DNA from: Elusimicrobia bacterium GWB2_63_16 | Lineage (GTDB): Bacteria; Elusimicrobiota; Elusimicrobia; Elusimicrobiales; UBA9959 | Assembly (NCBI GenBank): GCA_001799715.1 | Contig: MGTZ01000030.1 | Span: forward strand, 1-64,000 | DNA length: 64,000 nt | Reading direction: 5' to 3' | Part shown: positions 1 to 64,000 of the stretch, in pieces | How the letters are laid out: the number at the start of each line of letters is the position of its first letter | Position numbering within the stretch: position 1 is the stretch's first letter | Program-made: the position numbers and the translations under genes | The notes under the pieces: generated by a model | Database searches by the model: none | Told to the model about the DNA's origin: nothing | The model's input: only the letters and a program-made list of their open reading frames with translations

Positions 1-691
1 TGTTCGTCAGGCGCTTGATCTTTTCCTGGTTGAGGTTCAGGTTGATGATGTTCTTGACGATGTCCTTGCGCTTCTTGTCGATTACGGACTCGACCTTCTT
101 GCGCATCTCGTTGGACAGGGAGGGCTTGGCGGCGCGCTCGGTGAGCTTGATGATCTCCCGCTCGGTGCGCGTGATCAGCTTGGCGATGTTCTTCATCTTG
201 CGCTTCATCGCCGAGAGCTCCTGGTTGGACTTGCGGCCGCGGGGCATCAGCTCCTTGGTCGTCATCTCGTCCTGCTCTATGAGCGTCTCCCAATTGCGGA
301 TCTCGCGCATGGTGATGGGGGATTCCAGCACCATCATGCGCAGTTCGCGCTCGCGTTCGCGGATGTTGCGGGCCAGCGTCACTTCCTCGTCGCGGGTGAG
401 CAGCGGCACCTTGCCCATCTCGGAGAGGTACATGCGGATGGAGTTGGAGACGTCCGGAGTGGCGCTCCATTCCTCGGTGTAGGCCTCGCGCTCCGAGCCC
501 ACCACCATCTTGAATTTCTTGCGGTCGACGACCTCGATGCCGAGGTCCTCCAGCGTGCCCATCAGGGTGTCTATTTCCTCGCTCGACATGGACGCGTTGG
601 TGAGCGAGCGGTTCATCTCCTCGAGGGTGATGTAGCCGTGCTCTTTGCCGAGTTCCACCAGGTCGCGTAAGGCTTTCTTGGGTTGTGCCAT
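1..691 (-). CDS. rpoD: RNA polymerase primary sigma factor RpoD (5' part; runs off window)
   Basis: Housekeeping sigma factor that directs RNA polymerase to -35/-10 promoters. The ORF track misses it because it has no stop inside the window; I translated it by hand from the ATG at 691. The product starts MAQPKKALRDLVELG, has a region 1.1-like N-terminus (YITLEEMNRSL) and a clear region 1.2 (DVSNSIRMYLSEMGKVPLL, TRDEEVTLARNIR). A charged non-conserved region follows, and the frame is still open at base 1. Regions 2-4 lie outside. It starts 20 bases after the dnaG stop, as the last gene of an rpsU-dnaG-rpoD operon. Identity is secure. Confidence 0.96.
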   Translation of the reverse strand, partial: MAQPKKALRDLVELGKEHGYITLEEMNRSLTNASMSSEEIDTLMGTLEDLGIEVVDRKKFKMVVGSEREAYTEEWSATPDVSNSIRMYLSEMGKVPLLTRDEEVTLARNIRERERELRMMVLESPITMREIRNWETLIEQDEMTTKELMPRGRKSNQELSAMKRKMKNIAKLITRTEREIIKLTERAAKPSLSNEMRKKVESVIDKKRKDIVKNIINLNLNQEKIKRLTN

Positions 692-711
692 CGTAGTCTC
701 CTGTCTAACGC

Positions 712-2454
712 TTAAAGGTCTTGGGCCGAGGATTTAAGCTCGGACATCAATCTGCTGTATTCCTGCAGCTGCTGGGGGGTCATCGTCGGGAGGCCCTTGA
801 GCTCCTTGGCCCGCCGCTGCAGCGATTTGCGGCGCAGCTTCCTGATCTCGCTGGCCGCGCCCTGGGCCGAGGATACCTCGGCGTTGAAATCCGCCACCGC
901 CAGGCCCAGTATCAGGGCCGAATCCTCCGGGTACTGCTCCGCCAGCACCGTGGAGGCCTTGGCGCGCAGTTCGGCCGGTACGGCCTTGAGCGCCAGGAAG
1001 AGCTTGCGGGCCAGCTGATCGGAGAAATCTTCCGGCTCGAGGGCGCCGGCCTGGTCCAGCAGCGCCGGGTAATGCAGCAGGGTCTGCAGGAAATCCCGCT
1101 CCAGCTGCGGTATGCCCTTGGCCGGATCAACCTGCACGCGGGCCTTCTCGCGGGGCAGGGCCAGCGCGGCCTTGCGCAGCTCCTTGAGCACCGAGGCCTG
1201 GTCCACGCGGAAATGGGCGGCCAGGTTCTTGATCCACTCGCTCTTGAGCACCTCGTCGGTCTGCTTGGCCACCGTGTCGAGCAGGTCGGAGATGGCCTTG
1301 GCCTTGTCCTGCGAAGTGGGAGGATTCGCGGGGTCCCGGAATAAAAGCTTCAGCTGGAAGTCCAGCGGGTCGGCCGCCTCGGCGAGCTTCTTCTCGAACT
1401 CCTCGCGGCCGTACTCGTTGAGGAATTCGTCGGGGTCCAGCCCGCCGGTCAGGCTGGCCAGGCGCACGTAGAGCCCGGTCTCCATGAAGACGTTGGCGGC
1501 CTTGACGGAGGCCTGGATGCCGGCGCGGTCGTCGTCGAACATGACCACCGTGTCCTTGGCGTAGCGGCTGACCACGGCGGAATGCTCCGCGGTGACGTTG
1601 GTGCCCAGCGGGGCCACGGCCCAGTCCACGCCGTGCTGGTGTGCGCCGATGACGTCCATGTAGCCTTCCAGCAGCAGCAGGCGGCCGGTGCGGCGGATCT
1701 GCGGCAGCGCCTCGTGCAGGCCGTAGAGCGTGCGGCGCTTGGAGAACAGCGGCGTCTCCGGGGAATTGAGGTACTTCGGGACGCCCTCGGGGTCCAGCAC
1801 GCGGCCGCCGAAAGCTATGGTGTCGCCGCTCTGGTTGCGGATGGGGAACATGATGCGGCCGCGGAAGGTGTCGCCCACGCGGCCGCCCTCGCGCTCGGTA
1901 ACCAGGCCGGCCTTCACGGCCAGGTCGCGGCTCCAGCCGCGGGCCTTCAGTTCTTCCATCAGCGCGGTGCCGTTGGCCGGGGCCCAGCCCAGCTCGAAGC
2001 GCTCCACCGTGGCCTTGCTGAGGCGGCGCTCGCCCAGGTACAGGCGGGCCTTCTCGCCGTCGGGGGAGAACAGCGCCTTGTGGTAAAAGGCGGCGGCGGC
2101 GGTGAGCATCTTCTTGAGCTCCAGCCGCTCGCGGTCCTCGGGGGTGATGGCGTGGGAACGCTCGTCGCCGTACTCCACGCCGGCCTTGGCGGCCAGCTTG
2201 CGCGCGGCCTCGGGGAAAGTGAGGCCCTCGATGTCCATCACGAACTTGAAAATGTCGCCGCCGGTGCTGCAGCCGAAGCAGAAAAAGATCTTCTTGTCGG
2301 GGTTGACGGTGAAGGAGGGGGTCTTCTCGTTGTGGAACGGGCAGTTGGCCTTGTAGTTGCGCCCCGCCCGCCTGAGAGCCGGGACATACTCGCGCACGAC
2401 CTCGACTATGTCGAGTTTCTCGCGGATCAGTTCTATGATGGGGGACGAACTCAT
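712..2454 (-). CDS. dnaG: DNA primase DnaG
   Basis: Synthesises RNA primers for replication. The 580 residues match the usual length of about 600. The N-terminal CHC2 zinc finger has C38, H41, C59 and C62 (NCPFHNEKTPSF, FFCFGCSTGGD). The Toprim core has the LLLEGYMDVIG acidic motif and VVMFDDDRAG near residues 260-310. The C-terminal third is helical and would bind the replicative helicase. The gene lies between rpsU and rpoD, the classical macromolecular-synthesis order. Upstream of the ATG is TCTTATATATAGCACA, an A/T-rich possible -10 about 7 bases from the start and no Shine-Dalgarno, so dnaG may have its own near-leaderless promoter just after the rpsU terminator. Confidence 0.97.
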   Translation of the reverse strand: MSSSPIIELIREKLDIVEVVREYVPALRRAGRNYKANCPFHNEKTPSFTVNPDKKIFFCFGCSTGGDIFKFVMDIEGLTFPEAARKLAAKAGVEYGDERSHAITPEDRERLELKKMLTAAAAFYHKALFSPDGEKARLYLGERRLSKATVERFELGWAPANGTALMEELKARGWSRDLAVKAGLVTEREGGRVGDTFRGRIMFPIRNQSGDTIAFGGRVLDPEGVPKYLNSPETPLFSKRRTLYGLHEALPQIRRTGRLLLLEGYMDVIGAHQHGVDWAVAPLGTNVTAEHSAVVSRYAKDTVVMFDDDRAGIQASVKAANVFMETGLYVRLASLTGGLDPDEFLNEYGREEFEKKLAEAADPLDFQLKLLFRDPANPPTSQDKAKAISDLLDTVAKQTDEVLKSEWIKNLAAHFRVDQASVLKELRKAALALPREKARVQVDPAKGIPQLERDFLQTLLHYPALLDQAGALEPEDFSDQLARKLFLALKAVPAELRAKASTVLAEQYPEDSALILGLAVADFNAEVSSAQGAASEIRKLRRKSLQRRAKELKGLPTMTPQQLQEYSRLMSELKSSAQDL

Positions 2455-2498
2455 TGTGCTATATATAAGACTTTACGCCGTGCCGGGGGAATACAGGC

Positions 2499-2529
2499 AA
2501 AAAGCCGCGCGGACCGGGATCCGCGCGGC
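2499..2529 (-). terminator. Intrinsic terminator between rpsU and dnaG
   Basis: On the minus strand a perfect 10-bp stem (GCCGCGCGGA / TCCGCGCGGC, 6-base loop) is followed by TTTTT. It lies 20 bases after the rpsU stop and before dnaG, the same place as the partial terminator in the E. coli rpsU-dnaG-rpoD operon. It would keep S21 expression above primase and sigma. Confidence 0.85.
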
Positions 2530-2548
2530 CGTATGCGTTCTGTCGCGC

Positions 2549-2740
2549 TTAGTAGGACCGCCTGCCCTTGCGGACTTTGCGGCGGGCTTCCTGGGACTTT
2601 ATCTTGCGCTTCATCGCGGGCGTTACGTAATGCTCGCGGCGCTTTATTTCCTTCAGGATGCCGTTGCGCTCACAGTCGTGCTTGAAGCGGCGCAGGGCCT
2701 CTTCTATGGATTCTTCGTCTCTTACTTTTATGAATACCAA
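2549..2740 (-). CDS. rpsU: 30S ribosomal protein bS21 (TTG start)
   Basis: Small basic protein of the 30S subunit, near the mRNA exit/anti-Shine-Dalgarno region. The sequence VFIKVRDEESIEEALRRFK and a basic C-terminus (RRKVRKGRRSY) are typical. The ORF track starts at a GTG (2752). I prefer the TTG at 2740, because it gives the family-standard start M-VFIKVRDEE and sits 4 bases after AAGGTGGTGAT, which matches the ideal Shine-Dalgarno AAGGAGGTGAT at 10 of 11 bases. The GTG would lie inside that Shine-Dalgarno. The product is 63 residues. First gene of the rpsU-dnaG-rpoD set. Confidence 0.93.
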   Translation of the reverse strand: MVFIKVRDEESIEEALRRFKHDCERNGILKEIKRREHYVTPAMKRKIKSQEARRKVRKGRRSY

Positions 2741-2780
2741 GCTAATCACCACCTTCTGGTATCGAACTTTAAATCTTGGT

Positions 2781-3122
2781 CTAGCCCGGGGGCCAGAGCA
2801 GCTTCCTGCCGCCGAGCAGGTGGTAGTGCAGATGGTCCACCGACTGGCCGGCGCCTTTGCCGTTGTTGGTCACGAGCCGGAAGGCGCCTTCTACTTTTAA
2901 AAGCTTGGCTATCTTCGCCGCCGCCAGCTGCACTTTACCCAGCAGCTCCGCGTCGCCGTCCGAGGCCGCGGTAAGGCGCTCTATGTGCCGGCGGGGCACT
3001 ATCAGCGCGTGGGCGGGGGCCTGCGGGTTCAGGTCCAGGAAGGCCACGATATCGGGATCTTCGTAAACGACCTTGGCGTTGATCTCGCCTGCCGCTATCT
3101 TGCAAAAAATACAGTCCGCCAT
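2781..3122 (-). CDS. hinT: HIT-family (HinT-like) purine nucleoside phosphoramidase
   Basis: Histidine-triad hydrolase of about the normal HinT length (113 residues). The signature HLHYHLLGG gives H97, H99 and H101, with an N-terminal CIFCKIAAGEI typical of Hint/PKCI proteins. Known members hydrolyse AMP-lysine and AMP-phosphoramidate. The gene precedes rpsU by about 40 bases and may be co-transcribed with it. The start ATG is 8 bases after a TATAAT and has no Shine-Dalgarno, so the mRNA is probably leaderless. The exact substrate is not shown by sequence. Confidence 0.93.
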   Translation of the reverse strand: MADCIFCKIAAGEINAKVVYEDPDIVAFLDLNPQAPAHALIVPRRHIERLTAASDGDAELLGKVQLAAAKIAKLLKVEGAFRLVTNNGKGAGQSVDHLHYHLLGGRKLLWPPG

Positions 3123-3130
3123 TGGCCTAT

Positions 3131-3159
3131 ATTATATATTTTAATAGGGCCCCCGGCAA
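3131..3159 (-). promoter_or_regulatory. Promoter of the HIT gene, leaderless type
   Basis: Minus strand: TTGCCG, 17-base spacer, perfect TATAAT, then 8 bases to the ATG. The predicted transcription start coincides with the start codon. Confidence 0.7.
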
Positions 3160-3165
3160 TGGGGG

Positions 3166-3753
3166 TCAGAAGCCGGAGAGGGGGAGGGCGCGCTCGCCGA
3201 ACTTGCCGGGGTTGCTCTCCAGCGGGTTCACGGAGCCGGGGCTTTTTTTGATGCGCAGCGGCGTCACGCCCGCTTTGCGGGCCTGGATAACCCCGGAATC
3301 GGAGGGGGCGGCGTACAGGATGAAACGGCGCTTCTCCAGCACCTTGTATTTCTCGTCCTCGCCGCGCGTGAAATAGAAACTGTCGGCCAGCCGCCGCCAC
3401 GAGGCCTCCAGGCTGTCGGCGCCCTCGGGGCCGCGGTCCAGCACGAAGGCTATCCTGACGCCGAGTATGCGCAGCGCCCAGGCCGCGGCCCAGGGCACGG
3501 GCTTGAGCCGCTCGTAAGCGTAGGAGCGGTTGACCGAGTTCCAGTAATCGGGGCTGCCGGGCTCGGCCTTGTCCTTTTCCGCGGCCTGGAAGGCGGGGGT
3601 AGAGTAGACGATGCCGTCGTCGTATTCGAAGCCGGCCTGGAAGCCTATCAGCGAGTTGACGCTGAACAGGAAGCCCCAGGCCCCGGCCAGCATCGCGAAG
3701 GCCCTGAACCTGGCGAACCACGTGGAGAAGAAAAGGGAGATGGCCTGCAGCAT
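3166..3753 (-). CDS. Class-B acid-phosphatase-like HAD protein, catalytic motifs degenerate
   Basis: 195 residues: an N-terminal membrane segment or signal anchor (residues ~12-40) and then a domain that aligns along its length with the E. coli AphA class-B acid phosphatase. AphA GFDIDDTVLFSSPGF corresponds to GFEYDDGIVYSTPAF here, and the C-terminal AGAFGEEVIVNSEY to PGKFGERALPLSGF. The family nucleophile Asp is Glu, the following Thr is Gly, TGR is LDR, and GDSDND is APSDSG. I infer a fold-retaining protein without normal phosphatase activity. The ATG overlaps the stop of the upstream UshA-like gene (TAATG), so translation is coupled. It is the last gene of this cassette. The alignment is from memory, not a search. 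Confidence 0.7.
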   Translation of the reverse strand: MLQAISLFFSTWFARFRAFAMLAGAWGFLFSVNSLIGFQAGFEYDDGIVYSTPAFQAAEKDKAEPGSPDYWNSVNRSYAYERLKPVPWAAAWALRILGVRIAFVLDRGPEGADSLEASWRRLADSFYFTRGEDEKYKVLEKRRFILYAAPSDSGVIQARKAGVTPLRIKKSPGSVNPLESNPGKFGERALPLSGF

Positions 3754-5078
3754 TATTTTTCAGCCTTTATCACGCGGCCGCCGGCCGGCCTGGCGAAGGA
3801 GGATTGGCGCGAGAAGCACCAGCTGATGACTTCGCGCAGCGGGCGGCGGGAATTGGCGAATTCCATGGCGCTGGAGAGCACCGGGTTGTCGCGGCCGCTC
3901 ACGAGGGAATCGGGCACGGCCAGGTGGTAGACGCGGCCCGGGACCAGCGGCCCGGCCTCGCCCTCGGCGCGCTCCAGGACCGAGTCGCGCAGGAAAAGTT
4001 TGAGCCCGGAGACGCTTATCTCCGTCGGGTTCAGCCCGGCCAGGGCGCGCTCCAGGTCGTCGCCGCGGATCTTGACGAAGACCACGCTGGAGTCCAGCGG
4101 GAAAGCCTTGTGCAGGTCGCCCACGGTCACGGCGCCCGCCGCGAAACCGGCCGCCGGTTCGGAGAGCCCGATTATGGCTGCGTTGCTCCTGGCCCAGCGC
4201 CGCATGCAGTCCGCGGCGAAATCGGCCGCCGGGTACGCGCCGGCTTCCGCCAGCGGCAGCGCCTCCTTGAGGGTCCCGATCTTCCGCCCGAAGTGGGCGG
4301 CGGCCGCGGCCTTGTGGACGGCGATCAGTTTGCGCAGGGCAGGGTCCTCGCCGTATTTCCCGGCGTCGAGGGAAAGGCGCCGCCAGTTCAGCCCGGTGAT
4401 CCGGCCGGCGGCGTCGAGCGCCAGGCCCAGCCTGGCCGCATGCGTCATGCCCTGCCCCGCCGGGGCCACCCAGGCGCGCTTGGCGCGGAACGGCTTCTTC
4501 AGCGACGGCTCGTCGGTGATGAGCAGGTCTATGCGCGGCAGCCGCTCCAGGAAGTCCTTGTAAAATTCATGCGGGGCTTCTTTCCCGGCGTCAACGGCGA
4601 TCAGCCCCACCACCAGCTGCGCCCCGGCCGCGCGGAGCGCGCGTACGGCGCGTTCGGCCTCGTAGCTCTCCTTCTCGAGCCTGTAGTTGGGCAGGTGTTT
4701 GGGCGTGTTGGGCTTGGCGGGGTCGTGGATAACCAGCGAGAAAAAACCGATCTTGCGGCCGCCGGCTTCGGCCAGGCGCGTCGAGGCCAGGAAGTCCGGC
4801 TTCTTGTTGCTCTTGAGGTAAAGGTTGGAAGCCAGCAGCGGCAGGGCGGAGCCCTCGGCGAGCTTCTGCAGTTCCTTCGGCGCTATGGCCAGGTCCGCGG
4901 CAGAGGCCGCCGCGGCCGAGTAAGGGACGGCGTTCAGGCACTCCAGCGCGGCGCGGCCGCGGTCCTGGCGGCCTTCAGGAGAGGGGGGCACCCAGCCGCC
5001 CAGGTCTACCGCCAGCCTGGGGCCCTTCTCCGCCGCGTAGAGCGCTTTGAGGACGGCGTAGCCGCCCCGGCCCTCCAC
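3753..5078 (-). CDS. UshA-like 5'-nucleotidase-family protein with lost metal motifs; probable lipoprotein whose true start is unclear
   Basis: The ORF starts at a GTG (5078), but the same frame stays open upstream and encodes RLARQLPALLAALLLGAAGC-AKKE, a convincing lipoprotein signal with lipobox. No ATG, GTG or TTG precedes it. A GGGAGG lies just upstream of in-frame GAT-AAT-ACG, inside the end of ushA. The real start may be non-canonical, or there may be a frameshift or sequence error. The metallophosphoesterase half lacks the DxHG, GNHD and GGHxH motifs (VDLGGW and LLITDEP stand near those places). The C-terminal nucleotidase domain is recognisable (AADFAADCMRRW, VGDLHKAFPLDSSVVFVKI). It follows ushA and couples to the AphA-like gene. 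Likely a non-catalytic surface protein. Confidence 0.7.
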   Translation of the reverse strand: MEGRGGYAVLKALYAAEKGPRLAVDLGGWVPPSPEGRQDRGRAALECLNAVPYSAAAASAADLAIAPKELQKLAEGSALPLLASNLYLKSNKKPDFLASTRLAEAGGRKIGFFSLVIHDPAKPNTPKHLPNYRLEKESYEAERAVRALRAAGAQLVVGLIAVDAGKEAPHEFYKDFLERLPRIDLLITDEPSLKKPFRAKRAWVAPAGQGMTHAARLGLALDAAGRITGLNWRRLSLDAGKYGEDPALRKLIAVHKAAAAAHFGRKIGTLKEALPLAEAGAYPAADFAADCMRRWARSNAAIIGLSEPAAGFAAGAVTVGDLHKAFPLDSSVVFVKIRGDDLERALAGLNPTEISVSGLKLFLRDSVLERAEGEAGPLVPGRVYHLAVPDSLVSGRDNPVLSSAMEFANSRRPLREVISWCFSRQSSFARPAGGRVIKAEK

Positions 5079-5191
5079 GGCGGCTACCGCGCCCTCCGCG
5101 CGCGCGGTGGCGAAAATAACGAGGCTTTCCTTCTTGGCGCAGCCGGCGGCGCCCAGCAGCAGGGCCGCCAGCAGCGCCGGGAGTTGGCGGG

Positions 5192-6742
5192 CTAGTCGGC
5201 GCGTATTATCCTCCCGCCCTCCGGGAGCACTTTCACAGGGTTGGCGGCGATGTCCTTCATCAGCAGGTCGCGGATCGGGAGCATGGTGTCCTCGGCGGCC
5301 GTATCTTCGTTGAAGACGCGGCCGCCCGTGCCGCCGGTGGTAAGATAGTTGTTGGTAGCGACGGAGAACTTGTCGGTGTCGGCGACGGGCTTGCCGTCCC
5401 GCTCCAGCGTGACGCCGGCCGGGTCGTCGTAAGGCTTTTTAAAAGTGACCTTGAGGCCGGAGAACTGCAGTTTGGAGAAACCCTTCTCTCCCTGTATGTT
5501 GTCCGCCGCCAGGCGGCGGAGCTGCCCGCCGGTCAGCGTGAGCTTCACCAGCGTGTTCTCGAAAGGCATCACCTGGAAAACGTCGCGCACCGTGATCTTG
5601 CCGGCTTTCATGTCCGAGCGGATGCCGGAAGTGTTCTGTATGGCCACGTCGGCGCCGGACTGGCGGCGCATCGCGTCGGTGAACCAGTTGCCGATGTCGG
5701 AATCCAGCCCGGCCTTGGACGGGCCCAGGTCCGCCGCGCTTTCGCTGATCTGCCTGCCCATCTCCTTCTGCACCTGCTCGCTGAATTTCTTTATCGTGGC
5801 GGCCACGGCCGGGTCCTCGCCGGTCACGTCGGTCCAGAGCGGCACCAGTTCCGCCGAGGTGGCCCTGAGCTTGCCGCTTTTGTCGTCGAAATCCAGGGTA
5901 ATGCGGCTCACGCTGGTAAGCGTGGAGCCGCTCTCGGCCAGCAGCGCGCCGCTGACGGGGTCGCGCCAGCCGCGGGGCAGCGCGGCGTGGATGTGGCCGC
6001 CTATGACCACGTCCGCGCGCGAGGCGCGGGCCACGGCCAGCGTGCCGGAAGAGGCCTGGGCCTCCGTCGGCACCCAGGCGGTCATGTCGGTAATGCCGAA
6101 GGGCTGGCCGAGGCCGTCGTGGACCAGCACTATCACCGCGTCGGCCTTGCCGGCGTCGCGCAGTTCCTTCGTCACGCGCGCGGCTTCCGCCGGGGCGTCC
6201 CTGAACTCCAGGTGCTTGACGTTGAGCGGCAGCGTGGAGGTGACAGTATGCTCCCCGGCCACGCCGACCACGGCGATGCGCTTGCCGCCGGCTTTGACTA
6301 TCGTATAGGGCTGGAGGTAATCGGCGGGAGCGCCGGTTTCCTTAACGTACACGTTGGCGCCCAGCCAGGGGAAGGCTGATTCTTTTATCATCGCGCGCAG
6401 GCTGGCCTCGGTGTAATCGTAGTCGTGGTTGCCGACGACGCAGGCTGAGTAGCCCAGCTGGTTCATAAGCTCCGCCGTGGCCAGGCCCTTGGTCAGCGTG
6501 CCTTCGGGCGTGCCCTGGAAGGTGTCGCCGGAGTCCAGCAGAATGTAAGGGTTCTTTTCGGCCTTCACCAGCGCGGAGAGGGAGGGGAAGCCGCCTATAG
6601 TCCGGGTGGAGTTTTCCTTGTCCCATTTGGCGGGCCGGGCGGAATACCAGCCGTGCACGTCGCTGGTGTGGTAGACCGAGACGGTAAGCGACCAGGCGGA
6701 GAGGGGGAGGCAGAGCAGGAGGGCGGTTATCAGCTTTTTCAT
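5192..6742 (-). CDS. ushA: Secreted 5'-nucleotidase / UDP-sugar hydrolase family protein
   Basis: 516 residues with a Sec signal peptide (MKKLITALLLCLPLSAWS). The metallophosphoesterase motifs are intact: TSDVHG (D28, H30), LLDSGDTFQG, VVGNHDYDY, VLVHDG and VIGGHIHA. The C-terminal nucleotide-binding domain has DIGNWFTDAMRRQSGADVAIQN and RDVFQVMPFENTLVKL. Family members remove phosphate from extracellular nucleotides and sugar nucleotides so that the nucleoside and phosphate can be taken up. It has a GGAG Shine-Dalgarno and follows the 6759-7292 gene by 16 bases. Its last codons overlap the signal-peptide region of the degenerate paralogue downstream. The symbol is by family; the substrate is not proven. 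Confidence 0.9.
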   Translation of the reverse strand: MKKLITALLLCLPLSAWSLTVSVYHTSDVHGWYSARPAKWDKENSTRTIGGFPSLSALVKAEKNPYILLDSGDTFQGTPEGTLTKGLATAELMNQLGYSACVVGNHDYDYTEASLRAMIKESAFPWLGANVYVKETGAPADYLQPYTIVKAGGKRIAVVGVAGEHTVTSTLPLNVKHLEFRDAPAEAARVTKELRDAGKADAVIVLVHDGLGQPFGITDMTAWVPTEAQASSGTLAVARASRADVVIGGHIHAALPRGWRDPVSGALLAESGSTLTSVSRITLDFDDKSGKLRATSAELVPLWTDVTGEDPAVAATIKKFSEQVQKEMGRQISESAADLGPSKAGLDSDIGNWFTDAMRRQSGADVAIQNTSGIRSDMKAGKITVRDVFQVMPFENTLVKLTLTGGQLRRLAADNIQGEKGFSKLQFSGLKVTFKKPYDDPAGVTLERDGKPVADTDKFSVATNNYLTTGGTGGRVFNEDTAAEDTMLPIRDLLMKDIAANPVKVLPEGGRIIRAD

Positions 6743-6758
6743 ATGGCTCCAATGCGGA

Positions 6759-7292
6759 CTAGACGCGGAAAAGGGCTTCGGCGCAGCGCTCCAGCGAGTC
6801 GAAGGCGCCGTCGAGCCCGGAGTATATGGTACTAAATTTGAGATTTTGCGTGAAACCGTCGGGGGACCGGTCGGCGGCGGCCTTGGCCGACGAGAGGCTG
6901 CGCCTGCCGGCGGCGGTTGAGGCCCGCAGATCCGCGTCGGCGCGGGCCCGGCGGGAGGGGGAGAGCAGCCCCTCCGCGGCTCCGCAGGCCCGCTGCAGGC
7001 AGGCCAGCGCCTCCAGCGCCGCGCGGTCGGGCGGCGCCTGCAGCAGCGACATGTCCGAGAAGGTCTTTTCCAGCCTGGCCGCGAAGTCCGCGGCCGCGCC
7101 CAGGGCCGGCAGGGAGCGCGGCGGGCCGTCCTGCGCCGCCCGGTCCAGTTCGGTCTTTAGCGGGCGGAAGAAGTCCGCGGCCCGCCCGGGCGCGGCGGCC
7201 AGGTCGCCCAGGCCCCGGCCGGAGACCCGCAGCGCGGTCATGGCCGCCCGGAGGCGCCGGTCCGTCAGCAGCAGGTAGAAGCGTCGCAGCAT
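6759..7292 (-). CDS. Hypothetical helical protein
   Basis: 177 residues, rich in Ala, Arg and Leu and predicted mostly helical, without signal peptide or membrane segment. I recognise no family. The end FDSLERCAEALFRV faintly recalls PhoU-type helical bundles, but this is too weak to use. It is the first gene of the phosphatase-like cassette (16 bases before ushA). The ATG lies 7 bases after TAAAAT with no Shine-Dalgarno, fitting a leaderless start. The frame is open throughout and shows normal high-GC codon use, so I accept it as a gene. Confidence 0.65.
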   Translation of the reverse strand: MLRRFYLLLTDRRLRAAMTALRVSGRGLGDLAAAPGRAADFFRPLKTELDRAAQDGPPRSLPALGAAADFAARLEKTFSDMSLLQAPPDRAALEALACLQRACGAAEGLLSPSRRARADADLRASTAAGRRSLSSAKAAADRSPDGFTQNLKFSTIYSGLDGAFDSLERCAEALFRV

Positions 7293-7299
7293 AGGGGTA

Positions 7300-7305
7300 A
7301 TTTTA
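7300..7305 (-). promoter_or_regulatory. -10 box, leaderless gene 6759-7292
   Basis: Minus strand TAAAAT ends 7 bases before the ATG. No good -35 is seen, and the upstream side is the rpsI terminator stem. Confidence 0.5.
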
Positions 7306-7345
7306 CTATATAAATAAACCGGGGGAGGCTTTGGGCCTCCCCCGG
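7306..7345 (-). terminator. Terminator of rplM-rpsI
   Basis: Perfect 11-bp stem CCGGGGGAGGC / GCCTCCCCCGG with a 5-base loop, followed on the minus strand by TTTATTTATA, 22 bases after the rpsI stop. Confidence 0.88.
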
Positions 7346-7367
7346 TGGGCAGTAAGCCAGGCGCGGT

Positions 7368-7766
7368 TTAGCGCTTGGAGAACTGGAAGCGTTTGCGGGC
7401 TTTCGGCATGCCGGGCTTCTTGCGCTCGACCATGCGGGAGTCGCGGGTCAGGAACCCGGCCTTCTTCATGGAAGCGCGGAAGCTGTCGCCCAGGCTGGCG
7501 ATAGCGCGGGAGATGCCGTGGCGTATCGCGCCGGCCTGGCTGCTCACGCCGCCGCCGTTCACCTTGATCACGCAGTCGAACTTCTGGTCCTTCGTAAGTT
7601 CGAAGGGCCTGCAGATCTCGTTGCGGAGGCGCGGGTTGTTGCCGAAGTAGTCCTCGGGGGTCTTGGCGTTGATGGTGATCTTGCCTTCGCCGCCCTGGGA
7701 CATGCGTATCTGCGCCACGGAGGTCTTGCGGCGGCCGGTGGCCAGTATGAGATTCTTGTTTTCCAT
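7368..7766 (-). CDS. rpsI: 30S ribosomal protein uS9
   Basis: 132 residues, normal length. Typical features are ATGRRKTSVAQIRM at the N-terminus, YFGNNPRLRNEICRPF, VNGGGVSSQAGAIRHGISRA and the basic tail ARKRFQFSKR that contacts P-site tRNA. It follows rplM by about 20 bases in the conserved rplM-rpsI pair and is followed by a strong terminator. Confidence 0.98.
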   Translation of the reverse strand: MENKNLILATGRRKTSVAQIRMSQGGEGKITINAKTPEDYFGNNPRLRNEICRPFELTKDQKFDCVIKVNGGGVSSQAGAIRHGISRAIASLGDSFRASMKKAGFLTRDSRMVERKKPGMPKARKRFQFSKR

Positions 7767-7787
7767 GTTTTCTATTTCCTCTTGATA

Positions 7788-8219
7788 TTACTTCGCGGCC
7801 TTAGCGGCTTTGAACTGGGTCTGCGCGCCGGCGAATATGCGCAGGCGCTTCATGCGCCTGCCGCGCATGGTGTTGTCGTCGAGCATGCGCTTCACGGCCA
7901 GCTCGAGCACCTTGGTGGAGTCGTTTTCCATCTGCCTCTTGTAGGGGATGGTCTTCGCGCCGTTGGCGTAGCCGGAGTGGCGGAAATAGAACTTGTCCTC
8001 GAGTTTGTTGCCGGTGATGCGCACCTTGTCGGTGTTAGTCACGACGACGAAATCGCCGCAGTCCACGTTGGGGGCGAAGTCGCGTTTGTGCTTGCCCATC
8101 AGGAGCACGGCGATCTTGGTCGAAAGGCGGCCGAGCACCTGGTCAGAAGCGTCAAGGAAATGCCATTTCCTGGTTTTTTCGGCCGTGTCGGTTTTGGGCA
8201 AAGTGGTTTTCTGTATCAT
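7788..8219 (-). CDS. rplM: 50S ribosomal protein uL13
   Basis: Early-assembling 50S protein. Motifs are RKWHFLDASDQVLGRLST, LMGKHKRDFAPNVDCGDFVVV and KRMLDDNTMRGRRMKRLRIF. The ORF track begins at a TTG (8237) giving MYHNLT before MIQKTT. I choose the ATG at 8219, because it matches the family length (143 residues here) and lies 9 bases after a TATCAT -10 box with a TTGCAA -35, in the near-leaderless pattern seen elsewhere in this window. The start codon lies inside a perfect inverted repeat (see separate entry). First gene of the rplM-rpsI operon. Confidence 0.95.
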   Translation of the reverse strand: MIQKTTLPKTDTAEKTRKWHFLDASDQVLGRLSTKIAVLLMGKHKRDFAPNVDCGDFVVVTNTDKVRITGNKLEDKFYFRHSGYANGAKTIPYKRQMENDSTKVLELAVKRMLDDNTMRGRRMKRLRIFAGAQTQFKAAKAAK

Positions 8220-8235
8220 AGTTAGATTATGATAC
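8213..8235. repeat. Perfect inverted repeat over the rplM start codon
   Basis: GTATCATA-N7-TATGATAC, an 8-bp perfect inverted repeat with a 7-base loop, covering both the -10 box and the ATG of rplM. It could be an operator or, if transcribed from upstream, an mRNA hairpin hiding the start codon. Confidence 0.75.
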
Positions 8236-8257
8236 AAAATTCCTGAGCTTTTTGCAA
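8229..8257 (-). promoter_or_regulatory. Promoter of rplM-rpsI
   Basis: Minus strand: TTGCAA, 17-base spacer, TATCAT, then 9 bases to the ATG at 8219. It overlaps the GTATCATA/TATGATAC inverted repeat. Confidence 0.55.
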
Positions 8258-8273
8258 AACACGCCTGGCGGGG

Positions 8274-10289
8274 TCATTTCGGGGCGGGGGGATCCGGCAC
8301 CTGCGCGGGGGCCGGGGGGGTGCCGGTGCCGCCGTCCCAGATCTGCCCGTTCTCGCAGAAGCGCATCTTTTTTGCGGCTTTGGCGCCGAAGAAACCGGAG
8401 TGTGCCTGGGCGCCGGGGGTGTCGCCGTTGCCGGCGCGGTACGATTCTATATAGGGAGGGAGTTTGTCGTTGACCGGGTTAGTGCACAGCGAACCGGGGC
8501 TGTAGCAGAGCAGGTAGCGCACCCTGGCGCCGTCGCTGATGACGCGCAGGCCTATCGGCGCCTTCGCCATCACGTCCTCGGGGCAGTCGGTGGCGCGCAG
8601 CAGCCACAGGTATTCGGGCTCCGAGATCTCGCGGTAGCCATCTTTTTCGGCCGCCGAAATATCCTTGTTGGCCTGCAGGGCCCGCGGGCTTTCCGGCACC
8701 GGCTCGTAGGAGAGCAGCCAGCTCTTAACTCCGGGCACCAGCCCGCGCCAGAACGCCTCTCCCTCGTAGGTCAGCTTTCCCGACTTGTCGAAGACCGGGT
8801 CGCCGGAGCGGTTGCGCAGCTTGAAGATGTCGCGCATGTCCACGCGCTCGCCCTCGAAGAATTTTACCGCGTCGCGCGTGGCGTGGAAGTTGTAGACCTT
8901 GTAGCCGTGGCCGGTGATCAGCATCCGCGGGCCCTCGGGAGTCTCGTGCCTGAACAGCAGGCCCGCGGCGCTCGGCGCCTTCAGCTTCAGATAATCCACG
9001 CCGCCGTCCATCTCGGCGGCCTTGAGCGCCTTGAAAAGCTTTATGTCTCCCGGCAGCAGCATCGTCTTGTCCGCGGTTACGGCGCTGCGCAGTTTCAGCT
9101 CGGCCAGGATCTGCTCGTTGCTCAGCGCGGAGGACTTGAGCTCCTCGCGCCTGGTCCTGACCCGGGCGTCGGCCGGCTGCAGCGCCAGTATGGCGTCGTA
9201 GGTTTCGGCGGCGCCGCTGAAATCGGACCGGGCTTCCAGCGCGGCGGCCAGGCCCTTGAGGGCGTCGAGGTGCTGCGGGCTGGCCTGCACCGCCAGCCTG
9301 TACTGCGCCAGCGCGGCGTCGGGTTTGCCCAGTTTCTGCCAGGTCTCGGCCGCCTTGAGGCGGCACTGCGCCGCCGGCTGGCCGGCCGCGCCGTACAGGC
9401 CCGCGGCGCGTTCGTATTCCCTGCCGCCCTCCTCGTACCTGCCCAGCCGCACCAGGATCGGGGCGCGCTCGGCGGCGAGGCCGGGGTCGGAGGGGGAAAG
9501 TTTCAGGCAGGCCTCGCTCTGGTCCAGGGCCGTGCCCAGGTTGTCCTTTAAAAAGTCGTCGCGGAATTTCTGCATGCAGGCGGCTGCCAGCCGCTTGCGT
9601 TCCGGCCCAGAGGCCCTGGCGGCCGCGGCCCGGGCTTTGCGCTTGCCCGTTTCGGCGCGCCGCAGCCCGGCCCGCATCAGCGCCCCGTAGTAGGCGGCGT
9701 CGCTCCCGGCCCCGCCTCCCGGCAGGTCTATTCCTTTCTTATAAGAGGCGGCGGCCCTCACATGGTCGCCGCGCTTTTCCAGCACCCGGCCCAGGTGGTA
9801 GTAGGCCTGGGCGGTAGAGGAGGAGATCTCCACGCCCTGCGACAGCGTTTCGGCGGCCTTGCGGGGATTGCCGGCGGCGGCGTAGGTGAGGCCGAGCTCG
9901 CGGTAGGCCGCGTAGGCGGTAGGGTCCAGCTCCAGCGCCCGCCTGCAGTTGGCCACGGCCTCCTGCACTTTGCCCAGGGTGCGCTGGGCCCTGCAGACGC
10001 CCAGGTGCGCGGCGTAATCCGCGGGGTCCTTCTCCAGCCTGCCCGCGGCCGCCAGGGACAGCTGTCTGGCCCGCGGCGCGGAGCCTTCCGGCAGCTGCTC
10101 CACGGCGTAAAGGAAAAGCTGCCGGTCGCCCGGGGCGGCCTTCAGGCCTTCCATGGCGATGTCGAAAGCGCGCGCCTCGGAACCGAGCGCGGCCGCGGCG
10201 CGCGCCCGCTCCAGCTCGCCGGCCGCGAGGGCCGGGGCGGCCGGCAGCAGGCAGGCGGAGAGCAGCAGGGCGGCGCCTTGTATGTTCAT
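8274..10289 (-). CDS. Secreted TPR protein with uncharacterised C-terminal domain
   Basis: 671 residues with a signal peptide (MNIQGAALLLSACLLPAAPALA). At least eight TPR-like repeats fill residues ~25-390 (for example AYRELGLTYAAAGNPRKAAE and AYYHLGRVLEKRGDHVRAA). The C-terminal ~240 residues are a separate globular region (ITGHGYKVYNFHATRDAVKFF, SEPEYLWLLRATDCPED) with several cysteines and a Pro-rich end, which I do not recognise. The protein probably acts as a periplasmic scaffold. It begins 4 bases after the dcd stop, so the two are co-transcribed although functionally unrelated. Confidence 0.8.
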   Translation of the reverse strand: MNIQGAALLLSACLLPAAPALAAGELERARAAAALGSEARAFDIAMEGLKAAPGDRQLFLYAVEQLPEGSAPRARQLSLAAAGRLEKDPADYAAHLGVCRAQRTLGKVQEAVANCRRALELDPTAYAAYRELGLTYAAAGNPRKAAETLSQGVEISSSTAQAYYHLGRVLEKRGDHVRAAASYKKGIDLPGGGAGSDAAYYGALMRAGLRRAETGKRKARAAAARASGPERKRLAAACMQKFRDDFLKDNLGTALDQSEACLKLSPSDPGLAAERAPILVRLGRYEEGGREYERAAGLYGAAGQPAAQCRLKAAETWQKLGKPDAALAQYRLAVQASPQHLDALKGLAAALEARSDFSGAAETYDAILALQPADARVRTRREELKSSALSNEQILAELKLRSAVTADKTMLLPGDIKLFKALKAAEMDGGVDYLKLKAPSAAGLLFRHETPEGPRMLITGHGYKVYNFHATRDAVKFFEGERVDMRDIFKLRNRSGDPVFDKSGKLTYEGEAFWRGLVPGVKSWLLSYEPVPESPRALQANKDISAAEKDGYREISEPEYLWLLRATDCPEDVMAKAPIGLRVISDGARVRYLLCYSPGSLCTNPVNDKLPPYIESYRAGNGDTPGAQAHSGFFGAKAAKKMRFCENGQIWDGGTGTPPAPAQVPDPPAPK

Positions 10290-10293
10290 GGGG

Positions 10294-10857
10294 TCAGCGG
10301 GGCTTGAGTATGCGCGGCAGCGTGACGCCGCGCTGGGCCTGGTACTTACCCTTCCTATCCTTATAGGAGGTCTCGCATTCGCGTTCGGCGCCGAGGAAGA
10401 CCAGCTGGGCTATGCCTTCGTTGGAGTAGATCTTGGCCGGCAGCGGCGTGGTGTTGGAGATCTCCAGCGTCAAATGCCCTTCCCATTCGGGTTCGAGCGG
10501 GGTGATGTTTACGACGATGCCGCAGCGGGCGTAGGTGCTCTTGCCGATGCACAGCCCTATCACGCCGCGCGGTATCCTGAAATATTCCACCGAGCGGGCC
10601 AGCGCGAAGGAATGCGCCGGCACTATGCAGTACGGGGCCTTGATGTCGACGAAGGACTTGTCGTTGAAATCCTTGGGGTCCACCACGCAGTTGTGCACGT
10701 CGGTAAAGACCTTGTACTCGTTGGAGACGCGGATGTCGTAGCCGTAGGAGGAGAGGCCGTAGGAGACCTTGCCTTTGGCCACCAGGCCCTCCACGTAGGG
10801 GGTTATCATTTTGCGGGTGCGGCACATCTCCCGTATCCAGGCGTCAGGTTTCAGCAT
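10294..10857 (-). CDS. dcd: dCTP deaminase
   Basis: Deaminates dCTP to dUTP for dTTP synthesis; possibly bifunctional dCTP deaminase/dUTPase, which sequence alone does not decide. The 187 residues match the family. Seen motifs are [34 protein letters not shown], the [23 protein letters not shown] core with the catalytic Glu region, and a C-terminal tail that closes over the nucleotide ([14 protein letters not shown]). It lies 2 bases after the squalene/phytoene-synthase-like gene and 4 bases before the TPR gene. Confidence 0.96.
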
Positions 10858-10859
10858 AG

Positions 10860-11705
10860 TCAGATCCTCCCGTAGTCCAGCAGGGCTTTAAAAAGCGCTT
10901 TGATCTTTTGCGCGCGGTTCAGGCGCACCCGTTCCTCTTTGATCCTGAAGCCGCCGGCCTCTATCTTGCCCAGCAGCTCCCGGTACAGCGCGCCCATGGC
11001 CAGGGCCGGCGCCAGCCGGCGCTTCTGCCCCCGGGCCGCCAGGGCCAGCGCCCCGGCGTAATACTCCCGGGCGCGCGCGGCCTCGAATTTCATCAATTCT
11101 ATAAAATTGGGGCTGTATTGGGAACCGCCGAGGTCCTCCGGCCGGCAGCCGAAGCGCTCGAGGTCCTCCAGGGGCAGGTAGACCCGGCCCGCCGCTAGGT
11201 CCTCCGCAGCGTCGCGGATGATGTTGGTAAGCTGCACGGCGTAGCCCATCCGCTCGGCCAGTTCATGCGCCCGCTCGTCCTCGTAGCGGCAGACGGCCAG
11301 GCAGGCGAGCCCCACCGCCGAGGCCACGCGGTACATGTACCGCTCCAGGTCGGCCGCCGTCCTGAACGGGGCGGGGGCTACGTCCATCTCCACCCCGTCG
11401 AGCAGCAGCAGGAAATGCTCCCGCTTTAGGGGGAAGGCGGCGATGGCGCCGGCCAGGTCGCGGGCCAGCGGCGTGTCCGGCACGTCGCCGGAGAAAAGCC
11501 CTTCCACGCCGGCGCGCCAGGCGGCGAGCCGCGCGCGCTTCTCGGCCGCCGGGGCGGCGGGGTCGTCGGCGATGTCGTCGGCGGCGCGGGCGAAGCCGTA
11601 GTAGGCCGAGAGCGCCGCGCGCTGTTCCTTGTCGAGGAAGAAAAAAGCGGGCCCAAATGAGGATTGGCTGGGGACGTTGATGACTATATGACTATTGTGT
11701 GGCAC
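10860..11705 (-). CDS. Squalene/phytoene synthase family protein
   Basis: Head-to-head prenyl-diphosphate condensing enzyme. It has both aspartate motifs for Mg-diphosphate binding: AADDIADD (residues ~41-48) and [18 protein letters not shown] (~160-177). The [16 protein letters not shown] segment resembles hopanoid-type HpnC/HpnD enzymes, so squalene or presqualene formation is likely, though phytoene synthase is possible. No other hopanoid or carotenoid gene is in the window. The only in-frame start upstream of the conserved [10 protein letters not shown] is a GTG (11705) that lies inside a GGGGACG repeat element. The first ~14 residues are therefore repeat-derived, and the original start may have been replaced. 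Confidence 0.85.
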
Positions 11706-11772
11706 CTTGGCGTTGTGATGGCTCTCTGAGATATTATGGTCGTGGAATGGTCAAATAGTCATCAGCGTCCCC
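11670..11772. repeat. GGGGACG hairpin repeat element A (103 bp)
   Basis: Left arm GGGGACGTTGATGACTAT (11670-11687) and right arm ATAGTCATCAGCGTCCCC (11755-11772) are inverted repeats with one mismatch in 18, and similarity continues inward for about 10 more bases. Size and terminal sequence match element B at 43490-43590. It overlaps the 5' end of the synthase gene. It looks like a REP/MITE-like non-autonomous hairpin element of the kind mobilised by Y1-type (RAYT) transposases; no transposase is in the window. Confidence 0.75.
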
Positions 11773-11785
11773 GGCGCCGGCTGGC

Positions 11786-13147
11786 TTACCGGTTCGCTAT
11801 GCCGTCGAGGTATTTCATGAAGCTTTCCCAGCCGCTGTCCCTGGCGAAAGCGAGCTTGGAGTAGGTGGGGTAATATTCTATCAGCGTGCCGGGGCGGCCG
11901 GGGATGTTTACGGCCAGGCCCTTTACGGCCGAGAAATCCTTGCCGGTGCGGTCCTTGCCCACGGCCGCGTTGGCTATCACCAGGTCTTCAACTATGAACC
12001 TGTTGAGCTTCTCTCCTGCGGCCAGCGCGGCGGCCGCGCCGGGCAGGGACCTGTCGGCGTGGCGGGCTGCCAGCTCGACGAAATCATGCAGGTCGCCGTA
12101 GAAGGCGATCTTCTTCTCCGGGTCGGTGGAGGCGTCGCCGATCTCGAAGCGCACCACGTCGGCCTTGGCCCGGGCCAGCGCGGCCCTGTCGCCGGCCGCC
12201 GTCGCCAGGCCGGCCCACGCCTTTATTTTGGCCGCCAGGGGGCGCAGCTTGGCCCCGCGGATGGCGGAGAGCTGCGTGCCGTAGCCGCCCTGCTGCAGCA
12301 GCTCCTGCATTTCGGGGCGGGAATACATTTCCTTGAAAGTGTCCACCATGTAGGTGCCCGCGGCCTCGGCCCCGGCGTCGGGGTTGGCGGCGAGCGCGGC
12401 GAAGAAGCCCTCCCAGTTGAGGCTGGGCAGCTGTATCACTTCCTCGGCTCCCACTATCACGGCGGCGCCGTCCTTGATCTCGTAGGCCACCTCGGCCATC
12501 TGCATGAAGCAGGCCATCGAGACGTACATGTCCACCCGGCCGGCCTCGCGGAAGATGTCGCCCATCTCGCGGGTGCCGATATAGTTGCCGGTCACGAAAT
12601 CGTGCGAGATGGATTTGTCGCCGCGCGCGGCGGGCTTGCCCGGCTTCACCGGGTCCAGCCAGCCCCAGCCGTGGTCCCAGATGACGAAGAGGTATTTCTT
12701 GGCGGGGTATTCGGCGCGGGCCCATTTCAGGAAGGCCGCGGCCTGTTTCCAATCGCCCATGTCGGGGCTGCCGAGGTCGGCCAGCAGCGGGGAGGCTATA
12801 TGCTCCGCGTCGGCGTCCTTCGTTACGTAATAGCGGCGCACGCCGGCCCAGTCGCCGTCGGCGGTGGTGTCGTTGTCCAGGCCCTTGGAGCGGCCTATCT
12901 CGGCGACGATGGCCACCTTGTCGGTGGAGCCAATGCTCTCGAAGCGGTTCAGGTCCGCCAATGCGAAGGGTTCGATATTGCTCTTGCCGTTCATGTAGAC
13001 CATGACGGTCCACTCGCGCAGCGCGGGGCGGGCGGGTTCGGGGGCTGCGGCCGCTTCGGCGCCGCCGGCCTGGGCGGAAAGGGAATTGATGGCGGGGGAG
13101 GCGCCGGCGGAGGCCAGCAGCAGCGATGAAAGCAGTGAGAATAACAT
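11786..13147 (-). CDS. Secreted clostripain-family (C11) cysteine peptidase
   Basis: 453 residues with a short signal peptide (MLFSLLSSLLLASAGASP). The caspase-like C11 domain starts at REWTVMVYMNGKSNIEPFALADLN. The catalytic His is H159 in VIWDHGWGW and the catalytic Cys is C213 in YVSMACFMQMAEVAYEI. Family members cleave after Arg or Lys and are often auto-processed. A paralogue lies at 43666-45060. The start is preceded by GGAACGGAG, a usable Shine-Dalgarno, so unlike many neighbours it has a leader. It is 80 bases from the next gene upstream and is probably transcribed alone. Confidence 0.9.
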   Translation of the reverse strand: MLFSLLSSLLLASAGASPAINSLSAQAGGAEAAAAPEPARPALREWTVMVYMNGKSNIEPFALADLNRFESIGSTDKVAIVAEIGRSKGLDNDTTADGDWAGVRRYYVTKDADAEHIASPLLADLGSPDMGDWKQAAAFLKWARAEYPAKKYLFVIWDHGWGWLDPVKPGKPAARGDKSISHDFVTGNYIGTREMGDIFREAGRVDMYVSMACFMQMAEVAYEIKDGAAVIVGAEEVIQLPSLNWEGFFAALAANPDAGAEAAGTYMVDTFKEMYSRPEMQELLQQGGYGTQLSAIRGAKLRPLAAKIKAWAGLATAAGDRAALARAKADVVRFEIGDASTDPEKKIAFYGDLHDFVELAARHADRSLPGAAAALAAGEKLNRFIVEDLVIANAAVGKDRTGKDFSAVKGLAVNIPGRPGTLIEYYPTYSKLAFARDSGWESFMKYLDGIANR

Positions 13148-13227
13148 TTGCGCTCCGTTCCTGTCTAAGACTGGATAACTATATTAATTATTACCGAAAA
13201 GGTGCGGCTGAATCAAGGTCAAAAGGC

Positions 13228-15627
13228 CTAAGAGCCGGTGGGCCCCTGCAGGCGCAGCTTGTCGCTCACGAGCGCCTCGTAGTAGGCGCCCAGGTCGTCT
13301 CGCATGGAGGCGGTTTTGTAAATTTTGCCCAGCGGGAAGACGAAGGTCTTCCAGGGCAGCTGCATGGACCAGCCGCCGTCCTCGCCGTCAACGTTGTACC
13401 AGGCGGCCTTGAAATCCTTGGCCAGGATGCCCGCCAGCAGGTGGCCGTAGCAGCGCAGCAGCTTCCAGCCGTCGGCGGTGGGGGGGATGTTGGGTCTGAA
13501 ATTGTTCTTTATCGCCGCCTCCAGCCTGGCCAGGCCGGTGCGCGAGAATTCTATGTGCGAGGTCTCGTTGAGGGAGGAGAGCAGCACCAGCATGCGCCGG
13601 TGTTCCGTCATGGCGTCGGCGAGCTTCTCCGGGTGGCTGCGCACCCTGGCCTTCACCGCGGCCGCGCCGCAGGGCGGTACGGCCGTCTCCTTGAGCGCGT
13701 CCGCCAGCCACAGGGCGTATTTGGTCAGCCAGCCGGGCTCGGGCACCGTCTCCTCCCAGAGCAGGCGCCAGACGCGCTGTACCGGGTAGGTGGAGACCTT
13801 GCGGCCCGGCTGCTCGAAGACCATCGGCCAGCCCCACGGGTCGAAATCCTGAAATTTGATCAGGCGGCCTTTGAAGCGCTCCTGCAGGAAATAGCAGAGG
13901 AAGGCGGCGCCGTTGCGCACGGTCTCTATGTTGCCCTGCTGGTTGTTCCTGGATTTGATGAACTGCAGCCTCAGGCGCTTCTCCACTTCGTTGAGGCCGT
14001 CCAGGTTGAAATAGATCTTGCGGCCCAGGTCGTCCTCGAGGTCGGAGGCCAGGCGGAAGGCCCGTGAGATGAAATCGTCCTTGCGGCTCTCCTCCTCGGT
14101 GGGGGCGGAGCCGGCCATGACATCGCGGAAGGTCTCGATCTGGGGCGCTGCCGGCTGCGGCGCGGGCTGGACCGGGCGGGGGCGGCCGGAGACCGAAGCG
14201 TCGCGGGGCTGGGCGGGGGCCAGGGTGAGCTGTTCTCCATGGGCGGCGGCCGCCTGCATGGGTTCTGCCGGGTTTATGAACTGGAAGCCGGCGCCGGCTG
14301 CTTCCAGGCCGGGGGTGGGGCGGGGTTCCGGAGCCGGCACCGGGGCCGGCTGGAAAACTTGGGGCGGCTCCGGCTGCGGCGCCGGCGCGGGCCTGGGAGC
14401 AGGCTGCCGGGGCGGCGGGGGGGCGGCCTGCGGGCGCGGCGCGGCGGGTTCGGCCGCGGGCTGCTCCCGGAACAGCGCGGCCAGACGGTCGCCGGGGAAC
14501 TGGCCGGCCAGGCGCCGGGCGGAAGGCAGGTCCGTCAGGGCCACCTGCGAGGTTATGGCGGCGGCTTCCTCGTGTTTGCCGGTCCTGATGAGGGCGAGCG
14601 CCAGGTTGGCCAGGGCCTGCACCGAAGGGGTCAGCGCCGCCGCGCGGCGGTAGGCGGCCTCGGCCTGGGGCATTTCACCGGAGCGGAAGTGCAGGTTGCC
14701 CAGCTGGAAAAAGATGCGGGCCGAGGCGGGGGAAGGGGTGACCAGCGCCGAGCGCAGGGCGGCCGCGGCCGCGCCCAGCCGGCCCTTCTCCTTGGTCTTG
14801 AAAGCGGTCTTGGAGATGGCGGCGCCGAGTCCCGACAGGGCCTCCGTTTTTTCGAAGGCGGCGGAGGAAAGTTTCTGGAAAGCCTTTTCGGCTTCGGCGT
14901 CCTTGCCCTCTTCCAGGTCCAGCCACGCGGCTTCCACCGCGCGGCGCTCCTGCAGGGCCGCCACCTGGTCCAGGGCGGCCAGCAGCGCGCGCGCCTCGGC
15001 CGGGTTGCCGGTCCTGCGGTGTATCACCGCGAGCAGCAGTTTCGCCTCGGGGTCCCAGTCGCTCTTGAGCAGGTCGTAGGCCTCCTGCAGCAGCCCCAGC
15101 TCTATGAGCGCCGCGCACATGGAAAAGCGCGCCCTGGAGGCCGGGTTGCGGGCCGCGGCCGCGGCGTAGAGATAATGCGCCCCGTGCAGGTCTCCCAGCG
15201 CCAGTTCGCCGTCGGCGGCGCGCGCCAGGTCGCCCTGCGCAGCCTTGCCGGCCGAACGGGCATAGCCCGCCAGCAGCGACATGTCCAGGCGCGAGGTCCT
15301 GAGGCCCGCGCAGGTGTAGCGCGCCTGCGGGTGCTCCGGGTTGAAGAGAAAAAGGTCGTGGTGCGGGGCGTGGAAGAAGAGCAGCGCGGTTTCCGCGAGA
15401 CCGCGGTTTATCAGCGGCGGGTTCAGGAGTTCGGCGCTGGTAAAGGCGGCCAGCGCCTGCCGCCCGTCGGCGGCGGTTTCGGCGAGCGTGTAGAGCTGCG
15501 CCGCGCCCGCGGCCTCCCGGCGCACCGGCAGCGCGGTCCCGGCGACTCCGGCGAAAAGCGGCAGCGCGTCCGCGAACCGGCCGGGCGCGCCTTCAAAAAT
15601 GTTAAGATTTTGCGTGTTCTCCGCCAC
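13228..15627 (-). CDS. Large TPR protein with Pro-rich linker and uncharacterised C-terminal domain
   Basis: 799 residues, no signal peptide. Residues ~120-370 hold TPR-like helices (GDLHGAHYLYAAAAARNPAS, FFQLGNLHFRSGEMPQAEAAY). A Pro/Ala-rich linker of about 100 residues follows. A conserved-looking C-terminal domain (~530-790) contains GRKIYFNLDGLNEVEKRL, FLCYFLQERFKGRLI and FQDFDPWGWPMVFEQPG, which I cannot assign. The start is a GTG 6 bases after TAGAAT, a leaderless arrangement divergent from rdgB. Product likely cytoplasmic; function unknown. Confidence 0.8.
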   Translation of the reverse strand: MAENTQNLNIFEGAPGRFADALPLFAGVAGTALPVRREAAGAAQLYTLAETAADGRQALAAFTSAELLNPPLINRGLAETALLFFHAPHHDLFLFNPEHPQARYTCAGLRTSRLDMSLLAGYARSAGKAAQGDLARAADGELALGDLHGAHYLYAAAAARNPASRARFSMCAALIELGLLQEAYDLLKSDWDPEAKLLLAVIHRRTGNPAEARALLAALDQVAALQERRAVEAAWLDLEEGKDAEAEKAFQKLSSAAFEKTEALSGLGAAISKTAFKTKEKGRLGAAAAALRSALVTPSPASARIFFQLGNLHFRSGEMPQAEAAYRRAAALTPSVQALANLALALIRTGKHEEAAAITSQVALTDLPSARRLAGQFPGDRLAALFREQPAAEPAAPRPQAAPPPPRQPAPRPAPAPQPEPPQVFQPAPVPAPEPRPTPGLEAAGAGFQFINPAEPMQAAAAHGEQLTLAPAQPRDASVSGRPRPVQPAPQPAAPQIETFRDVMAGSAPTEEESRKDDFISRAFRLASDLEDDLGRKIYFNLDGLNEVEKRLRLQFIKSRNNQQGNIETVRNGAAFLCYFLQERFKGRLIKFQDFDPWGWPMVFEQPGRKVSTYPVQRVWRLLWEETVPEPGWLTKYALWLADALKETAVPPCGAAAVKARVRSHPEKLADAMTEHRRMLVLLSSLNETSHIEFSRTGLARLEAAIKNNFRPNIPPTADGWKLLRCYGHLLAGILAKDFKAAWYNVDGEDGGWSMQLPWKTFVFPLGKIYKTASMRDDLGAYYEALVSDKLRLQGPTGS

Positions 15628-15633
15628 GGATAC

Positions 15634-15662
15634 ATTCTAATATATTTGGCCAAGCTTTTTAA
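15634..15662 (-). promoter_or_regulatory. Promoter of the 13228-15627 TPR gene, leaderless
   Basis: Minus strand TTAAAA, 17-base spacer, TAGAAT, then 6 bases to the GTG start. It lies in the short divergent region shared with rdgB. Confidence 0.55.
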
Positions 15663-15663
15663 C

Positions 15664-16269
15664 ATGGACAAGATACTGGTCATCGCGACTTTTAACCCGC
15701 ATAAACTTACCGAAATAAGCGCCATCCTGCCCGGCCTGGGAGCCGGGCTGCGGGCGCTGTCGTCCTTTCCGGGCGCCGTCCCGGCCGAAGAGGACGGGGA
15801 GACGCTGGAGGCTAACGCCGTCAAGAAGGCGGCGGCCGCGGCCCGCGCTACAGGCCTCCCGGCCCTGGCCGACGACACGGGGCTGGAGGTGGACGCGCTC
15901 GGCGGGGCGCCCGGGGTGCGCTCCGCCCGCTACGCCGGCGAGGGTTGCTCCTACGCCGACAACAACGCGCGGCTGCTCGCCGCGCTGGCCGGGCTGCCTC
16001 CGGAGCGGCGCCTGGCGCGCTTCGCCTGCGTGACCGCGCTGGCGCTGCCCTCCGGAGAGGTCAGAACGTCCCGCGGCACGCTGGAGGGGCGCATTACCGC
16101 GGCCCCGCGCGGCGCCAACGGTTTCGGTTACGACCCGCTGTTCGAGGTGGGGGCCGGCCCGCGCACCCTGGCCGAATTTTCAGAGGCCGAAAAGAACGCC
16201 GTCAGCCACCGCGCCGCGGCCCTGCGCGGCCTGCTGCCGGCCCTCCTGGAACTTTTTCCCGCAGCCTGA
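15664..16269 (+). CDS. rdgB: XTP/dITP pyrophosphatase (RdgB/HAM1)
   Basis: House-cleaning enzyme that hydrolyses dITP, XTP and ITP to monophosphates and keeps deaminated purines out of DNA. The 201 residues match the family length. Motifs are VIATFNPHKLTEISAIL (substrate-binding Asn/Lys), ADDTGLEVDALGGAPGVRSARYAG, the GANGFGYDPLFEV signature and AVSHRAAALRGL. The ORF track carries a false extension to 14239; the start is the ATG at 15664, just before the conserved N-terminus. Divergent from the large TPR gene. Confidence 0.96.
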   Translation: MDKILVIATFNPHKLTEISAILPGLGAGLRALSSFPGAVPAEEDGETLEANAVKKAAAAARATGLPALADDTGLEVDALGGAPGVRSARYAGEGCSYADNNARLLAALAGLPPERRLARFACVTALALPSGEVRTSRGTLEGRITAAPRGANGFGYDPLFEVGAGPRTLAEFSEAEKNAVSHRAAALRGLLPALLELFPAA

Positions 16270-16290
16270 GCCTTCCCCCGCGGCCTTATC

Positions 16291-16299
16291 TGCTATAAT
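16291..16299 (+). promoter_or_regulatory. Extended -10 promoter of the 16313 histidine kinase
   Basis: TGCTATAAT, an extended -10 without a clear -35. The ATG is 13 bases downstream and no Shine-Dalgarno is present, so the leader would be about 6 bases. Confidence 0.6.
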
Positions 16300-16312
16300 T
16301 AAAGATACAACT

Positions 16313-18451
16313 ATGCGCATACGCCTATTGCACAAATTTATAGCGGTGATGGCCCTCGTTTCGGTGCTGCCGATGGCCCTGCTCGGCCTGCGGCTGATAA
16401 GCCTTGGCCAGCTGGGGGTGCGCACCGCCATCATGGAGCTGAACCTCTCCAAGGCCGACAGGATAGCCGCGGACGTGAACGGCTACATCAGGAGCGCGGA
16501 CGGCGCGCTGCGCGCCGCTATCGCCGCGATGGGCCAGATGGACTGGGAGAACAAGCAGACCATGCTGACCGCGCTGCTGGAGACCCGGCCGGAGATCAGG
16601 CAGCTCTCGGCCCTCTCCAAGGACGGGGCCGAAGTGGTGAAGATCATCTCACCTTACGCCGGAGCCGGCGGCGAACTGCAGAAGTACGGGGCTACCCCGG
16701 GCTTCAAGGCCGCCAAGGGCGGCGCCAGACATCTTTCCATAGACGACGCCACGCGCGTAGCCGTATTTTATTATCCTTTCGGCAAGGACATGGTGCTGCG
16801 CGCCGAGGCCGACCTGCCCGCCTTCATCAATTCCATGGCGCTGCAGCGCGTAGGCGCCGAGGGCTTCCCCGTCATCCTGGACGCAGCCGGCAAACCGATA
16901 GGCTGGCCCGGCGACCTGACGCAGGAGAAGGCCTCCGCGGCCGCCGCGTGGGAGATCTCGGCCAACGCGGTCAAATCCCTTTCCTCCGGCTCCTCCGAGT
17001 TCACCGACGCCGAAGGCCGCGAGATGCTGGGCGCCTACTCGCCCATCACGGAACTGGGCGGCGCCGTCGTGGTCAGCCAGCCGAGCGAAGAGGCTTACTC
17101 CTACGCGATGTTCATGCGCCGGCAGGCCGTCTACGCCGTGCTCGTCTTCCTGCTGCTGGCCGCCGCGGCCGGCTGGTTCATGAGCAGCAGCCTTTCCCGG
17201 CCCATCACCGAGCTCACCCGCGCGGCCGAATTCGTGGCCAACGGGGATTTTTCGCGCAAGGCCGAGGTGCACACCTCCGACGAGCTGCGCGACCTGGCCG
17301 AGACCTTCAACACGATGACCGCGAAACTGAAGGACTACTCGGACATCCAGGTGGACCGCATCATCCGCGAGCAGAAGAACACCGAGGCCATCCTGTTCTC
17401 CACCGAGGACGGCATCATGATGACGGACATGGCCGGCCGCGTGCAGGTGGCCAACCGCAAGGCCCGCTCCGTGCTGGGCATAGCCCAGGACGCCCCGGTG
17501 GAGGGCAAACTGCTGGAGGAACTGATAGCGTCCGGGGGCCTCCGCGAGGCCGTGCTGGACGTGTTCGGCAGCGAGCAGGAGAAATATTTCAGGGAGATAG
17601 AACTCTCGCAGGAGACCTCCACCCGCTTCTTCAAGTGTTTCGCGGCGCCCATCGTGGCGCCCGGCAAGGCGGAGGCGCTCGGCCGCCTGATAGGCTTCTA
17701 CGACATCACCCTCGACAAGGAACTGGCCCGCATCAAGGACGAGTTCCTTCATTCCATCACGCACGACCTGCGCAACCCGATGGGCGCCATCAAGGGCTTC
17801 GTCGAGTTCATGCTCAAGGAGATCCCCGGCCCCGTCAACGAGGCCCAGAAGAAGATGCTGGTTTCCATAGACCGCGCCGCCTTCCGGCTGCTCGGCATGA
17901 TCAACAATATCCTGGATTCCGCCAAGATGGAGGCCGGCAAGATGGAGATCAGCCTGGCGCCCGTCAACCTGCGCGACGTGGCCTCCAGGGTGAACTCGCT
18001 GCTGGAGCCGCTGGGCCAGCGCAAGCACATCAAGTTCGAACTGGAAGGCGCGGAGACCGTGGTGGTCAACGGCGACGCCGGCCTGATCGAGCGCATGTTC
18101 ACCAACCTCATCGGCAACTCCATCAAGTTCACGCCCGAGAACGGCACCATCACCACCGGCCTGTCCGACGACGGCGACCACATCACCGCCTGGGTGCGCG
18201 ACACCGGCGACGGCATTCCGCCGGAGTACCTCGACAAGGTCTTCGAGAAGTTCGAGCAGGTGAAAGGCCAGAAGGCCGGCGGTACCGGCCTGGGCCTGAC
18301 CATCTGCAAGTTCGTGGCCTCCGCCCACCTCGGCAGGATCTGGGCCGAATCCGAGCCCGGCCAGGGTGCCAAGTTCCTTTTCTCCTTCCCGAAGGGTCTG
18401 GCCAAGGACGAGGGCGGGAAGGTGATAGTCAACCCGGGGGGGACGGTATGA
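16313..18451 (+). CDS. Membrane sensor histidine kinase (Cache-like sensor, HAMP, PAS, HisKA, HATPase)
   Basis: 712 residues. TM1 is at ~7-28 and TM2 at ~262-283, enclosing a periplasmic sensor domain of about 230 residues (double-Cache-like by size and position, inference). HAMP follows TM2 (SRPITELTRAAEFVANGDF), then PAS (~350-460), and HisKA with the phospho-acceptor His in HSITHDLRNPMGAIKGF. HATPase motifs are NLIGNSIKFTPENG, VRDTGDGIPPEYLDKVF and GGTGLGLTICK. No response regulator is adjacent. The stop overlaps the ATG of a LysM/FecR gene (ATGA), so the kinase is translated together with two secreted proteins. Confidence 0.93.
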   Translation: MRIRLLHKFIAVMALVSVLPMALLGLRLISLGQLGVRTAIMELNLSKADRIAADVNGYIRSADGALRAAIAAMGQMDWENKQTMLTALLETRPEIRQLSALSKDGAEVVKIISPYAGAGGELQKYGATPGFKAAKGGARHLSIDDATRVAVFYYPFGKDMVLRAEADLPAFINSMALQRVGAEGFPVILDAAGKPIGWPGDLTQEKASAAAAWEISANAVKSLSSGSSEFTDAEGREMLGAYSPITELGGAVVVSQPSEEAYSYAMFMRRQAVYAVLVFLLLAAAAGWFMSSSLSRPITELTRAAEFVANGDFSRKAEVHTSDELRDLAETFNTMTAKLKDYSDIQVDRIIREQKNTEAILFSTEDGIMMTDMAGRVQVANRKARSVLGIAQDAPVEGKLLEELIASGGLREAVLDVFGSEQEKYFREIELSQETSTRFFKCFAAPIVAPGKAEALGRLIGFYDITLDKELARIKDEFLHSITHDLRNPMGAIKGFVEFMLKEIPGPVNEAQKKMLVSIDRAAFRLLGMINNILDSAKMEAGKMEISLAPVNLRDVASRVNSLLEPLGQRKHIKFELEGAETVVVNGDAGLIERMFTNLIGNSIKFTPENGTITTGLSDDGDHITAWVRDTGDGIPPEYLDKVFEKFEQVKGQKAGGTGLGLTICKFVASAHLGRIWAESEPGQGAKFLFSFPKGLAKDEGGKVIVNPGGTV

Positions 18452-19596
18452 AAAGACTGATATTGGGCCTGCTGGCCCTGCTGGGCCCGGCTTACGCCGG
18501 CGCCGCCGAAGAGCTGCAGACGATAATCGTGAAGCCCGGAGACACGCTCTGGAGCATCTCCAATACCTACCTCAAGGACCCGAAGCGCTGGAACGAGCTG
18601 CTCAAGCACAACCGCCTGCCCTCCTCGGACCCGTCCATCGCGCTGCCCGGCATGGCGCTCAAAGTGCCCGTCAGCCTGCTCAAGGAGCAGTACCGCGCGG
18701 CCAAGCTGGTCTATTTTCTCAACGAGGTGCTGCTGCGCCCCAGCGGCGTCTCCGACTGGAAGGGCGTCAGCGCCAGCATGGACCTGTTCAAAGCCGACAC
18801 GCTGCGCACCCGGGCCGGCGCCAGGGCCGACGTGAAGTTCTACACCGGCGAGATCCTCAACCTCTACCCCAACTCCATCGCGGTGCTGCGCCCGCCCGGC
18901 GACAAGGATACCGACGTGAGGCTGATGGCCGGAGAAATGCGCGGCCTGCGCTCGCGCGTCGTTACGGCCTCGGCCCGCATCACGCCCAAGACCAAGGACA
19001 CCGAGTTCGGCGCCAAGATCAAGGACGACCTGACCACGCTCGTGCAGGTGTACAAGGGTAAGGCCGACGTAGAGGCCGGCGGCAAGACCGTAGAGGTCCC
19101 GGAGGGCTTCGCCTCCGAGGTCCGGATGGACATGCCGCCCTCCAACCCGGTCAAGCTGCCCAAGCTGCCCGATTTCGACGCCACCCGCACCCAGCTGGCC
19201 TCCGGCGGCAAGACCCCGCAGCTCACTACCAGCGGCGGCGTGGTCTCGCTGAACATGGGCAAGCCGGTCAGGCAGCCCGCCGGCGCCGACCTGCCCAAGG
19301 CCGATCCCGGCGGGGCCAAGGTGCCCGATCTCAACGACAAAGCGCTCGACGCGGCCGAGATCGTCAAACTGATCTCGGTGGGCAACCCGGTGCAGAGCTA
19401 TCACCTGCAGGTCTCGCGCGACCAGACCTTCGCCACTACCGTGCACGACAAGAACTACGACTCCTTCGAGGACATCAACCTCAACGACCTCCTCCCGCCT
19501 GGCAACTACTACATGCGCGTGGCTCTCATCGACCTGCTGGGCTTCGAGGGCAAGTTCAGCGCGCCCCGCCCCGTCAAGGTTGGCGGCCCGAGGTAA
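18448..19596 (+). CDS. Secreted LysM-FecR domain protein
   Basis: 382 residues with a signal peptide (MKRLILGLLALLGPAYAGA). A LysM peptidoglycan-binding domain follows (IIVKPGDTLWSISNTYLKDPKRW, residues ~27-72). Next is a FecR-type domain (~105-215: DTLRTRAGARADVKFYTGEILNLYPNS, VQVYKGKADVEAGGKTVEVPEGF). The C-terminal domain (~310-380) has a fibronectin-like look (YHLQVSRDQTF, LPPGNYYMRVALID). Such proteins are envelope-anchored scaffolds. The start ATG overlaps the kinase stop, and the TPR gene follows after 15 bases. The ORF track hides this start inside a longer false frame beginning at 16948. Confidence 0.88.
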   Translation: MKRLILGLLALLGPAYAGAAEELQTIIVKPGDTLWSISNTYLKDPKRWNELLKHNRLPSSDPSIALPGMALKVPVSLLKEQYRAAKLVYFLNEVLLRPSGVSDWKGVSASMDLFKADTLRTRAGARADVKFYTGEILNLYPNSIAVLRPPGDKDTDVRLMAGEMRGLRSRVVTASARITPKTKDTEFGAKIKDDLTTLVQVYKGKADVEAGGKTVEVPEGFASEVRMDMPPSNPVKLPKLPDFDATRTQLASGGKTPQLTTSGGVVSLNMGKPVRQPAGADLPKADPGGAKVPDLNDKALDAAEIVKLISVGNPVQSYHLQVSRDQTFATTVHDKNYDSFEDINLNDLLPPGNYYMRVALIDLLGFEGKFSAPRPVKVGGPR

Positions 19597-19611
19597 GCCT
19601 CCCGTCCGCCG

Positions 19612-21216
19612 ATGAGACTCAGACCGAGCACCGCCGCCGTCCTGGCCGCCTGCCTGCTGCAGGCCGCCCCGGCGGCCTGCGTCCCCGCGCCGGCGGGATC
19701 GCGCACCGTCTGGGACCGCATCATGGAGGACCAGAGCGCGATCAACCTGAAGCGCGGCTACGCGCTGATGGAGGAGCAGAAATATCCCGCCGCCGCCGAC
19801 GAGTTCTTCCGGGCGGCGCAGAAGAGCCCCGGCAGCGCCTGGCCGCGCCTGCTCTACGGCTCGGCGCTGTACTGGCTGGGCGAGCCGGCCAAGGCCCTCG
19901 ACGAGTTCGAGGAGGCGCTGCGCCTGGACCCGAAGAACCCGATGGGTCACCAGCTGCGCGGCATCGTGCGGGCCCGCGCCGGCGATTACGCCGCGGCGCT
20001 GGAGGATTTCCTCGCGGCCGAGCGCCTCGACCCGTCCCGCCCCGACGTCAAGATGAACGCGGGCTCCGTCTACCAGGCCCTCGGCAACCGCGGCAAGGCC
20101 CTGGACTATTTCAGGGGCGCCGTGCAGGCCGATCCCTCCAACCCGCTCTACCGCTACCAGCTGGGCCTCTTCTACTCGCGCTCCGGCCGCTACCCCGAGG
20201 CCGCCGCGCAGCTGGAGAAGGCGGTCTCGCTGTTCCCCGGCTATGAGGACGCCGTGCTGGAACTGGCCGTGCTGCGGGAGCGCGACGGGCAGCTCCCGGC
20301 CGCCATAAAGCTTTACCGCCGCGCGCTGGCGATCAAGCCGCGCGACTCCGTGGCCAGGTTCCGCCTGGCCTGGGCGCTGCGCAAGGCGGGCCGCCCCGGA
20401 GAGGCGCTGGCGGCGCTCGACGGCGCCTTCCTGCTGGCCCCGGTCAACGAGGAGGGCGGCATCTCCATGGCGCTCGCCTACGCCGGGCAGCCCGCCGGCG
20501 CCGGCGAGGACCCGGCTAAGGGGCCGGTCTACGGCGCGCTGTCCAAGTTGCCGCCGGACCAGGAGGCGCGCGTGGTCATAGAACTGCTCGAGACCCCCAA
20601 GGCGGTGCTGGCCGAGGCGCCGCGCGGGGAGAAGATGGCCGGCCGCCTGCAGTCCGCCTTCAGGAAGCCCAGGGTGGGTTATACCAAACGCGAATATTTC
20701 CTGGCGGCCGGCTCAGCCGAAGAGCGGCTCAAGCGGGCGGCCGCCATCGCCGCCGAGGCAGACGCCCTGCTCAAGGGGGTTTCCCCGGACAGCGATGCCC
20801 GCGTTAATTTCAACATAGAGACCTCCGCCCCGGCAGCCGGCGGCAAGGAAGGCGCGGGGGGTAAGAATAAGGCCCTCTACAAGCCGCGCGACGTGGGCAA
20901 CGATATGGGGTTGTGGGTGATGGGCGATAACTGGCTCGACAACGCGGCCGAGGCGCTCGAAGAGATGGAAGCCTCTCCCGCCGCCGACGCCGGCGCCCGG
21001 CTCCTCAGGGGCCTCGGCCACCTGCTCCTAGGCGAGCCCGACGCCGCCCTGGAGCAGTTCTCGGGCGGGGGTGCGCAGGCGGCGCTAGGGCGCGCCGCCG
21101 CCTGGGTGGAAGCCGGCTCCGAGGCCAAGGCGCTGGCCGAATGCCGCGAGGCGCTGCGCCTGGACCCGGACAATTCCGACGCGCTGGCCAATAAGGCCTG
21201 GCTGGAGGCCAAATGA
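19612..21216 (+). CDS. Secreted TPR protein
   Basis: 534 residues with an N-terminal signal sequence; AAPAAC could be a weak lipobox but the peptide is atypical. TPR repeats run from ~45 to ~280 (LLYGSALYWLGEPAKALDEFEEAL, RYQLGLFYSRSGRYPEAAAQLEKAV) and again near the C-terminus (AKALAECREALRLDPDNSDALAN). The middle part is less regular. Third gene of the kinase-LysM/FecR-TPR operon. Its stop overlaps the start of the THEP1-like gene (ATGA), so the operon probably continues into murC and rsmA. Confidence 0.82.
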   Translation: MRLRPSTAAVLAACLLQAAPAACVPAPAGSRTVWDRIMEDQSAINLKRGYALMEEQKYPAAADEFFRAAQKSPGSAWPRLLYGSALYWLGEPAKALDEFEEALRLDPKNPMGHQLRGIVRARAGDYAAALEDFLAAERLDPSRPDVKMNAGSVYQALGNRGKALDYFRGAVQADPSNPLYRYQLGLFYSRSGRYPEAAAQLEKAVSLFPGYEDAVLELAVLRERDGQLPAAIKLYRRALAIKPRDSVARFRLAWALRKAGRPGEALAALDGAFLLAPVNEEGGISMALAYAGQPAGAGEDPAKGPVYGALSKLPPDQEARVVIELLETPKAVLAEAPRGEKMAGRLQSAFRKPRVGYTKREYFLAAGSAEERLKRAAAIAAEADALLKGVSPDSDARVNFNIETSAPAAGGKEGAGGKNKALYKPRDVGNDMGLWVMGDNWLDNAAEALEEMEASPAADAGARLLRGLGHLLLGEPDAALEQFSGGGAQAALGRAAAWVEAGSEAKALAECREALRLDPDNSDALANKAWLEAK

Positions 21217-21776
21217 GGCCCGGCCCCGCGCTGCTGGCCGCGCCGCGGCTGTCCTTCGCTTTTTCCGACTACGCCCTCAAGGAACGCCTGTGCGCGCGCC
21301 TCTGCGCCTCGCACGGCCGCTGGCTGGGCGGCTATCGCACGCTGGAACTGCGCCCCGGCGGCAAGCGGGCCGGTTTCGAGGTGGAGGCGCTCGGCGGCGG
21401 CCGCGCCGTGCTGGCCTCGCGCGAGATCGTCTCGCCCGTCTCTTTCAATAAGTACGCGCTGGACCTTGCCGCGCTGGAGGGCACGGCCCTGCCCGCGCTG
21501 GAGGCGGCGGCCGCGGCCGGCAAGGTGCTGCTCTTCGACGAGCTGGGCCCGATGGCCATGCGTTCGGCGCCCTTCAGCTCGCGCGCGGTGGAGCTGCTGT
21601 TCTCGGGCTCGCCGTGCCTGGTCTTCTTCCGGCGGGGGGCGGAGGTCTTCGAGGAAGCCTTTGAGCGCGGCGGCGATACTGTTATAATTGAGCTCAACGA
21701 GGCCGGCTGGGCGGAGGCCGTGGCGGCCGCGGAGGCCTGGCTGGACGCGAAAGTGCGGCTGATGGGGAACATATGA
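21213..21776 (+). CDS. THEP1-type nucleotide-triphosphatase-like protein lacking a P-loop
   Basis: 187 residues. Central and C-terminal parts match the THEP1/NTPase family: GGKRAGFEVEALGGGRAVLASREIV, FNKYALDLAALEGTALPAL and a Walker-B-like KVLLFDELGPMAMRS. The family normally opens with a GxPGxGKTT Walker A loop. Here the N-terminus is MRPGPALLAAPRLSFAFSDYALKERL, with no P-loop in this frame. ATP/GTP hydrolysis is therefore doubtful. It overlaps the upstream TPR stop and the downstream murC start by ATGA. The family call is from memory of the motifs. Confidence 0.7.
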   Translation: MRPGPALLAAPRLSFAFSDYALKERLCARLCASHGRWLGGYRTLELRPGGKRAGFEVEALGGGRAVLASREIVSPVSFNKYALDLAALEGTALPALEAAAAAGKVLLFDELGPMAMRSAPFSSRAVELLFSGSPCLVFFRRGAEVFEEAFERGGDTVIIELNEAGWAEAVAAAEAWLDAKVRLMGNI

Positions 21777-23179
21777 AAATGAATTACACCGAAGAACTGG
21801 ACCTTTCGCGCGTCGGGACGGCGCATTTCATAGGCATCGGCGGCATAGGCATGAGCGGCATCGCCCGCCTGATGCTGGGCCTCGGCTACAAGGTCACCGG
21901 CTCCGACGCCAGGGCCTCCGAGATCACCAAGGCGCTGCAGCGCGAGGGCGCCAGGTTCACCGAGGGCCACTCCGCCGCCGCGCTGGGCAGCCCCGACGTG
22001 GTGGTGGTCAGCTCGGCGGTAAAACCCGACAACCCGGAGCTGGCCGCCGCCTTCCGGCGCGGCCTGCCGGTGGCGCGCCGCGCGCTCATGCTCTCGAGCC
22101 TGGCCCGCCTCAAGAAGACCGTCACCATCGCCGGCACGCACGGCAAGACCACCACCACCACGATGACCGCCGCGGCCCTCGAGGCCGCCGGCGCCGACGC
22201 CACCGCCGTGGTGGGCGGCATCATCAAGGGCGCCGGCTCCAACATCAAGCTGGGCGGGGGACAGTACCTGGTGGCCGAGGCCGACGAGTCGGACGGCTCC
22301 TTCCTCTACTTCTCGCCGCTGGTCACCTGCGTCACCAATATCGATTCCGACCACCTCGACCATTACGGCAGCATGGCCGCGCTGAAAGAGGCCTTTGTGC
22401 GGCATATCAACAAGGTACCTTTCTACGGCCTCGCCGCGCTCTGCTCCGACGACCCCGTTATCCGCGAGATCCTGCCGCTCGTCAAGACGCCGACGGTGAC
22501 CTGCGGCACCGGCCGGGACGCCGACTGGCAGGCCCGCGACGTGAAATTCTCAGCCGAAGGGACGACCTATAAAGCATATTTTCGCGGCCGCCCCAAAGGG
22601 CCGATCAGGCTGCGCTGCGGCGGCGCGCATAATGTGCGCAACTCGCTGCTGGCGCTGGCCGCGGGCTCGTACCTCGGCTTCGGGTTCGACCGCCTCGCGG
22701 CCGGCCTCTGGAACTTCGCCGGCGTCAAGCGCCGCATGGACCGGCTGGGCTCGGCCGGCGGCGTGGACTTCTTCGACGACTACGGGCACCACCCGACCGA
22801 GATCCGCGCCACGCTGGAAGCCGCGCGCGGGCTGTTCCCCGGCCGCCGCCTCGTAACGCTGTTCCAGCCGCACCGCTACAGCCGCACCTCGCTGCTCTAC
22901 AGGGAGTTCGGCCGCGCCTTCGGCCGGGCCGACCGCGTGTACGTGGCCCCTGTCTACGCCGCCGGCGAAAAGCCGCTGCCCGGCGTGGATTCCGGCCTGA
23001 TCCTGCGCGCGCTGCTGCGCAACGGCGCGCCGGCCTCCGCTTTCGGCGGCGTGCTGGAGACCCTCAAGGAACTGCGCCCCGGGGACGTCTTCCTGACGCT
23101 CGGCGCCGGCGACGTGTGGAAGCTCGGCGAGGAGATCAAGCTTAAGACCGGGATGCTGGCGCAGTCGTTCCAGCGCTAA
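21773..23179 (+). CDS. murC: UDP-N-acetylmuramate--L-alanine ligase MurC
   Basis: Adds L-Ala to UDP-MurNAc in cytoplasmic peptidoglycan precursor synthesis. 468 residues, normal. The Rossmann motif HFIGIGGIGMSGIARLM lies at the N-terminus. The ATP-binding loop is TIAGTHGKTTTTTMTAAAL. Also seen are LVAEADESDGSFLYFSP, NIDSDHLDHYGSM, FFDDYGHHPTEIRATLEAAR and LFQPHRYSRTSLLY. The ATG overlaps the preceding stop. It stands outside a classical dcw cluster; no other mur genes are in the window. Confidence 0.97.
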   Translation: MKMNYTEELDLSRVGTAHFIGIGGIGMSGIARLMLGLGYKVTGSDARASEITKALQREGARFTEGHSAAALGSPDVVVVSSAVKPDNPELAAAFRRGLPVARRALMLSSLARLKKTVTIAGTHGKTTTTTMTAAALEAAGADATAVVGGIIKGAGSNIKLGGGQYLVAEADESDGSFLYFSPLVTCVTNIDSDHLDHYGSMAALKEAFVRHINKVPFYGLAALCSDDPVIREILPLVKTPTVTCGTGRDADWQARDVKFSAEGTTYKAYFRGRPKGPIRLRCGGAHNVRNSLLALAAGSYLGFGFDRLAAGLWNFAGVKRRMDRLGSAGGVDFFDDYGHHPTEIRATLEAARGLFPGRRLVTLFQPHRYSRTSLLYREFGRAFGRADRVYVAPVYAAGEKPLPGVDSGLILRALLRNGAPASAFGGVLETLKELRPGDVFLTLGAGDVWKLGEEIKLKTGMLAQSFQR

Positions 23180-23188
23180 ACGGACCAA

Positions 23189-23953
23189 ATGCCAAAATAC
23201 AGCCAGGTTTTTCTGAAGGACGCGGCCATCTGCGCCGCCATAGCCGGCGCGCTCGACGAGGAATCTTTCGATTCCGTCACCGAGATCGGCCCCGGCGGCG
23301 GCGCGCTCACCGAGTTCCTGTATCCAAAATATCCGCGCATGCGGGCCGTGGAGATAGACAAGACCCTGCTGCCGGCGCTGCGCGCGCGGTTCCCGGGGCT
23401 GGAGATCGTAAACACGGATTTCCTGCAGGCCGACCTGGCCCAGGTGGCCGGTCCCGGCCGCGCCGCCTTCATCGGCAACCTGCCCTACGAGTGCTCCACC
23501 GCCATCCTCGAGCGGACCCTGCTCTACCCCGGCACCGCCGCCGCGGTCTTCATGTTCCAGAAGGAGGTGGCGCGCCGCATTACCGCCGCGCCCGGAGACA
23601 GCGATTACGGTTACCTGTCGCTGCTGTCCGCCTCTCGCGCCTCGGCCGAACTGCTGATGGACATCGGCGCGGCCAGCTTCAGCCCGGTCCCCGCCGTGGA
23701 TTCCTCCGTGCTGCGTTTCCGGCCCCGGACATATTTCGCCGACCCGGAGCGGGAGGCCGCTTTCCGCGCGCTGATCCGCAAGGCCTTCAGCCACCGGCGC
23801 AAGACGCTCATCAACTCGCTGTCGCTGTGCGGCGTCGAGAAGGCCGTCTCCGCCGGAGCCGTGGCCGCGCTGGGCCTCAAGCCTACCGCGCGGCCGCAGG
23901 AACTCTCGCTGGACCAATACGCCTCCCTGGCCGCCGCCCTCGCCGCGAAATGA
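23189..23953 (+). CDS. rsmA: 16S rRNA (A1518/A1519-N6) dimethyltransferase RsmA/KsgA
   Basis: Dimethylates two adjacent adenines in the 3' hairpin of 16S rRNA late in 30S assembly. 254 residues, near the family's 260-270. Motifs are SQVFLKD, the SAM-binding EIGPGGGALTEFL, the acidic AVEIDKTLLPAL, the catalytic IGNLPYECSTAIL and SASFSPVPAVDSSVLRF-like sequence. The C-terminus FSHRRKTLINSL is typical. It starts 9 bases after murC and its stop overlaps the glycosyltransferase start. Confidence 0.96.
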   Translation: MPKYSQVFLKDAAICAAIAGALDEESFDSVTEIGPGGGALTEFLYPKYPRMRAVEIDKTLLPALRARFPGLEIVNTDFLQADLAQVAGPGRAAFIGNLPYECSTAILERTLLYPGTAAAVFMFQKEVARRITAAPGDSDYGYLSLLSASRASAELLMDIGAASFSPVPAVDSSVLRFRPRTYFADPEREAAFRALIRKAFSHRRKTLINSLSLCGVEKAVSAGAVAALGLKPTARPQELSLDQYASLAAALAAK

Positions 23954-24678
23954 AGAAGATCATCGTCCTGCCGGCCTATAACGCCGTTAAAACCCTGGAG
24001 GCCACCGTGGCCGCCCTGCCGGCCGGGACCTTCGACGAGATCATCCTGGTGGACGACTGCTCCTCGGACGGCACCTACGAGCTGGCCCTGCGCCTGGGCC
24101 TGACGGCCCGCCGGCACCCACGCAACCTGGGTTACGGGGCCAACCAGAAGACCTGCTACGCGCTGGCGCTGGAGCGCGGCGCGGACATCGTGGCGATGCT
24201 GCATCCCGACTACCAGTACGATCCCCGCGTGATCCCGTTCATGACGGGCATCATAGAGGACGGCATCTGCGACATCGTGCTGGGCAACCGCATCCGCACC
24301 CGGGCCGAGGCCCTGGCGGGGGGGATGCCGGTCTATAAATACGCCGGCAACCGGCTGCTGACCATGGCGGAGAACCTGGCCGCCGGGCAGAACCTGGGCG
24401 AGTGGCACAGCGGCCTGCGCGCCTACTCCCGGGCCGCGCTGGAGCGCATCGCCTGGGCCGGCAACGACGACGGCTTTTCCTTCGACTCCCAACTGCTCTT
24501 CCAGGCCGCCTTCAAGGGTCTGCGCATAGGGGATATCCCAGTGCCGGCCAAATATTTCGGCGACGCCTCGTCCATCTCTTTCGCGGCCAGCGTGCGCTAC
24601 GGCCTGGGCACGCTGCTCGCCGCCGCGGAATTCCTGCTAAACCGCTCCGGCCTGCTGCGCACCGCCCGGTACCGATAA
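23950..24678 (+). CDS. Family-2 glycosyltransferase (dolichol-phosphate-mannose-synthase-like)
   Basis: 242 residues. The GT-A fold is shown by IIVLPAYNAVKTLEATV, the nucleotide-binding VDDCSSDGTYELA, LGYGANQKTCYALA and a DxD-like AMLHPDYQYDP. Near the C-terminus FSFDSQLLFQAAFKG resembles acceptor-side motifs of DPM1-type enzymes. There are no membrane helices, so it is probably a cytoplasmic or peripheral enzyme using a nucleotide sugar and a lipid phosphate or glycan acceptor; the acceptor is unknown. The ORF track extends it falsely to 23491. The ATG overlaps the rsmA stop (ATGA), making it the last gene of the operon. Confidence 0.88.
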   Translation: MKKIIVLPAYNAVKTLEATVAALPAGTFDEIILVDDCSSDGTYELALRLGLTARRHPRNLGYGANQKTCYALALERGADIVAMLHPDYQYDPRVIPFMTGIIEDGICDIVLGNRIRTRAEALAGGMPVYKYAGNRLLTMAENLAAGQNLGEWHSGLRAYSRAALERIAWAGNDDGFSFDSQLLFQAAFKGLRIGDIPVPAKYFGDASSISFAASVRYGLGTLLAAAEFLLNRSGLLRTARYR

Positions 24679-24744
24679 TTATAAAAATTGTATAATAGGG
24701 ACCCCGGCCTGGACCGGGACTAACCTGTTTACCGGGGTGGACAT

Positions 24745-25797
24745 ATGAACATACACGCCAAGCGCATCAAAGACCTGCAGGGGCTGCTCAAGCGCGAGCG
24801 CCTCGACGCCATCGTGGTGACCCGCAACCTGGACATCGGCTTCCTGACCGGCTACCACATGGACGACTACCTGCTGCTGGTGTCGCGCGACGCGGCCTGG
24901 GGCATAGTGCCCAGCATGCTGCTGGAGGATTTCAAGGCCAAGGCGCCCCACGTAGAGCCGGTGGTCCCCGGGGGCGGCTTCGAGCAGGCCGTGCTGGACC
25001 TGCGCCGCAAGTACAAGCTGGCCAAGACCGCTTTCGACCCCGAGCACGAAACCTACAACCGCGGCAACCTCTGGCGCAAGAGCGGACTGGCCGAGAAGGG
25101 CGGCCTGGTGGGCTCGCTGCGCGCGATCAAAGAAGGCCAGGAGGCGCAGGACCTGCGCAAAGCCTGCCTGATAGCCGGCAAGGCCTTCGGCCTGATCAAG
25201 CCGCGCATAAAGACCGGCCGCACCGAGCTCTCCGTTTACCGCGAGCTCGAGGACATCATGCAGGCGATGGGCGCCAAGGGCCCGTCCTTCAACCTCATCG
25301 TCGGCTTCGGCCCCAACTCGGCCCTGCCGCACCACGTGAGCTCCGAGCGGAAGCTGAAGAACAACGAGGCCGTGCTGCTGGATTACGGCTGCGTCTACAA
25401 CCACTACTGCTCCGACATCACCCGCACCTATTTCCACGGCCGGCCCACCGAGGAATTCAAAAAAGTCTACTCGATAGTGCTGGCCTCGCAGAAGGCCGGG
25501 CTCGCCAAGGTGAAGGCCGGCGTGAACGCCATCGCCGTGGACAAGGCCTGCCGCGACGTCATCTCCGACGCCGGCTTTGGCCAGTACTTCATCCACGGCA
25601 CCGGCCACGGCATAGGCCTGGAGATACACGAATTCCCCAGGGTCAACACCCGGGTGGACGTGGCGCTGCGCGCCGGCATGGCCGTCACGGTGGAGCCGGG
25701 CATCTACCTCAACGGCAAGTTCGGCGTGCGCATAGAGGATTCGGTGCTCGTCACCAGGACGGGCTGCGAGATACTTACGAAGTCCGCGGCGAAATAA
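24745..25797 (+). CDS. Xaa-Pro peptidase (M24 family)
   Basis: 350 residues, aminopeptidase-P/prolidase type. The creatinase-like N-domain (~1-125) includes LDAIVVTRNLDIGFLTGYHM. The M24 metal ligands are DYGCVYNHYCSDITRTY, HGTGHGIGLEIHE, VEPGIYL and VRIEDSVLV, all intact. It removes N-terminal residues preceding proline or splits Xaa-Pro dipeptides, in the cytosol. The 5' leader has a TATAAT (24691-24696) and a possible stem ACCCCGG...CCGGGGT whose right arm contains the G-rich Shine-Dalgarno region. Sequestration of the ribosome site is possible but unproven. lemA follows after 15 bases. Confidence 0.93.
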   Translation: MNIHAKRIKDLQGLLKRERLDAIVVTRNLDIGFLTGYHMDDYLLLVSRDAAWGIVPSMLLEDFKAKAPHVEPVVPGGGFEQAVLDLRRKYKLAKTAFDPEHETYNRGNLWRKSGLAEKGGLVGSLRAIKEGQEAQDLRKACLIAGKAFGLIKPRIKTGRTELSVYRELEDIMQAMGAKGPSFNLIVGFGPNSALPHHVSSERKLKNNEAVLLDYGCVYNHYCSDITRTYFHGRPTEEFKKVYSIVLASQKAGLAKVKAGVNAIAVDKACRDVISDAGFGQYFIHGTGHGIGLEIHEFPRVNTRVDVALRAGMAVTVEPGIYLNGKFGVRIEDSVLVTRTGCEILTKSAAK

Positions 25798-25812
25798 TAG
25801 GGAGGACATAGC

Positions 25813-26376
25813 ATGATCATATTAGCCATAGTACTGCTGGCCCTGGCGGCCTACCTGGTGTTCACGTTCAACGGCCTGGTGCGCCTGCGCAACCAGGTGG
25901 CCAACGCGTTCCGCCAGATCGACGTGCAGCTCAAGCGGCGCCACGACCTGATCCCCAACCTCATCGAGTCCGTCAAGGGCGAGATGAAGTTCGAACGGGA
26001 GACCCTCGAGCGGGTCATCCAGGCCCGCGCGGCCGCCGTCACGGCGGGGCAGGGCGGCAGCACCCACGACATCCTCGCCAAGGAAGGCATGCTGACCCAG
26101 GCCCTGGGCCGGCTGTTCGCCCTGTCCGAGAACTATCCCAACCTCAAGGCCAACGAGTCCGTCAAGAAGCTGATGGAAGAGCTGACCCACACCGAGAACC
26201 AGATAGCCTTCGCCCGCCAGTTCTACAACGACGTGGTGACCAAGTTCAACACCGCGCAGCAGGTGTTCCCGACCAACCTGTTCGCGGCGCTGCTGGGCTT
26301 CTCCGCCTCCGAACTGTGGGAGCTGCCGGCCGATTCCCCCGAGCGGCAGAACCCCAAGGTGAACCTCGCGATCTAA
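25813..26376 (+). CDS. lemA: LemA family protein
   Basis: 187 residues: one N-terminal membrane helix (IILAIVLLALAAYLVFTF), then the family signature NQVANAFRQIDVQLKRRHDLIPNL and helical coiled-coil segments. LENTENQIAFARQFYND-type sequence (HTENQIAFARQFYNDVVTKFN) and FPTNLFAALLGF are diagnostic. The function of LemA is poorly known. It is commonly paired with an M48 HtpX-like protease, as here (26421-27491). A GGGAGG Shine-Dalgarno precedes the ATG. Confidence 0.95.
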   Translation: MIILAIVLLALAAYLVFTFNGLVRLRNQVANAFRQIDVQLKRRHDLIPNLIESVKGEMKFERETLERVIQARAAAVTAGQGGSTHDILAKEGMLTQALGRLFALSENYPNLKANESVKKLMEELTHTENQIAFARQFYNDVVTKFNTAQQVFPTNLFAALLGFSASELWELPADSPERQNPKVNLAI

Positions 26377-26384
26377 AAACTTCT

Positions 26385-26418
26385 CCGGCCGCCGGGCCAG
26401 TCCCGGCGGCCGGGTTTT
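26385..26418 (+). terminator. Terminator-like hairpin directly before the M48 start codon
   Basis: CCGGCCGCCGGG / CCCGGCGGCCGG, 12-bp stem with 5-base loop, followed by GTTTTTA and immediately the ATG at 26421. It would terminate or attenuate most lemA transcripts and leaves no room for a Shine-Dalgarno before the M48 gene. Confidence 0.8.
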
Positions 26419-26420
26419 TA

Positions 26421-27491
26421 ATGAACATCTACGAACAGCAGGCTTCCAACAGGCGCACGACGGTCCTCATCATGGCCGCGTTCGCCGCTTTCTTCCTGGT
26501 CATCGGCCTGGGGTTCGACTATTTCTATTTTAATTTCGGCCGGGACCTGCCTTCCATCGGCGGTCTGGCCGGCACCGCCTACCAGGAGACCGTCGCCCCC
26601 GGGCAGTACCGCGGCGGCGGGGGCAACAATGTCCCTTTCGGCACCATCCTGGCGCTTATCGTAAGCGCGGGCCTGATGCTCAACAGCTATTTCAACGGCG
26701 CGCGCATGGTGCTGCGCTCCACGATGGCCCGCCGCGCCGACCCGCTGAACGAGCGGGAAAAGCAGTTCATCAACGTCGTGACCGAGATGGCCACCGCCTC
26801 CGGCCTGCCGGCCCCCGCCGCCTATATCGTCCCGGACCAGGACCTCAACGCCTTCGCCACCGGCACCAGCCCGGCCAACTCCGTCGTCGCCGTCACGGAA
26901 GGCCTGCTGGCCTCGCTCAACCGCGAGGAGCTGCAGGCCGTGGTCGCCCACGAGATGGGCCACGTGCGCAATTACGATATCCGCCTGATGACGGTGGTGG
27001 CCGCCCTCATGGGCGCCATCGCCCTGCTGTCCGATTTCGCCGGGCGCAGCTCGCGCTACCGGACCAGGAGCGCGTACCGCGGCTCCTCCGGCGGCTCCGA
27101 CCGCAGGAGCGGGGGGGGCGGCGCCGCGCTGCTGTTCCTGCTCTGGATCGTCCTCGTCCTGCTGGCCCCGCTGATCTCGCGCATCCTGGCCATGGCCATC
27201 TCGCGCCAGCGGGAATTCCTGGCCGACGCCACCGGCGCCGAACTCACCCGCAACCCCGAGGGCCTCATCTCCGCGCTGGAGAAGATCCGCGCGGCCGTGA
27301 TGCCCACCAACGCCGTCAACAACGGCGTGGCGCACATGTGCATAGCCGACCCGCGCGGCAGCCTCATCGAGGAGAAATCCGGTTTCGCTGCGGACCTGCT
27401 GGCCACGCACCCGCCGATGGAGAAGCGCATACTCGCGCTGAAGGCCATGGCGTACCGCGCCGGCAACCCCGCCCCGGTCAGGGGCATGTAG
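26421..27491 (+). CDS. M48 family (HtpX-like) membrane zinc metalloprotease
   Basis: 356 residues. TM segments are at ~15-35 and ~75-95, and two more near 190 and 235. The zinc motif is VVAHEMGHVRNYD (HExxH), with the third ligand in the REFLADATGAELTRNPEGL region. HtpX-like proteases degrade misfolded membrane proteins. The partner lemA is just upstream. The frame is open back to 26316, but the ATG after the hairpin gives a natural N-terminus (MNIYEQQASNRRTTVLIM). There is no Shine-Dalgarno at this ATG. Gly/Ser/Arg-rich insert at ~225 (SSGGSDRRSGGGGA). Confidence 0.92.
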   Translation: MNIYEQQASNRRTTVLIMAAFAAFFLVIGLGFDYFYFNFGRDLPSIGGLAGTAYQETVAPGQYRGGGGNNVPFGTILALIVSAGLMLNSYFNGARMVLRSTMARRADPLNEREKQFINVVTEMATASGLPAPAAYIVPDQDLNAFATGTSPANSVVAVTEGLLASLNREELQAVVAHEMGHVRNYDIRLMTVVAALMGAIALLSDFAGRSSRYRTRSAYRGSSGGSDRRSGGGGAALLFLLWIVLVLLAPLISRILAMAISRQREFLADATGAELTRNPEGLISALEKIRAAVMPTNAVNNGVAHMCIADPRGSLIEEKSGFAADLLATHPPMEKRILALKAMAYRAGNPAPVRGM

Positions 27492-27522
27492 AAGTTTCGA
27501 CTAAAACAAACAGGAGACACAC

Positions 27523-28089
27523 ATGATACTCGCAAGTCAATTCAAAGAAGGCAGCATGTTCATCAACGAGAACGGCCAGATGGTCGAGGTGATGACCGTG
27601 CAGCATCACCGCAAGTCCCAGGCCCGCGCCGTCGTGCGCGTGAAGCTGACCAACATCGAGACCGGCTCGATCATAGAGACCGCCTACCGCCCCGAGGACA
27701 AGTTCAAGGACGTCATGGTGGAGAAGCGCCCCAAGACCTACGTCTACGCCGAGGCCGACATGGCCTACTTCATGGACGACACCACCTTCGAGCAGGTGGG
27801 CATGCCCAAGGAGAAGATCAAGGCGATGCTGCCCTACATGACCGAGAACATGGCCGTGGAAGGCATCTATCTCAACGACGCCTTCTTTACGATCCAGCTG
27901 CCCGCCAACCTGGTGATGACCGTCACCCACACCGTCGACGGCGTGCGCGGCGACACCGTCTCCAACACCATGAAGGACGCCACCGTGAACACCGGCCTGG
28001 TGGTTAAGGTGCCGATGTTCATCAACGAAGGCGACCAGATACGGGTGGACACCCGCACCGGCACCTACGTCGAGCGCGTTTCCAAGTAG
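27523..28089 (+). CDS. efp: Translation elongation factor P
   Basis: Relieves ribosome stalling at polyproline. 188 residues, three-domain EF-P: KOW-like N-domain (FKEGSMFINENGQMVEVM), EF-P/YeiP middle (FMDDTTFEQVGMP) and OB-type C-domain (TGLVVKVPMFINEGDQIRVDTRTGTYVERV). The tip loop that usually reads PGKGxAFxR is HHRKSQARAVVRVKL here. The Lys is kept but the PG and the following spacing differ. No EF-P modification gene (EpmA/B, EarP, YmfI) is in the window. A good AGGAG Shine-Dalgarno is present. Confidence 0.96.
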   Translation: MILASQFKEGSMFINENGQMVEVMTVQHHRKSQARAVVRVKLTNIETGSIIETAYRPEDKFKDVMVEKRPKTYVYAEADMAYFMDDTTFEQVGMPKEKIKAMLPYMTENMAVEGIYLNDAFFTIQLPANLVMTVTHTVDGVRGDTVSNTMKDATVNTGLVVKVPMFINEGDQIRVDTRTGTYVERVSK

Positions 28090-28113
28090 TCGGCCCCCGG
28101 GCCCGGAGCTGAC

Positions 28114-28803
28114 ATGATAAAAGCCGTGATCCTCGACATCGACAATACGCTGATGGACTTCATGCGCATGAAGCGCGCCGCGGTGGACGCGGCCGTGGAC
28201 GCCATGATAGACGCCGGCCTGCCCATGCACAAGGAGCAGCTCCGGGAGAAGATCTTCGAGATCTACTGGAAGGAAGGCATCGAGGACCAGAACATCTTCG
28301 ACAAGGTGCTGATGAAGGAGTTCGGCAAGGTGGACCCCAAGATCCTCGCCGCCGGCATCATCGGCTATAAGCGCGCCAAGGAGGGCCACATGACCCTCTA
28401 CCCGCACGTGAAGATGGCGCTGACCGACCTGCTCAAGATGGGCGTGCGCATGGGCGTGGTCTCCGACGCGCCGCGCCTGTCCGTCTGGATGCGCATCGTC
28501 GGCCTGGGCCTGCACCATTACTTCGAGCACGTCGTCACTTTCGAGGATACCGGTGAAAAGAAGCCCTCGCCCAAGCCGTTCAAAAAGGTGCTGTCGCTGA
28601 TGGAAGTGGAGCCCGCCGCCGCGATCATGGTGGGGGACTGGGCCGAGCGCGACATCAAGGGCGCCAAGGCGCTGGGCATGAAGACGGCCTGGGCCAAGTA
28701 CGGCAACGAGTTCGACACCCCGGTCTCCGGAGCGGACTACGAGCTGGACGACATCTACGACCTGGTCGCCATCGTGCGGAGGGAAAATGAGAAAGCTCGT
28801 TAG
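28114..28803 (+). CDS. HAD-family hydrolase
   Basis: 229 residues. All HAD motifs are intact: I AVILDIDNTLMDF, II GVVSDAPR, III KKPSPKPF (Lys), and IV IMVGDWAERDIKGAKALGM. The helical cap between ~15 and 90 is of the C1 type as in pyrimidine/phosphoglycolate phosphatases. It probably dephosphorylates a small metabolite; the substrate is unknown. It lies 24 bases after efp, and its end overlaps the next gene (28787) by 17 bases. Confidence 0.92.
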   Translation: MIKAVILDIDNTLMDFMRMKRAAVDAAVDAMIDAGLPMHKEQLREKIFEIYWKEGIEDQNIFDKVLMKEFGKVDPKILAAGIIGYKRAKEGHMTLYPHVKMALTDLLKMGVRMGVVSDAPRLSVWMRIVGLGLHHYFEHVVTFEDTGEKKPSPKPFKKVLSLMEVEPAAAIMVGDWAERDIKGAKALGMKTAWAKYGNEFDTPVSGADYELDDIYDLVAIVRRENEKAR

Positions 28804-29311
28804 CGCCGTCCTGCTCTGCCTGGCCGCGCAGGCCGCCGGCGCGCTGCAGATCGCCGCGGTCAATCCTCCGCAAGTGAAAGGCGCCGCCGCCGCCGAGTTC
28901 TCGTTCGGCCCGTTCGCCGTAACCGGAATCGGCTGGGAGGGGGGCGCCGTGGTGCTGCCCGCCACCGAGAACAAAGGCCGCAAATACACCGACATCAAGC
29001 TGCTCTCCAAAGGCCTCTACGGCCGCCTGGAGACCTGTTTTAGGAACGGCTGCTCCCCGGTTAAGACCGCCGTCAGGCCCAAGGCCAGGATCGAGGCGGT
29101 CAAACCCCTCAAATCGCCCGTGCGCGTGGCCAACGCCGAGATCTCCATCGACGGGGAACTGCTGGTGACCGCCGGTGTGATGGTCTCCAAAAAAGAGGAA
29201 GGGGCCTTCTGGGTGGCCTTCCCGCCCGCCCTCGTTTTCACCGACGGGGCCTTCAAAAGCGCGGTAGAGTCCGCCGTCATCGCGGCCTGGACCAGGAAAG
29301 GCAAAAATTAA
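28787..29311 (+). CDS. Secreted protein with SpoVG-like C-terminal region
   Basis: 174 residues with a signal peptide (MRKLVSAVLLCLAAQAAGA). The C-terminal ~75 residues (IEAVKPLKSPVRVANAEISI, DGELLVTAGVMVSK, EEGAFWVAFPP, FKSAVESAVIAAW) follow the order of conserved elements in SpoVG, a small RNA/DNA-binding protein that is normally cytoplasmic. The match is by pattern only and weak. The start overlaps the HAD gene and the end overlaps the subtilisin start by ATG (TAATG), so it is translationally coupled to the secreted protease and may be a partner or propeptide-like factor. Confidence 0.6.
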   Translation: MRKLVSAVLLCLAAQAAGALQIAAVNPPQVKGAAAAEFSFGPFAVTGIGWEGGAVVLPATENKGRKYTDIKLLSKGLYGRLETCFRNGCSPVKTAVRPKARIEAVKPLKSPVRVANAEISIDGELLVTAGVMVSKKEEGAFWVAFPPALVFTDGAFKSAVESAVIAAWTRKGKN

Positions 29312-30906
29312 TGTTCAAGTACGGGAAGCCGGCGCTCTTTGCCCTGGCGGCCCTGCTGCTGCTGCCGCCCGCCGGCGCCTACGCCCGCCGGGTGGAACGC
29401 CTGCGGCGCGTTTCGCCGGCGTCCGGCAGCGCCATCTACCTCGAAGCCGCGTCCGGCTCGGCGCTGGTGCGCTTTCGCGCCGGCGTCTCCACGGCCGCCG
29501 CCGCGGCGCAGCTGGCCCCGGCCGGTTTTTCAGTGGGCCGCACTTTCGAGCGCTTCGGCTGGTCCTCCGTGGCCTTCCCCGAAAGTTACGGCGTGGAGGC
29601 GGCGCTGGCCTTTCTCAAGGGCCTGCCTTCGGTGGAATGGGCCGAGCCCAACCGCGTCTACCGCGCGCGCCGCGTCCCGGCCGACCCTTACGCCGGCGCG
29701 CAGTACGCGCTGGCCCGCGTGCAGGCCTATGGCGCGTGGGAGTACGAGACCGGCGTCAGCAGCCGTGTCACCGTGGCCGTCATCGACACCGGCATAGACG
29801 GCTCCCACCCCGAACTCGACGGCAAACTGTCCGGCACCAGCCGGGCGTTTACGCCGGCGCCCGCCCCGGTGGTCACCGACGACCAGCCGCCCACGGCCGC
29901 CTGCAACCACGCCACGCGCGTGGCCGGCGTGGCCGCCGCCGCCTCCGATAATTCCGCCGGCGTGGCCGGCATCTCCTGGGGCGCGCGGCTGATCTCCATG
30001 AAAGTCTTCCTCGATTCGGACTGCACCCCCGATTGCTACGACGAGCCGGGCCAGTCCTGCAGCACCGACGAGGGCGCCATTGCCGCGGCCGTGAGCGAAC
30101 TGATCCCGCAGCACAACAGCCCCGAACTCGGCAAGGTGGTCATCAACATCAGCCTGGGCAGCGTGGGCGGTTGTTCCCCTGGGCTTCAGACCGCCGTGAA
30201 CGCCGCCGCCGGCGCCGGCCTGATGATCTTCGCCGCCGCGGGCAACGACGGGGCGCCGGTGATAGACTCGCCGGCCAACTGCAATAACGTTTACGCCGTG
30301 GCCGCCACCGACATGCAGGACCAGCTGGCCTCCTTCTCCAATTACGGCACCGAAATGCTCTCCCGCGGCCTGGCGGCGCCAGGCGTGGAGCTCTATACCA
30401 CCGACCTCAATAATGCCTACGCCTCGGCCAGCGGCACCTCCTTCTCCTCGCCGCTGGCGGCCGGCCTGGCCGCGCTGGTCTGGTCCGCCAAGCCGTCCAA
30501 TACCGCGGCGCAGGTGTTCGACGCGCTGAAAACTTCAGCCGACGACCTCGGTCCCGCCGGGCCTGACTCCGGCTACGGCTGGGGCCGCGTCAACGCCTAC
30601 AAGGCCGTCTGCAAAGTGGTGCCCTGCCGCGCCTACGCCGCCGGCGAAAAGAAAGCTTCAGCCTATCCCAACCCCTTTAGGCCCGCCGCGCACCGGCTGG
30701 TAGCCTTCAAGACCGCCGCCGGCTTCGACAATGCCGGCCTGGAAATCAAGATCTACACCGCCGAGGGGGAGCTGGTCAAGAAGCTGCCCGGCCTAACCTG
30801 GGACGGCCGCAACGAGTACGGCGCGGAGGTGGCCAGCGGAGTCTATATTTTCCGCGTCAAGACGGATTCCGACGCGGCCACCGGCAAGTTCGCGCTGCTG
30901 CGCTAA
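29311..30906 (+). CDS. Secreted subtilisin-family (S8) serine peptidase with FlgD-like C-terminal domain
   Basis: 531 residues: signal peptide, inhibitor-I9-like prodomain (~45-115: ALVRFRAGVSTAAAAAQL, GLPSVEWAEPNRVYRA), then the S8 catalytic domain. Asp is in VAVIDTGIDGSHPEL, His in NHATRVAGVAAA and Ser in SGTSFSSPLAAG, with the oxyanion Asn in FAAAGNDG. The usual HGTHVAG reads HATRVAG, keeping the catalytic His. Several Cys pairs suggest disulfides. The last ~85 residues (AYPNPFRPA, EIKIYTAEGELVKKL, VASGVYIFRVKT) are a FlgD-Ig/T9SS-type C-terminal domain. Exported to surface or periplasm. Confidence 0.93.
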   Translation: MFKYGKPALFALAALLLLPPAGAYARRVERLRRVSPASGSAIYLEAASGSALVRFRAGVSTAAAAAQLAPAGFSVGRTFERFGWSSVAFPESYGVEAALAFLKGLPSVEWAEPNRVYRARRVPADPYAGAQYALARVQAYGAWEYETGVSSRVTVAVIDTGIDGSHPELDGKLSGTSRAFTPAPAPVVTDDQPPTAACNHATRVAGVAAAASDNSAGVAGISWGARLISMKVFLDSDCTPDCYDEPGQSCSTDEGAIAAAVSELIPQHNSPELGKVVINISLGSVGGCSPGLQTAVNAAAGAGLMIFAAAGNDGAPVIDSPANCNNVYAVAATDMQDQLASFSNYGTEMLSRGLAAPGVELYTTDLNNAYASASGTSFSSPLAAGLAALVWSAKPSNTAAQVFDALKTSADDLGPAGPDSGYGWGRVNAYKAVCKVVPCRAYAAGEKKASAYPNPFRPAAHRLVAFKTAAGFDNAGLEIKIYTAEGELVKKLPGLTWDGRNEYGAEVASGVYIFRVKTDSDAATGKFALLR

Positions 30907-30916
30907 AGGGGGAACG

Positions 30917-31258
30917 GTGAAAGTTTTCAACAGGACCAAAGGCCTGCAGGTCAGCGGCTCCGCCGCCCGGGCCGAGACTTTCGAGACCAGGCTGCTCGGC
31001 CTCATCCCGCGCCCCGGCCTGGGGCCTGAAGAGGGGCTTTGGCTGGAGCCCTGCGCCATGATCCACATGTGCTTTATGAGATTTGCGATAGATGCGGTTT
31101 TTGTGGACCGGCAGAACCGCGTTCTGCGGGTCATAGAAAACCTGCGGCCCTGGCGCTTCTCGCCCTGGGTGCCCGGGGCCCGCGGCGTGCTGGAGTTGCC
31201 GTCGGGCCGCTGTACCGGCAGGGTAGAGGAGGGGGACGAGCTGGAGTTCGCCCCCTGA
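30917..31258 (+). CDS. DUF192 family protein
   Basis: 113 residues, whole-length DUF192: TFETRLLGLIPRPGL, EGLWLEPCAMIHMCFMRFAIDAVFVD, RVIENLRPWRFSPWVPGARGVLELPSG. Function of the family is unknown. Most members are exported, whereas this one has no signal peptide. It begins 10 bases after the subtilisin stop with a GGGGGAA Shine-Dalgarno-like sequence, so it probably ends that operon. The MIHMCFM Met/His cluster corresponds to the family's usual core. Confidence 0.9.
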   Translation: MKVFNRTKGLQVSGSAARAETFETRLLGLIPRPGLGPEEGLWLEPCAMIHMCFMRFAIDAVFVDRQNRVLRVIENLRPWRFSPWVPGARGVLELPSGRCTGRVEEGDELEFAP

Positions 31259-31277
31259 GGGGCCTCTAAATTCCGCC

Positions 31278-31307
31278 TTGTAAGTTTCAGTCAAATAGAT
31301 TTATAAT
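31278..31307 (+). promoter_or_regulatory. Promoter of pilB, leaderless
   Basis: TTGTAA, 18-base spacer, perfect TATAAT, then 8 bases to the ATG at 31316 with no Shine-Dalgarno. Confidence 0.65.
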
Positions 31308-31315
31308 AATAACGC

Positions 31316-33112
<1,797 letters not shown>

Positions 33113-33133
33113 AGCAACAGAGGTTTCAAGCCA

Positions 33134-33850
33134 ATGTCACACAAGATATTCCTCCCGGTACTCTCTCTCCTGCTCTGCGCTTCCGGCGCCTCCGCGGCCG
33201 GCTACGACAACTTTTATAACGCTACCGCCTCGGCGCTCAAGCCTTTCGCCGCCGACCTGGGCAGCCTGCTCGGCTCCGGTTCCAACCAGACCGCCCGGCC
33301 GCTGGGCTTCGGCGGGTTCGACCTCGGCGCGCGCGGCATGATGCAGCTCAAGCCCTCCCACAACAACACCGTGCTCAAGCGCGACAACGTTTTCGGCCTG
33401 GGCGTGATACAGGCGGAGATAGGCATGCCGTACCGCGTGGACGGCTTCGTGCGGGGCGGCTCCTTCGAGGGGATTTCCGTGGCCGGCGGCGGCCTGCGCT
33501 ACGGCCTCTGGAACGTCTCCGACGAGAAATACAAGGTCAACGCCACGCTGGTGGGCATGGCCAACATGGCCACGCACCGCTATTTCTACGCCGTCCATTT
33601 CAACACCAGCCTGGTCTGCTCCATCAATGTCCCGGTGGTGGCCCCGTTCATCGGCGCGGGCTACGACTTTACCCGGCTCGAGGCCCAGACGGTCGGGGAC
33701 GCGGCGCTGACGGGCAAGCAGGTACGCGTCGCGGAGCCGCGCTTCACGGCGGGCCTCCGGGCCAAGATGAACCTGGGCTACCTGGCCGCCGGGCTCACCT
33801 ATGCCCACGACAGGGCCCTGATCAACGCCAGCGCCGGTTTCAGGTTCTGA
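33134..33850 (+). CDS. Predicted outer-membrane beta-barrel protein
   Basis: 238 residues with a signal peptide (MSHKIFLPVLSLLLCASGASA). After it come alternating amphipathic strands with many Gly and aromatic residues (GGLRYGLWNVSDEKY, AGLTYAHDRALINASAGFRF), ending in F as outer-membrane barrels do. I know no closer family. A GAGG Shine-Dalgarno precedes the ATG 22 bases after pilB, so co-transcription with pilB is likely, although a pilus role is only inference. Confidence 0.75.
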   Translation: MSHKIFLPVLSLLLCASGASAAGYDNFYNATASALKPFAADLGSLLGSGSNQTARPLGFGGFDLGARGMMQLKPSHNNTVLKRDNVFGLGVIQAEIGMPYRVDGFVRGGSFEGISVAGGGLRYGLWNVSDEKYKVNATLVGMANMATHRYFYAVHFNTSLVCSINVPVVAPFIGAGYDFTRLEAQTVGDAALTGKQVRVAEPRFTAGLRAKMNLGYLAAGLTYAHDRALINASAGFRF

Positions 33851-33865
33851 GCCCTCCCAAGGCAT

Positions 33866-33893
33866 AAAAAAGCCCCGTTGCCGGGGCTTTTTT
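33866..33893. terminator. Bidirectional terminator
   Basis: AAAAA-AGCCCCG-ttgc-CGGGGCT-TTTTT between the convergent OMP gene (+) and smpB (-). Both strands have a T-run after the stem. Confidence 0.92.
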
Positions 33894-33908
33894 GTTTACC
33901 GGGCTGCG

Positions 33909-34388
33909 CTAGCCCTTGAATTTGTCCTTGTATTCCCTGCGTATCTCCCGGTCCGCGTCGCGCTTCTTTATGGATTCGTGCTTGTCGGCGGCCTTCTTGC
34001 CTTTGGCCAGCCCCAGCAGCACTTTGGCCCAGCCGTTCTTGAAGTACACTTCCAGCGCCACCAGGGACATGCCCTTGGTGGCCAGCGCGCCGGTGAGCTT
34101 GCGTATCTCGGGGGCGCGCAGCAGCAGCTTGCGGGTGCGCACCGGGTCTATTTCTTTAAGGGTATTATAGGCGTAGGGCGCGATATGGAGGCCGTAGAGG
34201 TATAACCCGTCCTTTTCGGCGCGGGCGAAGGCGGAGGTCAGCGTGGCCTGCTTGAGCCGCAGCGACTTGACCTCGGGGCCCTCCAGGGAGAGGCCGGCCT
34301 CGTAGGTATCGGTGATAAAATAGTCGAACCGGGCCTTGCGGTTGGTCGCTACCTGTTCTATTTTATCCTTCTTTTCCTCTTTCGCCAT
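33909..34388 (-). CDS. smpB: SsrA-binding protein SmpB
   Basis: Delivers tmRNA to stalled ribosomes. 159 residues, normal. Motifs are ATNRKARFDYFITDTYEAGLSL, EGPEVKSLRLKQATL, LYLYGLHIAPYAY and ALEVYFKNGWAKVLLGLAKGKK with the basic C-terminal tail (DREIRREYKDKFKG). The ATG lies 6 bases after the extended -10 TGGTAACAT and lacks a Shine-Dalgarno, so the message is probably leaderless. No tmRNA gene was seen in the window. Confidence 0.97.
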   Translation of the reverse strand: MAKEEKKDKIEQVATNRKARFDYFITDTYEAGLSLEGPEVKSLRLKQATLTSAFARAEKDGLYLYGLHIAPYAYNTLKEIDPVRTRKLLLRAPEIRKLTGALATKGMSLVALEVYFKNGWAKVLLGLAKGKKAADKHESIKKRDADREIRREYKDKFKG

Positions 34389-34416
34389 TGTTTCATGTTA
34401 CCAAATATCCTAAAAT
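34388..34416 (+). promoter_or_regulatory. Candidate promoter reading toward tRNA-Ser
   Basis: TTGTTT, 17-base spacer, TAAAAT on the plus strand. It would start a transcript near 34423 with a leader of about 175 bases full of hairpins before the tRNA. Confidence 0.5.
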
Positions 34417-34422
34417 TGTAAA
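34395..34422 (-). promoter_or_regulatory. Promoter of smpB, leaderless
   Basis: Minus strand TTTACA, 16-base spacer, extended -10 TGGTAACAT, 6 bases to the ATG. It overlaps the divergent promoter candidate for tRNA-Ser. Confidence 0.65.
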
Positions 34423-34445
34423 ACGGTTATGCGGCAGTGTTGTCA

Positions 34446-34590
34446 GGAACTCCTCTCAGGAGGGGTTCAGCGAGCGGGCCGCCAAAGCGGCGGAGCGAGC
34501 GACGACGAAACGGGGAACCTGGGTTCCCCTTGTAGAGCACCCGGCCGACGAAGGCCGGGCCGTTAATCGGCCCCGCGCCAGGCGCGGGGT
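34446..34590 (+). other. Tandem hairpin array upstream of tRNA-Ser
   Basis: No gene. Successive stems: an imperfect stem around 34447-34468; GCCGC/GCGGC at 34478-34491; GGGGAACC/GGTTCCCC at 34512-34529; CCCGGCC/GGCCGGG at 34540-34559; CCCCGCGC/GCGCGGGG at 34571-34589. The GCGAGC motif also recurs. Function unknown. Confidence 0.7.
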
Positions 34591-34599
34591 GCGACAGAG

Positions 34600-34686
34600 G
34601 GAGAGGTGGCCGAGTGGTTGAAGGCGCAGACCTGGAAAGTCTGTATACTCGAAAGGGTATCAAGGGTTCGAATCCCTTCCTCTCCG
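34600..34686 (+). tRNA. tRNA-Ser (GGA anticodon)
   Basis: 87 bases. Acceptor GGAGAGG pairs with CCTCTCC, discriminator G. The anticodon stem CAGAC/GTCTG holds loop CTGGAAA with anticodon GGA, which reads UCC and UCU. A long variable arm (class II) and T-loop GGTTCGAATCC are present. CCA is not encoded. A terminator follows 10 bases later. Confidence 0.96.
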
Positions 34687-34696
34687 TAGCTTTGTA

Positions 34697-34721
34697 AAAA
34701 ACCCGCGAAAGCGGGTTTTTT
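34697..34721 (+). terminator. Terminator after tRNA-Ser
   Basis: AAAAACCCGC-gaaa-GCGGGTTTTTT: perfect stem with a GNRA-type tetraloop and T-run. Confidence 0.9.
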
Positions 34722-34744
34722 GCTGTCAAAGCGAAGGAGAGGAA

Positions 34745-34766
34745 GCGAGCCATAATTATGGCTCGC
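34745..34766. repeat. 22-bp perfect palindrome
   Basis: GCGAGCCATAATTATGGCTCGC is identical to its reverse complement. It could be a protein-binding site or a cruciform; no T-run follows, so it is not a terminator. Confidence 0.85.
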
Positions 34767-34887
34767 GCAGGGATTCGAAAGGCGGAGCCGCGCGTGGAGC
34801 AAAGCGACACTTTCTTGCCCAGCAGGCCGCAGCGGCGAACCGGGGTCGCGGGCGCCGAGGAGCGACGGCGATGAGGCGACCTGTGAC

Positions 34888-34905
34888 CGAATCCCTTCCT
34901 CTCCG
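34888..34905 (+). repeat. Duplicate of the tRNA-Ser 3' end (att-like)
   Basis: CGAATCCCTTCCTCTCCG is an exact 18-base direct repeat of 34669-34686, the T-arm and acceptor end of tRNA-Ser, 219 bases away. Such duplications flank elements integrated at tRNA genes. The interval holds no gene. Confidence 0.8.
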
Positions 34906-34990
34906 AATTCTTTTACCAAAAAATCCGGGTGTCCGGGCGGAAACGCGGGATGCGAAGTCCACCCCGTAAGATTGTCGGACTTAAAAAAAG

Positions 34991-35016
34991 AATCCCCCGA
35001 TAAGGGGGATTTTTTA
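34991..35016 (+). terminator. Intrinsic terminator upstream of the pilin promoter
   Basis: AATCCCCC-gataa-GGGGGATT followed by TTTT. It isolates the pilin promoter from upstream transcription. Confidence 0.85.
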
Positions 35017-35017
35017 T

Positions 35018-35046
35018 TTGACAAGCCCCGGCGGATTATGTAGATT
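35018..35046 (+). promoter_or_regulatory. Sigma-70 promoter of the pilin gene
   Basis: Perfect TTGACA, 17-base spacer, TAGATT. The start would be near 35053, giving a leader of about 60 bases with an AAGGAGG Shine-Dalgarno. No sigma-54 site is seen. Confidence 0.75.
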
Positions 35047-35114
35047 TGAAGAAACCCCTAAGGCATTATCTATATATCATCCATGGGGGGCAAGTTAAGG
35101 AGGACGTAAAACTA

Positions 35115-35576
35115 ATGAAGAACAATAAAAAGGGCTTCACCCTGATAGAGCTCATGATCGTCGTCGCCATCATCGGTATCCTGGCTGCCATCGCCATACC
35201 GAAGTTCGCCGACCTCATCAATAAGTCCAAGGAAGGCGCCACCAAGGGCGCGCTCTCCTCTGTGCGCAGCGCCATACAGGTGTATTACGGCGACAACGAA
35301 GGCTGGTTCCCGGCTGACGAGCTGGAGAGCCTGACCCTGAACGCCAAGTACATCGGCGAGATCCCGGTGGCCAAACTGCCCGGCACCACGCATACCGACA
35401 TCAACACCGTTACTGGCATCGCTGACAGCGGCGCTACCGGCGACGGCGGCGGCTGGGCGTATTACAACGACACCGAAGAGAGCGTCACCTGGGGCAACCT
35501 GCAGGTCAGGTGCACGCACGAAGACATAAAGGGTCGCGGTAGCGACACCATCTTCACCCCCTGGTCCACCTTCTAA
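35115..35576 (+). CDS. pilA: Type IV pilin (PilA-like major pilin)
   Basis: 153 residues. Class III leader MKNNKKG is cleaved before F8, followed by the hydrophobic N-helix FTLIELMIVVAIIGILAAIAI with Glu5 of the mature protein. The globular part includes SSVRSAIQVYYGDNEGWFP, and a single Cys lies near the C-terminus. The ORF track starts 23 codons upstream (35046); I choose the ATG at 35115 because it gives the standard short leader and follows AAGGAGG. Own promoter and terminator suggest high monocistronic expression. Processed by the prepilin peptidase just downstream and assembled by PilB-type machinery. Confidence 0.95.
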   Translation: MKNNKKGFTLIELMIVVAIIGILAAIAIPKFADLINKSKEGATKGALSSVRSAIQVYYGDNEGWFPADELESLTLNAKYIGEIPVAKLPGTTHTDINTVTGIADSGATGDGGGWAYYNDTEESVTWGNLQVRCTHEDIKGRGSDTIFTPWSTF

Positions 35577-35597
35577 TACAAGGTATACCCGAAAAAG

Positions 35598-35628
35598 AAC
35601 CCCGCGTCTTACGGCGCGGGGTTTTTTT
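35598..35628 (+). terminator. Terminator of the pilin gene
   Basis: AACCCCGCG / CGCGGGGTT stem with an 8-base loop followed by a T-run. Confidence 0.92.
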
Positions 35629-35641
35629 ATCTCCGGCCAAT

Positions 35642-35650
35642 TGTTAGAAT
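35642..35650 (+). promoter_or_regulatory. Extended -10 promoter of pilD, leaderless
   Basis: TGTTAGAAT ends 6 bases before the ATG at 35657. There is no Shine-Dalgarno. Confidence 0.65.
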
Positions 35651-35656
35651 ATACCC

Positions 35657-36442
35657 ATGTCCATAGTATTGCTAGCTTTCGTCCTGGGCCTGCTGTTCGG
35701 CAGCTTCCTAAATGTCTGCATATCCCGTCTGCCCAAGGACCAGTCCATAGTCTTCCCGCCGTCCCGCTGTCCGAAATGCCTGGAGCCTATCAAGCCGTAC
35801 GACAATATCCCAGTGCTTAGCTATATGCTGCTGCGCGGGCGCTGCCGCTCCTGCGCCGAGCCCATCTCCGCGCAGTATCCTTTCGTGGAACTGCTCACGG
35901 GCGTGCTGACCGCGGTGTTCGCCGCCAGGTGGTGGGGCAACCCGGGCTGGCTGGCCGTCAGCCTGCTGGCCGTCTACGTACTCATCGTGGTCAGCGTCAT
36001 AGATTTCGAGACGATGATGATCAACGACGCGTTCTCGCTGGCGCTGTTCGCTCTGGGCATCGGCGGCAGTTATTTCAACCCGCACCTGGACGGCGGCTGG
36101 GGCGCGCGGCTGGCCGCCTCGGCCGGCGGAGCGGCGGCCGGCGCGGGCTTCATCTGGGGGCTGGCGCTGCTGGGCAAGAAGATCTACAAGAAGGACGCGG
36201 TGGGCGAGGGGGACATCTTCCTGATGGGCGGCATCGGCGCGCTATGCGGCTGGCAGGGCGTCTTCACCGCGGTCATCATGGCCTCCTTCTTCGGCTCGGT
36301 ATACGGCGTCAGCCTGCTGCTGCTGAAGCGCGCCGACCGCATGTCTCATATGCCTTTCGGCCCCTTCCTGGCGCTGGGCGCAGTGATAAACCTCTACCGT
36401 CTGGTGCGGCCCGAGGCCTTCTTCCTGGCGCTGCCTTTCTGA
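35657..36442 (+). CDS. pilD: Prepilin peptidase / N-methyltransferase (A24, PilD)
   Basis: 261 residues, polytopic inner-membrane aspartyl protease that cuts the pilin leader and methylates the new N-terminus. The N-terminal domain has [13 protein letters not shown] and two CxxC pairs ([19 protein letters not shown]). The catalytic Asp residues are in [13 protein letters not shown], where the common IPD reads IND, and in the GxGD motif [12 protein letters not shown]. About seven TM helices. It lies 80 bases after the pilin gene behind a terminator, with its own near-start promoter. Confidence 0.95.
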
Positions 36443-36472
36443 CGGGCGGCCGCTCTTTTTGCCTCGGGCCTT

Positions 36473-36500
36473 TTGAGGATGGCGGATTTTTTTGTATACT
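36473..36500 (+). promoter_or_regulatory. Promoter of tRNA-Tyr/tRNA-Leu
   Basis: TTGAGG, 16-base spacer, TATACT; the tRNA starts 31 bases after the -10. Confidence 0.6.
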
Positions 36501-36531
36501 ATAGGTCCTGTAGTTTTGATCTTTATTTCTT

Positions 36532-36615
36532 GGTTGGGTGGCTGAGCGGTCAAAAGCAACGGTCTGTAAAACCGTCGGGCTACGCCCTACATAGGTTCGA
36601 ATCCTATCCCAACCA
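36532..36615 (+). tRNA. tRNA-Tyr (GTA anticodon)
   Basis: 84 bases. GGTTGGG pairs with CCCAACC, discriminator A. The anticodon stem CGGTC..., loop with GTA, reads UAC/UAU. Class II variable arm GGGCTACGCCCT, T-loop GGTTCGAATCC. CCA not encoded. Confidence 0.96.
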
Positions 36616-36631
36616 TACCTTATCGTTTTAA

Positions 36632-36715
36632 GCGCGGGTGGCGGAACTGGCAGACGCGCACGGCTCAGGACCGTGTGACCGAAAGGTCTTATGGGTTCAA
36701 CTCCCTTCCCGCGCA
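36632..36715 (+). tRNA. tRNA-Leu (CAG anticodon)
   Basis: 84 bases. GCGCGGG pairs with CCCGCGC, discriminator A. Anticodon loop CTCAGGA holds CAG, reading CUG. Long variable arm GTGACCGAAAGGTCTT, T-loop GGTTCAACTCC. Sixteen bases after tRNA-Tyr, so co-transcribed with it. Confidence 0.95.
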
Positions 36716-36720
36716 TATTT

Positions 36721-36750
36721 AAGCCCCAACGGCAACGTTGGGGCTTTTAT
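36721..36750 (+). terminator. Terminator of the tRNA-Tyr/Leu unit
   Basis: AAGCCCCAACG-gcaa-CGTTGGGGCTT, an 11-bp perfect stem, followed by TTATATTT. Confidence 0.92.
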
Positions 36751-36798
36751 ATTTGTCTCGCAGGCCCTGCCGGCTGACCGGAACGCAAAATAGGCATT

Positions 36799-36990
36799 GC
36801 GCGGTCCGGCTCGTCGCTCGCTCATAGAGCGTGCGCGGCGGAAGAGGGCCTGCGGTCCTCCGCCGGCGAAGAACTCGCTCGGCACGCAGTGCCTCGCTCA
36901 GACATTCTTCGCCGCCGCCTTAATGATAGGCGGTCCGCTTCGGACCTTGGCCCTGCGCACTAAAATCGCTCCCGACGAGCCGGACCGCGC
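36799..36990. repeat. 192-bp nested inverted-repeat element
   Basis: This fills most of the ~380-base gene-free gap between tRNA-Leu and hypC. Outer arms GCGCGGTCCGGCTCGTCG (36799-36816) and CGACGAGCCGGACCGCGC (36973-36990) are perfect 18-bp inverted repeats. Nested inside are GTGCGC/GCGCAC and AGGGCC/GGCCCT, then CGGCGAAGAA/TTCTTCGCCG, GGCAC/GTGCC and GGTCCG/CGGACC stems. It could be a structured RNA or a hairpin mobile element. No protein is encoded. Confidence 0.75.
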
Positions 36991-37044
36991 TGTTGTCCTG
37001 CCAGCCAGCCATACTTGCGCTCCTATTCCATCGTTGTGAAATAG

Positions 37045-37050
37045 TATAAT
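37045..37050 (+). promoter_or_regulatory. -10 box of the hyp operon
   Basis: Perfect TATAAT in an A/T-rich patch about 50 bases before hypC. No strong -35 and no clear NikR operator seen. Confidence 0.5.
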
Positions 37051-37098
37051 TATTCAAGCGGCTATTAATAAAACTTATACTTCCTTACTGGAGAATCT

Positions 37099-37356
37099 AT
37101 GTGCCTCGCCGTCCCCGGGAAGATACTTTCCCTCAAGAACAATAACGCGGAAGTGGATTTCAGCGGCGTCCGGCGCCAGGTCTCGCTGGACCTGGTCCCC
37201 GACGCTAAGAAGAACGATTACGTGCTCGTCCACGCTGGCTTCGCCATACAGGTGCTCGAGCCCAAAGAAGCGGAGGAAACGCTGAAGATCTTCGCCGAGA
37301 TCTACGGCAAGGACCACGCCGACGCCTCCGGGCCGCTGGGGCATACCAACCCATGA
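37099..37356 (+). CDS. hypC: Hydrogenase maturation factor HypC
   Basis: 85 residues. It begins MCLAVPGKIL; Cys2 is the essential residue that carries the Fe(CN)2CO unit with HypD and binds the hydrogenase large-subunit precursor. The OB-like fold region VDFSGVRRQVSLDLVPDAKKNDYVLVHAGFAIQVL is typical. A GGAG Shine-Dalgarno precedes the ATG. First gene of hypC-hypD-lysR-hypE-membrane protein-hypF; the end overlaps hypD by ATGA. Confidence 0.97.
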   Translation: MCLAVPGKILSLKNNNAEVDFSGVRRQVSLDLVPDAKKNDYVLVHAGFAIQVLEPKEAEETLKIFAEIYGKDHADASGPLGHTNP

Positions 37357-38474
37357 AAAACTCCGACCGCTTCTCTTCGCCCCTCTGGCGCGACCGCGCC
37401 CTCGGCGCCGCCGCCGTAGCCGAGATGGAAAAACTGGCCCCGCGGGCGGCCGCCCTCACCGGCGGGCGCGTCAATTTCATGGAGGTCTGCGGCACTCATA
37501 CCATGGCCATAGCGGCCAGCGGCATGCGCAAGCTTTTTCCGCCGCAGCTCAAGATGCTTTCCGGCCCCGGCTGCCCCGTCTGCGTCACTTCGCAGGGGGA
37601 CATAGACCGCGTGCTGGCCCTCGCAGAGCTGCCGGGCGTCATCATAACCACCTTCGGCGATATGCTCAAGGTGAAAGGCTCCAGGGGCCTGGACCTGCAC
37701 GCCATGCGAGAGCGCGGCGCCGACATCCGCGTGGTGTACTCGCCGCTGGACGCGGTGGAACTGGCCGCGGCCGAGCCCGCGCGCCAGGTGGTCTTCATCG
37801 GCGTGGGCTTCGAGACCACCGCCCCCGTCATCGCCGGCGCCGTGGCGCGCGCCAAGGCGGCCGGGCTGAAGAATTTCTCGTCCACCGCCTTCTTCAAGCT
37901 GGTCCCGCCCGCGCTGGAACTGCTGCTTTCCGATCCGGAGAACCGCATACACGGCTTCATGCTGCCGGGCCACGTGAGCGCCATCATCGGCCTCGAGCCC
38001 TACCGGTTCGTCGCCGAGAAATACAAAGTGCCCTGCGTGGTGACCGGCTTCGAGCCGCTGGATATCCTCACCGGCGTCAACATGCTGCTGCGGCAGGTAG
38101 TCTCCGGCAAGGCCCTGGTGGAGGACGAATATTTCCGCGTGGTGCGCAAGGCGGGCAACCCCGCGGCCCAGCGGCTTATGGCCGAGGTCTTCACCGTGTC
38201 CGCCGCCTCGTGGCGCGCCATCGGCACGGTGCCGGCCACCGGCCTGGAGTTCTCCGCGGCCTACGCCGGTTTCGACGCGGTCAAGCGCTTCAAGATCCCC
38301 TACCGCGACGCGCCGGAGCCCAAGGGCTGCCTGTGCGGCGGGATCCTGCTGGGCAAGGCGCTGCCGCCCGACTGCAAGCTGTTCGGCAAGGTCTGCACGC
38401 CGTCCAACGCGGTCGGCCCCTGCATGGTGTCGTCGGAAGGGGCCTGCGCCGCCTGGTTCAAGTACGGAGCCTGA
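37353..38474 (+). CDS. hypD: Hydrogenase maturation factor HypD
   Basis: Iron-sulfur scaffold on which the Fe(CN)2CO moiety is built together with HypC. 373 residues, normal. Motifs are FMEVCGTHTMAIAASGM, the redox CysxxCys GPGCPVCVTSQGDID, FGDMLKVKGS, IGVGFETTAPVIA and the C-terminal cysteines near CGGILLGKALPPDCKLFGKVCTPSN and GPCMVSSEGACAAW that bind the 4Fe-4S cluster. Overlaps hypC; lysR follows after one base. Confidence 0.97.
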   Translation: MKNSDRFSSPLWRDRALGAAAVAEMEKLAPRAAALTGGRVNFMEVCGTHTMAIAASGMRKLFPPQLKMLSGPGCPVCVTSQGDIDRVLALAELPGVIITTFGDMLKVKGSRGLDLHAMRERGADIRVVYSPLDAVELAAAEPARQVVFIGVGFETTAPVIAGAVARAKAAGLKNFSSTAFFKLVPPALELLLSDPENRIHGFMLPGHVSAIIGLEPYRFVAEKYKVPCVVTGFEPLDILTGVNMLLRQVVSGKALVEDEYFRVVRKAGNPAAQRLMAEVFTVSAASWRAIGTVPATGLEFSAAYAGFDAVKRFKIPYRDAPEPKGCLCGGILLGKALPPDCKLFGKVCTPSNAVGPCMVSSEGACAAWFKYGA

Positions 38475-38475
38475 C

Positions 38476-39381
38476 ATGAACATCGAGACCTTGAAGGTTT
38501 TCAGGGACCTGGCCGACACCGGCAGCTTCTCCAAGACCGCGGAACTCAACTACGTGTCGCAGTCCGCCGTCAGCCAGCAGGTCAAGAAGCTGGAGCTGGT
38601 GCTCAAGTGCAAGCTCTACCACCGGCAGTCGGGCCGCATCACGCTGACGCCCTGCGGCGAGAAGTTCTACGACGCCGCCCGCAAGGTGGCCAGCGTTTAC
38701 GACGGCGCGCTCAAGACCATCTGCGCGCTGGCCCGCGACAAGCGCGGCGACGAGATCCGGATCTCCACCATCTACAGCGCCGGCACCTACATCATCCAGA
38801 ACTACATCCGGCGGTTCCTCGCCCAGACCCCGGGCGCGCGCATCAGCGTGGAATACCGCCAGTTCTCCCAGATCTACTCCGACGTTTCGTCGGGGAAGGC
38901 CGACTTCGGCTTCCTGGCCTGCCCGTACCGCAAGTGCGCGGGGCTGGCCATGCTGCCGGTGGCCAAGGACGAGATGGCGCTGATCGCCGGCTCCGGCTCG
39001 CCGCTGGCCGGGCGCAAGTCCGTCACCGTGAGCGAACTCGCGGAGCTGGACTTTATTTTCTTCGACCGCGCTTTCCCGTCCCGGCGCTACATAGACGCCT
39101 TCCTCAAGAGCCGCGGCGTCAAGCCGCGCGTGAAGCTGGAGCTCGACAACATCGAGACCATAAAGACCGCCGTGGCTTCCGGGGCCGGCGTCTCGCTGCT
39201 GCCGCGCACGGCCATCCGCGAGGACGAAAACGGCATTACGCTGCACGCGCTCAGGATCTCGGACGCGGAGTTCCTGCGGCCGATCTACCTGGTCCACAGC
39301 CGCAGCCGGAAGCTTTCCGACGCGGCCCGCAAATTCCTGTCGGTGTTCGACGCCCCTAAAAAGGCGCAGGGGAGGTCCTGA
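38476..39381 (+). CDS. LysR-family transcription regulator embedded in the hyp operon
   Basis: 301 residues. The N-terminal winged HTH is clear (MNIETLKVFRDLADTGSFSKTAELNYVSQSAVSQQVKKLE). The effector domain (~90-295) has a CysB/CysL-like type-2 periplasmic-binding fold (VSSGKADFGFLACP, ETIKTAVASGAGVSLLPRTAI). The inducer is unknown. It begins directly after the hypD stop and its stop overlaps hypE, so it is inside the operon and may control it or hydrogenase genes elsewhere. Regulators are more often placed next to, not within, hyp operons. Confidence 0.93.
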   Translation: MNIETLKVFRDLADTGSFSKTAELNYVSQSAVSQQVKKLELVLKCKLYHRQSGRITLTPCGEKFYDAARKVASVYDGALKTICALARDKRGDEIRISTIYSAGTYIIQNYIRRFLAQTPGARISVEYRQFSQIYSDVSSGKADFGFLACPYRKCAGLAMLPVAKDEMALIAGSGSPLAGRKSVTVSELAELDFIFFDRAFPSRRYIDAFLKSRGVKPRVKLELDNIETIKTAVASGAGVSLLPRTAIREDENGITLHALRISDAEFLRPIYLVHSRSRKLSDAARKFLSVFDAPKKAQGRS

Positions 39382-40391
39382 TGGCTGTACTCGACAAAGT
39401 GGTGCTGGCGCACGGCAGCGGCGGCAGGTTGAGCCGCGAACTGGTGGAGCAGGTGTTCCTTAAGAGCTTTTCCAACCCGGCGCTGGCGCCGCTGGAGGAC
39501 GCGGCCGAGGTGAAGATCCCCGGCGCCACACTGGCTTTCACCACCGATTCCTACGTGGTCACCCCGGTGGAATTCCCCGGCGCCGACATAGGCCGGGTGG
39601 CCGTCTGCGGCACCGTCAACGACCTCGCGGTCAAAGGCGCGCGCCCGCTGGCGCTCTCGGCCGGCTTCATACTGGAGGAAGGTTTCTCCGGGGCGCTGCT
39701 GACCCGCATAGCGGCCTCCATGCGGCGCGCGGCCGAGGAGGCCGGCGTGAAGATAGTGACCGGCGACACCAAGGTGGTGGAGCGGGGCAAGGCCGACGGC
39801 GTGTTCATCAACACCTCCGGCGTGGGCCTTATTCCCAAGGGGCGCTCGCTTTCTTCGGCCTTTGTTAAGCACGGCGACGTTATTATAGTCAGCGGAGGCC
39901 TGGCGGACCACGGCGTGGCCGTGATGAACGCCCGCGACCGCCTGGGCCTGCAGGGCGGCATAAAGAGCGACGCGGCCCCGCTCAACGGCCTGACGGAGGC
40001 CGTTCTCAAGGTTCCCGGCGTGCGCGCTATGCGCGACATTACGCGCGGCGGCCTGGCCACGGTCCTGAACGAGGTCTCGGGGGCCTGCCGGCTGACGGCC
40101 GAGGTCGAAGAGAACTCCGTTCCGGTTTCCGCGGCTACCCGCAACGCCTGCGCGCTGCTGGGGCTGGACCCGATGTACGTGGCCAACGAGGGGAAGATAG
40201 CGGTCTTCACGGCGGCGGCGGCGGCGCCGGCGGCGCTGAAGGCCATGCGCGCCCACCGCTACGGCAGGGGCGCGGCTATCGTCGGGCGCATGGTGAAGGA
40301 GAAGAAGCCGCAGGTGCGGCTGCTGACCTCTATCGGCGGCTCGCGGATCATGCTGATGCTCGAGGGAGAACAGCTGCCCCGCATTTGTTAA
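39381..40391 (+). CDS. hypE: Hydrogenase maturation factor HypE
   Basis: Dehydrates the HypF-carbamoylated C-terminal Cys to thiocyanate, the source of the CN ligands. 336 residues. Motifs are LAHGSGGRLSRELVEQVFL, TTDSYVVTPVEFPGADIGRVAVCGTVNDLAVKG, KIVTGDTKVVERGKADG, RDITRGGLATVLNE and the required C-terminal PRIC ending in Cys. ATP-binding AIR-synthase fold. The start overlaps the lysR stop and the next gene begins immediately after its stop. Confidence 0.97.
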   Translation: MAVLDKVVLAHGSGGRLSRELVEQVFLKSFSNPALAPLEDAAEVKIPGATLAFTTDSYVVTPVEFPGADIGRVAVCGTVNDLAVKGARPLALSAGFILEEGFSGALLTRIAASMRRAAEEAGVKIVTGDTKVVERGKADGVFINTSGVGLIPKGRSLSSAFVKHGDVIIVSGGLADHGVAVMNARDRLGLQGGIKSDAAPLNGLTEAVLKVPGVRAMRDITRGGLATVLNEVSGACRLTAEVEENSVPVSAATRNACALLGLDPMYVANEGKIAVFTAAAAAPAALKAMRAHRYGRGAAIVGRMVKEKKPQVRLLTSIGGSRIMLMLEGEQLPRIC

Positions 40392-41207
40392 ATGAAAAAG
40401 ACTTTGTTTTGGATCTTGAGTTTTTTGATAACGCTGGGGTTCGCCGTGTTCCAGCGGGCCACCGGGCCCACCTACCCGGTTAAGGGCTCGCGGGTACAGG
40501 CGGCCGGCGCCGAGCTGTCCTCCTACCGGCTGCCGCGAAGCTGCACCGTGGCCGGCGGCGACTGCGTGATAAAGATAAAAAGCGCGCAGCCTCTGCAAGG
40601 CTATTTGCTCTGGAAGCGTTATAAGACTCCCGACGAGCCGCAGCGCCTGGACCTGGGCTACAACAACGGCTGGCTTTTCGGCTCGCTGCCCGACCAGCCG
40701 CCGGCGGGCAAGCTCGAGTACCGGACTTTCGTGCGCACGGCGCAGGGGGAGACGGAACTTACCGCCAAGCCGCTGGTGACGCGCTTCAAGGGGGCGGTGC
40801 CGGGCTGGGTGCTGATCCCTCACATCGTGCTGATGTTCCTGTTCATGCTGTTCTCGGTGCGCATTTCCCTTACTTCCGCTTTCGGGGCGGCCCCGGTCCG
40901 GCATTCGGTGCCGGCTACGGTGGGCTTCCTGCTGCTGGGCGGTTTCGTCTTCGGGCCTATAACCCAGCATTATGCCTTCGGCCAGGCCTGGACCGGCTTC
41001 CCTTTCGGTTACGACCTGACCGACAATAAGACGCTGCTGATGCTGTTCGCCTGGCTGCCGGCGCTGTGGGCCGTGCTGAAGGAGAGGCCCGCGCGGCTCT
41101 GGCTAAATATCGCTTTCGCGGTGACGGCCGCGGTGTATTTGGTGCCCCACAGCATGTACGGCAGCGAGCTGGATTATAAGAAAGGCGAAGTGGTGACCGG
41201 GAAATAA
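40392..41207 (+). CDS. Membrane protein of unknown function in the hyp operon
   Basis: 271 residues. An N-terminal membrane helix or signal (FWILSFLITLGFAVF) is followed by an exported domain of about 120 residues (SCTVAGGDCVIKIKSAQPLQ, LLWKRYKTPDEPQRL, AGKLEYRTFVRTAQGETELTA) and three or four C-terminal helices (VLIPHIVLMFLFMLFSV, VPATVGFLLLGGFVFGPI, TLLMLFAWLPALWAVL). I recognise no family. It begins on the base after the hypE stop and ends one base before hypF, so it is tightly bound to hydrogenase maturation in expression. Confidence 0.85.
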   Translation: MKKTLFWILSFLITLGFAVFQRATGPTYPVKGSRVQAAGAELSSYRLPRSCTVAGGDCVIKIKSAQPLQGYLLWKRYKTPDEPQRLDLGYNNGWLFGSLPDQPPAGKLEYRTFVRTAQGETELTAKPLVTRFKGAVPGWVLIPHIVLMFLFMLFSVRISLTSAFGAAPVRHSVPATVGFLLLGGFVFGPITQHYAFGQAWTGFPFGYDLTDNKTLLMLFAWLPALWAVLKERPARLWLNIAFAVTAAVYLVPHSMYGSELDYKKGEVVTGK

Positions 41208-41208
41208 A

Positions 41209-43488
41209 GTGGCCCCCATCGTAAGGAAGAAAATTCTGGTAAAGGGCGTCGTGCAGGGCGTCGGTTTCCGCCCGCACGTCTATAAGCTGGCGGCCGAGTA
41301 CGCGCTGGGCGGCTGGGTGCGCAACGACGCCTCCGGCGTCACGATTGAGGCCGAGGGCCCCGGCCCCGACGTGGAAGCGTTTATCAGGGACCTCGACGGG
41401 CGCCGCCCCGCCGCCGCCAGGGTGGATTCAGTGGTCAGCCGCGCCGTAGCCCCGGTCGGGGGCAAAACCTTTGCCATTACTAAAAGCGGGGGAAAAGCGC
41501 CGGCGGCGGCCATCATCCCCGCCGATCTCGCGCTCTGCTCCGACTGCCGCCGGGAACTGCTGGACCCCGCCGACCGCCGCTACCTGTACCCGTTCACCAA
41601 TTGCACCAACTGCGGCCCCCGCTTCACCATAGTCAAAAGCGTGCCTTACGACAGGCCGGCCACCACGATGGCCGCCTTCAAGATGTGTCCCGACTGCCTG
41701 CGCGAGTACGGCGACCCGCTGGACCGGCGCTTTCACGCCCAGCCCAACGCCTGCCCGGTCTGCGGCCCTTCGGTGACCCTGGACCTCGGCGGGAAAACCA
41801 TTAAAGGACCGGCCGCGCTGGAGCGGACGGCCGCCCTGCTGGCCGCGGGGCGCATAGGCGCCCTGCAGAGCCTCGGCGGCTTCCACCTGGCCTGCCGCGC
41901 CGACTCGCCGGCCGCGCTGAAGAAATTACGGTCCGCCAAGAGCCGCCCGCACAAACCTTTCGCCGTCATGGTCCCGTCGCTGGCGGCGGCGCGCAAGCTG
42001 TGCCGCATCTCGGCGGCGGAGGCCGCCGCGCTCACTTCCACCGAGGCCCCGGTGGTCATGCTGCGCCGCAGAGGCGGGGAGTTTTCCGAGCCGGCGCCGG
42101 GGCTCTCGCGGCTCGGAGTAATGCTGCCCTATACCCCGCTGCACGCGGCGCTGTTCGCGCTGCTGGATCGGAATGGTTTCGCGGGGCCGCTGGTCATGAC
42201 CTCCGGCAATTTCCGCGACGAGCCCATCTGCAAGGATAAGCCCGAGGTGGCGGCGCGGCTCCGGGGCGTGGCCTCCTTCACCCTGTACCACGACCGGCCC
42301 ATACATAACCGCGCCGACGACAGCGTGGCTTTCGAGGCGGCGGGGGAGATCCGCCTCGCCCGCAGGGCGCGCGGCTATGTGCCGGCGGCCGTAAAGTTGG
42401 CCGCGGCCGGCCCGTCCGTAGCGGCCTGCGGCGCCGACCTGAAGAACACTTTCTGCCTCACCCGCGGTTCCGAGGCTTTCCTGTCCCAGCATATCGGCGA
42501 CTTGGCCGAGCCGCAGAACCAGGCTTTCTTCGGCGAGACGCTGGCCAATATGCGGCGGCTGCTCAAGGTCTCCCCGGCGCTGGTCGCGCATGACCTGCAC
42601 CCCGACTACGCCTCCTCGGCCCTGGCGCGCGCCCTGCCCGGGCGCAAGGTGGCCGTGCAGCACCATGCCGCCCATGCCCTCAGCGTGGCGGCCGAGCACG
42701 GCCTCCGCGAGCCGTTCATCGCCCTGGTCTGGGACGGCACCGGTTACGGCACCGACGGCAAGATCTGGGGCTCGGAGCTCCTGATCGTAGACCGCAAGAC
42801 CTGGTCCAGGGCCGGCCATCTTAAATATTTCCGGCTGCCCGGCGGCGACGCCGGCGCCCTCAAGGCCTGGCGCCCGGCGCTGGCGCTGTTCAAGGACGCC
42901 TACGGCGCCGGGTGGAAAAAGAGCACGGGGCGGCTATTCGCGGGGTTGCCCGCGGCCGAACTGCGTACCGTGGACCGCATGACGGACGCCGGGGTTAACT
43001 CCCCGCTCACCTCCAGCATGGGCCGGCTCTTCGACGCCTTCGGCTTTATCGCCGGCGTCAGGGCGGAGGCCACGTACGAGGCGCAGGGCCCCATGGAACT
43101 GGAAAGCCTGCTGCCGGCCAGGGCCGCCGGCGCCTATAAGTTCGAACTGCGCCGCGAGGCGGGCCTCCTGGAACTGGATCCCGCGCCGGCCATAAGAGCG
43201 GCGGTGGGCGACCGTCTGGCCGGCAGGCCGCCGGCCCTGATCTCGGCGCGCCTGCACTCCGGGCTGGCGCTGGCGGCCGCCGGCTCCGTAGAGGCGGCGG
43301 CGCGGGCGCGCGGCCTGAAGACGGTGTGTCTCTCCGGAGGCGTGTTCCAGAACCGCGCGCTGCTCGAGGGCGTCACGGCGGCCCTGCGAAAAAAAGGCTT
43401 CACGGTATATTCCAACCGCCGGGTGCCCGCCAACGACGGAGGCATCGCCCTGGGCCAGGCCTGGTACGCCCTGCGCGGCTATAGCTGA
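41209..43488 (+). CDS. hypF: Carbamoyltransferase HypF
   Basis: Makes carbamoyl-AMP and transfers the carbamoyl group to HypE. 759 residues with all domains in order: acylphosphatase (VKGVVQGVGFRPHVYKLA, 1-95), two zinc fingers (LCSDCRREL, NCTNCGPRF, MCPDCLREY, ACPVCGP; ~105-180), YrdC-like (~200-380; PHKPFAVMVPSL, MTSGNFRDEPICKD) and Kae1-like C-terminal domain (VQHHAAHALSVAAEHGL, LVWDGTGYGTDGKIWGSE, VCLSGGVFQNRALLEGV). GTG start one base after the preceding stop. Last gene of the hyp operon; a repeat element starts at its stop codon. Confidence 0.97.
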   Translation: MAPIVRKKILVKGVVQGVGFRPHVYKLAAEYALGGWVRNDASGVTIEAEGPGPDVEAFIRDLDGRRPAAARVDSVVSRAVAPVGGKTFAITKSGGKAPAAAIIPADLALCSDCRRELLDPADRRYLYPFTNCTNCGPRFTIVKSVPYDRPATTMAAFKMCPDCLREYGDPLDRRFHAQPNACPVCGPSVTLDLGGKTIKGPAALERTAALLAAGRIGALQSLGGFHLACRADSPAALKKLRSAKSRPHKPFAVMVPSLAAARKLCRISAAEAAALTSTEAPVVMLRRRGGEFSEPAPGLSRLGVMLPYTPLHAALFALLDRNGFAGPLVMTSGNFRDEPICKDKPEVAARLRGVASFTLYHDRPIHNRADDSVAFEAAGEIRLARRARGYVPAAVKLAAAGPSVAACGADLKNTFCLTRGSEAFLSQHIGDLAEPQNQAFFGETLANMRRLLKVSPALVAHDLHPDYASSALARALPGRKVAVQHHAAHALSVAAEHGLREPFIALVWDGTGYGTDGKIWGSELLIVDRKTWSRAGHLKYFRLPGGDAGALKAWRPALALFKDAYGAGWKKSTGRLFAGLPAAELRTVDRMTDAGVNSPLTSSMGRLFDAFGFIAGVRAEATYEAQGPMELESLLPARAAGAYKFELRREAGLLELDPAPAIRAAVGDRLAGRPPALISARLHSGLALAAAGSVEAAARARGLKTVCLSGGVFQNRALLEGVTAALRKKGFTVYSNRRVPANDGGIALGQAWYALRGYS

Positions 43489-43489
43489 A

Positions 43490-43590
43490 GGGGACGCTGC
43501 TTCCTATCTTCCTAATTGTCTGCTGGCTTGAAAATTCTACAGATAGCGCAACCGCGCCGAAAGGTTAGGAAGATAGGAAGCAGCGTCCCC
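43490..43590. repeat. GGGGACG hairpin repeat element B (101 bp)
   Basis: Perfect 26-bp inverted repeat: GGGGACGCTGCTTCCTATC... (43490-43515) and its complement ending CAGCGTCCCC (43565-43590), 49-base loop. It begins at the hypF stop. Size and ends match element A (11670-11772), but the inner arms differ. It is REP/MITE-like and probably mobilised in trans. Confidence 0.85.
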
Positions 43591-43611
43591 TGCCTGGCCA
43601 GTCGCCGGGGG

Positions 43612-43650
43612 ACAAAAAAACAGCCCTTCTTTCGAAGGGCTGTTTTTTAT
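43612..43650. terminator. Bidirectional terminator between hypF and the C11 peptidase
   Basis: AACAGCCCTTC-tttc-GAAGGGCTGTT with an A-run before and a T-run after. It serves the two convergent genes. Confidence 0.92.
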
Positions 43651-43665
43651 TTCAGCGGCTCTGTC

Positions 43666-45060
43666 TTACTTCGCGGTCAGCCACTGCATGAACTCGTCCC
43701 ACTTGCCTTCGCGCGACCAGGCCAGTTCGCTGTAGTCCGCGTCGAAGCTGTAGCCGGGCAGGTAGACGCCCAGGCCGTAGGCCTTCTCGAACTTGGCGCC
43801 GGTGGTGCCGTTGTCGATGAGCACCTTGTCGTAGAAGTGCTTCATCGTCTCCGCGGTCTTGGCCTTCAGGGCGGCGTTCTGCGTCCTGGCGTGCACCAGC
43901 TCCATGAAGTTGGTCAGGTCTTTGGACCCGGCCCCGCCGAAACCGACGGCCGCGTCGCGGGCCGCGGTCAGCACGGCCTTGTCTTCCTTCATCGCGAGTT
44001 CGGCCCACTGGTCCAGCAGCTGGCGGTACTTGGCCAGGCCGGAGGTGCGGATGGCGCTCTGCGTGGTGGCGGTGCCCTTGGGCGCGTAGAAGGCCTTGTA
44101 GCCCTGCACGGCCGCGGCGGCCATCACGTCGGGGGTCAGCCCGGCCTGGTTGGAGTGCACGCGCGAGAGGAACTCGTTATAACCCCAGCCGTCGCCGGGC
44201 TCGTTCTCCTCGGACCCCACGGTGATCCTGGCGGTGTCCTTGAGCTCGTAGGCCACTTCGGCCATCTGCATCAGGCAGGCGTCGGAGGCGTAGATGTCCA
44301 CGCCGCCCATCTCGCGGATGGCCTGCGCCAGCTGCGGGGTGGAGATGTGGTTGTTGGTCTCGTCGTCGTAGGAGATGCCCTTCACGGCGGGGAACAGGTC
44401 CAGGCCTTTCTCCCAGCCGGAGCCGTGGTTCCAGCCGATGAGCATGTATTTCTTGGCGGGATAATTAGCTTTCACCCATTTGCCGAACTCGGCGAGCTGC
44501 TTCCAGTCGCCCATGTCCACGGAGCCCAGGTCCTGCAGGAGCGTGGAGGAGAGCGACGCGTTGTCGCCGTCCTTGACGATGAGGTAGCGGCGCGTACCGG
44601 TCCAGTCGGTGGAGGCGTCCTTGGCGTTGCGCATCATCATCGGGGGCATGTTCCAGCCGGGGTTGGGCCAGCCGGGATGCGGCACGGGGGAACCGTAGCC
44701 CCAGTCGTCGTAGTAGCCGCCGCCGGGATAGTCGGGGTAGGAGGGCTCGCTGTACTTCATGCGCGCCGACTGGGTGATGATGTTGATATTGTCGGTGGGC
44801 CCGAAGACTTCCATCTCGTTCATGTCCTGGATGACATAGCTGGAGAGGTTGTTCTTGCCGTTGATGAAGACCATGATGGTCCATTCTTTCACGGTCCGGG
44901 CGTCCCGCGGGGCGGACGGGGCGGGGACGGAGACTTCGGACGACTTGGCCTGCGCGACGATGTCCTTAACGGAAGGCAGGCTGTCGAAGTCGAGTGCGGC
45001 GGCGGGGGCGGCCAGGAAGGCCGAGGCCAGCAGCAGCTTGCTGATGTCGAGTTTCTTCAT
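43666..45060 (-). CDS. Secreted clostripain-family (C11) cysteine peptidase, second copy
   Basis: 464 residues from the ATG at 45060; the track's start at 45222 is an extension without a signal peptide. I choose 45060 because it gives MKKLDISKLLLASAFLAAPAAA, a Sec signal, behind GGAGAG. The peptidase domain begins VKEWTIMVFINGKNNLSSYVIQDMN. Catalytic H212 is in IGWNHGSGW and C262 in YASDACLMQMAEVAYEL. A Pro/Gly/Tyr/Trp-rich insert (~106-140) is absent from the paralogue at 11786-13147. Monocistronic and convergent with hypF. Confidence 0.92.
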   Translation of the reverse strand: MKKLDISKLLLASAFLAAPAAALDFDSLPSVKDIVAQAKSSEVSVPAPSAPRDARTVKEWTIMVFINGKNNLSSYVIQDMNEMEVFGPTDNINIITQSARMKYSEPSYPDYPGGGYYDDWGYGSPVPHPGWPNPGWNMPPMMMRNAKDASTDWTGTRRYLIVKDGDNASLSSTLLQDLGSVDMGDWKQLAEFGKWVKANYPAKKYMLIGWNHGSGWEKGLDLFPAVKGISYDDETNNHISTPQLAQAIREMGGVDIYASDACLMQMAEVAYELKDTARITVGSEENEPGDGWGYNEFLSRVHSNQAGLTPDVMAAAAVQGYKAFYAPKGTATTQSAIRTSGLAKYRQLLDQWAELAMKEDKAVLTAARDAAVGFGGAGSKDLTNFMELVHARTQNAALKAKTAETMKHFYDKVLIDNGTTGAKFEKAYGLGVYLPGYSFDADYSELAWSREGKWDEFMQWLTAK

Positions 45061-45258
45061 GCGGTAACTCTCCTTATGTTCATTGAACGGCACTATAATG
45101 ATATTCTTTTGAGCTAAGCCTGATATGGGCTCATGGACCCAGCCCCGCCGCGTTATTAGGCCCAGGCCGGCGGGGGACTTTGGTCCTATGACGGGCGTCA
45201 AAGCGGCGCTTGACCGCGGCAACGCAATGTGTTACCATTCCTGTAAAGGTGGCACACA

Positions 45259-45669
45259 ATGAAAGATAAACTCGTGCGGTTCGGCGTTTCACTGGAGGGG
45301 GAGCTGCTGCGGCGTTTCGACGCCTACATAGGCGCCGAGGGCCATGACAACCGCTCGCAGGCCATAGCCGGCCTGATACGAAAGGAGTTCGTCATCGACG
45401 CTTTCGACCGCGGCGCGGCCGTGGCAGGCGCCGTTACGGTAGTCTACGACCATCACCGGCGCGAGACCGTAAACCGCCTGCTGGACATACAGCACGACCA
45501 CGGTCCCATCATCATCTCGGCCCAGCACGTACACCTCGACCACGACAACTGCCTGGAGATCATCGCGGTGAAGGGCGCTGGCGCCAGGGTCAGGGAACTG
45601 GCCGCCGCGCTCAAAGCGGTGAAGGGCGTGAAGCATTCCACGCTCAGCGTCACGCTCGCGGGCAAATAA
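45259..45669 (+). CDS. nikR: Nickel-responsive regulator NikR
   Basis: 136 residues. Ribbon-helix-helix N-terminus (LVRFGVSLEGELLRRFDAYI, DNRSQAIAGLIRKEF) and ACT-like nickel-binding domain. The square-planar Ni ligands are conserved: H79, H90, H92 and C98 (SAQHVHLDHDNCLEI), offset by three from E. coli H76/H87/H89/C95. It represses nickel uptake when nickel is bound. It heads an operon with an outer-membrane-like protein and a NicO-type permease. An AAAGGTGG Shine-Dalgarno precedes the ATG. I saw no clear GTATGA-type operator. Confidence 0.96.
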   Translation: MKDKLVRFGVSLEGELLRRFDAYIGAEGHDNRSQAIAGLIRKEFVIDAFDRGAAVAGAVTVVYDHHRRETVNRLLDIQHDHGPIIISAQHVHLDHDNCLEIIAVKGAGARVRELAAALKAVKGVKHSTLSVTLAGK

Positions 45670-45679
45670 AGGGGGAATC

Positions 45680-46417
45680 ATGAAACTTCTCATAACCGCC
45701 TTGCTGTTGTCGGTTTTAGTCGCCCCGGCGGCGGCTTTCCATCCGCTCATCGGCGAGGATACCGGTTTCCTGGGCAAGGACGTGCGCCAGGTAGAACTGG
45801 GGCTGGACCACTCCGTGGAGCGGCAGGGGGCGGATACCTATTCCACCACCGGTTCCGCCGAGATCTCTTACGGCCTGTTCGACAAGGTCGACCTGCTGCT
45901 CAGCGCGCCGTGGCAGGGCTGGACCTCGCACGGCCTGTCGCGCAGCGGTGTGGGCGACGTTTCGCTGGAGGCAAAGTTCGGGGCCGGCAGGGCCGCCGGC
46001 TGGGACCTGGCGCTCAAGCCCGGCTTCTCGCTGCCCGCGGGCGACGAGGGCAGCAGCCTCGGGGCCGGCAAAGGCGGCGTCTGGCTGTACGGCGTGGCCG
46101 GCAGGTCCTACGGGCCGCTGCAGTACTACCTCAACGCCGGTTTCCTGCTTAACCGCAACTCCGTGGGCGAGGAGGAGCACATCCTCAAAGCCTCAGCCGC
46201 GGCCGCGCTGGAGCTGTTCCCGAAAGTGCTGGCCTCGGCCGAACTGGCGGCGCAGACCAACAGGGACGCGGCCTCGGTCTCCCACCCCGTATCCTCGGTG
46301 TTCGGGCTGATCTGGTCACCCTATCCCGCGCTGGATTTAGACGCCGGCGTGAGTCTGGGCCTCACCCGCCCGGCAGCGGACCTCGGTCTGCTGCTGGGCC
46401 TGACGCTGCGCTTGTAA
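45680..46417 (+). CDS. Predicted outer-membrane protein in nikR operon
   Basis: 245 residues with a signal peptide (MKLLITALLLSVLVAPAAA). The remainder reads as beta strands (AEISYGLFDKVDLLLSAPWQ, GDVSLEAKFGAGR, GPLQYYLNAGFLLNRN) ending GLTLRL, similar in style to transporter-like barrels of the MetA-phenol type. Located between nikR and the nickel permease with 10-13 base gaps, so it may be a nickel-specific outer-membrane channel. That role is inferred from position only. Confidence 0.8.
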   Translation: MKLLITALLLSVLVAPAAAFHPLIGEDTGFLGKDVRQVELGLDHSVERQGADTYSTTGSAEISYGLFDKVDLLLSAPWQGWTSHGLSRSGVGDVSLEAKFGAGRAAGWDLALKPGFSLPAGDEGSSLGAGKGGVWLYGVAGRSYGPLQYYLNAGFLLNRNSVGEEEHILKASAAAALELFPKVLASAELAAQTNRDAASVSHPVSSVFGLIWSPYPALDLDAGVSLGLTRPAADLGLLLGLTLRL

Positions 46418-46430
46418 TTACGGGAGATAT

Positions 46431-47126
46431 ATGCAGAACGCGACTATATTGCTGACCGCCGCTTCGCTGGGCTTCATTCATACCGTGCTGGGCCCCGACC
46501 ATTACGTGCCTTTCGTGGCCCTGGCCAAGGCCCGCAGCTGGTCCAGGGCCAAGACGGCCCTGATCACCTTCCTGTGCGGCCTGGGCCACGTGCTCAGCTC
46601 CGTGCTGATAGGTTTCGCGGGCATAGCCCTGGGCTCCGCGGTCTCTAAACTGGAGTGGATAGAGGGCCTGCGCGGCGACGCCGCCGGCTGGCTGCTGCTC
46701 TCGTTCGGCCTGGCCTACATGGTCTGGGGCATCAAGAAGGCGTGGAAGGGGGAGGCGCACTCCCATCTCCATTCGCACGGCGAGGAGCCGCACGCCCACT
46801 CCCATTCGCACGAGGCCGCCCATACCCACCCGCACGCGGAAAAACCTTCCGTCACGCCGTGGGCCCTGTTCATCATCTTCGTCTTCGGGCCCTGCGAGCC
46901 GCTGATCCCGGTGCTGATGTACCCGGCGCTGAACACCGGCCTGGGCCTGGCCGCGGCCGCCGCGGCGGTATTCTCCCTGGTGACCATAGCCACCATGATG
47001 TCCGCAGTGTTCCTGCTGCTCTGGGGCTTCAAGCTGTTCCCGGCCGAAAGGCTGGAGCGCTACGCCCACGCCCTGGCCGGCTTCGCCGTGTTCGCCTGCG
47101 GCGCGGCCGTGAAGGCCGGGCTGTAG
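46431..47126 (+). CDS. Nickel/cobalt permease-like membrane protein (NicO / UreH type)
   Basis: 231 residues, about six TM helices. The first helix carries GFIHTVLGPDHYVPFVALAKA, the HxxxxDH-like signature of the NiCoT/NicO/UreH group, and the third LCGLGHVLSSVLIG. A cytosolic or periplasmic loop (~105-140) is histidine-rich, with about 11 His in 30 residues, a typical metal-buffering segment. Third gene of the nikR operon, so nickel uptake or efflux is the likely job, supporting [NiFe] hydrogenase maturation by the nearby hyp genes. Confidence 0.88.
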   Translation: MQNATILLTAASLGFIHTVLGPDHYVPFVALAKARSWSRAKTALITFLCGLGHVLSSVLIGFAGIALGSAVSKLEWIEGLRGDAAGWLLLSFGLAYMVWGIKKAWKGEAHSHLHSHGEEPHAHSHSHEAAHTHPHAEKPSVTPWALFIIFVFGPCEPLIPVLMYPALNTGLGLAAAAAAVFSLVTIATMMSAVFLLLWGFKLFPAERLERYAHALAGFAVFACGAAVKAGL

Positions 47127-47146
47127 GTCCCCGGCGGGGCTGTATT

Positions 47147-47155
47147 TGGTAAAAT
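47147..47155 (+). promoter_or_regulatory. Extended -10 promoter of the M15 peptidase gene
   Basis: TGGTAAAAT ends 10 bases before the ATG at 47166. No Shine-Dalgarno. Confidence 0.55.
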
Positions 47156-47165
47156 ATAGCGCCGC

Positions 47166-47981
47166 ATGAGACTACTCCTGCTTTTCTCCATCGTCCTCAA
47201 CATGCTGCCCGCGCCGCTCCTGGCGCAGGGGCTGGGCCCGGTCACCGAAGAACCTCTGGAGCTGGATTCGCCCGCCCTGCTGGAAAGATTGGGCGCCCTC
47301 CCCGAATATCCCGCCACCGAGGCCCCGCTGACCGAAGCCGAGGTCAGCGACCTCGAAGAGGACGAGGAATACATCTATATCAGCAGCGGTCTGGCCCACG
47401 CGCCCGCCCCGGTAAACCTGGGCGGCAACGGCAGCCTGACCCTGACCCGCCACGACAATGGCGAGAAAACTACCGCCCGCTACCGCCGCAAGGACGGCTC
47501 CTACGACGAAGGGGAACTCAGGCGCCTGGACCGCGCCATGCGCTGCAGCCTCACCGGCCGCGAGATCAGAATGTCGGTGAAACTCATAGAACTGCTGGAC
47601 GCCATAGAGGACAAGTTCGGCAAGCGCGGCCTGGTGCTGCTGAGCGGCTACCGCACTTCCAAGAACAACCACCGCACCCCGGGCGCCGCCAGGGAGAGCC
47701 TGCACATGCTGGGCTGGGCCGCCGATATCCGCATTCCCGGCTACAGCTCCACCAAGGTAAAGAATTTCGCCCGCCGCAAGGCCGCGGGCGGCATCGGCTA
47801 TTATCCTTATAAAGGCTTCACCCACCTGGACGTGGGCAAACGCCGCTACTGGGTTATGGGCCGCCCGCCGCGGCGCCGCCGTGCCCGGAGGCCGCGCGCC
47901 GCCAGGCCGGCGCAGCGCAAGCAGGGCAAAACCAGCGCCCGCAAGCCCGCACCCCGCAAAGCTGCCCCCCGAAAATCCTGA
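47166..47981 (+). CDS. Secreted M15/DUF882-type murein peptidase
   Basis: 271 residues with a signal peptide (MRLLLLFSIVLNMLPAPLLA). An acidic linker is followed by the DUF882/M15 peptidase domain (~125-235): LVLLSGYRTSKNNHRTPGA, the zinc-ligand region SLHMLGWAADIRIPG and GFTHLDVGKRRYW. MepK-like enzymes of this type cut peptide crosslinks in peptidoglycan. The C-terminal ~45 residues are Arg/Lys/Pro/Ala-rich, a basic tail that could bind the wall or acidic polymers. Separate from the nikR operon by its own promoter. Confidence 0.9.
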   Translation: MRLLLLFSIVLNMLPAPLLAQGLGPVTEEPLELDSPALLERLGALPEYPATEAPLTEAEVSDLEEDEEYIYISSGLAHAPAPVNLGGNGSLTLTRHDNGEKTTARYRRKDGSYDEGELRRLDRAMRCSLTGREIRMSVKLIELLDAIEDKFGKRGLVLLSGYRTSKNNHRTPGAARESLHMLGWAADIRIPGYSSTKVKNFARRKAAGGIGYYPYKGFTHLDVGKRRYWVMGRPPRRRRARRPRAARPAQRKQGKTSARKPAPRKAAPRKS

Positions 47982-48017
47982 CGGCCGCGCCAACCGGCCT
48001 CCCGCGCTCCCTTTCCG

Positions 48018-48046
48018 TTGACAGCGGCGGGGGGAAATTATATCCT
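48018..48046 (+). promoter_or_regulatory. Upstream promoter candidate, 120 bases before irr
   Basis: Perfect TTGACA, 17-base spacer, TATCCT. The transcript would include a TTTCCGGC/GCCGGAAA stem (48081-48124) before the irr promoter. Confidence 0.5.
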
Positions 48047-48128
48047 TGCCGCAGGGGCACTTACTGCATATTGTTCATTGTTTCCGGCGACTGCCGGCCC
48101 TTCTGCTTTGCGCCGTGCCGGAAAGGAC

Positions 48129-48157
48129 TTGACAATGTCTAAAAATAGATGTAGTAT
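48129..48157 (+). promoter_or_regulatory. Promoter of the Irr-like regulator, leaderless
   Basis: Perfect TTGACA, 17-base spacer, TAGTAT, then 6 bases to the ATG. The spacer holds a partial dyad TCTA-AAAA-TAGA that could be an autoregulatory operator. Confidence 0.7.
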
Positions 48158-48163
48158 AGAAAT

Positions 48164-48571
48164 ATGGAAAAGATAAACGCCGCCCTCAAGGCCCTCGGCA
48201 TAAGGCCCACTCTGCACCGCCTCGCCGTGGCCAAGGTGCTGCTGCCCAACCGGGACCACCTGTCGGCCGACCAGGTCTGGGAGCTGGTGCGCCGGGAATT
48301 CCCGGCCATCTCGCGGGCCACCGTCTATAACACGCTGGACCTGTTCGCGGAGAAGGGCCTGGTCTGCAGGCGGGTGATAAAGCAGGGAACGGCCGTCTAC
48401 GACCCCGTCACCGAGCAGCACCATCACCTGGTGGAGGAGGAGACCGGCCGCGTCTACGACATCCCGTGGTCGCAGGTCAAGCTGCCGCTCAGGGTGTCGG
48501 TGCCCGGCTTCGACGTGGCGGAGTTCTATCTGGTAATGAAGGGGAAGAAGAAGTCATGCGGCGGGAAGTAA
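48164..48571 (+). CDS. Fur-family regulator, Irr-like
   Basis: 135 residues. Fur winged helix (LGIRPTLHRLAVAKVLL, SADQVWELVRREFPAISRATVYNTLDLF). The region after it reads YDPVTEQHHHLVEEETGRVYDIP. The triple His is retained, but the CxxC zinc site that follows HHH in Fur, Zur and PerR is absent. This matches Irr-type regulators, which have HHH and acidic residues there. It probably senses iron status. Followed 63 bases later by ferritin. The start codon coincides with the predicted transcription start. Confidence 0.88.
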   Translation: MEKINAALKALGIRPTLHRLAVAKVLLPNRDHLSADQVWELVRREFPAISRATVYNTLDLFAEKGLVCRRVIKQGTAVYDPVTEQHHHLVEEETGRVYDIPWSQVKLPLRVSVPGFDVAEFYLVMKGKKKSCGGK

Positions 48572-48633
48572 CTGAAGGGGCAAGTCAGTATTTATAGCGG
48601 ATTCTTTATCAAAACGACCTTAAGGAGAATATT

Positions 48634-49131
48634 ATGGTTCCCAACAAAAAGATGGAAGCGTTGCTCAACAAGCAGATGAATGCGGAGTTCTACAACTCCC
48701 ACCTCTACCAGGCCATGGCCGGCTGGTTCGAGTCGCAGAACCTGCCCGGTTTCGCAGGCTGGCTGGAAGTGCAGGCCGAGGAAGAGCGCAAGCACGCGCT
48801 GAAGTTCTACAGCCACCTCAAGGAGCGCCGCGGCGCTATCCTGGTGGGGCCCGTGCCCGCCGTGCCCACCAAGTACAAGAGCGCGCTGGACGCCTTCCAG
48901 GCCGCCTACGACCACGAGGTGCACGTCAGCCAGGAGATCAACAAACTGATGGACGCGGCCCTGGCCGACAAGGATTACGCCATGGCCAAGATGCTGGACT
49001 GGTTCATCACCGAGCAGGTGGAGGAGGAGGCCAGCACCGACGCCATCCTGCAGCAGCTCAAGATGATAGGCAACTCACTCGGCAGCCTGATGTACATAGA
49101 CCGCCACGTGGGCAAGCGCAAGGCCGCCTGA
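48634..49131 (+). CDS. ftnA: Ferritin (FtnA type)
   Basis: 165 residues, four-helix ferritin with no heme Met obvious. Ferroxidase ligands are in QMNAEFYNSHLYQAMAGWF (Glu), VQAEEERKHALKFY (E, E and H) and TEQVEEEASTDAIL. Stores iron as mineral in a 24-mer. Strong AAGGAG Shine-Dalgarno. Paired with the Irr-like regulator upstream, which may control it. Confidence 0.95.
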   Translation: MVPNKKMEALLNKQMNAEFYNSHLYQAMAGWFESQNLPGFAGWLEVQAEEERKHALKFYSHLKERRGAILVGPVPAVPTKYKSALDAFQAAYDHEVHVSQEINKLMDAALADKDYAMAKMLDWFITEQVEEEASTDAILQQLKMIGNSLGSLMYIDRHVGKRKAA

Positions 49132-49154
49132 GCCGCTCGGTCCCGCAGCGCCGG

Positions 49155-49187
49155 GCCGGAGGGAGGGGCCCTCCGGCCTCCGCTTTT
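49155..49187 (+). terminator. Possible terminator after ferritin
   Basis: GCCGGAGGG / CCCTCCGGC stem with a 5-base loop; a short TTTT run follows 6 bases after the stem, so efficiency is uncertain. Confidence 0.5.
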
Positions 49188-49205
49188 CCCGCCGCACCGG
49201 CGAAA

Positions 49206-49214
49206 TGTTATCAT
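49206..49214 (+). promoter_or_regulatory. Extended -10 promoter of the 49228 SDR gene
   Basis: TGTTATCAT ends 13 bases before the ATG. No Shine-Dalgarno. Confidence 0.5.
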
Positions 49215-49227
49215 AGCGTCAGAGACT

Positions 49228-50268
49228 ATGGCTGCTACCAACGCAATTTCCGGCGCGCGCGTGCTGCTCCTGGGCGGCTCGGGGCTGCTCAGCGGGGCGG
49301 CCCGCGAGACCTTCCTGGCCGCCGGCTGCGAGGTTACCGTGCTGTCGCGCGGCGCGCGTCCCCTGCCGCCGCACCCGCTCCTGCGCGCCCTGCGCGCCGA
49401 CCGCCGCGACGCGGCCTCGCTGGCCGCCGCCCTCTCCGGAGAGCGCTTCGATCTCACCGCCGATTTCCTGGCTTACGACGCGGCCGACGTAGAGAGGCTG
49501 CTCGCCGTGCCCGGCTTCGCCCCGGGCCGCCTGGTGATGATCTCCACCGGCCAGGTCTATCTGGTCACGCGGGACCAGCGGCCGCCTTTCGCCGAGGCCG
49601 CCGCCGACGCGCCGCTTATCCCCGAGCCGGAAAAGAACACCCGGGACTGGCATAACTGGATCTACGGCATGGGCAAGCGGGCCGCCGAAGGCGCCCTGGC
49701 CGCCGGGGCCGGCGCGCGCGGCATACCGGCGCTGGCCTTGCGCCTGCCGGTGGTGCAGGGCGAGGCGGACGCAGAAAATTCTAAAAGATTGTGGGCCTGG
49801 CTGCAGCGCATGGGCGACGGCGGTCCGGTGCTGCTGCCCGACGGCGGCGCGCAGCCGGTGCGCTTCGTCTACGCCGGCGACGCGGCCCTGGCCCTGCTGC
49901 GGCTGGCCGGCCCCGGCGCCTGGCCAAAATCGCCGGCCCTGAACCTGGCCCAGCCCGGCGAGACCTCCCTGCTGGAATTCCTGGAACTGGCCGCTGGGTA
50001 CGGCGGGCTAAAACCCCGCTTCGTCCCGGTAGGCGGCGCCGACCTGCTGGCTGCCGGCCTGGACGGCGCCTGCGCCCCCTACTGGGGCCGCTGGTGCTCG
50101 CGGCCCGACCCCGCCGCCGCGCTGGCCCTGGGCTTTGCCGCGCGCGGTCCGCGCGAGTACCTGCCCTCCGTAGTGCGGGCCCACCTGGAGCGCCCGCCCG
50201 CCGTGCCGCATGAAGGCTACGCCCGCCGCGCTGACGAGCTGGCGCTGGCGGCGCGCCTTGGTTTTTAA
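49228..50268 (+). CDS. NAD(P)-dependent epimerase/dehydratase (extended SDR)
   Basis: 346 residues. Rossmann start RVLLLGGSGLLSGAARETFL, a variant of GxxGxxG. Catalytic YxxxK in NWIYGMGKRAAEGAL and a substrate-side MISTGQVYLV. The C-terminal part (FLELAAGYGGLKPRFVPV) resembles sugar-nucleotide or isoflavone-reductase-like SDRs. The substrate is unknown. It stands alone between ferritin and the glucan synthase, each with its own promoter. Confidence 0.85.
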   Translation: MAATNAISGARVLLLGGSGLLSGAARETFLAAGCEVTVLSRGARPLPPHPLLRALRADRRDAASLAAALSGERFDLTADFLAYDAADVERLLAVPGFAPGRLVMISTGQVYLVTRDQRPPFAEAAADAPLIPEPEKNTRDWHNWIYGMGKRAAEGALAAGAGARGIPALALRLPVVQGEADAENSKRLWAWLQRMGDGGPVLLPDGGAQPVRFVYAGDAALALLRLAGPGAWPKSPALNLAQPGETSLLEFLELAAGYGGLKPRFVPVGGADLLAAGLDGACAPYWGRWCSRPDPAAALALGFAARGPREYLPSVVRAHLERPPAVPHEGYARRADELALAARLGF

Positions 50269-50305
50269 AGTAGTCCGTACTCTTCCGTATTTACCTCCCT
50301 ATCAA

Positions 50306-50314
50306 TGATAGAAT
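50306..50314 (+). promoter_or_regulatory. Extended -10 promoter of the glucan synthase
   Basis: TGATAGAAT, 30 bases before the ATG; a CGAGG lies close to the start codon. Confidence 0.5.
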
Positions 50315-50344
50315 AGAGTTGGCGTAGCGGTCCCGGGCCGAGGT

Positions 50345-53300
50345 ATGCCGATGTTCCTGCGGTTAATGAAGCGCACCCTCCCGGCCATTAAGAAAAATCT
50401 TGGCCGCCTATTGCCGAACCCTAAAATAGCCGAGGAGCAGCCCCTCCGGGCCGAGCTTTTCAACGTCGACCAATTCAAACTGCACGCCGCCGCCCTGGCT
50501 TTCAGGCACAGCGTCAGCTTCAAGCGCGGCCGGGACAGGCTGCTCGCCCGCCTCAAGGAGAACGAGGCCATCCTGCTGCGCGCCTACGAGCTGCTTAACC
50601 GCGCGGGCGGCGCCAAGCGGCGCATCTCGCCCGCCGGCGACTGGCTGCTGGACAATTATTACCTTATCGAAGAGCAGATCCGCCTCGCGCAGAAGTTCCT
50701 GCCCAAGGGCTACAGCGAGGAACTGCCCAGCCTGAACCGGGGCCCGCTGGCCGGTTACCCCAGGGTTTACGACATCGCCATGGAAATGGTCGCCCACGGC
50801 GACGGGCGCCTCGACGTGAAAGGCCTGGCCGCCTTCGTGGGCGCGTACCAGGTAGGCCGGCGCCTGAAGCTGGGCGAATTGTGGGCCGTGCCGATCATGA
50901 TACGGCTGGCGCTGATAGAGAACCTGCGCCGCATCGCCTCGCGCATGATCGTGTCGCAGAACGACCGAGACGCCGCCGAGTACCGGGCCGGCAGGATCCT
51001 GGCCGTGCTGGCCAAGGATACCAGCGGCGTCATCCTGGAGATCGCGGCGATGGCCAAGGCCGGCCTGCCCCTGTCCGACGCCTTCGTGGCCGAGTTCGTG
51101 CGCCGCCTGCACGGCCAGAGCCCGGCCTTCAACCTCCCCATAGTCTGGCTCGAGAAGAAGCTCGCCGAGCAGGGCAAGACGACCGAGCGCCTGATCCAGT
51201 CGGCCAACCAGAAGCAGGCGGCCGACCAGGTCTCCATCGCCAACACCATCGAGAGCCTGCGTTTCCTGGAGACTACCGACTGGCACGATTTCGTGGAGGG
51301 CCTCAGCGCGGTGGAGCGGGAGCTGCGCCGGGACCCGTCGGGCCATTATCCCGGCATGGCTTTCGCCACGCGCGACGCCTACCGGCACGCCGTCGAGGAC
51401 CTGGCCCTGCGCGGCCGCCTGCCAGAGGAGGAAGTGGCGGCGCGGGCCGTGGCCATGGCCGCCGGCGCTGCGCCCGGCGGCGCGTCCGCCCACGTTGGCT
51501 ATTACCTCGCCGACCGCGGCTTCGCCGTCTTCTGCCGCTCGCTGGGCCTGCGCCTGCGCTTCAGGGACCACCTGCGCGCCCGCCGTACCGGGCTGGCGCT
51601 GGCCGCCTACGGCGGCGCCGCGCTTTCTCTTACGCTTCTGGCCGAGGCGGGCGTAATGGCGCTGGCCTGGGGCCAGGGCCTGGTTGAGCCGCTCTGGCTC
51701 GCGGCCTTCGGGCTGCCGCTGCTCTTCCCTGCCAGCCAGGCCGCCCTGGCGCTGGCCAACTGGTTCTTCACCAGGAGCGTCACGCCGGAGAAACTCCCCA
51801 GGATGGATTTTTCGGAAGGCATCCCCGCCGGCGCGCGGTCGCTGACGGTGATCCCCACAATGCTCACCGGGGCGGAGGCCATAGATTCCCTGCTGGAGGG
51901 CCTGGAGGTCTGTTACCTCGGCAACATAGACCCCAACGTGGATTTCGCGCTGCTGACCGACTTCCGGGACGCCGCCGCCGAGACGCTGCCCGGAGACGGC
52001 GCGCTGGTGCAGCGGGCCGCGGCCGGCATCGAGCGGCTCAACCGCAAATACGCCGGCCACCGGGAAGGCATCTTCTACCTGCTGCACCGGCCGCGCCGGT
52101 GGAACCCGCGCGAGCGGGTCTGGATGGGCTATGAGCGCAAGCGCGGCAAGCTCGCCGACCTCAACGCCGCCCTGCGGGGGCGGGGGGAGGACCGCTTCAG
52201 CGCCGTGGTCGGGGACCTGGCCCGCCTGCGGGACGTGAAATTCGTCATCACCCTCGACACCGATACCCGCATGCCCCGCGACGCGGCGCGTGACCTGGCC
52301 GGCATCATGGCCCACCCGCTCAACCGGCCGGTCTACGACGCCGCCAAGGGGCGCGTGGTGTCCGGCTACGGCATCCTGCAGCCCCGCGTGGACCTCGGCT
52401 ACCCCGGCGACACCCCGTCGCTCTTCGTACGCATCTTCGGGGGCGAGCCCGGCATCGACCCTTACACCAAGACCGTCTCCGACGTGTACCAGGACCTGTT
52501 CTTCGAGGGCTCCTTCATCGGCAAGGGCCTCTACGACGTGGACGCCTTCGAGGCCGCGCTGGCCGGGCGCCTGCCCGAGAACCTCATCCTCAGCCACGAC
52601 CTGCTGGAAGGCTGCTACGCCCGCTCCGCGCTGGTCACCGACGTGCAGCTGTACGAAAAGTATCCCTCCGGCTACCTCGCCGACATGAACCGCCGGCACC
52701 GCTGGACCCGCGGCGACTGGCAGATCTCCGGCTGGGTGCTGCCCTTCGTGCCGGGGCCGGGCGCCGCCGGCAACCCGCTGTCGGCGCTGTCGCGCTGGAA
52801 GATCCTCGACAACCTGCGGCGCAGCCTGACTCCCGCCGCTTCGGCCTGGCTGCTGCTGGCCGGCTGGTTCGCCTCGCCCGGCCCCGGTTTCTGGCCCGCC
52901 GCGCTGCTGTTCCTGGCCGGCTTCCCGCTGCTGCTGATCTCCTGCGTCGAGGCGGTCGGCAAGAGCCGCGACATCTCGCTCGAGGGCCACCTGAACGCGC
53001 TGCTGGACTCGCTCGCCGTGCGGGCCGCCCAGTTCGGCCTGTCGCTGGCCTTTCTCGCGCACGAGGCCCTGTACGGCCTGCACGCCGTGGCCATCACTTA
53101 CTGGCGGCTGTTCGCCTCGCGCCGGCGCCTGCTGGAATGGCGCACCTCCGGCGAAGCGGAACTGCAGGCGGCTACCACCGTGCCGCAGTACGCCAGGGCT
53201 ATGGCCGCCGGGCCGCTCGCCGCCCTGGCCGTTGCCGCGTGGCTGGCGCCGGCCGGCCGCGCCGACGCGCTGACGGGCGGCTTCCTGCTGCTCTGGCTGC

Positions 53301-56300
53301 TCTCGCCCGCCCTGGCCTGGCTGGTCAGCCGCGCTCCCGCCCCGCGCCGCTCCGAACTGTCCGCTGCCCGCGCCGCCTGGCTGGGGGCCCTCGCCCGACG
53401 GACCTGGGCTTTCTTCGAGACTTTCGTCACCGGGCGCGACAACTGGCTGCCGCCGGACAATTACCAGGAGGAATTCATAGGCGCCGCCGCGCACCGCACC
53501 TCGCCTACCAACATAGGCCTGTCCCTGCTGGCCAACCTGTCGGCTTACGACTTCGGCTACCTCTCGATGGGCCTGATGTGCAACAGGACGGAGAAAACGC
53601 TGCGGACGATGGGCGGCATGGAGAAGTACCGCGGCCATTTTTACAACTGGTACGACACCGAGACGCTCAAGCCGCTCAAGCCGCTCTACGTCTCGTCCGT
53701 GGACAGCGGCAACATGGCCGGCCACCTGCTGGTGCTGCGCGCTGGGCTGCTGGAACTGAAATCCGCACGCGTGGTCTCGCCCAGGATAACGGAAGGCCTG
53801 GCCGACACGCTGGCCGTGCTGGCCGAGAGCGCTGGGGAACTGGAACGCTCCGGGGCGCCCGGCGCGGCGGCCGCGGGGCGGACGGCGGCGGAGCAGGCCG
53901 CCCGGCTGCTGGCCCGCCTCAGGCCCGTTCCGGCCTCGCTGCAGGAGACCCGCGCGCTGCTGCTCTGGCTGTCGGCGGAGAGCGCGAAGATCCTGCCCGG
54001 CCTGGAGGGGGGGCACCTCGACCCCGCCCGGCGCTGGGCGCGCGCCTTCGAGCGGCAGTGCTACGACTACCTCGAAGATATGGCTTTCATCGCGCCCTGG
54101 ACGCTGCTGCCGCCCGAGGCGCCCGGCATGTGGGACAAGGGCGGGGAGGCAAGGCGCGCCGTCCTGGCCGCGCTGCGCGGCGAGCTGCGCCGCCTCGACG
54201 CCGTCCCGACGCTGGCCGAGGCCGCCAGGCTGGAACTGAAGTTAGGCCCGCTGATAGACGCCGCGCTGGCCGCAGCCGGCCGCGCCGAAGAGACGGACTA
54301 CGACGCCGGCCGCGAGCGCGACTGGCTGGCCCGCCTGCGGGCCGCGCTGAAGGAGGCCGGCGACAGGGCCAGCGGGCGCATGCTGGCCATAGAGGCCATG
54401 GCGCTGGCCTGCACCGAGCTCTCCGCCGTGGAATTCGAGTTCCTCTACAACAGGGGCGCGCATCTGCTTTCTATAGGCTACAACGTTTCCGAGCACCGGC
54501 TCGATACCGGCTGCTACGACCTGCTGGCTTCCGAATCCAGGCTGTGCAGCTACGTGGCCATAGCCCAGGGCAAGCTGCCGCAGAAGCACTGGTTCATGCT
54601 GGGCCGGCTGCTGTCGCGCTACGGCGGCGACCCGGTGCTGGTCTCCTGGGGCGGGTCGGTGTTCGAATACCTGATGCCGCTGCTGGTTATGCCTGCCTAC
54701 GAGGGCACCCTGCTGGAGCGCACCTACAGGGCCATGGTGGCCTGCCAGGCCGAGTACGGCGAGGACAACGGCATTCCCTGGGGCATGTCGGAGTCGGGCT
54801 ACAACAAGCTCGACGCCGCGCTGGCCTACCAGTACCGCTCTTTCGGCGTACCGGACCTCGGCTTCAAACGCGGTCTCGCTGAAGACCTGGTGGTGGCTCC
54901 TTACGCCTCGGTGCTGGCGCTGATGGTGGAGCCCGCTCTGGCCTGCGCCAACCTCGAGCGGCTGCAGGCCGACGGCTACAGGGGCGAGTACGGCTTTTAC
55001 GAGGCGGTGGACTACACCCCCTCGCGCGCCGCCCACGACGGGTCGCCCGCCGCGGTGCGCTCCTACATGGCCCATCACCAGGGCATGTCGCTGCTGGCGC
55101 TGGCCTACGGGCTGCTGGACCGCCCCATGCAGCGGCGCTTCCTGGCCGACCCGATGTTCAAGGCCACCGAGCTGCTGCTGCAGGAGCGGGTGCCCAAGGC
55201 GCCGGCCTTCCTCTACGATACCGAAGTCTCCGGCCTGCTGCGCAAGACCGAGGAGAGCGACGCCCTGTCGCGCGTGTTCACCACGCCGCATACGCCCGCC
55301 CCGGAGGTGCACCTGCTGTCCAACGGCGCCTACAGCCTGATGGTGACCAACGCCGGGGACGGCTATACGCGCTGGAAGGACCTCGCGGTCACCCGCTGGC
55401 GCGGGGACGCGGTGGTGCAGGACGGCGGCACCTACATCTACCTGCGCGACGCCGACACCGGGGAGTTCTGGTCCGCCGCCTACCAGCCCACGCTCAAGCC
55501 GCCCTCGCGCTACGAGGCCATCTTCTCCCGCTCGCGGGCGGAGTTCAGGCGCCGCGACCACGAGATAGAGGCCCACACCGAGATCGCGGTCTCGCCGGAG
55601 GATAATATCGACCTGCGCCGCGTGCGCCTGCGCAACCTCTCGCGCCGCGCCCGCACCATCGAGCTGACCAGCTACGCCGAGGTGGTGCTCAACCAGGGGG
55701 CCGCGGACCAGGCCCACAGGGCTTTCAGCAACCTCTTCGTGGAGACCGAGATAATCCGTTCGCACCAGGCCATACTCTGCAGCCGCCGGCCGCGCTCGGC
55801 CAAAGAGACTTTTCCCGTGCTGGCGCATTTCATGGCGGTGCACGGCCGGGCCGCGGACGGGGCCTCCTACGAGACCGACCGCGACAGGTTCATAGGCCGC
55901 GGCAACACCCTGGCCGGCCCCGCGGCCATGCGCGGGGGCAGGCTGGGCGACAGCGAGGGGGCGGTGCTGGACCCGGTGGCCGCCATCCGCTGCGCCGTCA
56001 GGCTGGAGCCCGGCGAGAGCGCCGTGGTGGACTATGTCACCGGCGTCTGCCCCGACCGGGCGGCCGCCCGCGCGGTGATAGAGAAATACCGCGACCGCAA
56101 CCTGGCCGACCGCGTCTTCGACCTGGCCTGGACGCACGCGCAGGTGACGCTGCAGCAGATCAACGCCACCGAGTCCGACGCGCAGGTCTACGGCCGCCTG
56201 GCCAGCGCCATCATTTACGCCAACCCCGACTGGCGCGCGCATTCCAGCGTGCTGCGCCAGAACCTCCGGGGCCAGACCGACCTGTGGGGCTACGGCATTT

Positions 56301-59125
56301 CCGGCGACCTGCCCATAGTGCTGGTGCGCGTGGAAGACCAGGAGAATATCGGCCTGGTGGCGCGTATGGTGCAGGCGCACGCCTACTGGCGCCTCAAGGG
56401 CCTGGCGGTGGACCTGGTGGTCTGGAACGAGAGCAGCTCCGTCTACCGCGACGCGCTGAGCGAGCGCATCGGCGACCTGATCTCGGCCGACGAAAAACTG
56501 CCCGCCGACCGGCGCGGCCGTATCTATTCCCGCCGGGCGGACCAGATGTCCGAGGAGGACAAGGTGCTGATGCAGGCCGTGGCGCGCATCGTGGTCAGCG
56601 ACAGGGGCGGTACCCTGGCCGAACATCTGGACCGCGTGGCCAAGACGGCCGCGCCCCGCCAGCTGGCGGCCGCGCACCCGCGCCCGGAGCGAGCGCAGGC
56701 GGCCCCGGGCCCGGCGCTGCGCCCGGACCTGGCCCGCTTCAACGGCCTCGGCGGCTTCACCCCCGACGGGCGCGAGTACGTCATCTCCACGGGGCCCGGC
56801 AAAGTTACGCCGGCGCCATGGGTGAACGTGCTGGCCAACGCCCGCTTCGGCACCGTGGTCTCCGAGAGCGGCGGCGCCTACACCTGGCTGGAGAACGCCC
56901 AGCTGTTCCGCCTGACCCCCTGGCACAACGACGCCGTCACCGACGCCAGCGGCGAGGCCCTGTACCTGCGCGACGAGGACAGCGGCCGGTTCTGGTCCCC
57001 GGCCCCGCTGCCCGCGCGCGGCGCCGGCGGCTACGTGTCCCGCCACGGCTTCGGCTACACGATCTTCGAGCACGAGGAGGACGGGCTGGTGTCGGAGCTC
57101 ACGGTGTTCGTGGCGCTGGAGCAGCCGGTGAAGTTCGCCTCGCTCAAGCTGCGCAACGCCTCCGGCCGCCGCCGCAGCCTGTCGGCCACTTCTTACAGCG
57201 AGCTGGTGCTGGGCCCGCAGCGCGACAAGTCGCACATGCACGTGCTTACCGAGGTGGACCCCAAGAGCGGCGCGCTGACCGCCTATAACCACTACAACAA
57301 GGAATTTCCCGGCCGGGTGGTCTTTCTCGACGTCAGCGAGACCGCGCGCTTCGTCACCGGCGACCGCCGGGAGTTCATAGGCCGCAACGGCTCGCTGGCC
57401 GCGCCGGCCGCGATGCGCGACGAGGCGCTGTCGGGCAGGGTGGGCGCCGGGCTGGATCCCTGCGCGGCCATGCAGGTGAAATTCGACCTGGAGGACGGCG
57501 ACGAGAAAGAGATCGTCTTCTCGTTCGGCGCCGCCGGCGGGGCCGACGAGGCCCGCGCCGTGCTGCAGCGCTTCTCCGGCGTGGAGGCCGTGCGCGCCGA
57601 GCTGGAGGCCGTCTGGGAGCACTGGAAGCGCGCGCTCGGCGTGGTCTACGTGGAAACCCCCGACGACTCCGTGAATTTCCTGGTCAACGGCTGGCTGCAG
57701 TACCAGGTGCTCGGCTGCCGCCTGCTGGGCCGCAGCGGTTTCTACCAGTCCGGGGGCGCCTACGGCTTCCGCGACCAGCTGCAGGACGGCCTGGCCCTGA
57801 CCCACTCTCACCCGGGCCTGGTGCGCGCCCAGCTGCTGGCCTTCGCGGCCCGGCAGTTCCCCGAGGGCGACGCTCAGCACTGGTGGCATCCGCCGTCGGG
57901 CCGCGGCGTGCGCAGCCACTGCTCCGACGATTACCTCTGGCTGCCGCTGGCCGTCTGCCGGTACGTGGAGGAGATCGGCGATACCGGCGTGCTCGACGAG
58001 CCCGTCCCCTTCCTCGACGGCCCGCCGGTGAAGCCGGAGGAAGAATCCTATTACGACCTGCCCCGGGCCGCCGCCGCCGGCGCCACGCTCTACGAGCATT
58101 GCGTCCGGGCGGTAAAGCACGGCCTGCGCTACGGCGAGCGGGGCCTGCCGCTGATGGGCAGCGGCGACTGGAACGACGGCATGAACCTGGTCGGCCGGGA
58201 GGGCAGGGGGGAAAGCGTCTGGCTGGGCTTCTTCCTCTACCGGGTGCTGCAGGCCATGGCCGCGCTGGCCGCCGGCCGCGGCGACAAGGAATTCGCGGAC
58301 CTGTGCCTGGCCGAGGCCGCCCGGCTGGCCGGCAGCATAGAGGCCAACGCCTGGGACGGCGGCTGGTACCGGCGCGCCTATTACGACAGCGGCGAACCGC
58401 TGGGTTCGGCCTCCAGCCCGGAGTGCCGCATAGACTCCCTGCCGCAGTCCTGGGCCGTCATCTCCGGCGCCGCGCCGGCCGCCAGGGCCGCGGCGGCCAT
58501 GGAGCAGGTGGACCGCCGCCTGGTGGACCGGACGGCCGCGCTGGTGAAGCTCTTCGAGCCGCCCTTCGACAAGTGCGCCGCCGACCCCGGCTACATCAAG
58601 GGCTACCTGCCCGGCGTGCGCGAGAACGGCGGGCAGTACACGCACGCCGCCGTGTGGGCCGTCATCGCCTTCGCGCTGCTCGGGGACAGGGAGCGCGCCT
58701 GGGAACTGCTGGGCCTCATCAACCCGGTGCGCCATTCCGACAGCCCGGCCGGCTGCGCCGTCTACAAGGTGGAGCCTTACGTCATGGCCGGAGACGTGTA
58801 CTCGGTGGGCGCCAACGCCGGGCGCGGCGGCTGGACCTGGTACAGCGGCTCGGCGGCCTGGATGTACCAGCTGCTGGTCACCCACCTGCTGGGGCTGAGT
58901 CTGCGCGTGGACCGGCTCTGCTTCCGGCCCTGCGTGCCGCCAGACTGGAACTCCTACAAACTGCATTACCGCTACAGGGAAACTTTCTACCACATCACCG
59001 TAACGCGGACGGGCCCCGGCGGCGCCGTGCTCGCGGTGACGGCGGACGGCGAGGAACGCGCCGACAAATGCGTGCCCCTCGTCGACGACCGGGCGCAGCA
59101 CAGCGCCGAGGTCCGGATAGGCTGA
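50345..59125 (+). CDS. ndvB: Cyclic beta-1,2-glucan synthase (NdvB/Cgs-like, GT84 + GH94)
   Basis: 2926 residues, like the roughly 2830-2870-residue rhizobial and Brucella enzymes. Order: cytoplasmic N-terminal region; TM helices (~415-480); GT84 glucosyltransferase with LTDFRDAAAETLPGD, FVITLDTDTRMPRDA (DxD) and RRHRWTRGDWQI (to ~800); further TM helices (~830-1020); a glycoamylase-like domain (~1030-1530; FEFLYNRGAHLLSIGYNVSE, NGIPWGMSESGYN, SYMAHHQGMSLLAL); two GT36 sugar-binding beta domains (~1600-1830, ~2120-2350); and a C-terminal GH94 phosphorylase domain (GSGDWNDGMNLVGREG) that sets ring size. The product is periplasmic cyclic glucan. Large minus-strand ORFs here are shadows. Confidence 0.95.
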   Translation: MPMFLRLMKRTLPAIKKNLGRLLPNPKIAEEQPLRAELFNVDQFKLHAAALAFRHSVSFKRGRDRLLARLKENEAILLRAYELLNRAGGAKRRISPAGDWLLDNYYLIEEQIRLAQKFLPKGYSEELPSLNRGPLAGYPRVYDIAMEMVAHGDGRLDVKGLAAFVGAYQVGRRLKLGELWAVPIMIRLALIENLRRIASRMIVSQNDRDAAEYRAGRILAVLAKDTSGVILEIAAMAKAGLPLSDAFVAEFVRRLHGQSPAFNLPIVWLEKKLAEQGKTTERLIQSANQKQAADQVSIANTIESLRFLETTDWHDFVEGLSAVERELRRDPSGHYPGMAFATRDAYRHAVEDLALRGRLPEEEVAARAVAMAAGAAPGGASAHVGYYLADRGFAVFCRSLGLRLRFRDHLRARRTGLALAAYGGAALSLTLLAEAGVMALAWGQGLVEPLWLAAFGLPLLFPASQAALALANWFFTRSVTPEKLPRMDFSEGIPAGARSLTVIPTMLTGAEAIDSLLEGLEVCYLGNIDPNVDFALLTDFRDAAAETLPGDGALVQRAAAGIERLNRKYAGHREGIFYLLHRPRRWNPRERVWMGYERKRGKLADLNAALRGRGEDRFSAVVGDLARLRDVKFVITLDTDTRMPRDAARDLAGIMAHPLNRPVYDAAKGRVVSGYGILQPRVDLGYPGDTPSLFVRIFGGEPGIDPYTKTVSDVYQDLFFEGSFIGKGLYDVDAFEAALAGRLPENLILSHDLLEGCYARSALVTDVQLYEKYPSGYLADMNRRHRWTRGDWQISGWVLPFVPGPGAAGNPLSALSRWKILDNLRRSLTPAASAWLLLAGWFASPGPGFWPAALLFLAGFPLLLISCVEAVGKSRDISLEGHLNALLDSLAVRAAQFGLSLAFLAHEALYGLHAVAITYWRLFASRRRLLEWRTSGEAELQAATTVPQYARAMAAGPLAALAVAAWLAPAGRADALTGGFLLLWLLSPALAWLVSRAPAPRRSELSAARAAWLGALARRTWAFFETFVTGRDNWLPPDNYQEEFIGAAAHRTSPTNIGLSLLANLSAYDFGYLSMGLMCNRTEKTLRTMGGMEKYRGHFYNWYDTETLKPLKPLYVSSVDSGNMAGHLLVLRAGLLELKSARVVSPRITEGLADTLAVLAESAGELERSGAPGAAAAGRTAAEQAARLLARLRPVPASLQETRALLLWLSAESAKILPGLEGGHLDPARRWARAFERQCYDYLEDMAFIAPWTLLPPEAPGMWDKGGEARRAVLAALRGELRRLDAVPTLAEAARLELKLGPLIDAALAAAGRAEETDYDAGRERDWLARLRAALKEAGDRASGRMLAIEAMALACTELSAVEFEFLYNRGAHLLSIGYNVSEHRLDTGCYDLLASESRLCSYVAIAQGKLPQKHWFMLGRLLSRYGGDPVLVSWGGSVFEYLMPLLVMPAYEGTLLERTYRAMVACQAEYGEDNGIPWGMSESGYNKLDAALAYQYRSFGVPDLGFKRGLAEDLVVAPYASVLALMVEPALACANLERLQADGYRGEYGFYEAVDYTPSRAAHDGSPAAVRSYMAHHQGMSLLALAYGLLDRPMQRRFLADPMFKATELLLQERVPKAPAFLYDTEVSGLLRKTEESDALSRVFTTPHTPAPEVHLLSNGAYSLMVTNAGDGYTRWKDLAVTRWRGDAVVQDGGTYIYLRDADTGEFWSAAYQPTLKPPSRYEAIFSRSRAEFRRRDHEIEAHTEIAVSPEDNIDLRRVRLRNLSRRARTIELTSYAEVVLNQGAADQAHRAFSNLFVETEIIRSHQAILCSRRPRSAKETFPVLAHFMAVHGRAADGASYETDRDRFIGRGNTLAGPAAMRGGRLGDSEGAVLDPVAAIRCAVRLEPGESAVVDYVTGVCPDRAAARAVIEKYRDRNLADRVFDLAWTHAQVTLQQINATESDAQVYGRLASAIIYANPDWRAHSSVLRQNLRGQTDLWGYGISGDLPIVLVRVEDQENIGLVARMVQAHAYWRLKGLAVDLVVWNESSSVYRDALSERIGDLISADEKLPADRRGRIYSRRADQMSEEDKVLMQAVARIVVSDRGGTLAEHLDRVAKTAAPRQLAAAHPRPERAQAAPGPALRPDLARFNGLGGFTPDGREYVISTGPGKVTPAPWVNVLANARFGTVVSESGGAYTWLENAQLFRLTPWHNDAVTDASGEALYLRDEDSGRFWSPAPLPARGAGGYVSRHGFGYTIFEHEEDGLVSELTVFVALEQPVKFASLKLRNASGRRRSLSATSYSELVLGPQRDKSHMHVLTEVDPKSGALTAYNHYNKEFPGRVVFLDVSETARFVTGDRREFIGRNGSLAAPAAMRDEALSGRVGAGLDPCAAMQVKFDLEDGDEKEIVFSFGAAGGADEARAVLQRFSGVEAVRAELEAVWEHWKRALGVVYVETPDDSVNFLVNGWLQYQVLGCRLLGRSGFYQSGGAYGFRDQLQDGLALTHSHPGLVRAQLLAFAARQFPEGDAQHWWHPPSGRGVRSHCSDDYLWLPLAVCRYVEEIGDTGVLDEPVPFLDGPPVKPEEESYYDLPRAAAAGATLYEHCVRAVKHGLRYGERGLPLMGSGDWNDGMNLVGREGRGESVWLGFFLYRVLQAMAALAAGRGDKEFADLCLAEAARLAGSIEANAWDGGWYRRAYYDSGEPLGSASSPECRIDSLPQSWAVISGAAPAARAAAAMEQVDRRLVDRTAALVKLFEPPFDKCAADPGYIKGYLPGVRENGGQYTHAAVWAVIAFALLGDRERAWELLGLINPVRHSDSPAGCAVYKVEPYVMAGDVYSVGANAGRGGWTWYSGSAAWMYQLLVTHLLGLSLRVDRLCFRPCVPPDWNSYKLHYRYRETFYHITVTRTGPGGAVLAVTADGEERADKCVPLVDDRAQHSAEVRIG

Positions 59126-59144
59126 CGCCCGCGGCCGCGGGGTT

Positions 59145-59153
59145 TGCTAAAAT
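59145..59153 (+). promoter_or_regulatory. Extended -10 promoter of the methyltransferase gene
   Basis: TGCTAAAAT ends 13 bases before the ATG at 59167. No Shine-Dalgarno. Confidence 0.55.
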
Positions 59154-59166
59154 AGTGCTGCCCGCT

Positions 59167-60183
59167 ATGCTGACAAAAGATTTCGACCTGCTCCTGACGC
59201 CCGCGCTGGAACGCCGCAAGCCGCTCGAAGCGGCCCTCGCCGCCGAGGGCACCGACTGCCTCCGCCTTTTCAACGGCGTGGCCGAGGGCCTGCCGGGACT
59301 GACCGTAGACCGCTACGGCGGCCTGGTGCTGGCCCAGACCTTCCGCGACAGCCTCACGCCCGAAGAGGTGCCGGCGCTGGAAGAGAGCCTGCGCCGGGCG
59401 CTGCCCGGGCCTTTCGCTTTCGCCTACAACCACCGCGGCAAGCGAGCCACGGAATCTTTTTCCAAATGGCATAAGCCGGCGCCCGGGGCGCTGGAGGATT
59501 TCATCTGCCGCGAGGGCGGCCTGAAATATGTCATCAGCGCCAGGCACCGCGGCATAGACCCGTGGCTGTTCCTCGACCTGCGGGCGGCCAGGCGGCTGGT
59601 GCGCGGCAGCGCCAAGGGAGTGAGCGCGCTGAACCTGTTCTCCTATACCTGCGGGGTTGGCGTCTGCGCCGCCGCCGGGGGGGCGGCCGAGGTGTGGAAC
59701 GTGGACTTCGCGCAGTCCAGCCTCGACGTGGGCCGCCGCAACGCCGAACTCAACGGCATACCGGCAGAGCGCTTCCGGCTGGTCAACGAGGATTGCCTGA
59801 CGGTGGTGCGCCAGCTGGCCGGCCTGCCGGTGGCCGGGCGCTACGGGCAGAAGCGGCGCTATGAAAGATTTCAGCCCCGCTCCTTCGACCTGGTCTTCCT
59901 GGACCCGCCGGCCTGGGCCAAGGGCCCGCTGAGCGCGGTGGACGTGCAGGGCGACTACCAGAGTATGTTCAAGCCGGCCGTGCTGGCGGCCAAACCCGGC
60001 GGCCGGGTAGTAGCCACCAACCACGTGGCCGCCGTGGATTACGCCGCCTGGACCGAAACCCTGCGCCGCTGCGCCGCCAAGGCCGGCCGCCCCATAAAAA
60101 ACATAGAGCCCGTCCCGGTGGACGCGGATTTTCCTTCTTTCGACGGCCGCCCGCCGCTGAAAGTGGCCGTCTGCGAAGTCTGA
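59167..60183 (+). CDS. Class I SAM-dependent methyltransferase (RlmI-like rRNA methyltransferase family)
   Basis: 338 residues; the ORF track's start at 57883 is false, and the ATG at 59167 follows a promoter. The N-terminal domain (LRLFNGVAEGLPGLTVDRYG) resembles the RlmI/RlmK EEHEE domain. SAM motif I is NLFSYTCGVGVCAAAGG, motif II NVDFAQSSLDVGRRNAELNG, and the catalytic motif LVFLDPPAWAKG. 23S rRNA cytosine or guanine methylation is likely, but the target is not decided. No PUA domain is seen at the N-terminus. Confidence 0.9.
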   Translation: MLTKDFDLLLTPALERRKPLEAALAAEGTDCLRLFNGVAEGLPGLTVDRYGGLVLAQTFRDSLTPEEVPALEESLRRALPGPFAFAYNHRGKRATESFSKWHKPAPGALEDFICREGGLKYVISARHRGIDPWLFLDLRAARRLVRGSAKGVSALNLFSYTCGVGVCAAAGGAAEVWNVDFAQSSLDVGRRNAELNGIPAERFRLVNEDCLTVVRQLAGLPVAGRYGQKRRYERFQPRSFDLVFLDPPAWAKGPLSAVDVQGDYQSMFKPAVLAAKPGGRVVATNHVAAVDYAAWTETLRRCAAKAGRPIKNIEPVPVDADFPSFDGRPPLKVAVCEV

Positions 60184-60216
60184 TCCGTAAATAGCCGGCC
60201 GCCGGCCCGGCGGCGT

Positions 60217-60252
60217 GAAAAAACAAAACCCCTCGCGGGGTTTTGTCTTTTT
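60217..60252. terminator. Bidirectional terminator
   Basis: CAAAACCCC-tcgc-GGGGTTTTG with flanking A and T runs, between the convergent methyltransferase (+) and kinase (-) genes. Confidence 0.9.
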
Positions 60253-60273
60253 GCATCGGGAGAGGACTGCCGG

Positions 60274-60957
60274 TTAAGCGGAAAGGGGCAGCGAGAGGGT
60301 CACCCTGGCGCCGCCGCCGGGGACGTTGGCCGCCGCGGCGCCGCCGCCCAGCTGCTCCATGTACCTGCGCGCCAGCGTCAGGCCCAGGCCTATGCCGCGC
60401 GGCTTGGTGGTGTAGAAAGGGGCGAAGACCTTCTCGCCGTCGGCGTCCGGCAGGCCGGGGCCGCCGTCGGCAACTGAAAGATGCGCCAGCCTGCCCTCGT
60501 GCGAGGCCGCCAGCTTTACCGCGCCGCCCTCGGGCATGGCCTGCACGGCGTTGTCGAGCAGGCTCCGCAGCGCGTAGGCCAGCGCCTCCGGGTCGGCGCT
60601 CACGCAGGGGTCGGCGGGGTCCTCGGTCACCTCATGCGTCACCGAGGGGGGGAAGGGGTAGGCCGAGGCCGCGTCGCGCAGGGCGGCGTTGACCGCTACG
60701 CGCGAAGGTTTCATCTCGCGCGCGCGGGTGAAGGCCAGCATCTCCTCTATCACGTCGTTGCTGTGCTTGACCTCGCTCTCTATTATGCCTATGTGCTTGG
60801 CGATCTTGGGGTCCAGCGCGGCGCCGCCGGCGGCGAGCTTGGTCTTTACGAAGTAGAGGGAGTTGGATATGATGGCCAGCGGGTTGCGCAGCTCGTGGCT
60901 GACCACGCTGGCCATACGCTTGAGAATGTCTGTTTTGTCCTTTTCCGTATCGTTCAT
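60274..60957 (-). CDS. Soluble sensor histidine kinase core
   Basis: 227 residues, only HisKA and HATPase. The phospho-acceptor is H21 in VVSHELRNPLAIISNSL. The N box is LLDNAVQAMPEGG, the G boxes DGGPGLPDADG and GIGLGLTLARRYME. No sensor or membrane domain and no response regulator next to it, so it must receive signals from a partner protein or act as an NtrB-like cytosolic kinase. GAGGGG Shine-Dalgarno. Divergent from the His-tailed EamA gene. Confidence 0.9.
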   Translation of the reverse strand: MNDTEKDKTDILKRMASVVSHELRNPLAIISNSLYFVKTKLAAGGAALDPKIAKHIGIIESEVKHSNDVIEEMLAFTRAREMKPSRVAVNAALRDAASAYPFPPSVTHEVTEDPADPCVSADPEALAYALRSLLDNAVQAMPEGGAVKLAASHEGRLAHLSVADGGPGLPDADGEKVFAPFYTTKPRGIGLGLTLARRYMEQLGGGAAAANVPGGGARVTLSLPLSA

Positions 60958-61036
60958 ATGAGCCCCTCTTGCCGCTTTTCTGACTTAATGATACATTTTC
61001 TGCCGGGAAGGTGGAATACCGCGCCGGCGGCGCAAA

Positions 61037-61045
61037 TGTTAAAAT
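61037..61045 (+). promoter_or_regulatory. Extended -10 promoter of the EamA gene
   Basis: TGTTAAAAT ends 12 bases before the ATG at 61058. No Shine-Dalgarno. Confidence 0.55.
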
Positions 61046-61057
61046 ATTGACCGGACC

Positions 61058-62092
61058 ATGAAAAGTTTTGATTCTATCGCGGTGCTGCTCGGCCTGCTGG
61101 CGGCCTTTTTCTTCGGCGTCTCCACGCCCCTGAGCAAGGCGCTTCTCAGCGACCTCAACCCCTTCCTGCTGGCCGGCCTGCTCTACCTCGGGGCGGGCAT
61201 AGGTCTGTCCGCCTATACCCTGCTGCGCGGCGGCAGGCTGCTGCCGCCCCCGGCGACGCTGAAGTATAAATATATCGCCGGGATGATAGTGTTCGGCGGC
61301 CTGCTGGGCCCCGTGCTGCTGCTGGCCGCTATAAAGATAGCCCCCGCGGCTTCGGTCTCCATCTGGCTGAACCTGGAGCTGGTGGCCACGGCTATACTCG
61401 GCCATTTCCTGTTCAAGGACCACCTGGACAAACGCGGCTGGCTCAGCGTGGCCATGAGCCTTGCGGCGGGCATATTGCTCTCGTACAGCGGCGGCGCCGC
61501 GGGCTTTACCGCCGGCCTGCTGGTTGCGCTGGCCTGCTTCAGTTGGGGCTTCGATAACCATTTCACCGCCATCATCGACGACCTCTCCCCCGTGCAGAGC
61601 ACTATCATCAAGGGCCTGGCCGCCGGTACCACCAATACCCTCATCGGCCTGGCGCTGGCCGGCGGTATGCCGGAACTGCCTGCGCTGGGCAAGGCGCTGC
61701 TGGTAGGCTTCCACTGCTACGGCCTCAGCATCACCTTCTATATCTCGGCCGCGCAAAAACTCGGCGCGGTGCGCAGCCAGCTTATCTTCTCGCTGGCGCC
61801 GATCTTCGGCGTGATCCTCTCCGTGCTGGCGCTGCATGAAGGCCTTTCCGCCGTGCAGCTGGTATCGGGCGCCATGCTGCTGGCCTCGGTCTGGCTGATG
61901 CTGGCCGAGAAGCACGCGCACGCCCACGAGCACCACGAGATGGAGCATACGCACGAGCACGCCCACGGCGACCTGCACCACGACCATCACGACGGCGCGC
62001 AGAAAGAGCCTCACGCCCACCTGCACAGGCACAGCGCCGCCACCCACGTGCATCCTCACTGGCCGGACCTGCACCACCGGCATACCCATTAG
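61058..62092 (+). CDS. EamA/DMT-family transporter with histidine-rich C-terminal tail
   Basis: 344 residues: ten TM helices in two EamA repeats (AAFFFGVSTPLSKALLSDLNPFLLAGLLYLGAG at the start, LIFSLAPIFGVILSVLALHE near the end). After ~285 comes a tail of about 60 residues with roughly 24 His (AHAHEHHEMEHTHEH, DLHHDHHDG, HPHWPDLHHRHTH). DMT transporters usually lack this. The tail would bind Ni, Co or Zn, so metal export, or metal-regulated transport, is likely (inference). The YqaA gene starts 2 bases after the stop. Confidence 0.9.
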   Translation: MKSFDSIAVLLGLLAAFFFGVSTPLSKALLSDLNPFLLAGLLYLGAGIGLSAYTLLRGGRLLPPPATLKYKYIAGMIVFGGLLGPVLLLAAIKIAPAASVSIWLNLELVATAILGHFLFKDHLDKRGWLSVAMSLAAGILLSYSGGAAGFTAGLLVALACFSWGFDNHFTAIIDDLSPVQSTIIKGLAAGTTNTLIGLALAGGMPELPALGKALLVGFHCYGLSITFYISAAQKLGAVRSQLIFSLAPIFGVILSVLALHEGLSAVQLVSGAMLLASVWLMLAEKHAHAHEHHEMEHTHEHAHGDLHHDHHDGAQKEPHAHLHRHSAATHVHPHWPDLHHRHTH

Positions 62093-62093
62093 C

Positions 62094-62492
62094 GTGACCG
62101 GCGCTGAGGTCGGCCTGCTCTCCCTGCTTGGCGCCAGTTTCCTCGCCTCCACGCTGGTGCCGGTAAGTTCCGAGGCGGCGCTGTTCGCCGTGCTCAAGTT
62201 CGACCCCGGCCTGCTCTGGGCCGCCCTCGGCGCGGCCACGCTGGGCAATACAGCCGGCGGCCTTACCACCTATCTCATCGGGCGCTACGCGGGCTCGAAG
62301 AAGCCGCTGGCCCAATTGGAGCGCGTCAGCCGCTACGGCGCCCCGCTGCTCTTCTTCGCCTGGCTGCCCGTAGTGGGGGACGCTTTCTGCCTGGCCGCCG
62401 GCTGGGCCCGCCTCAACTGGCTCGCCGTCGCCCTCTTCTCCGCCGCCGGCCGCTTCCTGCGCTACTACCTGATCGCCCAAACCGCCCTGTAA
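62094..62492 (+). CDS. YqaA-family small membrane protein (DedA/VTT-like)
   Basis: 132 residues, GTG start one base after the EamA stop codon. Helices include LLSLLGASFLASTLVPVSSEAAL and ALGAATLGNTAGGLTTYLIGRYAG, then GAPLLFFAWLPVVGDAFCLAAGWARL, the compact VTT/DedA pattern of YqaA. DedA-like proteins take part in lipid flipping and membrane homeostasis; the role of YqaA is unknown. Coupled to the EamA gene. Confidence 0.88.
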   Translation: MTGAEVGLLSLLGASFLASTLVPVSSEAALFAVLKFDPGLLWAALGAATLGNTAGGLTTYLIGRYAGSKKPLAQLERVSRYGAPLLFFAWLPVVGDAFCLAAGWARLNWLAVALFSAAGRFLRYYLIAQTAL

Positions 62493-62692
62493 GGTATAGT
62501 GGTCAGGTCTTGACTTGTGACTCCCTGCGGCGGCCGGGGTTTTTTCATTTAACCAGCACTACCAGCGCCCGCGGTGCGCCCGCGCCGTTGCGGATATTAC
62601 TTAGGTCCGTTCGTAATAATCCTAATACCCGGACTGCCTGTGTATCGTGTATGTTTTATACGCGGCCTGCGCGGAAAAGGGAAGGCGAATAT
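62493..62692 (+). other. Intergenic stretch with a repeat-like fragment
   Basis: AGTGGTCAGGTCTTGACTTGTGAC (62499-62522) resembles short repeats linked to RAYT transposases in other bacteria, but no inverted partner is present nearby. A reading frame continuous with the next gene crosses this stretch, but it lacks coding character. Confidence 0.35.
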
Positions 62693-63733
62693 ATGCCCGG
62701 AGATATTAAGACTGGCAGACGATCTGCGGCGCGCCTTCTTCTGGTACTGGCGGCGCTGCTGGGCGCCGCGCTGCTGGTCAAGGGGGCCGTCTTTCCGGAG
62801 CTCGTGCGCCGGCGCCTGGGCTCCGCCGTGCGAGCGGGCTGCGCAACCTGCGAGCTCTCCCTCGGCGAGGTCAGGGTGCAACTCGTCCCGCCGGCCCTGA
62901 ACTGCGGCCGGATCCGGCTTACCGCCGGGGTCTACGGCGCCACCTCGGTCAATCTCGAAGCGGGGAACATCCACGCGCCGCTCTCGCTTTCTCAGCTCCT
63001 GCGCGGGCGTATCAGGACGGGCATCGTGCTGATAGACCGGTTCAGCGTGACCGTGAAAGAGGGGGATCTGCCGGAGGCCGTGCCCGCCGGCGGCCCCGCG
63101 CGGCCCCTGGACCTGGAGCTGGAAGGGGTGACGATAAGGGGCGGGTCTTTCGTTTATGTGCGGGAATCCCCCGGTCTGAGGGGGAGCCTGGGGGTCTCCG
63201 GCCTGAGCGCCGCCCTGGGGCCGATCGGCACCTCGGAGCGGCTCAGGGGGGCGGCCGTCGAGGCCAGCGCCGAGGGGTTGCTGGCAGATTCCGGGAAGTT
63301 CCTCCTCGAAGTCAGGGGCAAACTCTTCGCCGCGGAGCCGGAGCTGGACGTGAAGCTGCGTATCCTGGGGCAGGACCTGCAGGGGTTCAACCGCTTTTTC
63401 CGGCCGATGGAAGGCATGAGCCTTAAAGGGACTTTGCTGGAGGGCCGCAGCGAAACGGCAATACGCGGCAGCCGCCTGAACGCCTCGGTCTACCTGCGCT
63501 ACCGCGGGCTGGGACTGCATCTCAGGAAAACCAAGGAGCGCGGCGCCCTGTCCTCGTACTTCCAGAACCTCCTGGCCGGCGCGGCGCTGGGCAGGCAGAA
63601 CGCGGACGACGGCGGCTACGACCGCAGCGGCACGGCGAAACTGGAGCGGCAGCCGGGCGAGGCGCTGGCCGCCTTTACGCTGAGGGGCATGAAGGAGGCG
63701 GCGATGCAAGTGGCGAAACAGGGCGGCAGATAG
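62693..63733 (+). CDS. AsmA/DUF748-like envelope protein
   Basis: 346 residues from the ATG at 62693. The track's start at 62510 adds about 60 residues without coding character. An N-terminal signal anchor (RLLLVLAALLGAALLVKGAVF) is followed by AsmA/DUF748-like beta-rich sequence (IRTGIVLIDRFSVTVKEG, LDLELEGVTIRGGSFVYV). The C-terminal region repeats similar blocks (GMSLKGTLLEGRSETAI). Such proteins form bridge-like structures for lipids between membranes or help outer-membrane biogenesis. The family call is moderately sure. Confidence 0.7.
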   Translation: MPGDIKTGRRSAARLLLVLAALLGAALLVKGAVFPELVRRRLGSAVRAGCATCELSLGEVRVQLVPPALNCGRIRLTAGVYGATSVNLEAGNIHAPLSLSQLLRGRIRTGIVLIDRFSVTVKEGDLPEAVPAGGPARPLDLELEGVTIRGGSFVYVRESPGLRGSLGVSGLSAALGPIGTSERLRGAAVEASAEGLLADSGKFLLEVRGKLFAAEPELDVKLRILGQDLQGFNRFFRPMEGMSLKGTLLEGRSETAIRGSRLNASVYLRYRGLGLHLRKTKERGALSSYFQNLLAGAALGRQNADDGGYDRSGTAKLERQPGEALAAFTLRGMKEAAMQVAKQGGR

Positions 63734-63788
63734 GCCGCCCGCCCGGCGGGACAACGGATCTGCGATGAAAGTACAGTGGAGGAATAAC

Positions 63789-64000
63789 ATGAAAACTAAA
63801 ACCATGATAGAGGCGGGGTTGGGAGCGGCGGCCGTGGCCGCGCTGGGCGCGTACTTGCTGTACGGGAAGAACGGCGGCAGCAACCGCGCTAAAGTGTCCG
63901 GCTGGATGCTTAAGCTTAAAGGCGAGGTGCTGGAAAAAGTGGAGGAGTTCAAGGATATAAACAAGGCGGAGTACAACAAGATAGTCGACGAGGTGGTTGC
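63789..64000 (+). CDS. Small membrane-anchored protein, 3' end cut by window (YtxH-like)
   Basis: Open from the ATG at 63789 to the window edge, at least 70 residues; not in the ORF track. MKTKTMIEAGLGAAAVAALGAYLLYGK is one membrane helix, followed by a charged helical part (SGWMLKLKGEVLEKVEEFKDINKAEYN), the layout of YtxH-type proteins. It lies 55 bases after the AsmA-like gene. Confidence 0.65.
   Translation, partial: MKTKTMIEAGLGAAAVAALGAYLLYGKNGGSNRAKVSGWMLKLKGEVLEKVEEFKDINKAEYNKIVDEVV

Follow-up and report, generated by a model that had tools for sequence, protein, structure and literature searches.

The hairpin-rich leader that precedes a tRNA-Ser(GGA) gene of Elusimicrobia bacterium GWB2_63_16 is one copy of R1, a structured element of about 150 nt that is absent from Rfam and dispersed in Elusimicrobiota. 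R1 nearly always lies in gene-sense orientation directly before tRNA genes, tmRNA genes and the SD sequences of protein genes, and is present or absent at the same site in related genomes. Our preferred explanation, to which we would give about half of our confidence, is that R1 is a mobile but non-autonomous RNA element: once inserted, it would be transcribed as a 5′ leader and fold on itself, so that the start of the gene stays free.

Fold of the leader at tRNA-Ser(GGA)

The window, meaning the whole 64,000-nt stretch of DNA analysed, lies on contig C30; the genome measures 2.87 Mb and is 91% complete. The features around the tRNA gene are as follows.

33909..34388, minus strand: smpB, the divergent neighbour (PF01668, E 3.8e-51)
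34388..34416, plus strand: candidate promoter of the tRNA transcript, TTGTTT-17-TAAAAT, overlapping the smpB start region (by eye)
34448..34596, plus strand: R1 structured leader (TCAGGAACTCC ... GCGACAGAG), placed by covariance model; likely full extent about 34443-34599
34447..34468, plus strand: first hairpin of R1, GAACTCCT/AGGAGGGGTTC region (helix 1 pair counts)
34470..34503, plus strand: variable hairpin of R1, 0 to about 40 nt across copies, within conserved AGCGA...AGCGACGA (fold and alignment)
34512..34529, plus strand: R1 hairpin GGGGAACC/GGTTCCCC (helix 4, A-U to G-C exchanges)
34537..34592, plus strand: 3′ domain of R1, closing stem GCAC/GTGC (helices 5-8)
34600..34686, plus strand: tRNA-Ser(GGA), beginning 3 nt past the R1 end
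34698..34722, plus strand: terminator-like hairpin 3′ of the tRNA, AAAAACCCGC GAAA GCGGGTTTTTT (sequence and fold)
34734..34906, plus strand: E3, a second dispersed structured element (about 150 nt), beyond the terminator-like hairpin

The gap between smpB and the tRNA gene holds three perfect GC-rich stems of 7-8 pairs each, namely GGGGAACC/GGTTCCCC at 34512-34519/34522-34529, CCCGGCC/GGCCGGG at 34540-34546/34553-34559 and CCCCGCGC/GCGCGGGG at 34571-34578/34582-34589, together with two more hairpins. A leader of 175 nt folds at -92.8 kcal/mol versus -74.8 for dinucleotide shuffles (z -3.9), with 0 of 200 shuffles as good, bearing out the original prediction of a tandem-hairpin leader before tRNA-Ser. 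That prediction also placed a promoter over that of smpB and had it start a transcript of about 175 bases. The promoter-like block at 34388-34416 is kept in many relatives whether the leader is present or absent, so the hairpins are probably transcribed. A consensus promoter scan did not return TTGTTT-17-TAAAAT at 34388-34416 among its predictions, but given the conservation of the block a start near 34423 with a leader of about 175 nt is plausible. The terminator-like hairpin at 34698-34722 was absent from the output of the same scan.

The window copy scores 149.6 bits (E 6.9e-31) against the covariance model, having itself been among the sequences from which the model was built. Its G+C content is 0.70, and the closing stem of its 3′ domain encloses three hairpins (34540-34559, 34560-34570 and 34571-34589). 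Against Rfam 15 the leader had no match at gathering thresholds, and relaxed matches were weak and far below the cut-off.

An alignment of 29 R1 copies has 31 pairs, 14 of which carry changes on both sides. Among 59 further distinct sequences from outside model building, double compensatory changes occur in 27 of the 31 pairs. Covariation in these 59 sequences was 0.356 and did not exceed 0.107 with slid partners or 0.163 with shuffles. The alignment had been fitted to the covariance model, a procedure that favours the structure, and the slid controls still paired in about half of their cells. The stems of the original prediction are thus kept by compensatory change. G-U combinations outnumber A-C combinations in R1 pairs (68 versus 8 and 135 versus 26), so the gene-sense strand of R1 is the strand that folds. 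Covariation and the G-U excess show selection on the sense-strand fold, and covariation this strong suggests selection for function rather than tolerance alone. Both the structure and the linker sequences are kept across families of the phylum, and one U-G pair is invariant. Pairs predicted across the 3′ border of R1 are modestly fewer than with shuffled elements (12.9 versus 16.7; lower in 69 of 95 copies).

Two further candidate features were rejected. By eye, the first G-run seemed to form a conserved long-range helix with the 3′ strand of the GGGGAACC hairpin, but the register of this helix shifts between subfamilies. A promoter inside R1 (TTGTGG-17-TATAAA), seen in some other genera, is not kept in the genus of the window.

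Copies of R1 and their place before genes

The family was traced from a DNA search of relatives, in some of which window positions 34445-34604 recur several times per genome; in 30 places read, the same block of about 150 nt precedes several tRNAs, tmRNA and ribosome-binding sites. The covariance search near other tRNAs that the original prediction had proposed found four copies in the window's own genome (G000), before tRNA-Ser(GGA), tRNA-Ser(GCT), tRNA-Ser(CGA) and tmRNA, the Ser-GCT copy adjoining a duplicated tRNA 5′ end. R1 is present in 44 of 121 sampled relatives, all in the window's family, as a multi-copy element with up to 22 copies per genome. Across 341 genomes of the phylum the model matched in 54, of which 11 belong to other families and have full-length but weaker matches; the small-genome family f2 had zero matches in this search. 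Sequence records with the R1 core are mostly Elusimicrobia/Elusimicrobiales assemblies, such as GWC2_64_44 and GWD2_63_28. Tandem arrays occur, and the best-scoring copy is the gene-proximal one in 5 of 7 arrays.

The 3′ end of R1 lies 1-6 nt before a tRNA or tmRNA in 52 of 95 distinct copies. In another 34, one of which (L103) is a tmRNA by Rfam, it lies before an SD sequence and a start codon, mostly with the start codon 9-20 nt on. This rule of position and orientation thus holds for 86 of the 95 copies, compared with 4 of 95 when the reverse strand is read from the other side of the element and 77 of 475 random positions. Three of the nine remaining copies (L063, L126 and L130) adjoin an apparent duplicated tRNA 5′ fragment, three (L136, L149 and L174) are inner members of tandem arrays, and the last three (L145, L179 and L180) have no class assigned. 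The sample came partly from a DNA query that contained the tRNA-Ser gene and is biased toward tRNA-Ser. Among six model-only matches retrieved from outside the family, four precede tRNAs for Pro, His, Gly and Glu by 3-5 nt, a fifth continues into a tRNA-Arg, and the sixth lies 168 nt before a tRNA-Pro, beside a tRNA-like 5′ fragment.

Within operons, R1 occupies the gap from the upstream stop codon to the next SD sequence. The genes 3′ of R1 include those for tRNAs, tmRNA, a BMC shell protein, RpiB, an amino-acid-kinase-family protein and a biotin/lipoyl protein. A leader specific to tRNAs could be rejected, with about a third of copies preceding an SD sequence and start codon and others tmRNA. 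The original interpretation of the hairpins survives in part: the structure is conserved and probably belongs to a transcribed leader, but it is confined neither to this tRNA nor to tRNAs. Because R1 also precedes tmRNA and the ribosome-binding sites of protein genes, in operons too, and is missing at the same site in relatives, a tRNA-processing signal alone is insufficient to explain it.

Two observations concern the flanks of R1. At five loci (L063, L126, L130, L276 and L262) R1 is followed by an apparent duplicated tRNA 5′ fragment of about 14-27 nt, other sequence and then an intact tRNA; the duplicated fragments look like the mark of an insertion event within tRNA 5′ ends. At L273, positions 1075-1379 give a borderline group I intron match (50.6 bits, gathering threshold 50) that overlaps the 3′ part of a tmRNA gene preceded by R1.

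Empty sites and the apparent spread of R1

At five protein-gene loci, relatives keep the gene pair without R1. In one example, an empty site reads ...AAGAAATA|ACGGAGGACTTTAACATG and the filled site ...AAGAAGTA[146 bp]AAGACGGAGGACTTTATCATG. The tRNA-Ser(GGA) site lacks R1 in several relatives and retains just its 3′ part in others. In G024 and G028, copies before unrelated genes (tmRNA, accB-like and BMC) are up to 87% identical, and the tmRNA copy of the window's genome is at most 77% identical to the other tmRNA copies compared. R1 appears mobile from its multiple copies, its empty sites, the likeness of copies before unrelated genes and its tandem arrays. On average, two copies from the same site are about as similar (67%) as two copies from the same genome (65%). 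Inheritance in place is therefore common too; the Ser-GGA copies of G000 and G024, for instance, are 93% identical.

At the BMC-gene site where G028 carries R1 (L095), G030 and G007 (L251 and L242) carry a different structured insert, GCGGTCCGG..., in the same place before the SD sequence, of 156 and 207 nt, respectively. The insert of G007 has about 45 additional nt (GGCCGTCTGATGAGCATAGC...), and a relative of this stretch lies upstream of R1 in L165 and L174.

If R1 is mobile in the way we favour, it would insert ahead of the first functional base of a gene, 3′ of the promoter or, in operons, of the upstream stop codon. There its 3′ end would fall 1-6 nt short of a tRNA or tmRNA, or immediately ahead of an SD sequence, and it would become a transcribed 5′ leader. 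At tRNA genes RNase P would cut R1 off, and in mRNAs it would remain as a folded segment before the SD sequence. It would be tolerated because it is largely self-folded and ends just before the gene, so that neither the RNase P site nor the ribosome-binding site is blocked. Transcription, RNase P cleavage and an insulating effect are inferred. As for the means of movement, terminal inverted repeats were not found in R1 (longest exact inverted end match, mean 4.2 nt versus 3.8 in shuffles), and comparison of five filled sites with their empty counterparts showed by eye no evident target-site duplication, the divergence of the relatives leaving the exact ends of R1 uncertain. A search for a mobilising gene covered Y1 transposase and reverse transcriptase, and neither tracks copy number; G077, with the most copies, has no Y1_Tnp match above the cut-off. 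Two IMG/VR pattern scans together gave one locus, which the R1 model did not match, and thus revealed no link to viruses.

The main rival, to which we would assign roughly a third of our confidence, is that R1 is a functional cis-acting leader, whether regulatory, stabilising or a cleavage signal at GCGACA, that selection retains just before gene starts; dispersal among sites through recombination or transposition would then be a secondary matter. This reading stays close because the covariation is so strong, and the structure and linkers conserved across families, the fixed distance and orientation to the gene and the invariant U-G pair all argue for it. Against it, the genes 3′ of R1 are functionally unrelated with no common regulon evident, and their orthologues in close relatives do without R1.

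Other repeats also lie beside tRNA genes. E3 (window 34734-34906; also L004, L010, L204-L223 and L264-L268) consists, in order, of an inverted copy of the tRNA-Ser(GGA) 3′ end split by a CATAATTATG hairpin, a conserved core and a direct copy of the tRNA 3′ end (34888-34905). The same arrangement follows Val-CAC and Arg-TCG in the window's genome, each with its own tRNA's sequence. Changes on both sides were found in 25 of 37 E3 pairs (21 copies), and E3 matches in 129 of 341 phylum genomes, after many tRNAs and in tandem in some genomes. The window copy of E3 contains a small dispersed motif, GTGGAGCRAAGCGACAC (about 34789-34816), which recurs elsewhere in the genome (motif loci L055, L070-L072, L077, L079, L081 and L209). 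By eye, a further tRNA-downstream repeat, GTGTCCG...GGATA...AGTCCACCCCG, is seen at window 34927-34968 and at L048, L204 and L207.

R1 could also have spread via RNA, through attachment to the 5′ ends of functional RNAs, or copying next to them, and a subsequent return into DNA. Such a route would explain the invariant sense orientation and the placement at RNA starts, next to tRNA and tmRNA 5′ ends and SD sequences, and fits the absence of inverted repeats. We nevertheless think it improbable: RVT_1 had no match in G000, G024 or G028, despite their 4, 7 and 9 copies, so that R1 lacks in these genomes the partnered reverse transcriptase of a retroelement-linked RNA, and no RNA 5′ end is known at SD positions inside operons. 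The corollary that R1 would be a bacterial element marking RNA starts, with E3 as a counterpart copying tRNA 3′ ends, is a similarly long shot. It is scarcely credible that G+C-rich DNA formed these hairpins by chance. The high G+C of the window copy and the residual pairing of the slid controls speak for such an origin; it is contradicted by the fold z-score, by the dozens of genomes with full-length homologues, by a covariation that far exceeds both controls and by the position counts (86 versus 4 of 95).

Should R1 indeed be a mobile element that becomes a self-folding leader, Elusimicrobiota would be a phylum with mobile structured RNAs, always in sense, right where tRNA, tmRNA and protein genes begin. 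Such a rule of position would be new for small bacterial repeats; the elements would also form natural 5′ insulators and offer a case in which to study how tRNAs lose their leaders. Because filled and empty sites can be matched between related genomes, effects on expression can be tested.

Comparison with known elements

R1 is a real feature that goes beyond chance, a structured RNA element that looks mobile and follows an unusual rule of position. The titles and abstracts of the open-licence literature searched do not describe it. Known MITE-like repeats of bacteria include ERIC/IRU (127 bp), Correia/NEMIS, RUP and YPAL; some are co-transcribed with neighbouring genes and are thought to affect mRNA stability (review, PMC2229807). 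Filled and empty sites are known for these repeats, and the ones classed there as MITEs carry target duplications as well as terminal inverted repeats (PMC2229807). R1 resembles ERIC- and Correia-type repeats in being small, multi-copy, intergenic, self-folding and non-coding, with filled and empty sites. Unlike MITEs it has no terminal inverted repeats that we could find and no clear target duplication, and unlike ERIC- and Correia-type repeats it is always in gene sense, keeps a fixed distance to the gene start and is found before tRNA and tmRNA as well.

The yeast Ty3 and Dictyostelium TRE5/TRE3 elements are autonomous retrotransposons that sit beside tRNA genes, guided by RNA polymerase III factors. 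Together, R1 upstream and E3 downstream recall these elements in their set place beside tRNA genes, but R1 differs in having no coding capacity and in also lying before SD sequences. Synthetic 5′ insulators of the RiboJ type combine a self-cleaving ribozyme with a hairpin by design. Like RiboJ, R1 is a self-folding RNA directly before a ribosome-binding site.
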